A stretch of DNA of 38,072 bases, taken from positions 1-38,072 of the forward strand of contig JAGQLS010000004.1 in the NCBI GenBank assembly GCA_020429045.1, written 5' to 3'. The notes beneath the pieces were generated by a model that saw only the letters and a list, made by a program, of their open reading frames with translations, ran no database searches and was not told the DNA's origin. Made by a program: the position numbers and the translations under genes. This document shows positions 1 to 38,072 of this stretch, piece by piece. Every line of letters starts with the position of its first letter. Position 1 is the first letter of the stretch. Source of the DNA: Candidatus Woesebacteria bacterium. GTDB lineage: Bacteria > Patescibacteriota > Microgenomatia > UBA1406 > GWC2-37-13.

Positions 1-34
1 AAAGACGGCGGATTTGTTTGTTTCGTATCTAAAA
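1..34 (+). repeat. Left arm of 34-bp perfect inverted repeat
   Basis: Positions 1-34 are the exact reverse complement of 1334-1367, with no mismatch. The match stops at the inner side (position 35 against 1333), but its outer limit on this side is set by the window edge, so the true repeat may be longer. It codes for the C-terminal residues of the recombinase. Confidence 0.95.
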
Positions 35-1328
35 TCCATTCCCGCAGGGGTTCGACCCAATTTTTTCTACCGCTTTCAAAATCTTTTTTCTTTTGTTCCA
101 AAACGGCAGAAGCGAGCAAAATTTCATCTTTCTTTTTGAGGTATGTTTGTTTTGGTATATCACCATCAAGATAAGCAGAAACTAATTTTTCCATTTTCGC
201 TTCTGCCGTTTTGATTTGTTCAGAAAGATTTTGAACCTCGCTTTGCGACGCGTTGGTTTCTCCGCGTTCCCATTCTTTTACACGCCCCAACATCCAATCG
301 GTCATTTCGTCGCAAAGCGAGATTGTTTGAAGCCGTGCCTTAATTTGTCGCGCCAATTCCATTTCTTGAATATATGGTTGCGAACAGCGGCCGCGCTTTT
401 TGGAACAGCGATAATAGCGATATTTTGTTCCCCAGCGATTGACCGCCCATTGCGCGGAAATCATACTGCCGCACTCCGCGCAACGAAATAGTCCGGTAAA
501 CGGAAAATCGTGTTTTGCACGGCGATGGCGCGGCCGCTCTTTCGTTTTCAAAATTTTCTGCACGGCTTCAAACAATGCGGGAGAAATAATTGGTTCAAAG
601 TTTCCATCAAACCATTCTCCTTTGTGTTTCAGAAAGCCGAGATACGCTTTATTAGTTAAAAGTCGCTTGATGGAAACTTTGGCAAGTGGCGTTCGGTTTT
701 TTGATACAACGCCGAGATCCGCCAAAAATTTCGCGAGAGAAACGAAAGAATGGCCACCCTTCGCATATTCCTCAAACGCCAATTTTACAATCCGCGCTTC
801 GGTGGGGTGCGGTTCAATGTTGCGCTTTAGTGGATTGTTTTGATAGCCGAAAGGCGCGAGACCTAGCCATTCTTTCCTTCGCAATTTTTGGCGGATTCCT
901 CGCTTGATATTTTCAGCCAAATTATCCGAGTAATATTTAGATTGTCCGAACGCCACTTGCAACATAAACAATCCCTGCGGGGTTGGTTCAAACCAAAATG
1001 TCGAAAAGCGCAAAGAAAGAATTTTGTGAGTGTCTACGGCGTAAATAATCCTGCCGCCGTCAATGGAATTACGAGCAAGGCGGTCGGGGTGCCACGCCAA
1101 AATTCCAACACCATCGGACTTTTCAACTTTTGCCATCATTTCGCCAAACACTTCTCGCCCTGGCGTCTTTGCGCTTTTCGCCTCTTGAAATTCCTCAAGA
1201 ATTTCAAAATTTTCTCTACGCGCAAATTCTCGCATTTCAAATAACTGGGCTTCAATGCTCATCACTTGTCGGTCATCATCCTCCGTTGATTTCCGAGCGT
1301 AGAGAAAATATTTTGGTTTGATATTCAT
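1..1328 (-). CDS. Large serine recombinase, C-terminus cut by the window edge
   Basis: The reading frame is open from the ATG at 1328 to the left edge, about 442 residues, with no in-frame stop. The N-terminal resolvase domain begins with YARKSTEDDDRQVMSIEAQ, whose Ser14 is the expected nucleophile, followed by a conserved WHPDRLARN segment and a recombinase domain. A zinc-ribbon (CAEC about residue 285, then a second Cys pair, CSKKRGRC) and a Glu/Lys-rich coiled coil near the C-terminus complete the large-serine-recombinase architecture. Such enzymes integrate, excise or invert DNA between short att sites. The visible C-terminal codons (LDTKQTNPPS) lie inside a 34-bp inverted repeat whose other copy sits just upstream of the start codon. 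A tRNA-Ser lies 147 bp upstream, a common context for integrated elements. The gene could be an integrase of a mobile element or an invertase; the missing end prevents a decision. Confidence 0.9.
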   Translation of the reverse strand, partial: MNIKPKYFLYARKSTEDDDRQVMSIEAQLFEMREFARRENFEILEEFQEAKSAKTPGREVFGEMMAKVEKSDGVGILAWHPDRLARNSIDGGRIIYAVDTHKILSLRFSTFWFEPTPQGLFMLQVAFGQSKYYSDNLAENIKRGIRQKLRRKEWLGLAPFGYQNNPLKRNIEPHPTEARIVKLAFEEYAKGGHSFVSLAKFLADLGVVSKNRTPLAKVSIKRLLTNKAYLGFLKHKGEWFDGNFEPIISPALFEAVQKILKTKERPRHRRAKHDFPFTGLFRCAECGSMISAQWAVNRWGTKYRYYRCSKKRGRCSQPYIQEMELARQIKARLQTISLCDEMTDWMLGRVKEWERGETNASQSEVQNLSEQIKTAEAKMEKLVSAYLDGDIPKQTYLKKKDEILLASAVLEQKKKDFESGRKNWVEPLREWILDTKQTNPPS

Positions 1329-1333
1329 ATTGT

Positions 1334-1367
1334 TTTTAGATACGAAACAAACAAATCCGCCGTCTTT
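1334..1367 (-). repeat. Right arm of 34-bp perfect inverted repeat
   Basis: This is the partner of 1-34 and lies 5 bp upstream of the recombinase start codon. Read on the plus strand it keeps the same codon phase (LDTKQTNPPSL) and then runs open into the antisense of tRNA-Ser. Together the two arms bracket the whole recombinase gene. Confidence 0.95.
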
Positions 1368-1390
1368 GATTTTTGCCCAGCCAGCCTTTT

Positions 1391-1405
1391 CGCCGCGAAG
1401 CGGCG
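1391..1405. repeat. GC-rich hairpin (6-bp stem)
   Basis: CGCCGC (1391-1396), GAA loop, GCGGCG (1400-1405) form a perfect inverted repeat between the recombinase repeat and tRNA-Ser. No T-run follows on either strand, so it does not look like an intrinsic terminator. Confidence 0.7.
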
Positions 1406-1419
1406 AACCATTTTGCGGA

Positions 1420-1442
1420 GCGCGGCCGCCACGCGGCCGCGC
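1420..1442. repeat. GC-rich hairpin (10-bp stem, CAC loop)
   Basis: GCGCGGCCGC (1420-1429), CAC, GCGGCCGCGC (1433-1442) is a perfect 10-bp inverted repeat containing two GCGGCCGC octamers. Two related GCGGCCGC-type stretches occur inside the recombinase gene (about 386 and 531). In an AT-rich window this is a compositional outlier. It may be a recombinase or REP-like site; no U-tract supports termination. Confidence 0.75.
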
Positions 1443-1474
1443 GGAGCAACGCTTTCAAACGACGAAGTTTCTAT

Positions 1475-1566
1475 TGGCGGAGAGGGCGGGATTCGAACCC
1501 GCGTGAGCTAAAAACAAGCTCGCAGGTTTAGCAAACCTGTGCAATGGACCACTATGCGACCTCTCC
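1475..1566 (-). tRNA. tRNA-Ser (GCU anticodon)
   Basis: The minus strand reads GGAGAGG at the 5' end paired with CCTCTCC at the 3' end, a class II long variable arm, a GGTTCGAATCC T-arm, and an anticodon loop TTGCTAA giving GCU. The discriminator is G, and CCA is encoded (1475-1477). Confidence 0.93.
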
Positions 1567-1575
1567 AGCTGTACT

Positions 1576-1581
1576 ATTGTA
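1576..1581 (-). promoter_or_regulatory. -10 element for tRNA-Ser
   Basis: The minus strand reads TACAAT, ending 9 bp before the mature 5' end of tRNA-Ser, the right place for a -10 box. No strong -35 match is seen. Confidence 0.5.
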
Positions 1582-1672
1582 CCACGAATCAGCCTATTCT
1601 ATGCGGAAAGATCAAATAATGATAAATCGCTGTTTGTACTGAAGCGTCGTACAATAATTATGCGAAGAAAAG

Positions 1673-1755
1673 TGCCGCGGAGAGGAGTCGAACCTCCAAT
1701 CCTAAAAGGAACACGTCCCTGAAACGTGCGCGTCTGCCAGTTCCGCCACCGCGGC
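1673..1755 (-). tRNA. tRNA-Leu (CAG anticodon)
   Basis: The minus strand shows acceptor GCCGCGG pairing CCGCGGC, a D-arm TGGCGGAACTGGCAGACGC typical of tRNA-Leu, anticodon stem CACGT/ACGTG with loop TTCAGGG (anticodon CAG), a variable arm, and the T-arm GGTTCGACTCC. The discriminator is A and CCA is not encoded. Confidence 0.93.
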
Positions 1756-1771
1756 ATATCGATCGAAGCAT

Positions 1772-1777
1772 ATTATA
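1772..1777 (-). promoter_or_regulatory. -10 element for tRNA-Leu
   Basis: The minus strand reads TATAAT 16 bp before the tRNA-Leu 5' end. It overlaps the stop codon of the upstream minus-strand gene. Confidence 0.5.
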
Positions 1778-2603
1778 CCCGTTTTAGTGCAAAAGGTATA
1801 GTTTTCTCATAATCTTTTTGTATAAGCCATAGGTTTCCTCTTTCTTGATTCCAGGAATATTTCTTTTTGCTCAACCAACGAGTCTGAATGTATTTGAATA
1901 TTTTTTCAATGAAAACAAAGAATATGCTTTTTTTATAATCTCTATTGATGTATTTTTTTGTTGAAATTATTACAACGTTCGGAAACAATTGCTTTACCCA
2001 CGTATTTCTATTCACGAGCTGTTCGTATGTATAGTTTTTATTATATATTACCTTCGTTTGCAATAATTCGTGCCCAACAAACTCATTTTTTTTGTGTTTT
2101 GCCATCTCAAGATCGTTCGTATTGAAAATTAAATTAATGCACATTTTTTTGTGAATCGGTGAAAAAAGAGAAAATAGTTTTTTCATGAGGAGTAAATAAA
2201 ACCGTGTCCGCCAAATATTGTGAGGACGAGTCACAACAAACAGGTCTATATCGTCTTCTTTTCCCGCGTTCATCATGGCAATAGAGCCACTCAAAGAGAG
2301 CATGCATATGCTTGGCAACATGCACGCAATACGCAAATAGAATTTTGAACTATCAAGATATCTTTTTGAATGCTGCTGTTTTGCCCTAAATATGGAAAAA
2401 GTATCGGAATTTTGAGGAAACGCGAATCTTTCCCCATTTGTTATGATGTGGCGACTATCTACAAGATCGCTAAGAAGCTGTTTTAGGGCGTTTTTAGACA
2501 TTTTGTGAGGCAAGAATGCCCATATATCGTCTAGACATGGTGGATACTCAAATAAAGAAAAATATGTAAGCACGTGGAGAACGGCTTTTTGCTTCTTTGT
2601 CAT
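1773..2603 (-). CDS. Nucleotidyltransferase-like protein with N-terminal helical region
   Basis: This 276-residue protein has a recognisable nucleotidyltransferase-fold signature: LSGSIAMMNAGKEDDIDLFVV, with the Gly-Ser pair at residues 106-107 and the acidic DDID at 117-120 that would bind metal. The first 60 residues look like a small helix-turn-helix-like unit. The C-terminal half is rich in Lys, Phe and Tyr and has no clear domain. Substrate is unknown. It lies 37 bp downstream of the TagA-type glycosyltransferase and is probably cotranscribed with it, which might suggest a role in cell-surface polymer modification, but that is inference from position only. Confidence 0.6.
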   Translation of the reverse strand: MTKKQKAVLHVLTYFSLFEYPPCLDDIWAFLPHKMSKNALKQLLSDLVDSRHIITNGERFAFPQNSDTFSIFRAKQQHSKRYLDSSKFYLRIACMLPSICMLSLSGSIAMMNAGKEDDIDLFVVTRPHNIWRTRFYLLLMKKLFSLFSPIHKKMCINLIFNTNDLEMAKHKKNEFVGHELLQTKVIYNKNYTYEQLVNRNTWVKQLFPNVVIISTKKYINRDYKKSIFFVFIEKIFKYIQTRWLSKKKYSWNQERGNLWLIQKDYEKTIPFALKRV

Positions 2604-2640
2604 GCTTTATTATATATCTCCGCTCAGCTTTTCAGGTTGT

Positions 2641-3384
2641 TTATTTGAGTAATCTGCACTTTTGGAGAAACAATAAGAAGAAAAATAATGGGAGTTTGAG
2701 CTGTCTGCGCAGTCTCCAGGGTTGAGATATCAGCCTGAAAAGCCACTCAAAACCGTATTTACGCATCCATTTTGGCGCACGGGGTGTATCGCCAGAGGCA
2801 AATTCAAAACCGCCGCCTACTCCCATACACACTGTTCCTTGAAATAGATCTTTATAACGATCCAATAATAATTCCTGGTCGGGTGAACCAAATGCGACAA
2901 ACACAAAATGAGGCTTATAGTCAATAATTATGTTGGAAATCTGCTGTAATTCATCTGGTTGTGGTCTACCAATGCGCACTATTCCCTGAATGCCCTTGAA
3001 TGTACTTTTTGGATAGGTTTGTGAGTAGCAAATAGAGATTCGCTCTGCTAAATTCGGTTTTCCACCAATAAATAAGAATCTGAAACCTTTATCGGCGTAG
3101 TGTTTGATAAGTTCTGGCATAAAATCTGCACCTGTAATTCGTTCGTATTGTCCGTATCGCAAAAAAGAGCTTGCTATCAAGATTCCTGCTCCATCAACAA
3201 TTTGTGTGGCCTTTTGTGACAGCACATTATTGAATTCATCATGGTAGTATGCATGGACTACATTTTCAAGATTAAGGGATACAATATGTATCCATGCTTC
3301 ATTATTGAGTAGTAATCTTTCAATTTTCTCTAGGATTTCTTTTTTTGAGCTCGGATGAAATGATGTATGGAGTATTTTTTTCAT
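2641..3384 (-). CDS. WecG/TagA/CpsF family glycosyltransferase
   Basis: At 247 residues this is the normal length for the GT26 family, which transfers N-acetylmannosamine or related sugars to lipid-linked intermediates at the inner face of the membrane. Family hallmarks are present in order: a candidate catalytic Asp64 in VDGAGI, ITGADF (83-88), the FIGG nucleotide-binding turn (105-108), and the C-terminal block GVGGGFEFASG (188-198), RAPKWM (202-207), then GFEWLFRL. The C-terminal basic/hydrophobic tail is the usual membrane-association region. The start is an ATG following an AT-rich 218-bp spacer after mreB in which no gene is seen. The sugar donor and acceptor cannot be told from sequence. 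Confidence 0.9.
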   Translation of the reverse strand: MKKILHTSFHPSSKKEILEKIERLLLNNEAWIHIVSLNLENVVHAYYHDEFNNVLSQKATQIVDGAGILIASSFLRYGQYERITGADFMPELIKHYADKGFRFLFIGGKPNLAERISICYSQTYPKSTFKGIQGIVRIGRPQPDELQQISNIIIDYKPHFVFVAFGSPDQELLLDRYKDLFQGTVCMGVGGGFEFASGDTPRAPKWMRKYGFEWLFRLISQPWRLRRQLKLPLFFFLLFLQKCRLLK

Positions 3385-3602
3385 ATTAATTGTGTTTTAT
3401 TACTATTCGGCTTTAGTTTTATTTAAAATTTTGTGAGTTTAATGATTTCGTACAATTTTTTTGATCAAATTTAATGTTTATTTATCAGCATAAATCATTA
3501 GTCATAAGAAAAAAAGAAAAAATATATAATAATTACTATATTTTACTCCGGACACAATCATTTTTGTATCATATGGGTAACAAATAATCTTTTGTATAAT
3601 AA

Positions 3603-4619
3603 CTATCGGATAGCCTTCTTGTAACTATCGAGATTTTCTATTGCAAGGCCTATTCCTCTTATCACGCAATAGAGTGGCTCTTCGACGACAAATGCAGGAA
3701 CGCCAGTGTAATACGTCACATATTTGTCAATATTGATAAGCAACGAGCTTCCTCCAGATAATACGATTCCTTTTTCAACTATATCGGCAGCGAGCTCGGG
3801 CGGACTTTTTGAAAGAACATTTTTAATTCCTTCGATGATGTGTTTTAGGGGTTGTTGAAGAGCGACATTGATGCTCGACTCCCCCACTGACAATATGCGT
3901 GGAAGTCCTGTTTGACTATCTCTTCCTTTAACTTCGATGGTTCGTTCTTTTTCTACAGCGTGTTCATCGCCCAAATGTGCATTACCAATCTGCATTTTTA
4001 TATTTTCTGCAGTACGTTCGCCAATGTGCAGATTGTGTTTTTTGCGTATGTGCGTTTGAACATACTCGTCAAGTTTCGTCCCAGCGGTACGAACCGTCTC
4101 GAAAACAACCAATTGTCCCAGAGATAAAATGCCTATTTCAGCCGTGCCGCCACCAATATTCACAATCATGTGGCCCGATGGTTGAGAAATGGGAATTCGC
4201 GCCCCAATGGCTGCCGCGAGAGGCTCTTCGATAAGATATACGCTTGAGGCACCAGCTTGTTTGCAGGCGGCAACTACTGCCCTTTTTTCGACCTGAGATG
4301 AACCCCCTGGAATTGAGATCATGACTTCTGGCCACAATACCCGTCCGTTCAATGATTTTCTCAAAAAATAGGTAATCATCGCTGAGGTGGTTGTGTAGTC
4401 TGCAATAACTCCGTCTTTCATCGGACGCGCAGCAACAATTGAATTTGGAGTACGACCGATCATTTCACGCGCGTCTTCTCCCACAGCAAGAACGCTGTTT
4501 TTATTTTCAGAAGAATATGCCACAACCGTCGGCTCGTTAAGAACGATACCTTTGCCCGCAACGTACACAAGCGTGTTGGCGGTTCCAAGATCAATCCCTA
4601 CTCGTTTGCGAAAGAACAT
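3603..4619 (-). CDS. mreB: Rod-shape-determining actin homologue MreB
   Basis: The product is 338 residues when started at the ATG at 4619, which gives the family-typical beginning MFFRKRVGIDLGTANTLVYV; the upstream in-frame start at 4679 lies within the promoter region and is rejected. The phosphate-1 loop DLGTANTLVY (10-19), the motif NIGGGTAEIG and the C-terminal GIVLSGGSSLL adenosine motif show an intact actin-fold ATPase. MreB polymerises under the membrane and guides wall synthesis, so the cell is probably rod-shaped or uses MreB for growth control. No mreC or mreD is adjacent. It is divergent from the PEGA gene, with a shared 115-bp promoter region. Confidence 0.95.
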   Translation of the reverse strand: MFFRKRVGIDLGTANTLVYVAGKGIVLNEPTVVAYSSENKNSVLAVGEDAREMIGRTPNSIVAARPMKDGVIADYTTTSAMITYFLRKSLNGRVLWPEVMISIPGGSSQVEKRAVVAACKQAGASSVYLIEEPLAAAIGARIPISQPSGHMIVNIGGGTAEIGILSLGQLVVFETVRTAGTKLDEYVQTHIRKKHNLHIGERTAENIKMQIGNAHLGDEHAVEKERTIEVKGRDSQTGLPRILSVGESSINVALQQPLKHIIEGIKNVLSKSPPELAADIVEKGIVLSGGSSLLINIDKYVTYYTGVPAFVVEEPLYCVIRGIGLAIENLDSYKKAIR

Positions 4620-4649
4620 GAAGGTGTCTCTAAAAAAATATAACGCTTT

Positions 4650-4679
4650 ATTGTATAATAAATAGTGCTCATCGCACAA
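4650..4679 (-). promoter_or_regulatory. Promoter of mreB
   Basis: On the minus strand TTGTGC (4674-4679) and TACAAT (4650-4655) are separated by 18 bp, a good sigma-70-type match. It predicts a short leader of about 24 nt before the ATG at 4619. Confidence 0.6.
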
Positions 4680-4734
4680 TACACGTAAAAATAACTATAT
4701 CACAATAGTCTATTTGAATATAAAAATATATCAT

Positions 4735-6111
4735 ATGAAACCGATATTTAAAGCTGTCCCTGTTCTCACGTTTCGACTCATCCTTCTCATTTTGTTTATA
4801 TGTGTAGCTTTGGTTGTGATTGCCTTTGCTCGTGGCTATCGATGGGACTTCAAAGAACACAACCTCACTTCAACTGGGATTATCTATGTCAATTCCTTCC
4901 CAACAGCCGCAAAAGTCTACCTCAACGGCGATTTGAAGGGTGTTACTGACAGTAATCTTACTCTACCGTATGGAACTTACACCGTCGAAGTCCAAAAAGA
5001 AGGATACTCTTCGTGGAAAAAAACTGTTTCCTTGCAAGGAGAAATCGTTTTGAGCTTGAATGCAAGACTTTTTTCAAAAAATCCATCGTTGAGCCCTCTC
5101 ACAAATCTGGGTGTTTCGAAAATCGTACCCATCGGAAACAGCGACCGCTATGTACTTGTCACAAATATTGACAATGAAGAAAAAAATGGATTATATCTCT
5201 TTGAATCAGGCAAAAAGCCTTTAGGGTTTTTCTCTCCTCTAAAACTTCTGCTTGTGTCTGATACTTTACCAAATTCGCTCGATCCAAGCAGTGTAGAATT
5301 ACACTACTCTCCGAATTACCGACAGGCGGTGGTGACATTTTCACCAAAAATAGATGAAAACCAGATTCTTGCTGATATTATAAAACGAACAGATTTGAAA
5401 ACTACATCGTACCTTATTTCTCTTGAAGATGAAAATACTCAACTTTTTGATGTGACAACATCAATAGATAATATATTGCAAGCTTGGGATGAAGAATTAA
5501 ATAACGCTACCCTAAAACTCATCGAGGCACTTCCCCAAAAAATACGGACAGCAGCAAAAGAATCAATGCTTATTGTCTCTGTTTCACCTGACGAGAAAAA
5601 GATCATGTATGTCGCTAAACACGATACTACACTCCCTTTTGTCATTAACCCTCCTTTGATTGGCTCTAATCAAACGAAGGAAGTAAGATTGATAGAGGTC
5701 GGGGACGTGTACATATATGACACCAAGGAAGATAAAAATTATAAAGTAAATATTAATACCGAGACCATCAAAGAATTGGTGGGGCAAAGGGATTTTATTA
5801 TTGCGCAAGACTCTCAAGAAGTAGCAACCACGGAACCTACTGTTGAACAATATATTGTATGGGACGATGAAATTGCCCGTCTCGTACACGATCAGGCCCA
5901 ATGGTATCCGACTTCAGACTATATTGGTATCAAGCGTTCAAAGCAAATTGATCTCGTTTCATATGACGGGACAAATAACGTGACGGTATATGCAGGCCCA
6001 TTCGACAAGTCATTCTTTGGATTTGACGCAAATTGGAACCTTATTATTCTTACCAATCTCAATCCGGATAATAATGAGTTCGGAGATTTGTATTCTGTTG
6101 GTATTATTTAA
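4735..6111 (+). CDS. Membrane-anchored PEGA-domain protein
   Basis: The ATG at 4735 gives 458 residues; a TTG at 4714 would add seven residues without support. Residues 11-33 form one transmembrane segment close to the N-terminus, so most of the protein is outside. Residues 48-110 match the PEGA domain, a small beta-sandwich of surface proteins (strand IYVNSFPTAAKVYLNGDLKG, then LPYGTYTVEVQKEGYSSW). The remaining 350 residues look like a degenerate beta-propeller-like region with repeated short beta strands (SPDEKKIMYVAKHD, LVHDQAQWYPTSDYIGI). The function is unknown; proteins of this design are common in Parcubacteria. It is followed after 3 bp by the YdjM-like gene, so the two are one operon. 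Confidence 0.75.
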   Translation: MKPIFKAVPVLTFRLILLILFICVALVVIAFARGYRWDFKEHNLTSTGIIYVNSFPTAAKVYLNGDLKGVTDSNLTLPYGTYTVEVQKEGYSSWKKTVSLQGEIVLSLNARLFSKNPSLSPLTNLGVSKIVPIGNSDRYVLVTNIDNEEKNGLYLFESGKKPLGFFSPLKLLLVSDTLPNSLDPSSVELHYSPNYRQAVVTFSPKIDENQILADIIKRTDLKTTSYLISLEDENTQLFDVTTSIDNILQAWDEELNNATLKLIEALPQKIRTAAKESMLIVSVSPDEKKIMYVAKHDTTLPFVINPPLIGSNQTKEVRLIEVGDVYIYDTKEDKNYKVNINTETIKELVGQRDFIIAQDSQEVATTEPTVEQYIVWDDEIARLVHDQAQWYPTSDYIGIKRSKQIDLVSYDGTNNVTVYAGPFDKSFFGFDANWNLIILTNLNPDNNEFGDLYSVGII

Positions 6112-6114
6112 CGT

Positions 6115-6609
6115 ATGACTACATTGACGCATTTTTCCGCCGGTCTTGTCGTGGGGGCTATAGCCCAACGCTACCTCCCCAATAGCTATCTCCACGGACA
6201 AACAGTGTATGCTATTTCAATTTTGGCTTCTCAATTGCCCGATGTGAATGTTTTTTGGAAACCGCTCAAAACGCATCATGACGATCTCACGCATTATCCT
6301 ATCTTTTGGGTTGGAATGTCAGCTTTAACTGCAATCGTAGAATATGTGCTTCATAAAACACCAACAATCGGATTTATCATTTTTATCTCTACCATATTAC
6401 ATATGTTTTTGGATACTTTTGGTTGGTCTATTGGCTTACGGTGGCTTGCGCCATTTTCTATGCATGAATTTTCATTTACTCCTCTAGAAAAGGATAAAGT
6501 CGATTTTGATAATCGCGCGAAGCTGCAATCTCTCTTCAGACATATCAGTTTCAAATATGAAATTCTCGTCAATCTCCTATTCTGGTGTCTATTTCTTGCT
6601 CTAAAATAA
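6115..6609 (+). CDS. YdjM/DUF457-like membrane-bound metal-dependent hydrolase
   Basis: The 164-residue protein begins THFSAGLVVGAIAQRYLP, the conserved opening of the family, followed by QLPDVNVFW, HHDDLTHYPIFW and a late HMFLDTFGWSIGLRWLAPF. The conserved His and Asp residues in these motifs are those thought to bind metal in the DUF457/YdjM family, and they lie between hydrophobic segments. The real substrate of the family is not established. It is translated just after the PEGA gene and its stop codon abuts that of the sortase on the other strand, with no terminator between them. Confidence 0.75.
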   Translation: MTTLTHFSAGLVVGAIAQRYLPNSYLHGQTVYAISILASQLPDVNVFWKPLKTHHDDLTHYPIFWVGMSALTAIVEYVLHKTPTIGFIIFISTILHMFLDTFGWSIGLRWLAPFSMHEFSFTPLEKDKVDFDNRAKLQSLFRHISFKYEILVNLLFWCLFLALK

Positions 6610-7329
6610 TCATTCTACTTTGCGTTCGGCAAAAATGAGGAGGCGCTTCAACGTGGTACCAGGTGGCCAGCATGTTTGTAGGGTAAGAAATTCTTTGTTT
6701 GTTTTTTTTCTTATGTAATCAATCTCGTCTGGTGAGATTATTTCTCGTCCGGTTACTGTATATACATATCGTTTTCCTTTATAGAAAAGATTGATTTCGT
6801 CTCCTGTTTCAAGTTTGTAAAGAAGATAAAAAACAGCGTTATAGGTGCCTACATTCCAAATATAGTCGGTTGAATGGGCGAAAAAAAACATATGCCCTCC
6901 TTCTCCGGGGAAAGCCGTACCCTTGGTGTGCGCTACTCCTTTTTGAAGCGCATCGAGGTATTCTTTTTCGTCGCCGGCATTGACATTCGAGATGATTGGA
7001 GCGTTTGCGGCAATTTTAGGAATAACGATACTAAAATCTGTATTGATTGGAACAAGCAATTCGACATTTTCATCTTTAAAAGCTTTTGCCAAAGACCCTT
7101 TTTCAATGATTGGTTGTGCATTTTGGGAAGTTTCTTGCGTCTGCTCAATTATTTCCTCTGGTGCAACTACATAGCTACGATGATTGTACTGGTCAATATA
7201 GAAACGAACTTCTGCCTGCACTGGCAGATAAAACATTTTCCCAATGAAAAATAATGAAGAAAGGATTAGAAAATTTCCGAACGTACGCAATAGTAACACA
7301 CGAATAAAATCTGTCTTTATCTTCTTCAT
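6610..7329 (-). CDS. Sortase (class D/E-like transpeptidase)
   Basis: The 239-residue protein has an N-terminal membrane anchor (about 10-35), a linker, and a sortase barrel. The catalytic triad is all present: His152 in FFFAHST, Cys220 in LTLQTC and Arg229 in LKRLLIFAER. Sortases cleave a C-terminal sorting signal and join the protein to a surface amine. No obvious LPXTG-bearing substrate is encoded in this window, although the exported proteins at 32639-34296 and the tail-fibre protein at the right edge show that the cell has an elaborate surface. Confidence 0.9.
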   Translation of the reverse strand: MKKIKTDFIRVLLLRTFGNFLILSSLFFIGKMFYLPVQAEVRFYIDQYNHRSYVVAPEEIIEQTQETSQNAQPIIEKGSLAKAFKDENVELLVPINTDFSIVIPKIAANAPIISNVNAGDEKEYLDALQKGVAHTKGTAFPGEGGHMFFFAHSTDYIWNVGTYNAVFYLLYKLETGDEINLFYKGKRYVYTVTGREIISPDEIDYIRKKTNKEFLTLQTCWPPGTTLKRLLIFAERKVE

Positions 7330-7370
7330 AGAATCTGTTCATTGATAATTCGAAAACGCATTTTTTAAAG

Positions 7371-7443
7371 CGCCGTCGAAGGGAGTCGAACCCCCAACCT
7401 CACCCTTAGGACGGGTTTGCTCTATCCATTGAGCTACGACGGC
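7371..7443 (-). tRNA. tRNA-Arg (CCU anticodon)
   Basis: The minus strand folds with acceptor GCCGTCG/CGACGGC, D-arm GCTC...GAGC, anticodon loop GTCCTAA (CCU) and T-arm GGGGGTTCGACTCCCTT. The discriminator is G and CCA is not encoded. A TACAAT at 7452-7457 (minus strand) is a likely -10 box. Confidence 0.93.
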
Positions 7444-7459
7444 AATAGTATATTGTATC

Positions 7460-7490
7460 AAAAAAAGACCTAGAGAGGGCTCTAGGTCTT
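7460..7490 (-). terminator. Intrinsic terminator downstream of ndk
   Basis: On the minus strand an 11-bp perfect stem (AAGACCTAGAG / CTCTAGGTCTT, loop CCCT) is followed at once by a run of T. It sits 26 bp after the ndk stop codon and just before the tRNA-Arg promoter, so it separates the two transcripts. Confidence 0.9.
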
Positions 7491-7515
7491 AGATTGCAAA
7501 AAAATGAGTCGTAAA

Positions 7516-8094
7516 TTATTTCATGACGTTTTCTTCCACGCGCTTGTAGCTTACAAGCTCGCCTTTATCAAACCACAGATCGACTTCGTATTTTGCTTCT
7601 TCTAGCTCTCCTGAAGCGTGCAAAAGATTTTTAATTGGTCTGTTGCCAGTGTTTGCAAGATACGATGAGTCAAAAGAGTAATCGCCACGAATGGTTCCCG
7701 GAGAAGAACTAAGTGGTAACGTGTGTCCAACCAACTTGCGCACTAATTCTACTGCGTGTGGCCCTTCAAGAACAATCGCTATGACAGGATCTGCCGTAAT
7801 CATATCGACTAACCACTCACGAATCTTGAGACCAATCACATGCGGGTCATTTGATCCAAATTCTTTTTGAGGGTCAATGCCCATATTTTGATAGTTTTCA
7901 AGGGTTTTTTTACCCATACCGTTGATGAATGCTTCACGTGAAGCTGGATAATGTTTGTCTGCCAGTTCTTTCGAGACATTGAGCATTTTCATAGCAACTA
8001 TTTTGAGACCTACACGTTCAAAACGTTGAAGAATTTCGCCGACAAGACCGCGAGCAACAGCGTCGGGTTTAAAAACAACAAGTGTTTGTTCCAT
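7516..8094 (-). CDS. ndk: Nucleoside diphosphate kinase
   Basis: The ATG at 8094 gives 192 residues starting MEQTLVVFKPDAVARGLVGE; the upstream TTG/ATG-like extension to 8121 would cover the promoter. The active-site His is His159 in NLLHASG, and GTIRGDYS (133-140) is the usual nucleotide-binding strand. The enzyme moves a phosphate between nucleoside di- and triphosphates. It is about 40-50 residues longer than the common bacterial form because of an insertion at about 52-97 (between HYPASREAF and MITADPV). A TATACT lies 8 nt before the start (8103-8108), so the message may be leaderless. Confidence 0.95.
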   Translation of the reverse strand: MEQTLVVFKPDAVARGLVGEILQRFERVGLKIVAMKMLNVSKELADKHYPASREAFINGMGKKTLENYQNMGIDPQKEFGSNDPHVIGLKIREWLVDMITADPVIAIVLEGPHAVELVRKLVGHTLPLSSSPGTIRGDYSFDSSYLANTGNRPIKNLLHASGELEEAKYEVDLWFDKGELVSYKRVEENVMK

Positions 8095-8157
8095 GTATAA
8101 AAAGTATAAATTAGTAATCAACGCTCCATTGTATCATACTTAAGTTCATCGATTTGA

Positions 8158-8970
8158 TTAAAAATAGATGTACATATATTGAGCGATGATGTAAGGACCG
8201 AAAAAAAGCATGATATACCCACCTAAAATGAGAAATGGTCCAAATGGTATTTTCGACTTCAAATGTGCTTTTCTTAATGCAAGAAAAATAAGCGCAACAC
8301 TACCTCCAAAAATACTCGCAAGATACAACGATAATAAACCCTGCCATGGGCCGAGTAAAACACCAAGGACAAACGCAAGTTTAACATCGCCAAAACCCAT
8401 GCCTTTTCCTTTGGTGACAATGTAAAGAAGATATATGGGCAGCGCTACAATGATTCCCGCAACAAGAGGAATCGATGATAGTGATAATAGAAATGTTGAA
8501 ATTGATACAAACTCGAGAGTAAAATGCCACGATGGTACTATCAAAATAGAATGTATAACGGCCGTTACAAAAGCCGCGCCTTGAAGGCTATCGGGAAGAA
8601 TGAAATATCGAAGATCGCTCAGGAGCATGGCGATCCAAATGGAAACAAGGATAAGGTGAAGCACGCTTGCGCCAACAATATAATAATGAGTAATTGAAAA
8701 ATAATGCGTCAGTGTAAAAATAATTGCAGTGCCGATCTCTACAAAAACATATTGGATACTAAAATGCTTCTTGCAGTATCGACAACGACCACGCAGGAGA
8801 ATGTATGAAATAATGGGAATAAGATCGTTCCACGCAAGCTCGTGCTTGCACGATTCGCATTTTGACCTACCAAGTATCGTTTCTCCACGAGGCAATCGAT
8901 CTGCCAAAACATTCAAAAAAGAACCAAAAAAAAGACCGATTACAAAAACGAAGCCTAATTGAATAATCAT
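8158..8970 (-). CDS. pilD: Type IV prepilin peptidase
   Basis: The 270-residue polytopic membrane protein has the bifunctional prepilin peptidase/methyltransferase layout. The N-terminal domain carries the zinc-type cysteines 38/41 and 63/66 (CESC, CRYC). The two aspartate protease motifs are SDLRYFILPD (Asp119) and GMGFGDVKL (Asp195). It cleaves and N-methylates prepilins, so type IV pili or related pseudopili are expected, which fits the comEA/comEC pair later in the window. It starts 39 bp after the M16 gene and is probably cotranscribed with it. Confidence 0.95.
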   Translation of the reverse strand: MIIQLGFVFVIGLFFGSFLNVLADRLPRGETILGRSKCESCKHELAWNDLIPIISYILLRGRCRYCKKHFSIQYVFVEIGTAIIFTLTHYFSITHYYIVGASVLHLILVSIWIAMLLSDLRYFILPDSLQGAAFVTAVIHSILIVPSWHFTLEFVSISTFLLSLSSIPLVAGIIVALPIYLLYIVTKGKGMGFGDVKLAFVLGVLLGPWQGLLSLYLASIFGGSVALIFLALRKAHLKSKIPFGPFLILGGYIMLFFGPYIIAQYMYIYF

Positions 8971-9009
8971 AGTGTTTAGGTTTTGAAGAGAAAATGAAAT
9001 AGTATGTAC

Positions 9010-10302
9010 TTAATTATGGTCGAAGATTGTTGTGATATCAAATTGACTTTTGTCAAATGGTCCAATGATGCCGATGTGTAAACGCTGAGGAGCTATAATA
9101 TCATGGGCAACCGAAATAATTTCATCTTTTGTAACCTGCTCTATTTTTTCAATGATCTCTTTCGGATTGGCAAGTGTTTGTTCAAAAAGATATTTCATCG
9201 CGTACATTGAAGCAACATGCATCGAATTTTCAAGCGCGATAAGTGTCCTTCCTTTCAATATTTCTTTCGCCCGTTTTATTTCCTCATTGGTAATTTGTCC
9301 TTTCACAAAAGAATCATGCTCGTCCCACATAGATTTCAATGCCTGTGCTACGTGTTCGTGCGAATTCGTTACTCCGGCATAACTCACCATATATCCACTG
9401 TCTTCGTAATAGTGTTTGGATGTATAGACATAATAACAAAGACCCAATTCTTCGCGCAGTTTCATAAAGAGCCGTGAAGACATACCTGCGCCGAGGATGG
9501 TTGTGAGCACGGTGAGGGCGTACCTGCGCTCATCAATAAGTTTGAAGGTCGGAAATCCGAATGCAAAATGTGCTTGTTCGGTCTTTTTGTGGTGAACGTG
9601 AAGTTTGTTTGTTGTCGATTGTTTAGCGTGAAATTTTTGTGACGATACTTTTCCGCTCCAAGACAGAAATGTATTTTGGACTTTTTTTGTGATTGTATTG
9701 ATACTAAAACCATTTGCACTCAACCCTCCGGCCACGACGAGTACCGCATTGCCCGGCCTGTAGTGTCGGCGCATGAAGGCGATGATGTCTTTTTTCTCAA
9801 GAGATGAAACAGAAGTTTTTGTTCCGGCAATATCCCAACCCAAGGGATCGTCGGGATATATCGTCTCGCTAAAAATGTCGGAAATCTTATCAGAAGGGCT
9901 GTCTTCATATGAATTGATTTCTTCGATAATCACTTTTTTTTCACGTTCTATCTGATCTTCGGGCAACAATGGGCGCTGGATCATGTCGGCAAGGATGGTT
10001 AAAATAGTCTCGATATGCTCAACAGGTGCTTTGACCCAAAAACCAGTATGGTCCTTGGCAGTGAAGGCGTTTACTATACCACCCAGGCCATCGATCGTTG
10101 CATTGATGACAAATGAGGAGGGAAATCGTTTGGATCCTTTAAACAACATATGCTCTATGAAATGAGCAATACCATTGATTTGTTTACGTTCGTTGCGCGA
10201 ACCCGTTTTCACAACAAGAAGTACGGTGGCTGTGGGGAATTCGTTTGTGTCAACGAATATGCACTTGAGGTTATTTGGTAATATTTTTTGTACAGTTTTC
10301 AT
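9010..10302 (-). CDS. M16-family zinc protease (processing-peptidase type)
   Basis: The 430-residue protein has the inverted zinc motif HFIEH (His47, Glu50, His51) and the distal EEIN glutamate (127/128), the HXXEH-X76-E arrangement of active M16 peptidases. The C-terminal inactive half shows the usual GAGMSSRLFMKLREELGLCY block. In bacteria such single-chain subunits act as dimers on short peptides; a natural substrate is not known here. A TATAAT lies 9 nt ahead of the ATG (10312-10317, minus), so translation may be leaderless. Confidence 0.93.
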   Translation of the reverse strand: MKTVQKILPNNLKCIFVDTNEFPTATVLLVVKTGSRNERKQINGIAHFIEHMLFKGSKRFPSSFVINATIDGLGGIVNAFTAKDHTGFWVKAPVEHIETILTILADMIQRPLLPEDQIEREKKVIIEEINSYEDSPSDKISDIFSETIYPDDPLGWDIAGTKTSVSSLEKKDIIAFMRRHYRPGNAVLVVAGGLSANGFSINTITKKVQNTFLSWSGKVSSQKFHAKQSTTNKLHVHHKKTEQAHFAFGFPTFKLIDERRYALTVLTTILGAGMSSRLFMKLREELGLCYYVYTSKHYYEDSGYMVSYAGVTNSHEHVAQALKSMWDEHDSFVKGQITNEEIKRAKEILKGRTLIALENSMHVASMYAMKYLFEQTLANPKEIIEKIEQVTKDEIISVAHDIIAPQRLHIGIIGPFDKSQFDITTIFDHN

Positions 10303-10333
10303 GAGATATTAATTATAATGCAACAATGAAGAT

Positions 10334-10956
10334 TTATATCTCAATCATTGTGAGTTCAGGAAGGATAAGATTGAGATCGTGAGCGGGAATTGCTGCTATA
10401 TCAATGTTTACGTATTGCGCGAGATAATCTTCAACTTTTTTAGCATACGATTGTAAAAAAGTATAATCGAGAAACGGCGCCCGTGCATGGACTTCAGAAA
10501 GGCGTTGGGCTAATGAAACCAATCCTTTTGGGCTAACACGCATATCTGCATAGATTGCAATCAGCGCTTCGTTATATTTCATGGTTAGTAGCTTTTGTAC
10601 ATTAGTCCATTCAAACACTTCCATGATTTTTTTAACTTCGTTATGTACACCAATTTCTGAAAGGATCTTGATTGCTATCTGTAGTTCATCCTGACCGTAA
10701 TTTTTTTTTAGCCAATTTATATTACGTTCAAGAACCGGAAGGTAAGCTTCTGAAGAAACGAATGTTTTTTGTTTTACCAAATCAAAGGTTACTGGTTTTG
10801 CGATATCGTGCAATAAACAAATGGTGACGATTGCTTGGCGATCGATTGTTTGCCCGTGCCAATAATCAGCTATGATTTTGGCAACCGAAGCCACCGTGAG
10901 CATGTGTTGTTGAAGGTTGGGAGGAGTTTTGTATTTGCAATTTCGTCTATCTTCAT
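10334..10956 (-). pseudogene. HD-domain phosphohydrolase with probable N-terminal frameshift
   Basis: The open frame from the ATG at 10903 (189 residues) shows LLHDIAKP (His32-Asp33), the HD metal motif. The same frame continues upstream without an ATG, GTG or TTG and reads TPPNLQQHMLTVASVAKI, which resembles the conserved first His-containing helix of this HD family. An ATG at 10956 begins MKIDEIAN in a different frame. Inserting one base near 10930 (the stretch reading AATACAAAA on the minus strand) joins the two into MKIDEIANYKTPPNLQQHML. So either the deposited sequence has a one-base error or the gene is truly frameshifted; the 189-residue form starting at 10903 would lose the first metal-binding helix. 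Function is likely hydrolysis of a phosphorylated nucleotide; substrate unknown. Confidence 0.7.
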
Positions 10957-10990
10957 CTTTTTATATGTGTTTTAAACTACAAAAGCAATT

Positions 10991-12052
10991 TTAAGCTGAT
11001 ATTTTGCGCTCAGAAAACAAAATCCAATTAGCTAAATCTGCTGATTCCAAATCAGATTGTTTTGATATTTGAGAACCTTGCTCTCCCCATCTATAGCCAC
11101 TATCTGCAAGTTTTTGCAATGAATCTTTCCGCCTCCATTGTCTAACCGAAAAGTCCAAACCTTGTCCTAACAATTTATAAAATAACCCTTTGATTTTGTC
11201 TAAATTACGATTTGGATTAATTAGATAATCAGCAATTCGAACTCCATGAGCTTTTGGGTACATAACAACAATTTGTGATTCATCTCTCTCTGATTGCGAT
11301 GATGGTGAATATTCTTCAGTTAACTGCTCTATTCCTCTAGCTGCATATAATCTTCGGGCTTGTTCAAAATCTAAAATAAATTTATCAAGTTTGCTAACTT
11401 TTTCTGTATCATAGATCCCTTTATTAAGTGCCATTTGATACAATAATCCTATTAACCATGTTACATTTGCCATCGCAAGTACTCGAATTACTTCTGGATC
11501 AGCACCAACTGACGCCCATATAATCGTAGACATGTTTGGTAAATGTCTTAAAAATTCCCTAAAAAACATATATTTAGCTTTATTGGAAATGTCAGCAACG
11601 GCCACTGGTTTGCTTGTTTTGCTGCAAAGGTTTGAGATTTTTTCAGCATATTCAATCCGATTTGCAAAATCTCTACCGAGCCTCTTTATATACGTAAGAA
11701 GACCCGTTCGTTCCATATTGCTCTTCAATTCTGGATAAAAATACTCCGCTACCAAAACTCTTGTTTTTGGTGATCGAATGTACGCTTCAAATATTGGATT
11801 AATTGCCTCATCAGAATGTTCAAAATCAATACTTATCACATCTATTCCATTTACTCTTACCCCAAGAACCTTCTCGCTAACAAATTTCTGAACATCATCA
11901 GGACTAAATAACCCTTCTTGAATTGCGCTTGAAAAGTCCTTTTGTGCACGAGTTATAAGTTCATCTTGGAGAATATATTGTCGATGAGAATGAATCTCCG
12001 TCGACTGAAGAGCTGATTCACCCGATTCTAACCCTGAAGCATCATCTGCCAT
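10991..12052 (-). CDS. Hypothetical protein, 353 residues
   Basis: I do not recognise a family with confidence. The N-terminal 30 residues are Ser/Glu rich and probably disordered. Two short beta-strand-like segments end in acidic residues (VLVAEYFYPEL about 102-112, VAVADIS about 147-153), and a late YPKAHGVRIADYL carries a His; this spacing vaguely recalls the TraB/ChaN/EreA group, but the match is too weak to assign. There is one moderately hydrophobic segment (VTWLIGLLYQMAL) and no signal peptide. It is a single gene between tRNA-Lys and the HD gene, with a palindrome in its upstream region. Confidence 0.75.
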   Translation of the reverse strand: MADDASGLESGESALQSTEIHSHRQYILQDELITRAQKDFSSAIQEGLFSPDDVQKFVSEKVLGVRVNGIDVISIDFEHSDEAINPIFEAYIRSPKTRVLVAEYFYPELKSNMERTGLLTYIKRLGRDFANRIEYAEKISNLCSKTSKPVAVADISNKAKYMFFREFLRHLPNMSTIIWASVGADPEVIRVLAMANVTWLIGLLYQMALNKGIYDTEKVSKLDKFILDFEQARRLYAARGIEQLTEEYSPSSQSERDESQIVVMYPKAHGVRIADYLINPNRNLDKIKGLFYKLLGQGLDFSVRQWRRKDSLQKLADSGYRWGEQGSQISKQSDLESADLANWILFSERKISA

Positions 12053-12082
12053 AAGCTGATTTGTTAACTTTTGAAGTCGCTG

Positions 12083-12147
12083 ATTGTAAATATCTTAAGC
12101 AAAATTAGTTCTGAAATATCAGTAAAAAAGAAAAGTTGATTGTCAAC
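12083..12147 (-). promoter_or_regulatory. Putative promoter and operator palindrome upstream of the 353-residue gene
   Basis: The minus strand contains TTGACA (12141-12146) inside the perfect palindrome GTTGA-CAA-TCAAC (12135-12147). Possible -10 boxes are TGATAT (12116-12121, 19-bp spacer) and TACAAT (12083-12088). An inverted repeat over a -35 box is what a repressor site would look like; no regulator is identified. Confidence 0.35.
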
Positions 12148-12170
12148 AAATTAACACTTCATTTCCAAAA

Positions 12171-12245
12171 TGGTGAGCCCGGAGGGACTCGAACCCACAA
12201 CCAACGGCTTAAAAGGCCGCTGCTCTACCATTGAGCTACAGGCCC
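12171..12245 (-). tRNA. tRNA-Lys (UUU anticodon)
   Basis: The minus strand reads GGGCCTG at the 5' end, D-arm GCTCAATGGTAGAGC, anticodon stem GCGGC/GCCGT with loop CTTTTAA (UUU), T-arm GTGGGTTCGAGTCCCTC, discriminator A and an encoded CCA. A TACAAT at 12279-12284 (minus) is a possible -10 box. Confidence 0.93.
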
Positions 12246-12309
12246 GACTCACAATGAAATGGACATCTATAATCTCGTATTGTATCACTTTACGCACTTT
12301 TTTTCGAGT

Positions 12310-15093
12310 CTAAGATTGCAAAACAAAATTTAGGATCTTGCCTGGGATATAAATCGTCTTGTATTTTTTACCTGAAAGATAGGTTTTTATACGTTCGTTT
12401 GATAATGCTTGCTCAACCACAACACGCTCTTCTTTTGATGTAATCTGTATCGTTGAACGAACTTTACCGTCAACTTGCACAGGTATAGTAAAGGTCTTTT
12501 GGACAACATGAATATCGTCTACCTGGGGCCAAGATTGCACATGTATTGATTCTTTCTCTCCCAAAACCTTGCGCCAAATCTCTTCGGTTATGAATGGTGC
12601 AAACGGAGCAAGCAATTTCAAGAATTTTTTTGCAGAAGCCAGGTCAAGCTCTTCGTTGTACTTCTCCATATCGTTAAGAAGCGACATCATGGCTGCGATG
12701 GCGGTGTTGTATTTTAGACCCACGATGTCTTGGGTGACTTTCTGAATGGTTTTATTAAGAGATGATGCAAGTTTCGCAGAAATTTTGGCTGTTTGATCTT
12801 TGGGTAAAGAATGAAACAAATGCCAGATGCGACTCAAAAAACGATATGGGCCTTGGATGTTGCTCTCATTCCATGGCTTGTCGGCTTCGATTGGACCCAT
12901 AAACATCTCATAAAGTCGCAGTGTGTCTGCGCCGTACTCTGCAATCACGGTGTCGGGGTTGATGATGTTTCCTCTGCTTTTGCTCATGCGTTTTCCATCT
13001 GGGCCCATGATGATACCTTGGTGGCGCATCTTAGGAAATGGTTCGTCAAGTTTGGTATAGCCTTCGTCGCGCAAAAATTTTGTTAAGAAACGGCTATAAA
13101 GTAGGTGTAAAACGATATGTTCCGGACCAATCATATACAAATTTGGTGGCATCCACGTTTTAACTCCCTCTGGATTGGCGAAATGCTTCTCATCTCGTGG
13201 CGAAGTATAGCGGAAAAAATACCAGCTCGAATCGACAAATGTGTCCATAGTATCGTACTCTGGAGTCCACCCCTTGCCATATAATGTTTCAACTCGTTCT
13301 TTGAACTCTTTAGAAAGTCGCAAAGGACTTTCGCCCGTTGGGAGAAAATCGACATCAGTGGGTAATAACCAAGGCAAATATTCTTCCTTAACAACATGAG
13401 GCTTACCATCAGGATCATACACGATAGGGATAGGTGCTCCCCAATAGCGCTGTCTCGAAATTAACCAATCACGGAGTTTATAATGCACCTTTCGTTTTCC
13501 CCAACCCTTCTCTTCTAAATAGTCCATCATACTTTTTGTTGCCTGGTGGATATCTTGTCCATTCAAAAACGTAGAATTGATCATCGCGCCATTTTCTTCT
13601 TGGATCATAAGGTTGATATACCAATCATTTGAAGCAAGATAGAGATACAAATTTTGGGTTTTTTCCAATGGATCATTATTATATTCAGCACATAATTTCC
13701 CTATTTCTTTTTTGTTGCCTTCGCTATAAACATATTCTGATATGTTTTCTTTTGTATCTTTGAAACAAAACCATATTTCTTCTCCGACGAGTTCATTCCA
13801 ATATCCCGAAGAAAGTTTTTTTCGAATAAGCTTTTTGTATTCTTCTATTGATTTTTTTGGAATTTCGAGTAAGCGAACATTGTTCTCTTTTTGCTCTGCA
13901 ATGATTACGCCTATTGATTCAAGATCCTTATTTGAAATATCATCTGCACCCATGAGATAACTTCTCCACATTGAAATGTTTTCACTCTTAACAACTTGAA
14001 CAACTTCGATATTAAACGTCTGTGCAAATTCAAAATCGCGCAAATCGTGACCAGGGACACCAACAACTGCTCCTGTACCTACATGCGCCAGAACGAAATC
14101 TGAAATGTAAATCGGCAATTGTTTACCAGTCAGTTTATGATCGATATAAAAACCAGTAAACACTCCTGTTTTTTTTCTTCCTTCTTCAGTTCGTTCAATA
14201 TCTTTCTTATTTTTGGCTGTTTCTACATATTTTTCTATTTCCTGTTTTTTCTTGTCGTCGACGTGCTGAAGGATTTTTTCAACCAGCCGATGCTCAGGGG
14301 CAAGTACGATGAACGTAGCACCAAAATTTGTATCTGGCCGAGTAGTGAAACAAGTAACTTCGTCTTTGAGCTCTGGGATTTCATAATGTATATCAATTCC
14401 AAATTTCTTCCCTATCCAATTGAGCTGTTGGTGCTTGGTGGCTACGGGCCAGTCGACCTGGTTTAGCCCTTCGATAAGCTCTTCGGCATATTCAGTAATC
14501 TTAAAAACCCACTGGTCCATCTCTTTTTGTACCACTTCATTATCACAACGCTCGCATAGGCCGTTCACGACTTGTTCGTTTGCTAAAACCGTTTGACAGC
14601 TCAGGCACCAATTGACCGGCGCCTTCTTTTTGTAAGCTAAGCCTTTTTTGTAGAGTTGGAGAAATAACCACTGGGTCCACTTGTAATACTCAGGGTGTGA
14701 AGTGGCTATTTCGCTCTCCCAATCATATGAGATACCCAATCGGTTGATCTGTTTTCTAAATGTGTTGATTGCTTTTTTTGTTGTTTCTGCAGGATGGACC
14801 CCGCTCTTTATCGCAAAATTTTCAGCTGGCAAGCCGAACGCATCCCAACCAACGGGAAAGAAGACTTTTTTTCCTTGCATGCGGTAATAGCGGGCTAAAA
14901 TGTCAAGTGCGGTTTTGGCTTCAACGTGCCCCACGTGTAATCCGCTCCCCGAGGGATAGGCAAAAGCGAACAACAAGTATTCCTTATTGTCTGAAGTGAC
15001 GTCTTTTTGCTCAAACGCAGATTGAAATAGTCCTTTTTTCTTCCAATCTTCGATCCACTGCTCTTCAAATGTGTTGGGTAAATATTTTTGCAT
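12310..15093 (-). CDS. leuS: Leucyl-tRNA synthetase
   Basis: Starting at the ATG at 15093 (MQKYLPNTFEEQWIEDWKKKG) the enzyme has 927 residues; the frame extends 25 codons upstream into the promoter and that extension is rejected. The class I signature HVGH (53-56), zinc-type cysteines 163/166/180/183, the editing-domain block VVGVPGHDLRDFEFA, LRDWLISRQRYWG and the MSKSRGN loop are all present. It is a bacterial-type LeuRS. An extra segment of roughly 130 residues (about 368-496) lies between the editing domain and the NGAMINSTFLNGQ block; it contains YWNELVGEEIWFCF and is lysine/glutamate rich. The gene is divergent from the CoA fusion gene. Confidence 0.95.
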   Translation of the reverse strand: MQKYLPNTFEEQWIEDWKKKGLFQSAFEQKDVTSDNKEYLLFAFAYPSGSGLHVGHVEAKTALDILARYYRMQGKKVFFPVGWDAFGLPAENFAIKSGVHPAETTKKAINTFRKQINRLGISYDWESEIATSHPEYYKWTQWLFLQLYKKGLAYKKKAPVNWCLSCQTVLANEQVVNGLCERCDNEVVQKEMDQWVFKITEYAEELIEGLNQVDWPVATKHQQLNWIGKKFGIDIHYEIPELKDEVTCFTTRPDTNFGATFIVLAPEHRLVEKILQHVDDKKKQEIEKYVETAKNKKDIERTEEGRKKTGVFTGFYIDHKLTGKQLPIYISDFVLAHVGTGAVVGVPGHDLRDFEFAQTFNIEVVQVVKSENISMWRSYLMGADDISNKDLESIGVIIAEQKENNVRLLEIPKKSIEEYKKLIRKKLSSGYWNELVGEEIWFCFKDTKENISEYVYSEGNKKEIGKLCAEYNNDPLEKTQNLYLYLASNDWYINLMIQEENGAMINSTFLNGQDIHQATKSMMDYLEEKGWGKRKVHYKLRDWLISRQRYWGAPIPIVYDPDGKPHVVKEEYLPWLLPTDVDFLPTGESPLRLSKEFKERVETLYGKGWTPEYDTMDTFVDSSWYFFRYTSPRDEKHFANPEGVKTWMPPNLYMIGPEHIVLHLLYSRFLTKFLRDEGYTKLDEPFPKMRHQGIIMGPDGKRMSKSRGNIINPDTVIAEYGADTLRLYEMFMGPIEADKPWNESNIQGPYRFLSRIWHLFHSLPKDQTAKISAKLASSLNKTIQKVTQDIVGLKYNTAIAAMMSLLNDMEKYNEELDLASAKKFLKLLAPFAPFITEEIWRKVLGEKESIHVQSWPQVDDIHVVQKTFTIPVQVDGKVRSTIQITSKEERVVVEQALSNERIKTYLSGKKYKTIYIPGKILNFVLQS

Positions 15094-15118
15094 AGTAATT
15101 TTGAAATAGAATGTTTGT

Positions 15119-15124
15119 ATTATA
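15119..15124 (-). promoter_or_regulatory. -10 element of leuS
   Basis: The minus strand reads TATAAT 25 nt before the leuS ATG, giving a predicted leader of about 19 nt. No strong -35 box is seen. Confidence 0.45.
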
Positions 15125-15194
15125 CGGTATAATTGATCCGTATACCAATCTCTAGCACGATTGTGCAAGATCTATATCTTACCATTTATTTACT

Positions 15195-15200
15195 TACATT
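15195..15200 (+). promoter_or_regulatory. -10 element placed 6 nt before the CoA fusion start
   Basis: TACATT is followed by six bases and the ATG at 15207. If used, transcription would begin at or next to the start codon. Confidence 0.4.
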
Positions 15201-15206
15201 GTATAT

Positions 15207-16235
15207 ATGAGTACGCGAAAACACTATGCGCATACTGGTTTGGGCGGAACATTTGATCGTCTGCACAAAGGGCACGAATACCTTTTGAAAAAAGCTTTTG
15301 AAGAGGCCGAACATGTTACGATCGGTGTGACAAAAGAGTCATTGCTTACAGAAAAATATCTCGCTCAGACCATTCTACCCTTTGAAAAGCGCCGTCAAGA
15401 ACTCAAGGAATTTTTAGCATCAGAAGGTTTTGTAAATCGTGCCCAGATTATTGCGCTTGAAGACATTTACGGTATTGCAGACAAGGATGAAACGATGGAG
15501 GCGCTTGTGGTTACCGATGCAACAAAAGCAAATGGAGAAAAAATAAATGCAGCTCGCACAGAATGTAGTTTAGAAAGGCTTGATTTGGTACACGTGCCAT
15601 TTGTGAAGGATGAAGATGGGGTTGATATTATTTCTTCTGAACGGATTCGCAAAGGAGAAATTGACAGAAATGGTTTGCGATATATGAGCATATTTGAAAA
15701 ATCTGACGTTTTGGGTTTGCCGTCTTCGCTCCGAGAGCAGCTTCGAGAACCCTTTGGGAAATTGATTGTTGGGGATGAAAATGATCTTTCCAAAGCTGCA
15801 AAGTGTATGAAAAAGTATATGCAAAACAAAGCTCCAGTGATGATAATTGCAGTTGGCGATATCGTCACGCAAACGTTAGAAAATGTTAATTTAGAGCCTC
15901 AAATATCTATCATTGATTTCAGAACACAACGACAAAAAATTGCACCTTTTGATAGAAAAATGCGCGGAATCGTCAACGAGCCTGGTCAAATTCATAAAAA
16001 AGCTGTTGTAAAAATACAAAATAGTATACATGCGCTGTTAAAAAATAATGAACAAAGTCGTATTATTATCGACGGTGAGGAAGATTTACTCGCACTTCCG
16101 GCTATGCTTCTTGCACCTCTTGGAAGTATTGTCGTTTACGGCCTCCGTCAAAAAGGCGTGGTGGTTGTGCAGATTGAGGAGGGATTTAAAAAAGTTATTA
16201 AATCATTGGTAGAAAAATTTGATAATTTTTCTTAA
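15207..16235 (+). CDS. Fused archaeal-type phosphopantetheine adenylyltransferase and GTP-dependent dephospho-CoA kinase
   Basis: The 342-residue protein joins two enzymes for the last two steps of coenzyme A synthesis. Residues 1-160 are a nucleotidyltransferase with GGTFDRLHKGH (H20-x-G-H23) and the SSERIRKGEIDRNG block (143-156), as in the archaeal/eukaryotic PPAT group (COG1019), not bacterial CoaD. Residues about 180-335 match DUF359 (COG1909), the archaeal GTP-dependent dephospho-CoA kinase: GKLIVGD, VGDIVTQTL, IIDFRTQRQKI, VNEPGQI, then DGEEDLLALPAMLLAPLGSI and VVYGLRQKGVV. Bacteria normally use CoaD and an ATP-dependent P-loop CoaE, neither of which resembles this protein. The assignment rests on motif recognition. 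It precedes an archaeal-type tyrS on the same strand. Confidence 0.88.
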   Translation: MSTRKHYAHTGLGGTFDRLHKGHEYLLKKAFEEAEHVTIGVTKESLLTEKYLAQTILPFEKRRQELKEFLASEGFVNRAQIIALEDIYGIADKDETMEALVVTDATKANGEKINAARTECSLERLDLVHVPFVKDEDGVDIISSERIRKGEIDRNGLRYMSIFEKSDVLGLPSSLREQLREPFGKLIVGDENDLSKAAKCMKKYMQNKAPVMIIAVGDIVTQTLENVNLEPQISIIDFRTQRQKIAPFDRKMRGIVNEPGQIHKKAVVKIQNSIHALLKNNEQSRIIIDGEEDLLALPAMLLAPLGSIVVYGLRQKGVVVVQIEEGFKKVIKSLVEKFDNFS

Positions 16236-16396
16236 CATTGCTCAGTTGTTACTACTAAGTCAAATGAAGAGGTTGATGAGCGAGTTGATGAAAAGCTAAA
16301 GCTGTTTCTGGTTCAAATAAAAATTGGTCTGAAGAAACTTGCAAGTTTTCAGGAATAATTCATTTTACCATGCCTTATCTTTTTTATTCTCACATC

Positions 16397-16426
16397 TTCA
16401 CAAAAAACAAGAATCCTTGTTACAAT
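16397..16426 (+). promoter_or_regulatory. Promoter of tyrS, leaderless layout
   Basis: TTCACA (16397-16402), an 18-bp spacer and TACAAT (16421-16426) are followed by only six bases before the ATG at 16433. The spacer upstream (16236-16396) holds no convincing gene. Confidence 0.6.
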
Positions 16427-16432
16427 ACATAC

Positions 16433-17542
16433 ATGAACATCGATGAAAAAATAGCGCTCATTCAAGAAGTCGGAGAAGAAATCGTCACCGAAGAAGACTT
16501 ACGCAAGCTCTTTGAGTCAGACGAGCCACTCATCACCTATGATGGCTTTGAACCCTCGGGACAAATGCATATCGCCCAAGGAATCATTCGTGCTATAAAC
16601 ACCAACATCTTCATAAAAACCGGATTCACCTTCCGCATGTGGGTGGCAGATTGGTTTGCTTACCTCAACAACAAAATGGGCGGAGACCTCAAAAAAATAC
16701 AAACCGTGGGCAAATATTTCATCGAGATTTGGCGGGCTTCCGGCATGGATCTTGAACATACCGAATTTTTGTGGACCAGCGACTTCATAGAAGACGGCGA
16801 ATATTGGAAAACTATCATGCGTATAGCCAAAACTACCAGCCTGAACCGCATTTTACGCACTGTTGAAATCATGGGCAGAAACGAGCGCGAAACTTTGTCA
16901 GCCGCACAAATCATTTATCCGTGCATGCAAACAGCAGACATTTTCTACACCATGCAGGCGCGCGTGACCCAACTAGGCATGGATCAACGCAAAGTAAACA
17001 TGCTCGCCCGCGAAATCGGCGAAGAGCTTGGCTTCTGGAAACCGGTTGTAGTGAGCAATCATATGCTCATGGGGCTCAACGCACCGCCAAAAGATATACA
17101 AGATCCCGTCGAACGCGCGATCGCCATGAAAATGTCCAAATCCATGCCCGATAGCGCGATATTTATGACCGATACCACAAAAGATATTGAGCGCAAAATT
17201 CAAAAAGCATACTGTCCCGAAGGCGAGATAAAACACAATCCCATTCTTGAATATTGTAAATACATCATTTTCCGAGCACACTACTTGAAGGGTCAAGAAA
17301 ATATTCTCAAAGATGGATTCCTCGTCAAACGCCCGGCAAAATTTGGTGGCGATGTGAGCTACCAAACATACGAAGAAGTAGAAAAAGCCTTTGCAGAAAA
17401 AACGCTTTTTCCCCTTGATCTCAAAAATGCCGTTGCCCAATATATTGACCGATTGATCACTCCTGTGCGCAAACATTTTACTGAAAACAAAGAAGCAGCC
17501 CAACTCCTCAAACAAGTGCAGTCCTTCCGCATCACACGGTGA
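16433..17542 (+). CDS. tyrS: Tyrosyl-tRNA synthetase, archaeal/eukaryotic type
   Basis: The ATG at 16433 gives 369 residues (MNIDEKIALIQEVGEEI); a start 21 codons earlier lies in the promoter. The active site has YDGFEPSGQMHIAQG, the form of the HIGH motif in archaeal and eukaryotic TyrRS, and MKMSKSMPDSAIF for the KMSKS loop. The LGMDQRKVNMLAREIG helix and PVVVSNHMLMGL strand also follow that clade. There is no C-terminal S4 domain, which bacterial TyrRS normally carries. Codon choice is more GC3-rich than most neighbours, which could reflect high expression or later acquisition. Confidence 0.95.
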   Translation: MNIDEKIALIQEVGEEIVTEEDLRKLFESDEPLITYDGFEPSGQMHIAQGIIRAINTNIFIKTGFTFRMWVADWFAYLNNKMGGDLKKIQTVGKYFIEIWRASGMDLEHTEFLWTSDFIEDGEYWKTIMRIAKTTSLNRILRTVEIMGRNERETLSAAQIIYPCMQTADIFYTMQARVTQLGMDQRKVNMLAREIGEELGFWKPVVVSNHMLMGLNAPPKDIQDPVERAIAMKMSKSMPDSAIFMTDTTKDIERKIQKAYCPEGEIKHNPILEYCKYIIFRAHYLKGQENILKDGFLVKRPAKFGGDVSYQTYEEVEKAFAEKTLFPLDLKNAVAQYIDRLITPVRKHFTENKEAAQLLKQVQSFRITR

Positions 17543-17558
17543 TTTTTCCATCAGGCGC

Positions 17559-17587
17559 TTCCATTTCAAGCTCTTCCGTTATATACT
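17559..17587 (+). promoter_or_regulatory. Promoter of the transketolase gene
   Basis: TTCCAT (17559-17564), 17 bp, TATACT (17582-17587). It predicts a leader of about 24 nt before the ATG at 17618. Confidence 0.45.
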
Positions 17588-17617
17588 GTGGTTAGTTGAA
17601 AATTACTTTACTACTCT

Positions 17618-19477
17618 ATGTCCAGCACCTTGCTTGAGCTTACTAAACGCATTCGCTACGAAATTCTTACCATGACAACCCAAGCAGGTTCCGGACACCC
17701 TACTTCTTCTCTTTCTGCAGTCGAACTTATGACCGCACTATGGTTTGATGGGCATTACCAATACGATTTTAAGCAACCACGCTACATTTTTAACGATCGT
17801 ATGATTTTTTCAAAAGGTCACGCATCTCCCCTATTGTACGCACTCTATGTCGCAGCAGGCGCAGCAAGTCACGAGGATGTCATGGGTTTACGAACGAAAA
17901 CGTCTGACTATGAAGGCCACCCTACTCCTCGCCTCCCGTGGGTCGATGTTGCCACTGGTTCGCTTGGACAAGGTTTGTCTGTCGGAATTGGTATGACGCT
18001 TGGTATAAAACGCCACATGAAGATGCAAAAGAAAACACCCAAACAAGAACCACGCGTCTTTGTGCTCATGGGAGATTCTGAATTCAGCGAGGGACAAATC
18101 TGGGAAGCTTTACAACTTGGCAGCCATTACAAACTCAACAATCTTGTTGGGATTTTGGATGTAAACCGCTTGGGGCAACGGGGTGAAGCCATGCTCGGGT
18201 GGGATGTCGCGACCTACGAAAAACGAATCAAAGCGTTTGGCTGGGAAACTATTGTGGTAAAAAAAGGAAATGACCTTGAAACTGTTTGTAAAGTATTTAA
18301 GGATGTCGATAAACTAACAAAAAAAGGCAAAAAACCGGTTATGATCATTGCCAAAACGACAAAAGGTGCTGGAATTTCCTCCGTAGCAAATAAAGACAAC
18401 TGGCATGGCAAAGCGCTCCCGCAAGATATGCTTGAGGCAGCACTTACGGAACTTGGTGAAGTGAGCAAAACACTGACGGTCAAAGTCAAAGAACCGGAAA
18501 AAGTCCGCATCCATCTGACGGTCGGGCGTCATAAAATTATCTTAAACTCCCCGTACGATTTGAAGTCGGCAAAACCTACCGCCACACGACAGGCTTATGG
18601 CGAAGCCCTCAAACTGATCGCCGAAGACCCTCGTGTCATTGTCCTTGATGCAGAGACCTCAAATTCAACGTACGCAGAAAAAATTAAGGAAGTCTCGCCA
18701 GAAAAATTCTACGAGATGTTTATTGCAGAACAAAATATGATGTCTGTTGCGCTCGGATTTTCTAAACTTGGTTTTCTTCCTTTTGCTTCGAGTTTTGCTG
18801 CATTTCTTGCAAGAGCATATGATCAGATTCGGATGTTTCAATACTCAGAGCCTGACGTGAACGTTGTGGGATCGCACGCAGGCGTCTCGATCGGCGAAGA
18901 TGGATCTTCTCAAATGGCTTTGGAAGACCTGGCGATGTTTCGCGCATTGCTGGAATCGAAAGTGCTCTATCCATCTGACCCCAATGCAACCCTCAGGTTG
19001 GTCAATGAAATGAGAAATGACGTAGGAATTTCCTATCTCCGATTGACTCGCATGAAAACACCGGTTATTTATACCAAACATGAAAAATTCAAAATTGGCG
19101 GGTCGAAAGTGCTCAGAGAGTCAAAAAAAGATAAAGCCGTCGTTGTCGCGGCAGGCATAACCGTGCATGAAGCTCTGGCGGCCCACGAAATGCTCATAGA
19201 AAACGGCACAGCGATTGCCGTAATCGATGCTTATTCGGTTAAGCCCATCGACAAAATCACGATTCGCGAATACGCCAGGCGCACGGGAAAAGTAATTATC
19301 GTCGAAGACCACTATCCGTACGGTGGCTTAGGCGATGCGGTGCGCGAAGCACTCGAAGGTATGAATGTAAAAATTGTACACCTTGCTGTCAGCCACATCC
19401 CCCATTCAGGAAAGCCTCAGGAATTGCTCAAAATGGCGGGAATTGATGCCGCAAGTATCGCAAAAGCAGTGAAATAA
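17618..19477 (+). CDS. tkt: Transketolase
   Basis: The 619-residue protein holds both halves of transketolase in one chain: the N-terminal thiamine-diphosphate domain with TQAGSGHPTSSLSAVELM (His27), ATGSLGQGLS and the GDSEFSEGQIWEAL magnesium/ThDP motif, then the pyrimidine-binding domain (AEQNMMSVALGFSKLG) and the C-terminal domain (IIVEDHYPYGGLGDAV). It exchanges two-carbon units between sugar phosphates in the non-oxidative pentose phosphate pathway, important in small genomes that lack other routes to ribose. It is convergent with the ATPase gene after a 38-bp gap without a visible terminator. Confidence 0.95.
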   Translation: MSSTLLELTKRIRYEILTMTTQAGSGHPTSSLSAVELMTALWFDGHYQYDFKQPRYIFNDRMIFSKGHASPLLYALYVAAGAASHEDVMGLRTKTSDYEGHPTPRLPWVDVATGSLGQGLSVGIGMTLGIKRHMKMQKKTPKQEPRVFVLMGDSEFSEGQIWEALQLGSHYKLNNLVGILDVNRLGQRGEAMLGWDVATYEKRIKAFGWETIVVKKGNDLETVCKVFKDVDKLTKKGKKPVMIIAKTTKGAGISSVANKDNWHGKALPQDMLEAALTELGEVSKTLTVKVKEPEKVRIHLTVGRHKIILNSPYDLKSAKPTATRQAYGEALKLIAEDPRVIVLDAETSNSTYAEKIKEVSPEKFYEMFIAEQNMMSVALGFSKLGFLPFASSFAAFLARAYDQIRMFQYSEPDVNVVGSHAGVSIGEDGSSQMALEDLAMFRALLESKVLYPSDPNATLRLVNEMRNDVGISYLRLTRMKTPVIYTKHEKFKIGGSKVLRESKKDKAVVVAAGITVHEALAAHEMLIENGTAIAVIDAYSVKPIDKITIREYARRTGKVIIVEDHYPYGGLGDAVREALEGMNVKIVHLAVSHIPHSGKPQELLKMAGIDAASIAKAVK

Positions 19478-19515
19478 CAGCGTAAAAAATCGGTTTAATC
19501 TTCCTTGGTCCTCTT

Positions 19516-22062
19516 TTAATTTGTCTTTATCATGCGTAGATATGTTTGACGACCGAAACGTATGATATAAATGAATCCCACAATAACAAATGAAAAAATA
19601 AAGTAGAGAGCAAATTTACTATTACTCACTGTAGTAACATGGAATATATCCGCAATAACCGGTATACGTACGATCAGAAATTGGAATATGATTGGAATGA
19701 GAACAGTGACGAGAAAGATGGGGCTAAAACGTTTCTTAAAATGAACCTGCTGCGATGATTTTATCCAAATATCAATGAAAATAAACGATTGGATCATCGC
19801 CATGATACTGAATGCTGTGGTCATGCGGGCGATGTGACTGGTTCCATTGAGATAAAAATATGCTATAAATACGATGACTGTTGCAATGACGCCTACAACG
19901 AGCATGTAGAGATAGTTCATGCGCTCGAGAATGGTCATTTTTTGTTGAGGCTTTTCTCGCATAATACCTCGCTCAGATGGAGAAAAAGCAAAAGCTAAAG
20001 CCGGCACTCCATCGGTAACTAGGTTGATATACAAAAGCTGGATGGGTAAAAAAAGCGGTGGAAGGCCCATCGCCAAACCGATGATGAGAGACAATGCCTC
20101 AGATAGATTGCACGATAATAGATACGTTATTGCGTTCCTCAAACGTTTAACGATGTTTCTCCCCTCTTCGACTGCATTGACGATCGTTGCAAAATTGTCA
20201 TCTATGATAACCATGTCTGCTGTTTCTTTGGCAACGTCTGTACCGGTCTTTCCCATGGCAACACCAATATCGGACTGTTTGAGCGCGATCGCGTCGTTGA
20301 CGCCGTCGCCGGTGACGGTCACGATTTCGCCCAATTGTTGGTAAAGCGAAACAATTTTGCTTTTGTGAAAGGGTGTTGTCCTGGCAAAAATTCTGGTTTT
20401 GGGCAATAATTCAAGGAGCTCTTCGTCAGAATAATGATCAATCTGATACCCGAGCATGATTGCATCTCCTTTTTTCAAAAGCCCAATCGATGTCCCGATT
20501 GCTTCTGCTGTGGTCTCATTGTCGCCGGTTATCATGACAACGTCTATGCCAGCGGTACGAGCTCGAATGATAGCTTCTGCGACTTCTTCACGCGGTGGAT
20601 CATGAATACCTACAAGGCCGATTAACACATGGTCTTTTTCTGGATGATTTGTATTTTTGGAATAAGAAAGAGCTAATACGCGCAGTCCCTTTGCAGCCCA
20701 TTCTTTCATCATAGATAAATATTGTTCCTTTTTTTCGGCAGACAATTTTTCCTCTTTTCCCCCAATGTATTCTGTTTCTGTGATATCAAGAATCGATTCT
20801 AAAGCTCCTTTACTAAATACATAGTGCTCATTTTTATTTTTAACTGTAACAGTCATGCGTTTTGTAACGGCGTCAAAAGGAATTTCGTCGACGACTTCCC
20901 AATCATTTCTGATTGTTTCTATATCATAACCAACTCCATCCGCAAGAAAAAGCAATGCGCCTTCTGTTGGATCTCCAAGCACTTTCTGGGACTTATTATC
21001 TATATTATCTTCCTCGTGGACGTGAACCAGAGAAGCGGTTGAACATAATATACTATCAAGCAACAATACATGAACAAGCTCTTTATTTTTCATATGTTTC
21101 AATTTTTTTGGATCCACTTCTTTATCGTCGATATACAATACTTTTGTCCTCATTTCGTTTGTGGTAAGCGTACCTGTTTTGTCTGTTGCGATCAAGGTTG
21201 TGCTCCCGAGAGCCTCGATTGCCGAAAGTTTTCTCACGATCGCTTTACGTTTTGCCATACGATTTACGCCAATAGAAAGGGTTATGGTCATAACCGCCGG
21301 CAAACTTTCGGGCACAACCGCAACAGCAAGAGAAACTGCAAGTAAAAAGGATGGAAAATATGCTTCTCCTTTCAATGCAGATAAAACAAAAACCAAAATC
21401 GAAATAGTGATACCGATGATACCGATAATTTTTGTGAGGGCGTCGAGTTTTTTCTGAAGTGGAGTTTCTCCTTCTTCAACCTGAGAAAGCTGCTGTGCGA
21501 TTTGACCAAACTTTGTTTGCATGCCGGTTTGAGTAACTTTAATTATTGCGTGACCTCTGGCAATGATTGTTCCCAAAAAAATCTCGTTGTGAATTTTTTT
21601 CACAACCGGAACAGACTCGCCCGTAAGGGCTGATTCATTGACCTCAAGGCGGGTGCATTCGACAATTTCTGCATCAGCGGGAATTTTGTCTCCTTCGTCG
21701 AGAATCACAATATCGCCTGGAACCAAAAATTTACTTTCAATTTCTTGTTCTTCTCCATCTCGAATAACGCGTACTGTTGAAATCGTAAAGGCTTTAAGTG
21801 ATTTTACTGCTTCGTCCGCTTTAAATTCTTGATAAAGACCAAAGAAGGCGTTGAGAATGACAATGGTTAAAATAAGAGACCCGTCAACAACTTCGCCGAT
21901 AAAGAAAGATATGATGGCCGCGATAATAAGTAATATGATAAGAAAACTAGAAAATTGCTCAATAAATTTTTGCAGAAGCGATTTTTGCCGCGCCTCTTCT
22001 ATGACGTTAAGTCCTTTTGTTTCTAAAAGAGATTGAGCGTGCTTGAGAGATAATCCTTTCAT
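19516..22062 (-). CDS. P-type cation-transporting ATPase (P2 type, probably calcium)
   Basis: The 848-residue pump contains TGES (147-150) in the actuator domain, PESLP (251-255) in membrane helix 4, the phosphorylation site DKTGTLT (294-300), the ITGDN hinge, and TGDGVNDAIALKQSDIG. The late block LYINLVTDGVPALAFAFSP in helix 6 carries the NLVTDG signature of calcium-type pumps. The helix-4 motif is PESLP where calcium pumps usually have PEGLP, so ion choice is not certain. Length and the short N-terminus are normal for bacterial P2A ATPases. Likely job: export of Ca2+ or a similar cation. Confidence 0.93.
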   Translation of the reverse strand: MKGLSLKHAQSLLETKGLNVIEEARQKSLLQKFIEQFSSFLIILLIIAAIISFFIGEVVDGSLILTIVILNAFFGLYQEFKADEAVKSLKAFTISTVRVIRDGEEQEIESKFLVPGDIVILDEGDKIPADAEIVECTRLEVNESALTGESVPVVKKIHNEIFLGTIIARGHAIIKVTQTGMQTKFGQIAQQLSQVEEGETPLQKKLDALTKIIGIIGITISILVFVLSALKGEAYFPSFLLAVSLAVAVVPESLPAVMTITLSIGVNRMAKRKAIVRKLSAIEALGSTTLIATDKTGTLTTNEMRTKVLYIDDKEVDPKKLKHMKNKELVHVLLLDSILCSTASLVHVHEEDNIDNKSQKVLGDPTEGALLFLADGVGYDIETIRNDWEVVDEIPFDAVTKRMTVTVKNKNEHYVFSKGALESILDITETEYIGGKEEKLSAEKKEQYLSMMKEWAAKGLRVLALSYSKNTNHPEKDHVLIGLVGIHDPPREEVAEAIIRARTAGIDVVMITGDNETTAEAIGTSIGLLKKGDAIMLGYQIDHYSDEELLELLPKTRIFARTTPFHKSKIVSLYQQLGEIVTVTGDGVNDAIALKQSDIGVAMGKTGTDVAKETADMVIIDDNFATIVNAVEEGRNIVKRLRNAITYLLSCNLSEALSLIIGLAMGLPPLFLPIQLLYINLVTDGVPALAFAFSPSERGIMREKPQQKMTILERMNYLYMLVVGVIATVIVFIAYFYLNGTSHIARMTTAFSIMAMIQSFIFIDIWIKSSQQVHFKKRFSPIFLVTVLIPIIFQFLIVRIPVIADIFHVTTVSNSKFALYFIFSFVIVGFIYIIRFGRQTYLRMIKTN

Positions 22063-22129
22063 GATTTTAATGGTGTATTAAATGACATTGGAGTTATATG
22101 ATACCACATGAACTAATATGATCATCGTT

Positions 22130-22624
22130 TTATGTAACGTTGTCTTTTTTAAAGACTGTGTATGATTTTTCCATAGCAAATAGGATGCGATCAATCATCT
22201 CTTCTGCTTGTTCCAAAGCTAACCTCCTCAAATTATGCGGGAAATAATGAAATACTCTATTGCGACCTTCTTTCCACGTGTCCCAAAGTTCATCTGCTAA
22301 TTCTTTGTTTGCTTTCTCTTCAATGTGTTGATATATCGATTTTTCTTTGAGTTTGCCTACCAAATGAGGGGAAAGATACTTACCCAAACGAAAATGGTCT
22401 GAAATGTATTGCAGATGGGTAATAAAACGCATGTCGAGAAATAATTGTTTTAAAAAACCTTCATATGCTTTTGCAAAAGGAAAGACAAGAAAAGAATAAT
22501 CTTTAAAACGGTATTCCTTGTTGCGCTGTATAATTTCCAGTAAAAATGAGCCTTCTTTGATGAGGTCCTGCTGAGAGACCGAGAGATACTGCCAAATTGG
22601 CTCTTGTTGAATAGTGCGCGTCAT
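22130..22624 (-). CDS. Small HEPN-like protein (candidate RNase toxin or sensor)
   Basis: The 164-residue, mainly helical protein carries EGRNRVFHYFPH, with Arg121-Asn-x3-His126, an R-X4-H arrangement that matches the catalytic motif of HEPN-domain ribonucleases. A preceding helix, FAKAYEGFLKQLFLDMRF, is typical of the helical bundle of that fold. The same Tyr-Glu-Gly-Phe-Leu-Lys helix is seen in proteins related to the RnlA/LsoA toxin group, so a toxin role is possible; no antitoxin is adjacent. A strong promoter lies immediately upstream. Assigning an activity goes beyond what is visible. Confidence 0.55.
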   Translation of the reverse strand: MTRTIQQEPIWQYLSVSQQDLIKEGSFLLEIIQRNKEYRFKDYSFLVFPFAKAYEGFLKQLFLDMRFITHLQYISDHFRLGKYLSPHLVGKLKEKSIYQHIEEKANKELADELWDTWKEGRNRVFHYFPHNLRRLALEQAEEMIDRILFAMEKSYTVFKKDNVT

Positions 22625-22631
22625 ATATTTA

Positions 22632-22659
22632 AGTATACCCTATGAAGAAATGGTGGCAA
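22632..22659 (-). promoter_or_regulatory. Promoter of the HEPN-like gene, leaderless layout
   Basis: On the minus strand TTGCCA (22654-22659), a 16-bp spacer and TATACT (22632-22637) end seven bases before the ATG at 22624. Confidence 0.6.
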
Positions 22660-22665
22660 CTTCTG

Positions 22666-23967
22666 TCAATGCACGAAAACGAGCTCATCCCATTTCGTGG
22701 TATATCGTGGTGATCGCATAGCCCGTTTCATACGCCATGGTTTTGCAATCCCTTGCGATGCAAACATGAGTGTATTACTCCCCCACGTTGTGTTGATGGT
22801 ATCTAGAGTCGCCATAAGTTGTTTGCGTTGTGGGGTAAACGAGGAGCCAAAGAGATTGTCTTGCAAGCTATCGTCGCGCATTAGGCCGGATAACATAGCC
22901 AGCGCCTTTTTGTAGCGATATCCTTGTTTGTATATCTTGGTGAGAATATTCTGCGCCGTTTTGATGAGGGTGGCCGTGTCTGCTGTCGGCGCGGGCATAG
23001 GAATCGAAAGAGACTGTGTATACTGCTTATCGTGTTTCCGATGACGATTGGTCGCTATATAGATTGTGATGATAGAGGTAAGCTCGTGTTCTTCACGCAA
23101 TTTTTCTGCAGCACGGGCGACAAATTCAGTTACCGCTTCGGATAAATGCTCCAAAGTGGTAACTGGTTTGCTAAACGAACGGGAACAAATAATACTTTTT
23201 TTACTTTTGTGCAGATTTTCCAATTTTTTGACAACTACACCCTGCAGCTCGAGTACAGTCTCAAGGCCTGGTTTGTGGAGCTCTCGTTTAGTCCAAGCGT
23301 GGTCAAGATGTTTGAGTTGAGAAGCATTATAAATGCCGTGGTTGTGTAGAAAAGCTCTCGTCTTTCTGCCAATGCCCCAAACGCTGCCAACATCCATCTG
23401 TTGCAAATGGTTATCAATCTGCGCGTGAGAACAGATATCTGTCTGTCCACACGAGCACAAGAGAAATACTCCGTGCGATGATACTGTTCGTTTGGCCAAA
23501 TAATTTGCCGCCTTTGCCAATGTTTTTGTCGTACCGATACCTATGGAAACAGGAATACCTACCTCTTTTTTAATCCGATGACGAAGTTTTTTTGCGAAAT
23601 ATTGCACACGATCGTGCGAAATACCTTTGATATGAACAAATACTTCGTCTATTGAATACACTTCCATCTTTGGCGCATGTCTGGCCACAATACTCATGAC
23701 CCGTCGAGACATATCGCCGTACAGTGGAAAATTTGCGGAAAAAAGCTTGATATTGTGAAGCTTGATTTCATTTTTATATTGAAAAATAGGTGCAGCCATA
23801 GGTATCCCAAGTACTTTCACTTCGTCGGAACGGGAAATAACGCAGCCATCGTTATTGGAGAGCACGATGACGGGCATATCTTCAAGAGAAGGATTAAAAA
23901 CGCGTTCGCACGAAACATAAAAGTTGTTGCAATCGACAAGTAAAAAGAATGTCTGTACGTCTTTCAT
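22666..23967 (-). CDS. umuC: Y-family DNA polymerase, UmuC-type
   Basis: The ATG at 23967 gives 433 residues (a TTG three codons earlier is the alternative). The palm shows LLVDCNNFYVSCERVFNP (Asp12) and YSIDEVF (Asp107-Glu108), with SIGIGTTKTLAKAANYLAK after them. The C-terminal LDTINTTWGSNTLMFA region matches the DUF4113 tail that marks UmuC rather than DinB. It copies past damaged bases, usually as UmuD'2C. Between the palm and the VWGIGRK helix-hairpin-helix there is a cysteine-rich stretch (C171, C173, C179, H181; CSCGQTDICSH) not seen in the familiar enzyme. Downstream of umuD and the HAD gene on the same strand. Confidence 0.93.
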   Translation of the reverse strand: MKDVQTFFLLVDCNNFYVSCERVFNPSLEDMPVIVLSNNDGCVISRSDEVKVLGIPMAAPIFQYKNEIKLHNIKLFSANFPLYGDMSRRVMSIVARHAPKMEVYSIDEVFVHIKGISHDRVQYFAKKLRHRIKKEVGIPVSIGIGTTKTLAKAANYLAKRTVSSHGVFLLCSCGQTDICSHAQIDNHLQQMDVGSVWGIGRKTRAFLHNHGIYNASQLKHLDHAWTKRELHKPGLETVLELQGVVVKKLENLHKSKKSIICSRSFSKPVTTLEHLSEAVTEFVARAAEKLREEHELTSIITIYIATNRHRKHDKQYTQSLSIPMPAPTADTATLIKTAQNILTKIYKQGYRYKKALAMLSGLMRDDSLQDNLFGSSFTPQRKQLMATLDTINTTWGSNTLMFASQGIAKPWRMKRAMRSPRYTTKWDELVFVH

Positions 23968-24024
23968 ATCAGACAAGTGAAGATAATCGATAATGTAGAT
24001 TTTTTTGGTTGATGGATAAACATA

Positions 24025-24660
24025 CTATTCAATAAGTGATACTATCTGTTTTGGCGAATCAAAAAGATAATCAGGATGATGCTTTGACAAAATTTCTTTA
24101 CCATTGTAACCCCATGTGACTACTCCAGAAGCAACACCGGCTTTGTTTGCAGCCTCGATATCGCGGATTTCGTCACCGATATAGATCGTTTTTTGAGGAT
24201 TCAAATGGTATTTTTCAACAGCTTTCTTGATTTTTTTGTGCTTTCCAAAAAGCGAAGGTTCGGCAATGACGAAGGAAGGAATTTTCTCAAGCTTGTGACG
24301 GAACAAAAACTGCGATACGTTTTTTTCTGTGTTACTTGTCACGATGCCTACATGCGCTCCTTTCTTCTTCAATGTCTGCATGACTGTGTCCATATCCAAA
24401 AAACATTTTACTTCACTGATGTGATTACCAAGCTCCTTTTGTATATCTCTCAAAAACTTTGGAACCTGAACTAAATGAATATTAAACTCCTTGAGCAAAT
24501 AGCGAACCGACATGTTTCTAAATCGAGGAATTTCGGTCTCGTCGATGCCGTCGATGCCATAATGCTCTTTGTTGTTGTTGATAATCCGTATAACGGTAAA
24601 GAGCGTGTCTGCTATAGTGCCGTCGAAATCAAATATATATGTTGAAAATTGTTTACTCAT
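24025..24660 (-). CDS. HAD-superfamily hydrolase (phosphoglycolate-phosphatase-like)
   Basis: The 211-residue protein opens with YIFDFDGTIADT (nucleophile Asp11, acid/base Asp13), has the motif II threonine in VGIVTSNTEKN, a motif III Lys region, and the motif IV acidic pair in IYIGDEIRDIEAA. A helical cap sits between motifs I and II. It is placed between umuD (9 bp away) and umuC (57 bp), which suggests cotranscription with the mutagenesis genes. It could clean up damaged nucleotides or phosphoglycolate released at DNA ends, but no residue proves the substrate. Confidence 0.88.
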   Translation of the reverse strand: MSKQFSTYIFDFDGTIADTLFTVIRIINNNKEHYGIDGIDETEIPRFRNMSVRYLLKEFNIHLVQVPKFLRDIQKELGNHISEVKCFLDMDTVMQTLKKKGAHVGIVTSNTEKNVSQFLFRHKLEKIPSFVIAEPSLFGKHKKIKKAVEKYHLNPQKTIYIGDEIRDIEAANKAGVASGVVTWGYNGKEILSKHHPDYLFDSPKQIVSLIE

Positions 24661-24669
24661 ACGATTGCG

Positions 24670-25110
24670 TTAAAATGATCTTCGTGATGTTTGATGTATG
24701 ACATACGTCACCACTCCCCAAATGTGGAAATCGTGATCTTTGGATATTGTAACAGGAGCATAGCTATCATTTTCGGGTAATAATGTGACTTTCTTTTGAT
24801 TAAATCTGATGCGTTTTACCGTCAGTTCACCATCGAGTGCCGCTATGACAATATCATTGTTTTGGGCTTCTAAACTTCTATCTACGACGAGAATGTCATT
24901 GGTGTAGATGCCTGCTTGCTCCATAGAATCGCCCGTTGCGCGTACAAAAAACGTAGCTGCCGGATGCTTGATTAAATGTGTAGCAATATCGAGCGTGCCT
25001 TCGACAAAGTCGTCTGCCGGAGACGGAAATCCAGCGGGAATTTTGCTTCCAGCCAGTGGAAGAAGGCGTGTGGAAGTTTGATCGGGCTGTAAGATTGCTT
25101 GGACTTTCAT
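24670..25110 (-). CDS. umuD: UmuD-type S24 self-cleaving peptidase
   Basis: The 146-residue protein has the layout of UmuD: a short N-terminal arm, a candidate self-cleavage point at Ala26-Gly27 (PAGFPSPADD), the catalytic Ser62 in RATGDSM and the general base Lys99 in DGELTVKRI. After RecA-stimulated self-cleavage UmuD' partners UmuC. There is no DNA-binding domain, so it is not LexA. The start follows AGGAGG, the clearest Shine-Dalgarno in the window. The first gene of umuD-HAD-umuC, divergent from the GT2 gene. Confidence 0.92.
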   Translation of the reverse strand: MKVQAILQPDQTSTRLLPLAGSKIPAGFPSPADDFVEGTLDIATHLIKHPAATFFVRATGDSMEQAGIYTNDILVVDRSLEAQNNDIVIAALDGELTVKRIRFNQKKVTLLPENDSYAPVTISKDHDFHIWGVVTYVIHQTSRRSF

Positions 25111-25129
25111 TGCTCCTCCTTAGTATAAT
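25099..25129 (+). promoter_or_regulatory. Promoter of the GT2 gene, overlapping the umuD leader
   Basis: TTGGAC (25099-25104), 19 bp, TATAAT (25124-25129) sit six bases before the ATG at 25136. On the opposite strand the same bases hold a TATACT and the umuD AGGAGG (25115-25120). The two start codons are only 25 bp apart, so the two transcripts may interfere. Confidence 0.5.
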
Positions 25130-25135
25130 ATAAAA

Positions 25136-26614
25136 ATGCCTTATGGAATCGTAAGATCCAAACATTTTTATCGGTTTGGCGAAATGATTATTCCGCTTTT
25201 GACTTGGCTCATCATTTTGTTGCCCATATGGCTTTCGCCGTTCCACCCGGCAGTGGTTGCCTACTTTATCATCGTGTTTGACCTCTATTTTTTGATTAAA
25301 TCATTTAGAACTTCATATTATGCTACCAAGTCATTCATGTTCCTTAACAAATACCGCAACGTCGATTTCAGAAAACAAATAATAGAACACAAAAAAAGTA
25401 AAGACATACAACATTTTGTTATTATCCCAAATTACAAAGAACCTTTGCACAAGCTCCATGACACTATCCGCGCGATGACCAAAAGCGATTATCCATACAA
25501 ACAAATTTACCTCGTGCTGGCGTTTGAAAAAAGAGAGAAGGATGCAATGAAAAAAGAGCGCGAAATCAAAAAAATATGGGGGAAATATTTTAAAGATGTT
25601 ATTTCTACCTTTCACGTTCTGAAAGAAGGGGAAATCATTGGTAAAGCAAGCAACCAAGCTTATGCCGGACGGGTTGTCGATACCTATTGCACCAAGCACA
25701 AATTGGACAGCAAACAGGTTCTCATAACGATCTGCGATGCAGACAGCATATTGCCAAAAAATTACTTTTCCTACCTTACCGACACCTTTATCCATGATCA
25801 AGGACGCGATTATCATTTTTACTGGGCGCCGGTACTCCTTTACAATAACTTTTGGCAGCTCCCATTTATGGTGCGCATGCAGTCGACGCTTTCATCGATT
25901 CTTCGTATTGCAAGTCTTTCAGAAAAAGAAAAACTCATTCAGGTTTCTACATATTCAACCAATTTATGGCTTCTCAAACAAGTCGACTTTTGGGATGTAG
26001 ACATAATTCCTGAAGATTGGCACATCTACTTTCAAGCATTTTTCACGTTCGGAGAAAAAGTGCAAACCATGCCGCTTTATACCATAGTCAATAGCGATGC
26101 TGTCTATGCAGGCTCTGTGCAGAAAACTCTCATCAATAGATACGAACAGGAAAAACGGTGGGCCTGGGGGGTGACAGATATAGCATATTCATGGAAACAT
26201 TTGTTTATTACACCTCATATCAGCTGGTCGGCAAAATTGAAAAAGTTTCTTTATATTTGCGAAACCCATCTTTTTTGGCCAACTTCATTTTTCATTCTCA
26301 CGATCAGCGGTTATATTCCCCCGCTTATTAATCCTGTTTTCAATCGTACGGTCCTTGGATTCATTTTGCCTCGAACGACTTCGCTTATTCTTACATTGGC
26401 CACGGTTGTCATCGTGCTTTATATCTATGTCGATATCAGCTTGAGAAAGAAGATGAATATAAAAACCTCGTTGTTGAATCTTCCGCTCGTTGTGATCCAA
26501 TGGTACTTTTTGCCTATTGTATCGTTTATCTTCTCCTCTTTGCCTGCGCTTGATGCCCATACACGATTATTGTTTGGAAAAAAAATCGAATATAAAGTTA
26601 CTGAAAAAGTATGA
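25136..26614 (+). CDS. Family 2 processive-type membrane glycosyltransferase
   Basis: The 492-residue protein has two N-terminal membrane segments (about 16-55), a GT-A catalytic domain on the cytoplasmic side, and about four C-terminal membrane segments. The catalytic residues line up with GT2: nucleotide-sugar strand FVIIPNYKE (94-102), DAD (201-203), PED (292-294) and the QEKRW motif (338-342), which resembles the QxxRW of processive synthases. It probably polymerises or transfers sugars to a surface glycan. The GT39-like gene follows after 47 bp. Confidence 0.88.
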   Translation: MPYGIVRSKHFYRFGEMIIPLLTWLIILLPIWLSPFHPAVVAYFIIVFDLYFLIKSFRTSYYATKSFMFLNKYRNVDFRKQIIEHKKSKDIQHFVIIPNYKEPLHKLHDTIRAMTKSDYPYKQIYLVLAFEKREKDAMKKEREIKKIWGKYFKDVISTFHVLKEGEIIGKASNQAYAGRVVDTYCTKHKLDSKQVLITICDADSILPKNYFSYLTDTFIHDQGRDYHFYWAPVLLYNNFWQLPFMVRMQSTLSSILRIASLSEKEKLIQVSTYSTNLWLLKQVDFWDVDIIPEDWHIYFQAFFTFGEKVQTMPLYTIVNSDAVYAGSVQKTLINRYEQEKRWAWGVTDIAYSWKHLFITPHISWSAKLKKFLYICETHLFWPTSFFILTISGYIPPLINPVFNRTVLGFILPRTTSLILTLATVVIVLYIYVDISLRKKMNIKTSLLNLPLVVIQWYFLPIVSFIFSSLPALDAHTRLLFGKKIEYKVTEKV

Positions 26615-26661
26615 TGTGTACGAAAATAGAACTACGCATCGATTTGTTTATTGTCTAACCT

Positions 26662-28044
26662 ATGATCGATTTTCTTTTTACTAAAACCCCGCTTTTGTTT
26701 CTTGTTCAAAATTTTTGGAGGGATGAAGCCTTTACCTATGTCGTGTCACGCAACAACATTGGAGATATTATTAAACTGACGGCAGGCGATTTCAACCCAC
26801 CACTCTACTATGTACTGATACATTATTGGATGATGGTGTTTGGCTCTTCGGAATTTGCCATGCGCATGCTTTCGTTTACTTTTTTTATCGCTACTGCTTA
26901 TGTTGCCTATCTGATCATGCACACTGTCTGGAAAATATCCGAAAAGAAAAGTATTATATACGTCGGGTTATTTTTGTTTAATCCATTTTTGTTGACGTAC
27001 GCCTTTGAAGCGCGCATGTATAGTATGCTTGCCTTTTTTGCATCGCTTTCCTACTACGCCTTTCTTACAAAGAAACGTCGACTGAACATAGCAAGCTGCG
27101 TCCTGGGCTTGTACACGCACTATTTTATGGTGTTTATTTTACTCACTCAAGCAATCGATTATTTCACTTCTCAAGAGGCTATGATGTTTTTTGCCCGTAT
27201 CTTCAATTTAAACAAAGCGAAACATTTTTTTACTGACGTGAAAAAAAGCATAGTAAAAGACTGGTTTATGATCACTTTGTGGTTTCTACCATGGATCATG
27301 TATGTTTTCTATAATCATGATTTCTCGTCGCAGGATTTTTGGGTTACCGTCCCTCCGTTTAAAGATATTATTTACATACCGTTTGTTCTATTTACCTCCT
27401 ACGAACGTGTTTTTGGGAAATATTATCATCAAGAAGCCGGTTTCACGACAGCACACATGCGCTTGTTGATAATACTTGTTTTCATTGTGTTTGTTGGATT
27501 TTTATTTTGGAAGAAATTCAAAAATCGATCTCATATCAAAAGCCTGCTACTTTGGTCTTTTGTAACGCCCGTTATACTCTTCTCACTTTCGTTTGTAACG
27601 ACGCCCTATTATGTCCCGCGCTATTTTATCGCAAGCGCTGTTGGCTTCATGCTCCTACTCATATATTCCATTGAGTCTATGCGCATACATCCCCTCCAGA
27701 TTTTGGTTATATTCGTCCTCCTCTCAAACACGTGGTCGTTTCACGTACTCAATCTCAAATATCGCTCAAAACGGACTGTAAAAACAATGTATGCTGAAAT
27801 TGCCAGCCTTACCAAACCAATAGATTATATCTATTTAACCGATGAATTGGATTTTCACCTTGCGCAGTACTATTTTCGCCACGACGCGCAAATCAAATTA
27901 TTTAATGCGTCCTATGAAGAACTTCCACAATACATTGGGAAAATTACCATTTCCCCCGAAAATCTTACCACAACAATCCCTACATATCCTTCAAAAGCGT
28001 TTGTTGTATATTATGACCATTTCGATATTCTTTCTCAGCACTAG
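26662..28044 (+). CDS. GT39/ArnT-like membrane glycosyltransferase
   Basis: The 460-residue polytopic protein has around ten hydrophobic segments. The first outer loop holds WRDEAFTYVVSR, where Asp21-Glu22 is the acidic site of GT-C enzymes, and FNPPLYYVLIHYWMMVFGSSEFAMRMLS follows as in the PMT/ArnT family. It would use a lipid-linked sugar at the outer face of the membrane to glycosylate a protein or lipid. It follows the GT2 gene, which could make the donor or primer, but the pair's product is unknown. Confidence 0.85.
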   Translation: MIDFLFTKTPLLFLVQNFWRDEAFTYVVSRNNIGDIIKLTAGDFNPPLYYVLIHYWMMVFGSSEFAMRMLSFTFFIATAYVAYLIMHTVWKISEKKSIIYVGLFLFNPFLLTYAFEARMYSMLAFFASLSYYAFLTKKRRLNIASCVLGLYTHYFMVFILLTQAIDYFTSQEAMMFFARIFNLNKAKHFFTDVKKSIVKDWFMITLWFLPWIMYVFYNHDFSSQDFWVTVPPFKDIIYIPFVLFTSYERVFGKYYHQEAGFTTAHMRLLIILVFIVFVGFLFWKKFKNRSHIKSLLLWSFVTPVILFSLSFVTTPYYVPRYFIASAVGFMLLLIYSIESMRIHPLQILVIFVLLSNTWSFHVLNLKYRSKRTVKTMYAEIASLTKPIDYIYLTDELDFHLAQYYFRHDAQIKLFNASYEELPQYIGKITISPENLTTTIPTYPSKAFVVYYDHFDILSQH

Positions 28045-28119
28045 AAAGTAAGGAAAGTATCGATGCGACGCGTCAACGCATTTGTAAACAGATTCGATCA
28101 TCTCATACCGTTTTTGTGC

Positions 28120-28125
28120 TACAAT
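28120..28125 (+). promoter_or_regulatory. -10 element 6 nt before secE
   Basis: TACAAT is followed by six bases and the ATG at 28132. A -35 box is weak (GATCAT at 28096-28101, 18 bp). Confidence 0.45.
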
Positions 28126-28131
28126 ATCTTC

Positions 28132-28326
28132 ATGCAAAAACCTGATCCTAAAAAAATCGGTAATAATCTCTTTGGAGAGCTCAAAAAGGTTACTTGGCCC
28201 ACAAGAGAAGAAACCATACGGCTCACCGGCGTGGTCATTGTTATTTCCTTGATTATTGGCTTTTATATCGGTATAATAGACTTCTTGCTCGCGCATGGCC
28301 TCGAAGTTCTCAGTAGTCTACGCTAG
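28132..28326 (+). CDS. secE: Preprotein translocase subunit SecE
   Basis: The ATG at 28132 gives 64 residues (MQKPDPKKIGNNLFGELKKVTWP); a GTG-like/ATG frame start at 28063 would add 23 unrelated residues. The conserved ELKKVTWPTREET cytoplasmic helix and a single transmembrane segment (VVIVISLIIGFYIGIIDFLL) define SecE, an essential part of the SecYEG channel. It starts the secE-nusG-rplK-rplA cluster found in most bacteria. Confidence 0.95.
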   Translation: MQKPDPKKIGNNLFGELKKVTWPTREETIRLTGVVIVISLIIGFYIGIIDFLLAHGLEVLSSLR

Positions 28327-28358
28327 CAATATTCGTATAGTTCATTTGTAAATATATA

Positions 28359-28958
28359 ATGTCAGACGAACCAAACACGACAAATAACGAACAATCCGAA
28401 GCACCTCAACAGGATGCAAAGCCTGAACCAGAGATTAAAGGCAAATGGTATGTACTCCATACGCAAACAAGTCACGAAAACAGAGTAAAAACCAATCTCG
28501 AACAGCGCATTCAAAGCTTGAGTGTTGAAGACAAAATTTTTGAGATCATCATCCCGACACGCGAAATTGTTGTGGTGAAAAAAGGCAAACGAGTAAAGCA
28601 GAAAGAAAAGGTCTACCCTGGCTATATTTTCGTCCGCATGGAAATGGACGACGAATCGTGGCTTGTGGTAAGAACGACCGAAGGAGTCACCGGTTTCATT
28701 GGTGCAGGGTTAAAACCCACGCCTATCTCGGACAAAGAAGTCCAGGCTATCATGAAGTTTGTCAAGCAGGATCAACCACGATTCAAGGCTAAATTTTCGG
28801 TTGGCGAGGCGATCAAGATTGTCGATGGCCCATTTACCGACTTTTTGGGCTCTGTAGAAGCTATTGACGAAGAGAAAGGCAAGATTCGCGTTCTGGTCTC
28901 GATTTTTGATCGAGAAACGCCTATGGAACTCGACTTTTTGCAAGTGAAAAAGATATAA
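28359..28958 (+). CDS. nusG: Transcription termination/antitermination factor NusG
   Basis: The 199-residue protein has an acidic N-terminal tail (about 1-27), an NGN domain starting GKWYVLHTQTSHENRVK and containing YPGYIFVRM, and a C-terminal KOW domain (FSVGEAIKIVDGPFTDFLG...VSIFDRETPMELDF). It binds RNA polymerase and couples it to ribosomes or Rho. It lies 32 bp after secE. Confidence 0.97.
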   Translation: MSDEPNTTNNEQSEAPQQDAKPEPEIKGKWYVLHTQTSHENRVKTNLEQRIQSLSVEDKIFEIIIPTREIVVVKKGKRVKQKEKVYPGYIFVRMEMDDESWLVVRTTEGVTGFIGAGLKPTPISDKEVQAIMKFVKQDQPRFKAKFSVGEAIKIVDGPFTDFLGSVEAIDEEKGKIRVLVSIFDRETPMELDFLQVKKI

Positions 28959-28983
28959 GGTTCAAGATGTAAAAAACTACGAG

Positions 28984-29017
28984 TTACAAGCTATAAGATA
29001 TAAGTTGTAAGATACAA
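28984..29017 (+). promoter_or_regulatory. Possible leader hairpin in front of rplK
   Basis: TTACAA (28984-28989) pairs with TTGTAA (29005-29010) around a TATA-AGA-TATA core, and TTGTA-AGA-TACAA (29005-29017) is a second, overlapping perfect palindrome. The spacer is made of repeated TATAAG-like words. The position in the L11 leader is where L1 protein represses in other bacteria, but the classical L1 target is not recognised here. Confidence 0.3.
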
Positions 29018-29023
29018 AAAAAT

Positions 29024-29452
29024 ATGGCAAAACAAATAAAAGTACAATTTAAAGTCAATTTGGCAGCGGGAGAAGCAACTCCGGCCCCACCTGTTGGACC
29101 AGCGCTTGGTCAGCATGGTGTGCCGATTATGGACTTTATCAAGGCCTACAACGCCAAGACTGCTGACCAGAAAGGAACTGTTATTCCCGCCGTTATCACG
29201 GTATACGAAGACGGCACATATGATTTTGTTACCAAACTACCCCCGGTTGGGGATATGATCAAAAAATATTTACAACTTGAAAAAGGTTCTGGAGAACCAA
29301 ATAAGCAAAAAGTCGGAAAACTAACTAAAGATCAACTGTACAAAATTGCAGAAGAGAAAATGAAAGATTTGAATGCGAGGGATATCGAAGCTGCCAAAAA
29401 AATCGTTGCAGGTACAGCCCGATCTATGGGAGTTACTATAGAAAATGCATGA
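29024..29452 (+). CDS. rplK: Ribosomal protein L11 (uL11)
   Basis: The 142-residue protein opens [20 protein letters not shown] and has the proline-rich [23 protein letters not shown] segment and the C-terminal RNA-binding domain ending [10 protein letters not shown]. It is part of the GTPase-associated centre of the large subunit. Full length, no oddity. Confidence 0.98.
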
Positions 29453-29464
29453 TGTACAATGAAT

Positions 29465-29481
29465 ACTTGTATCATACAAGT
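29465..29481 (+). promoter_or_regulatory. Perfect palindrome between rplK and rplA
   Basis: ACTTGTA-TCA-TACAAGT is a 17-bp perfect inverted repeat. It shares TTGTA-N3-TACAA with the palindrome in front of rplK, so both spacers around rplK carry the same word. It could be an mRNA hairpin or a protein site. Confidence 0.35.
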
Positions 29482-29514
29482 GCATTATGAATTATTAATT
29501 TTTAATTAATTGAA

Positions 29515-30324
29515 GTGGGAAAAATACGAACTCGTTTTATCGGAGACACCGATATCGAAGCACAACAAAAAAAGGAACAAAAAGAACGTTCTAAACGGAA
29601 AAAAGAACAAGAAAAACACGTTGCAGAATCTGCTCAGGTGGAGGAAAACGTAAAAAAAGAAGATGCGAGTGAAGCAAAAGAGCTAGAAGCTGAAAAAGCA
29701 CAAACAAAAAAAACAAGCCAAAAGAAAAGAAAAGTACACGTCCGTGGAAAAAAATATATACAAGCAAAAAAACTCGTTGACTCAAAAAAAGTCTATGCAG
29801 TGAAAGAAGCTGTAGCGCTCTTGAAGAAAATGTCGTATGCATCGTTTGACCAATCGGTCGAACTCCATGTGAATGTTGAAAAAGAAGGTCTCAAAGGCGA
29901 AGTTAAACTCCCCCACTCAACAGGCAAGACTTTCCGTGTTGCCATCATGAGCGACGATCTGCTTACCAAAATAGAAAAGGGGCAGCTTGATTTTGATGTG
30001 TTGGTTTCTCACCCTTCGTTTATGCCAAAACTAGCGAAATTTGCCCGCGTGCTTGGACCAAAAGGCCTCATGCCCAATCCGAAAAACGGCACGATAAGTA
30101 CCGACCCAAAAAAAGCAGCAGAAAAATTTACCGGAGGCAATCTTCAATGGAAAACAGAGGGCAAAGCGCCAATCGTCCATCAGGTGGTAGCAAAAATGAA
30201 CGCCAAGGAGGATGAAATTGTAGAAAATATTCAGGCTTTCATAAACTCAGTTGGCGTAAAAAAAGTGAAGTCTGTTTTCGTAAGCGCCTCCATGACCCCA
30301 AGCATACACATGAGTGTAGAATAA
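29515..30324 (+). CDS. rplA: Ribosomal protein L1 (uL1) with long charged N-terminal extension
   Basis: The GTG at 29515 gives 269 residues. The first 14 (MGKIRTRFIGDTDI) match a start seen in related CPR L1 proteins as I recall them; then about 60 residues rich in Lys, Glu and Gln precede the normal domain, which begins RGKKYIQAKKLVDSKKVYAVKEAVALLKKM. The core has GPKGLMPNPKNGTIS and the C-terminal FINSVGVKKVKSVFVSASMTPSI. It binds 23S rRNA at the L1 stalk and often represses its own operon. Usual length is near 230, so the extension is extra. The usual following genes rplJ and rplL are absent. Confidence 0.95.
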   Translation: MGKIRTRFIGDTDIEAQQKKEQKERSKRKKEQEKHVAESAQVEENVKKEDASEAKELEAEKAQTKKTSQKKRKVHVRGKKYIQAKKLVDSKKVYAVKEAVALLKKMSYASFDQSVELHVNVEKEGLKGEVKLPHSTGKTFRVAIMSDDLLTKIEKGQLDFDVLVSHPSFMPKLAKFARVLGPKGLMPNPKNGTISTDPKKAAEKFTGGNLQWKTEGKAPIVHQVVAKMNAKEDEIVENIQAFINSVGVKKVKSVFVSASMTPSIHMSVE

Positions 30325-30334
30325 AGAGAAATAA

Positions 30335-30532
30335 ATCCTTATCCGGCTTATCAAACATGAGAATATTTCTTTAGACGATATAGCTCGTATTCTTGAGCAG
30401 GACGAAAATACCTTTTCTCTTTACTCAATATCTAAATATATCCAACGACTGAGAAAAAAATTGTTTGCAAGTGGAGTCTATCAAAACGTTATACAAACCA
30501 TACGCGGATACGGCTATGGACTGAAAAAATAG
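30335..30532 (+). pseudogene. Remnant of a winged-helix regulator (C-terminal domain only)
   Basis: This frame starts directly after a TAA (30332-30334) with no usable start codon, and gives 65 residues. It aligns over its full length with the C-terminal DNA-binding domain of the gene at 31596-32603: LDDIARILEQDENTFSLYSI against YDEIADALYKDYDDFSLYAI, then RLRKKLFASGVYQNVIQTI against RLRKKLFASGVHQNVIQTI. The first half is a diverged paralogue (about 40 % similar by eye), while the last 92 bp differ at only three positions. It begins 10 bp after rplA. It looks like the tail of a paralogue whose N-terminal part was lost. Confidence 0.8.
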
Positions 30533-30559
30533 ACAACTCTCACGTGGTGCGTTTACTAT
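30440..30559 (+). repeat. Direct repeat copy 1 (regulator tail plus promoter)
   Basis: This 120-bp stretch is near-identical to 32511-32630: three mismatches in the last 92 coding bases and about four in the next 27. It includes TAGACA (30530-30535) and TACTAT (30554-30559) with the same 18-bp spacer as copy 2, but here no gene follows on that strand. Confidence 0.9.
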
Positions 30560-30586
30560 GAAAATTGCTTAACTTAGAATACCAAT

Positions 30587-31495
30587 CTAGGATTTTTCTT
30601 GTGAAAGCATAAGTTCCATCTCTCTATCTAGTGCAATCGAACCAGGAGAAAATAAAGCGAAATTTTCGACTACCCAGACAATGAAGTCTTGAGCTTGATC
30701 AGGATCAATGTCAAAACCACTATACCTCGCTAAGTCTATAATGTTACCTGCTTCTATGTGTCGACCTGTAGGAACAAATTTATGGTCTTTAGTTTGACAA
30801 TTTTCTTTTGCGGCAAACTCCTCAAATTCTGGATCGGAAATTATATCACCTTCATCGTCGTACTCGTGTACATGAAACACATCATTAAATAGACCAAATA
30901 TGATTCGCTGTGCTAAAGGAGCATACGGATCGTCATAATAATGATCTCTAGCTACATAACTCGGTCTGCCGTACATTAATACAATCCTGTGAACTGCATA
31001 AGGTAACGGATCGGTATCAATACCATTTTCATCTATATTCATTTCATCGACAATTCCATAAGGATCTCTGTAATTGCCGAATGCCATTAAATAAGGGATA
31101 ATTCCGGCTCGTTTCAGTGCGCGTTGACGAGCTTGGCTGTCAAGATTTGTGTCTGCCGCTTGCAGCATCCAAAAAGCTATAACATCATAGAGTTGAGAAC
31201 GGTTTTTACCTTCTGGTAGACTGTTTTCAGGGTTAAAATTAGTAAATTGCTTAAACCTCCTAACATAGTCTTGAAAAACACGATTGTTTTCAAAATTTAA
31301 GGTTCTCATATACAATGTAAATAAATCCTGTTGGGTTATTACTATTTGATAGGAAGACATATTAGGACTAACATATTTTTTATCTGGAAGAATATTTAAA
31401 AATGGAAATACCCGAGCAGCGAAATTTTCCTTTAACGCTTGAATATCTATCGGTTGGGGTTCAATTTCAACCCTCGTTTTATCGGCTTCAGACAT
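30587..31495 (-). CDS. Hypothetical protein, 302 residues
   Basis: I do not recognise this family. The protein is acidic, apparently soluble and without signal peptide or membrane segment. It has an odd central run of Asp/Tyr-rich loops (ARDHYYDDPYAPLAQ, VHEYDDEGDIISDPEFEE). It is the only minus-strand gene between rplA and comEC, lies between the two copies of the regulator tail, and is divergent from the intact regulator (100 bp between starts). A TATAAT at 31525-31530 (minus) could be its -10 box. The position suggests that it was brought in or kept together with the duplicated regulator. Confidence 0.7.
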   Translation of the reverse strand: MSEADKTRVEIEPQPIDIQALKENFAARVFPFLNILPDKKYVSPNMSSYQIVITQQDLFTLYMRTLNFENNRVFQDYVRRFKQFTNFNPENSLPEGKNRSQLYDVIAFWMLQAADTNLDSQARQRALKRAGIIPYLMAFGNYRDPYGIVDEMNIDENGIDTDPLPYAVHRIVLMYGRPSYVARDHYYDDPYAPLAQRIIFGLFNDVFHVHEYDDEGDIISDPEFEEFAAKENCQTKDHKFVPTGRHIEAGNIIDLARYSGFDIDPDQAQDFIVWVVENFALFSPGSIALDREMELMLSQEKS

Positions 31496-31560
31496 ATTTT
31501 ATTTAATTACTTATAACTGTCTTTATTATAGGTTTATTTTTTGACATATCTTGATTTAGA

Positions 31561-31590
31561 ATGACTACCTATAGTTTTATATGCTATAAT
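31561..31590 (+). promoter_or_regulatory. Promoter of the winged-helix regulator, leaderless layout
   Basis: ATGACT (31561-31566), 18 bp, TATAAT (31585-31590), then five bases and the GTG start at 31596. No Shine-Dalgarno is present. Confidence 0.5.
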
Positions 31591-31595
31591 GCCTT

Positions 31596-32603
31596 GTGGT
31601 AAATAAAATCAATACCAAAGTACAATGGCATTATTCAATACAGTCTGAATCGCAACGCATCCTCCACACCGCCCATCAAATTAGCCAATATTTCTATCAA
31701 AAGAATAATTTTTGTGTTCTTCCTTCCTTCCCGAAAGGTCGATATATCAAAGATTCTCTCGTTGTCTTCCCCGATCTCCCCTATCCTCAGCGATTCTGGA
31801 AAGAAGCAAAAAAGTTGAACCTCGACCAACCGATAATCGTGGACAACAAAACCGTCATTTTTCTTCGACAATTTATAAACGAAGAGCATTTATACCATCC
31901 TGTTGAAACTTTTTGGCGGCAAAAAGGAGAACAAATTCTCACACGACTGGTTCAAGTTATACCATCAATGCAAACGCTTCAATCAATCACCATACACCCT
32001 ACACGCTTTGGAACAGTTGCTTCGTTCAACATACCGACTAAAGAAAAACCTCACTTGTTTGTATATCTACGCATCGACGCGCCACTATCTCGACTCGTGG
32101 AAGTAATAATAAGTGCAATCACGCGTCCTCAGATATTTGCCCTCCATGGATCGTGGGAAGAGTCCGAAATTCTTGCAGACTGGTTTATTGCCTATTCGTT
32201 TTTATCTTTATTTTTTAGCAAGGAGGAACAATATACAGGAACTATAGCCTCTATTCGTAGCACAAAATCAACGCGATACAAACAACAAAACAGCTATTTG
32301 GAAAAACTTGGTTTTCCAGTTAAAAAAGAAGTGCTTACTAAAATTAACGATGATTTCCATATTGGCAACGTCAGAATACAAAATCTCTCTCCAAAAGAGC
32401 TATCCCTACTTTCGCTGTTATATGAGAAACGTTCCCTTTCATATGATGAAATTGCCGACGCGCTCTATAAAGACTATGATGATTTTTCACTGTATGCTAT
32501 AACAAAAAACATCCAACGACTGAGAAAAAAATTGTTTGCAAGTGGAGTCCATCAAAATGTTATACAAACCATACGCGGATACGGTTATGGACTGAAAAAA
32601 TAG
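31596..32603 (+). CDS. Winged-helix transcriptional regulator with unknown N-terminal domain
   Basis: The 335-residue protein ends in an OmpR/PhoB-like winged helix (about 255-335): LSPKELSLLSLLYEKRSLSYDEIADALY, then the recognition-helix region NIQRLRKKLFASGVHQ and the terminal hairpin IRGYGYGLKK. The N-terminal 250 residues are not a response-regulator receiver: there is no phospho-acceptor pattern. They contain an ITIHPTRFGTVASFNI block that I recall from other Patescibacteria proteins of unknown function. A GTG start is used directly behind a -10 box. The stop codon (32601-32603) forms part of the -35 box for the next gene, so the regulator is intimately linked to the exported-protein pair. 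A tail of a second copy lies 2.07 kb upstream. Confidence 0.8.
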   Translation: MVNKINTKVQWHYSIQSESQRILHTAHQISQYFYQKNNFCVLPSFPKGRYIKDSLVVFPDLPYPQRFWKEAKKLNLDQPIIVDNKTVIFLRQFINEEHLYHPVETFWRQKGEQILTRLVQVIPSMQTLQSITIHPTRFGTVASFNIPTKEKPHLFVYLRIDAPLSRLVEVIISAITRPQIFALHGSWEESEILADWFIAYSFLSLFFSKEEQYTGTIASIRSTKSTRYKQQNSYLEKLGFPVKKEVLTKINDDFHIGNVRIQNLSPKELSLLSLLYEKRSLSYDEIADALYKDYDDFSLYAITKNIQRLRKKLFASGVHQNVIQTIRGYGYGLKK

Positions 32604-32630
32604 ACAATTCTCACGCGGTGCGTGTACAAT
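32511..32630 (+). repeat. Direct repeat copy 2 (regulator tail plus promoter)
   Basis: Partner of 30440-30559, at an offset of 2071 bp. The identity is highest over the last 92 bp of the regulator and drops through the promoter. Confidence 0.9.
32601..32630 (+). promoter_or_regulatory. Promoter of the exported-protein pair
   Basis: TAGACA (32601-32606), an 18-bp spacer containing the palindrome CACGC-GGT-GCGTG (32612-32624), and TACAAT (32625-32630). The ATG at 32639 is eight bases further. The palindrome in the spacer is imperfect in copy 1 and is a possible regulator site. Confidence 0.6.
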
Positions 32631-32638
32631 GGAAGGGT

Positions 32639-33286
32639 ATGAAGTCTCTTATTTTTTTGCTTGCCCTAACACTCGCCTTTGCTCAAGTTGTGCAGCCAGT
32701 TTTTGCTTCCCAGACTGTTGAAATGGAACATTTTAGCATCGAATTTGAGCTGTTGTCTGAAGAAGAATTACAGCAAGAACCTGCGCCATTAGTGCCTGCG
32801 GTAGAATCTTTACCGGTAAGTTCGTTTACATTCACCGTTTCAAAATCGCAACTGATCGTACCAGACGTGCAAGGGGCTGCTACAGAAGATACGATCGTTC
32901 TTTCTGTTGACGGCAGCAACGAAGTAGGATACCAGATAAGCGCTTTGGAAAAAACACCGTTTGTCTCGTTTGCTCAAGACCTGATACCGCCTACAAGCTG
33001 TAACGGTGGCAACGATACATGTACGGCTTCGATGGCAAAAAAATGGGACAATGGTAAAAAATTTGGGTTTGGCTACGCTCTCAAAGGAGACATTATACCT
33101 GCCGATTTTATTGATGAGACGTATTTTCGTCCGTTCGCCCTCAATAAAAATATTGTGCTTGCAAATAGACAAAATCCTACCGGCAAAGATAACATAACGA
33201 TGAAACTGCGTATAAATACACCGGCATCACAACCCGAAGGTAATTATCAAACAGTTATTCGCCTGATTGCATTTCCCAACCTATGA
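32639..33286 (+). CDS. Secreted WxL-domain-like surface protein
   Basis: The ATG at 32639 gives 215 residues with a clear signal peptide (MKSLIFLLALTLAFAQVVQPVFA); the GTG at 32618 would lie inside the promoter. The mature part is a beta-rich domain beginning VSSFTFTVSKSQLIVP and ending PEGNYQTVIRLIAFPNL, which resembles the C-terminal strand order of WxL domains (G-x-Y-x-T/A-x-x-x-x-L), though the Trp-x-Leu motif itself is absent. A Cys pair (CNGGNDTC) may form a disulphide loop. It overlaps the next gene by 4 bp (ATGA), so the two are translated together. Exact binding partner unknown. Confidence 0.7.
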   Translation: MKSLIFLLALTLAFAQVVQPVFASQTVEMEHFSIEFELLSEEELQQEPAPLVPAVESLPVSSFTFTVSKSQLIVPDVQGAATEDTIVLSVDGSNEVGYQISALEKTPFVSFAQDLIPPTSCNGGNDTCTASMAKKWDNGKKFGFGYALKGDIIPADFIDETYFRPFALNKNIVLANRQNPTGKDNITMKLRINTPASQPEGNYQTVIRLIAFPNL

Positions 33287-34296
33287 AAAAAAGTATCATC
33301 TTTGCTGTTGTGGCATTTTGTATTCTGTCAATGACACAAACTGCCTGTGTGCAGGCCTTTTCGGTCTCGACAAGCCCGCCGTACTATGCGATGAGTGCTC
33401 CTCCTGGGCAGTCCTTCAGCTTGCCCATAAAAATAACAAATCTCAAAGATCCTTTCAATGCTCAACTTTCAATCCAAAAGCTTGTTGTGGTAGACGAACA
33501 AGGATCGTTGAGTCTTGAACCGCTTGCCGAGGAACATGCTGTTCATTTTTTCATACGCGGTGATGATGAAATACAAACTGACAAGCCTTTTCTTTTCCGC
33601 ACTCAAAGCTCGCATACCATAACGCTTGATGTGTATATTGATCGGGAAGCAAATGAAAACGATTATTATTATGCGCTTGTTGCTGAAGCTGTCGGGAGTC
33701 AAGACCAAACACGGGGGTTGCATATTTCTCTCCAGCCTGCGATTGCGGTACCACTTTTTATTTCTGTTGCACAAAATGAAATACCATACAAGGCGAAAAC
33801 AGTCTTTTTCAAACCGCGCGATAGGCGTTTTGATGCTATCGTGCGCCTTGGAGATAATGTGTATATCGCCGATTCGCTTGAGCCACTCAAACTCGTTTAT
33901 ACCCTTGCAAACACAGGTATTCACCGTTTCGAGACGATGACAAAACTGTCAACACGCTTTGCTTCTCCATTATTCACCAAAAAAAATGAAATTGCCCTCA
34001 AAAAAACAGCCATTCTCCCCAGCACGCAAAAAATGCTCCATGATACAGATAATGCTGACAATGATTTCACATCAGAGCTCCCGAGAAAAATACTGGGGAT
34101 GTATACAGTAGAAAGTGCAACAACCATTGGCGACGGAAATGCTGTACTGTTTGAACATATCACGATCGTGATATTTCCTTTTTCAGTAATTATTCTTTTG
34201 ATCGTAGTTGTCCTCAGTATATTGATATACAGGAAATCGCATACTTCAACGACAAAAATACCTCGTGGACGAACCTCTATTTTTATGAAAAAATAG
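33283..34296 (+). CDS. Exported, membrane-anchored DUF916-like protein
   Basis: The 337-residue protein has a signal peptide (about 1-25), an extracellular beta-sandwich region, and one C-terminal transmembrane helix (about 292-313) followed by a basic tail. The beginning FSVSTSPPYYAMSAPPGQSF with a proline/glycine step followed by ITNLKDPFNAQLSIQKL matches the layout of DUF916 proteins (WxL-interacting proteins) of Gram-positives. The region NDYYYALVAEAVG fits the second Ig-like domain edge. By analogy it would hold the neighbouring WxL-like protein at the surface; that is inference from family and gene order. Confidence 0.7.
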   Translation: MKKSIIFAVVAFCILSMTQTACVQAFSVSTSPPYYAMSAPPGQSFSLPIKITNLKDPFNAQLSIQKLVVVDEQGSLSLEPLAEEHAVHFFIRGDDEIQTDKPFLFRTQSSHTITLDVYIDREANENDYYYALVAEAVGSQDQTRGLHISLQPAIAVPLFISVAQNEIPYKAKTVFFKPRDRRFDAIVRLGDNVYIADSLEPLKLVYTLANTGIHRFETMTKLSTRFASPLFTKKNEIALKKTAILPSTQKMLHDTDNADNDFTSELPRKILGMYTVESATTIGDGNAVLFEHITIVIFPFSVIILLIVVVLSILIYRKSHTSTTKIPRGRTSIFMKK

Positions 34297-34394
34297 TCGT
34301 TTCTTTTTTCTGGCATTAAAACACCTTTTTTATTTAGGTTATACACATACATATTTTATACACCATTTTTTGCTGGAATAATAAAAATATGTTA

Positions 34395-34400
34395 TACAAT
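34395..34400 (+). promoter_or_regulatory. -10 element 9 nt before comEA
   Basis: TACAAT is followed by nine bases and the ATG at 34410. An upstream in-frame ATG at 34389 lies before the box and is rejected. Confidence 0.45.
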
Positions 34401-34409
34401 AGAATAACT

Positions 34410-35138
34410 ATGGACTATATATCATATCTGAAAGCCGAAATACTACCTTCTCTTAAAAAATACAAAGTAGAAGTTGTCCTTATTTCAATTTCTTTGATTA
34501 TAACCATTGTGTTGACCATTGAACACTTTATCCCTGCTCGAGCTGCAAATATAAATGGTGTGCAAATGAGTAGTCAAGATGTGCTGGGTGCTACAGAAGA
34601 AACCCCCAAACCAACTACAGCTGCTTCCGAGGAAAACAAAAAACCAACAATATTTGTCGAAGTTTCTGGCGCTGTTCTTAACCCCGATGTCTACGAACTC
34701 CCCATAGACGCACGGCTGGTCGATGTGATCGATATGGCGGGTGGTCTGTCTCGAACTGCAGATAGTCTGTTTGTTGCGCGCAATTATAACCTTGCAAAAA
34801 AACTCAACGATCAGGAAAAAATATATATTCCTTACTATTCAGATATTGCGTCTGGTATGTTTGTCGAAGAAACGCGCGTTCTCGATTATCTTCAGCCTGT
34901 TGGTACAGTGCAAAATAATATACAAACGGTTTCATCTGACAATCAAAACGGACAGGAAAAAACCATTTCTATCAATACCGCAAGCGAAAGCGAGCTGGAT
35001 ACATTGCCAGGCGTAGGCGCTGTGACAGCACAAAAAATTATTGATAACCGCCCCTATGCATCTTTTGATGAATTGTTAACCAAAGACGTGGTGAAGACAA
35101 GTGTGTTTGAAGATATTCAAGACATGATTGAACTCTAA
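34410..35138 (+). CDS. comEA: ComEA-type DNA-uptake protein (SLBB + helix-hairpin-helix)
   Basis: The 242-residue protein has one N-terminal membrane helix (about 20-40), a Pro/Glu linker, an SLBB domain (about 80-142, IFVEVSGAVLNPDVYELP...VIDMAGGLSRTADS), and a C-terminal double HhH (about 185-242, ISINTASESELDTLPGVGAVTAQKIIDNRP). The HhH pair binds double-stranded DNA outside the membrane. It is 27 bp ahead of comEC, the channel gene, in the usual order. Confidence 0.93.
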   Translation: MDYISYLKAEILPSLKKYKVEVVLISISLIITIVLTIEHFIPARAANINGVQMSSQDVLGATEETPKPTTAASEENKKPTIFVEVSGAVLNPDVYELPIDARLVDVIDMAGGLSRTADSLFVARNYNLAKKLNDQEKIYIPYYSDIASGMFVEETRVLDYLQPVGTVQNNIQTVSSDNQNGQEKTISINTASESELDTLPGVGAVTAQKIIDNRPYASFDELLTKDVVKTSVFEDIQDMIEL

Positions 35139-35165
35139 AATCATATTGATAATTATTTTCTTCTT

Positions 35166-35999
35166 TTGGAAGCCATCATTCAACTGATTAATTCGTATTT
35201 CCATGAGCCCTATGCGTCGCTACTGAACGGTATGGTTGTAGGTAAAAAATTGCATACAACAAAATTATTTTATGACCAAATCAAGACCGCCGGTCTACTC
35301 CATCTCGTTGTACTTTCAGGTATGAATATTTCTCTTCTTACCGCTATTTTGATGAATACGCTTGCCGGTCTGTTTCACCGAAAAATTGCAACTATCATAA
35401 CGATATGTGTAATCGTAGGTTTTATCTATGCAGTAGGGGCTGAGCCTCCTATTATCCGTGCAGGTATTATGGGTATTCTTGCTCTTACGGCAACTTTCTT
35501 TGGGAGAAATACGCTCGCGCTTTATTCTCTTTTTTTAAGTGCTATTATTATGCTTCTTGTTCACTTTGAATGGCTATATACCATTTCCTTTCAGCTCTCC
35601 TTTGGTGCAACCCTGGGTATTATTTTGTTTGGTAATATTTCATCCGAACGTAAGGAAAAGCAAAAAAAGGAGAAAAATATGGTAAAAAAATATATAACAG
35701 ACGTGGTGAAATACTTTAGAGAAGAGCTGCGCATCTCGCTCGCAGCTCAAATTTTTACCCTTCCTCTTATTTTCATCTATTTTCGTGAAATTTCACTTGT
35801 TGCACCTCTTGCTAATATTCTTGTCGGTTGGACTGTTGCACCGATCACGATCATTGGCATTATCGTGATTTTTATTGGTTTGATTTCGTGGAAAATTGGT
35901 TTTGTGCTGAGTTGGCTCCTCTACCCCATGCTCTGGTGGATGGTGTTGGTTATTGGAAATGTTTCAAAAATACCATTCGGGTTTCTTCGACTCTATTAA
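35166..35999 (+). CDS. comEC: ComEC/Rec2 competence-domain protein, short form
   Basis: The start is a TTG (35166); the 277 residues contain only the polytopic competence domain: EPYASLLNGMVVGKK, then FYDQIKTAGLLHLVVLSGMNISLL, a GAEPPIIRAGIMG loop and FQLSFGATLGIILF. The N-terminal OB-like domain and the C-terminal metallo-beta-lactamase-like nuclease domain of full ComEC are both missing. Several CPR genomes have this reduced form as far as I know. With comEA and pilD in the window, DNA uptake is plausible. A start at ATG codon 23 (MVVGKK) is less likely because it would drop the conserved PYASLL. Confidence 0.9.
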   Translation: MEAIIQLINSYFHEPYASLLNGMVVGKKLHTTKLFYDQIKTAGLLHLVVLSGMNISLLTAILMNTLAGLFHRKIATIITICVIVGFIYAVGAEPPIIRAGIMGILALTATFFGRNTLALYSLFLSAIIMLLVHFEWLYTISFQLSFGATLGIILFGNISSERKEKQKKEKNMVKKYITDVVKYFREELRISLAAQIFTLPLIFIYFREISLVAPLANILVGWTVAPITIIGIIVIFIGLISWKIGFVLSWLLYPMLWWMVLVIGNVSKIPFGFLRLY

Positions 36000-36020
36000 A
36001 TCTATTTACTCGTCGAAGGA

Positions 36021-38072
36021 TTATTGCTGCCCTTCTTTCACCATAAACCAATCAAATTGTATATCTTCACCCTGAGCCGAATTGAGCCGCACTTCAAAAC
36101 CCTTGCCTTCCTGGATGCCGGTCACCGCGATTGCAACTGGCCTATTGGGCGAAAGGAAAACTTTACTTGCTGTTGTTATACCTGCATTATCGACGAACGT
36201 ACTCGTTTCTCCCGATTTCATAGTTGCGCTACCCAAAGCCTTACCATTGGTAAGAGTTAGTTCATCTGTTTGCACTTCTTCTGCTGTCACCGTACCTTGC
36301 ACATGAATGTTGCCTGACGTATCGATGGTGACTTGCCCGTGCTGGAATACGAGGTCGTCGGCAAAGGTATTAATTTCATTTCTTGTCAATTGAATTTCGC
36401 CGCTTATCATAAGATCGCCCGCGATGAGTGTGTCGCCAAGAGTCGAATTACCAATGACCGTAAGATCTTGACCTACATTTACATTTGCAACAGAAAGTTG
36501 ATCGTCTGTGTATATTTGAGATAGTTGAGATTCGCTGCTTGCGATTTGGCTATTTTGTGAAAGGGTCTCAGCGACCAAAGCCGATTGGCTTGCAATATCA
36601 GTATCTACTCCCAAGATTTGTTCAATAAAACTGATACGATCGTCAAATGCGCCAAGCACTGGTGAGCTCGTGGCTTCTTGTTGGTCGGTGAATAAAGTGT
36701 TGATCTGAGCAAGTTGTGCATCTTGAGATGTGAGCGTATTTTGTAAATCGTCGACTCGAGTAATGGTGTCGGTAAGATCGCTTGAAAGGCTGTCTATCGT
36801 GTTTATTGACCCGTCCACTGATGTCTGCAGCGAGGTTATTGTTTGATTTTGTTTTTGCAAATTTTGATTGAGTCCTGAAACAATATTTCCATTGTTGTCG
36901 ATATTCACACCCAGATCGTTTATTTGGTTTTGTTGGTCCTGGATTGATTTCACAATTAAAGGAGTGAGCTTCCCATAATCAACTTGCCAATATTTATCTG
37001 GGTTATCTAAATAAGCCGTAACTGCCTCTGGATATATTTGGTATAGTTCTTGTGCGATAAATCCTGTCGACGATTGTTCACTACCAATAAACTCATAATC
37101 ATGAACATCGATATTGAGAAGATTGTTTAATGAATAATGAGTATCACGTATGTTATTTTTAAGTCTTATATCTGAAGTAGTATTATAATTTGTTTGACTA
37201 TTTCCAAAAGTTATTGATCCTACTTGTGTGCTAGACGGTGTTTGAAAATCGATAAGGCTGGATGGTCCAGCTGAAGTGGCGTTATACAAGCCAGATTGAA
37301 TCAAAAGCCCATATCTATCCACATTATTTCCCGCATTTAAAAATTCTGCTACATGGTTTCCTGAACTGTTTGTTCCAACATCAAATCGGACTGAAGGAAC
37401 AACTCCAATACCTACATTCTGTGAACTGTTGATAGTCATAGCTAACGTTCCTGTAAGAGTAGTGTTATTTGGAGCAGTATAAAAATACTGAGTTGTTACC
37501 GCATTAAGCGAAATGTTTCCTCCTCCTATAGCCAGTGTGGAGGAGCCGCTTTGTGAAGTAACCACCGCTAGGTTGATCGGCTCTTCTGCATTAGTATAAT
37601 GACCTACAATAAACCCTCCAGTTTTGTCAGTGGCGTCTGTACTTATGCTTTCAAAACGCAGTACTCCATCGAGAGTATTCCCAGAACCTCTAATGTGTAA
37701 TTGAGCGCCAGGACTAGTCGTTCCTATTCCTACTCTCGCAGTACTCGTATCTACGTATAAATCATCAGTATTGACGGCAAAATCTCCTGTGGTGGCAAGA
37801 GAAATATTAAGGTTTGAACCTGATGCTGGGGCAAGGGTTATGGCTCCGGTTGTTTGAGTAAAGGTGGTCGACGACCCGTCAAGAGAGATATTCGTATCTG
37901 CAATCGCAAGATCCCCGTTTAAGTCTAATGTTGTTCCAGAATCAAGAGTCAAGGTTCCTGACGTGAAAGAATCTGAGGTGTCAGAGCGTAGGAACGAACC
38001 TGAACTTATGGTATCTAGAGTATCTGCATCAAGACCAGAACCAGAACCATCGTTTCCACTGGTCCATATGGT
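36021..38072 (-). CDS. Tail-fibre-type surface protein with S74 chaperone domain, N-terminus beyond the window
   Basis: The frame is open from the right edge to the TAA at 36021-36023; 683 residues are visible. It starts in the middle of a repetitive Thr/Ser/Gly beta-rich stalk (SGSGLDADTLDTISSGSFL, then VGIGTTSPGAQLHIRG). A Peptidase_S74 (intramolecular chaperone) domain follows: SDIRLKNNI, then YEFIGSEQSSTGFIAQELY and VDYGKLTPLIVKSIQDQQNQI. After it come about 270 further residues, a coiled coil with Asn/Gln/Ser-rich heptads (LQNTLTSQDAQLAQIN) and a second beta-rich tail. In phages this domain is C-terminal and is cleaved off; here it is internal. Related proteins are large surface fibres in Parcubacteria. 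Confidence 0.88.
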   Translation of the reverse strand, partial: TIWTSGNDGSGSGLDADTLDTISSGSFLRSDTSDSFTSGTLTLDSGTTLDLNGDLAIADTNISLDGSSTTFTQTTGAITLAPASGSNLNISLATTGDFAVNTDDLYVDTSTARVGIGTTSPGAQLHIRGSGNTLDGVLRFESISTDATDKTGGFIVGHYTNAEEPINLAVVTSQSGSSTLAIGGGNISLNAVTTQYFYTAPNNTTLTGTLAMTINSSQNVGIGVVPSVRFDVGTNSSGNHVAEFLNAGNNVDRYGLLIQSGLYNATSAGPSSLIDFQTPSSTQVGSITFGNSQTNYNTTSDIRLKNNIRDTHYSLNNLLNIDVHDYEFIGSEQSSTGFIAQELYQIYPEAVTAYLDNPDKYWQVDYGKLTPLIVKSIQDQQNQINDLGVNIDNNGNIVSGLNQNLQKQNQTITSLQTSVDGSINTIDSLSSDLTDTITRVDDLQNTLTSQDAQLAQINTLFTDQQEATSSPVLGAFDDRISFIEQILGVDTDIASQSALVAETLSQNSQIASSESQLSQIYTDDQLSVANVNVGQDLTVIGNSTLGDTLIAGDLMISGEIQLTRNEINTFADDLVFQHGQVTIDTSGNIHVQGTVTAEEVQTDELTLTNGKALGSATMKSGETSTFVDNAGITTASKVFLSPNRPVAIAVTGIQEGKGFEVRLNSAQGEDIQFDWFMVKEGQQ

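Follow-up and report, generated by a model that had tools for sequence, protein, structure and literature searches.

The question raised by this locus is whether a single bacterial polypeptide performs the last two steps of coenzyme A (CoA) synthesis with domains of archaeal type. The original prediction joined a phosphopantetheine adenylyltransferase (PPAT) of the archaeal and eukaryotic group to a DUF359 kinase, set this against the unrelated CoaD and CoaE that bacteria normally use, suggested that the gene was transferred from an archaeon or else retained, and raised the possibility that dephospho-CoA is channelled.

The fused gene and its product

Positions 15207–16235 (+) of the window, by which we mean the whole 38,072-nucleotide stretch of DNA that was analysed, form one unbroken frame of 342 amino acids. 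On the evidence of profiles and solved relatives it encodes an archaeal-type PPAT followed, in a single chain, by a GTP-dependent dephospho-CoA kinase (DPCK), and archaeal fusions align with it over the whole length. The PPAT domain occupies residues 7–156 (15225–15674, +), where the NCBIfam model for the archaeal-type enzyme, PRK00777, scores 139.9 bits (cut-off 104); the Pfam nucleotidyltransferase model PF01467 matches residues 13–149 at 40.8 bits (cut-off 21), and phmmer finds the Archaeoglobus PPAT-family structure 3do8 at residues 11–156 (E = 1e-16). The DPCK domain spans residues 167–342 (15705–16232, +). Here the Pfam model for DUF359 (PF04019) gives 101.6 bits (cut-off 25) at residues 220–338, covering model positions 1–125 of 126, which is the whole domain, and the structure of a GTP-dependent DPCK (8jvc) is matched at residues 171–329 (phmmer, E = 1e-19). 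A Pfam profile search of the protein gave no match to PF01121, the CoaE-type P-loop kinase, and the bacterial CoaD model TIGR01510 reaches 16.6 bits on this gene, under its cut-off of 103.3. The predicted union of the two domains in one bacterial chain is therefore confirmed, PRK00777 and PF04019 both scoring above cut-off on a bacterial contig, and the C-terminal half holds a full DUF359 domain.

An assembly accident is ruled out as the source of the fusion, since the same architecture recurs in independent loci and in relatives. All of the best 80 loci of a contig scan encode the PPAT-DPCK fusion, and relatives in the host's group show it in every case where the gene is not truncated by a contig end. 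These loci were gathered by an alignment scan of genome contigs; a scan with the protein alone gave none.

Both nucleotidyltransferase motifs (GTFDxxHxGH and SSxRIRxG) are present and are conserved across 41 fused proteins. In the first, GTFDRLHKGH (residues 14–23; 15246–15275, +), which binds the nucleotide, G14, T15, F16, D17, H20, G22, and H23 are invariant in the 41 aligned sequences; in the second, SSERIRKG (residues 143–150; 15633–15656, +), S144, R146, R148, and G150 are at least 90% conserved. In the kinase half, alignment equates Asp218 (15858–15860, +) with the catalytic Asp48 of the Thermococcus kodakarensis DPCK, Asp237 (15915–15917, +) with Asp67, and Asp293 (16083–16085, +; within GEEDLLALP) with Asp125, and all three are invariant in the same 41 proteins. 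The corresponding residues of the Thermococcus enzyme, TK1697, were probed by mutation, D48A and D67A severely slowing growth (PMC6650551). An AlphaFold model of the fused protein, built on 41 relatives, has a mean pLDDT of 94.4 and a pTM of 0.90. It superposes on 8jvc with a VIA Z of 23.8 and an rmsd of 1.7 over 161 residues (approximately 27% identity) and on 3do8 with a VIA Z of 17.0, and Foldseek agrees with the superpositions on solved archaeal enzymes for both halves. Since the catalytic residues are invariant in both halves, both look active, as far as sequence comparison can indicate.

Genomic setting

The host genome amounts to 1.19 Mb in 58 contigs and is 95% complete, with a contamination estimate of 0.35%. 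The divergent neighbor of the fused gene is a leuS of bacterial type (12310–15168, −; TIGR00396 leuS_bact, 878.9 bits), and synteny shows that about 35 relatives likewise have a leuS close to the fused gene. The next gene downstream encodes an archaeal-type tyrosyl-tRNA synthetase (TyrRS; 16370–17542, +, its start perhaps being the ATG at 16433), which scores 358.7 bits with PRK08560, above cut-off, against 109.9 bits with the bacterial tyrS model TIGR00234, under the cut-off of 113.8. It is followed by a transketolase gene (17618–19477, +), recognized by a profile match and by synteny. The order leuS / PPAT-DPCK / TyrRS / transketolase is kept in two independently assembled Roizmanbacteria loci (L039 and L071). 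Elsewhere the window holds mreB, nusG, and genes for ribosomal protein L1, a sortase, a bacterial A24 prepilin peptidase, and a Y-family polymerase. This is a bacterial contig. Roizmanbacteria are the nearest named relatives, and we infer that the host is a Roizmanbacteria-like member of the Microgenomates (CPR, Patescibacteria).

Other genes of the window deserve a brief record. A nucleoside diphosphate kinase gene (7516–8121, −) carries an internal extension of approximately 40 residues, and its best model, PRK14543, reaches 142 bits, less than the cut-off of 287. Long open reading frames lacking a Pfam match lie at 10991–12052 (−), 26662–28044 (+), 30587–31495 (−), and 33283–34296 (+), for the second of which NCBIfam gives a weak match to a mannosyltransferase.

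Coenzyme A pathway of the host and its relatives

Profile searches of the 95%-complete host genome found neither coaD nor coaE above cut-off, and no separate pair accompanies the fused gene. CoaE (PF01121) scores at best 12.1 bits (cut-off 27), and for CoaD (TIGR01510) the highest score is the 16.6 bits of the fused gene itself. With DUF359 matched and both bacterial genes below cut-off, neither of the results that would have refuted the original prediction was obtained. Two weak matches in the host were rejected: the best for CoaE (L002) resembles a uridine kinase, and one for CoaD (L006) is another small nucleotidyltransferase. Profile search found no CoaB (PF04127) in the host genome either; because the assembly is 95% complete, the absence of coaB, coaD, and coaE is not absolute. 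Eleven other genomes that carry the fused gene, some bacterial and some archaeal, are likewise without CoaE.

Among 57 sampled genomes of the host's group, only G054 possesses strong CoaD and CoaE, and it is without DUF359; two DUF359 carriers (G007 and G015) show weak CoaE-like matches just above cut-off, with neighbors in frame. In G054, a class-level relative without the archaeal-type fusion, the bacterial CoaD and CoaE appear to be joined in one 380-residue frame (C3:55389–56405), as if these two steps had been fused a second time, independently, out of unrelated components.

Strong CoaB was found in six of the 57 genomes, each of which also has the fused gene (P = 0.008), and this ties the fused gene to CoA synthesis. 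In most carriers, as in the host, no CoaB is seen, from which it follows that salvage of 4′-phosphopantetheine is probable; the host probably finishes CoA from the salvaged intermediate. A probable consumer of CoA in the host is an ADP-forming acyl-CoA synthetase (708-residue frame, 151 bits), though across the relatives such enzymes show only a loose association with the fused gene, which is not used here as proof. Since about half of the relatives are without the fused gene, CoA synthesis is dispensable in the group.

In at least 10 distinct Roizmanbacteria-like genomes the chain is longer still, an archaeal-type NMN adenylyltransferase (NadM) preceding PPAT-DPCK in one frame of about 486–555 residues (L016:376–1881, L019:397–1854, L030, L045, L047, L048:4001–5509, L050, L051, L053, and L056). 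NAD and CoA are two cofactors built by adenylyl transfer. The NadM part scored 126–132 bits with PRK01153 (cut-off 127) in the three triple fusions tested. A further locus, L128, is probably another example cut by the contig end, and in six more (L014, L023, L025, L032, L038, and L040) a separate nadM lies immediately upstream of PPAT-DPCK. Profile search of the window's own genome gave no match to NadM. No description of a NadM-PPAT-DPCK protein was found in the open-licence literature.

Distribution and origin

The fused-gene family (DUF359) is present in 27 of the 57 sampled genomes of the host's group, and the named relatives that carry the fusion include Roizmanbacteria, Levybacteria, and Gottesmanbacteria; on these grounds the fusion is inherited in Microgenomates and not a one-off. 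These three groups recur among the best 80 loci together with Beckwithbacteria and Chisholmbacteria, single entries from Kaiserbacteria, Paceibacterota, and Saccharibacteria, and archaea of the Poseidoniales, Micrarchaeota, and Aenigmatarchaeota. Over the host's phylum the family is rare, DUF359 occurring in 12 of 380 genomes. In the archaeal phylum to which locus L061 belongs it occurs in 93 of 196 genomes, mostly in frames of 160–260 residues, that is, unfused, and only seven of these genomes have it in frames of 300 residues or more. The control set gave DUF359 in none of 10 bacteria and in all four archaea. Viral contigs and phage records matched at most the nucleotidyltransferase half, and that weakly; none matched the fusion. 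One of the seven longer archaeal frames, that of the DPANN DUF359 protein L145, has 308 residues, the N-terminal 140 or so of which are not PPAT, and one genome, G030, contains two PPAT-DPCK fusion genes (L008 and L034) that fall in different tree groups.

In the kinase-domain tree the window's protein lies within a CPR-only group of 36 (SH-aLRT 98); the DPCK alone is too short for the deep branching to be settled. A tree of the whole protein, made by a quick method, likewise has a weak backbone, and because this is so in both trees no donor is named. The CPR rows do not form one clean group, the free trees needing three to five CPR label changes overall (three in the whole-protein tree), yet a single CPR clade is not rejected (p-AU 0.416). 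In both trees Kaiserbacteria L060 pairs with archaeon L062 (support 93–94). Of the two origins originally proposed, transfer from an archaeon is the likely one in view of the distribution; the trees point to neither a donor nor a number of transfers.

Three other accounts of the gene's presence were weighed. Descent of the gene from the common ancestor of bacteria and archaea, with retention since, would suit its spread over several CPR groups, a single CPR clade that is not rejected, and a root that cannot be placed, but we consider this improbable given the outcome with the control genomes, the rarity of DUF359 in the phylum, and CPR rows that sit with DPANN rows, as L060 does with L062. Much harder to choose against is independent acquisition by several CPR lineages from different archaea, with function unchanged. 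The number of label changes and the two unlike copies in G030 speak for it, as do the several independent transfers of TyrRS proposed by Mukai et al. (PMC5370408); the starred branches, on the other hand, force no more than one origin and a single clade is not rejected, so that we think this somewhat less probable than its opposite. It could also be supposed that the contig is of archaeal (DPANN) origin and was placed in a bacterial genome during binning, in which case there would be no bacterial enzyme: cross-contamination between CPR and DPANN bins is on record (PMC5370408), and the fused gene and the TyrRS are both archaeal in type. To this we give almost no credence. The window's leuS, mreB, nusG, sortase, and prepilin peptidase are bacterial, nearly half of the related genomes have the family, and the contamination estimate is low; contamination is refuted by the conserved gene order in the independent assemblies and by the occurrence of the fused gene in single-contig genomes (G007, G025, and G053).

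Proposed function

The N-terminal, archaeal-type PPAT would convert 4′-phosphopantetheine and ATP to dephospho-CoA and pyrophosphate, and the C-terminal DUF359 domain would then phosphorylate the 3′-hydroxyl of dephospho-CoA to give CoA, most likely with GTP as donor. Homology makes this function highly likely; both activities are deduced from relatives, and GTP is assigned as donor by analogy with an archaeal enzyme of approximately 27% identity. In this Microgenomates (CPR) bacterium the fused enzyme would replace CoaD and CoaE and, CoaB being missing, would draw upon 4′-phosphopantetheine salvaged from outside. The lineage presumably acquired the gene, already fused, from an archaeon, with vertical descent and frequent loss thereafter. 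Taken as a whole, this explanation, of a bifunctional CoA-finishing enzyme of archaeal acquisition that stands in for CoaD and CoaE and is fed by salvage, seems to us very probable.

It is conceivable that the PPAT works as proposed while the DUF359 half has a different substrate, or uses a different donor, for instance ATP. The low identity to the characterized kinase leaves room for this, and DUF359 is distantly related to the thiamine pyrophosphokinases (PMC6650551). We rate it as unlikely, since the domain is fused to a PPAT, retains the three invariant aspartates, matches the solved kinase fold over almost its entire length, and has no other CoaE beside it in the host genome. The bifunctional CoA-finishing enzyme is thus the reading we prefer. 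A wider proposal, which we regard as evenly poised, is that the Microgenomates lineage gave up CoaD and CoaE and finishes CoA from salvaged 4′-phosphopantetheine through an enzyme that derives from archaea and consumes ATP and GTP; in part of the lineage this would be a trifunctional NadM-PPAT-DPCK that completes both NAD and CoA.

Comparison with known systems

The function of DUF359 was predicted and shown by Makarova et al. in 2019 (PMC6393860) and Shimosaka et al. in 2019 (PMC6650551), the latter having identified the archaeal kinase via a DUF359-PPAT fusion in uncultured archaea. Sequence searches of 2019 found no homologues outside arCOG04076, which occurs in nearly all archaea (PMC6650551). 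The presence of the fusion in a bacterium, as originally predicted, holds good, but the architecture is not new because the same fusion has been published from archaea (PMC6650551, PMC6393860), and among the Microgenomates it is widespread. Open-licence papers yielded no account of a CPR bacterium with this fusion or with DUF359, though an earlier one may exist. Within the literature searched, three points are added here: that the fusion occurs in bacteria, that CoaD and CoaE are lacking there, and that a triple fusion exists. The fused gene is real and well supported, and constitutes a bacterial branch of a known kind of archaeal enzyme.

A GTP-dependent kinase described as archaeal is thus found in many CPR bacteria, and a host in which neither coaD nor coaE is detected offers a clear example of exchange between domains of life at an essential cofactor step. 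It suggests that one self-contained two-domain module can be transferred and take the place of two bacterial genes in a single step, and that reduced CPR genomes may depend on salvaged 4′-phosphopantetheine. Pipelines that seek only coaD and coaE will wrongly score such genomes as unable to finish CoA. For study of the fused mechanism, these presumably mesophilic proteins provide material.

Bacterial CoaD and CoaE catalyze the same two reactions, but neither profile reaches its cut-off in the host genome and the CoaE kinase is unrelated to DUF359. Eukaryotic COASY is likewise a bifunctional PPAT-DPCK, with the last two CoA steps in one chain and a PPAT of the same broad group; its kinase half, by contrast, is an ATP enzyme of the CoaE P-loop type with no relation to DUF359, and the present protein is not a member of that family. 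The archaeal-type TyrRS of Roizmanbacteria and other CPR, attributed to DPANN archaea by Mukai et al. in 2017 (PMC5370408), is another archaeal-type gene in these bacteria, and a homologue adjoins the fused gene here; TyrRS is, however, a translation enzyme, and that paper does not concern CoA synthesis. TK1697 of T. kodakarensis (8jvc) shares the fold and the three catalytic aspartates of the kinase half, although it stands alone in Thermococcus and GTP dependence has been measured only in TK1697. The closest parallels are the archaeal PPAT-arCOG04076 (DUF359) fusions, such as AIF21550.1 from group II/III Euryarchaeota (PMC6650551), which have the same two domains in one chain; the Poseidoniales homologues align along the whole fused protein at about 31–36% identity. 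The present gene differs from these in its CPR host, in its bacterial neighbors, and, in part of the lineage, in the extra N-terminal NadM.
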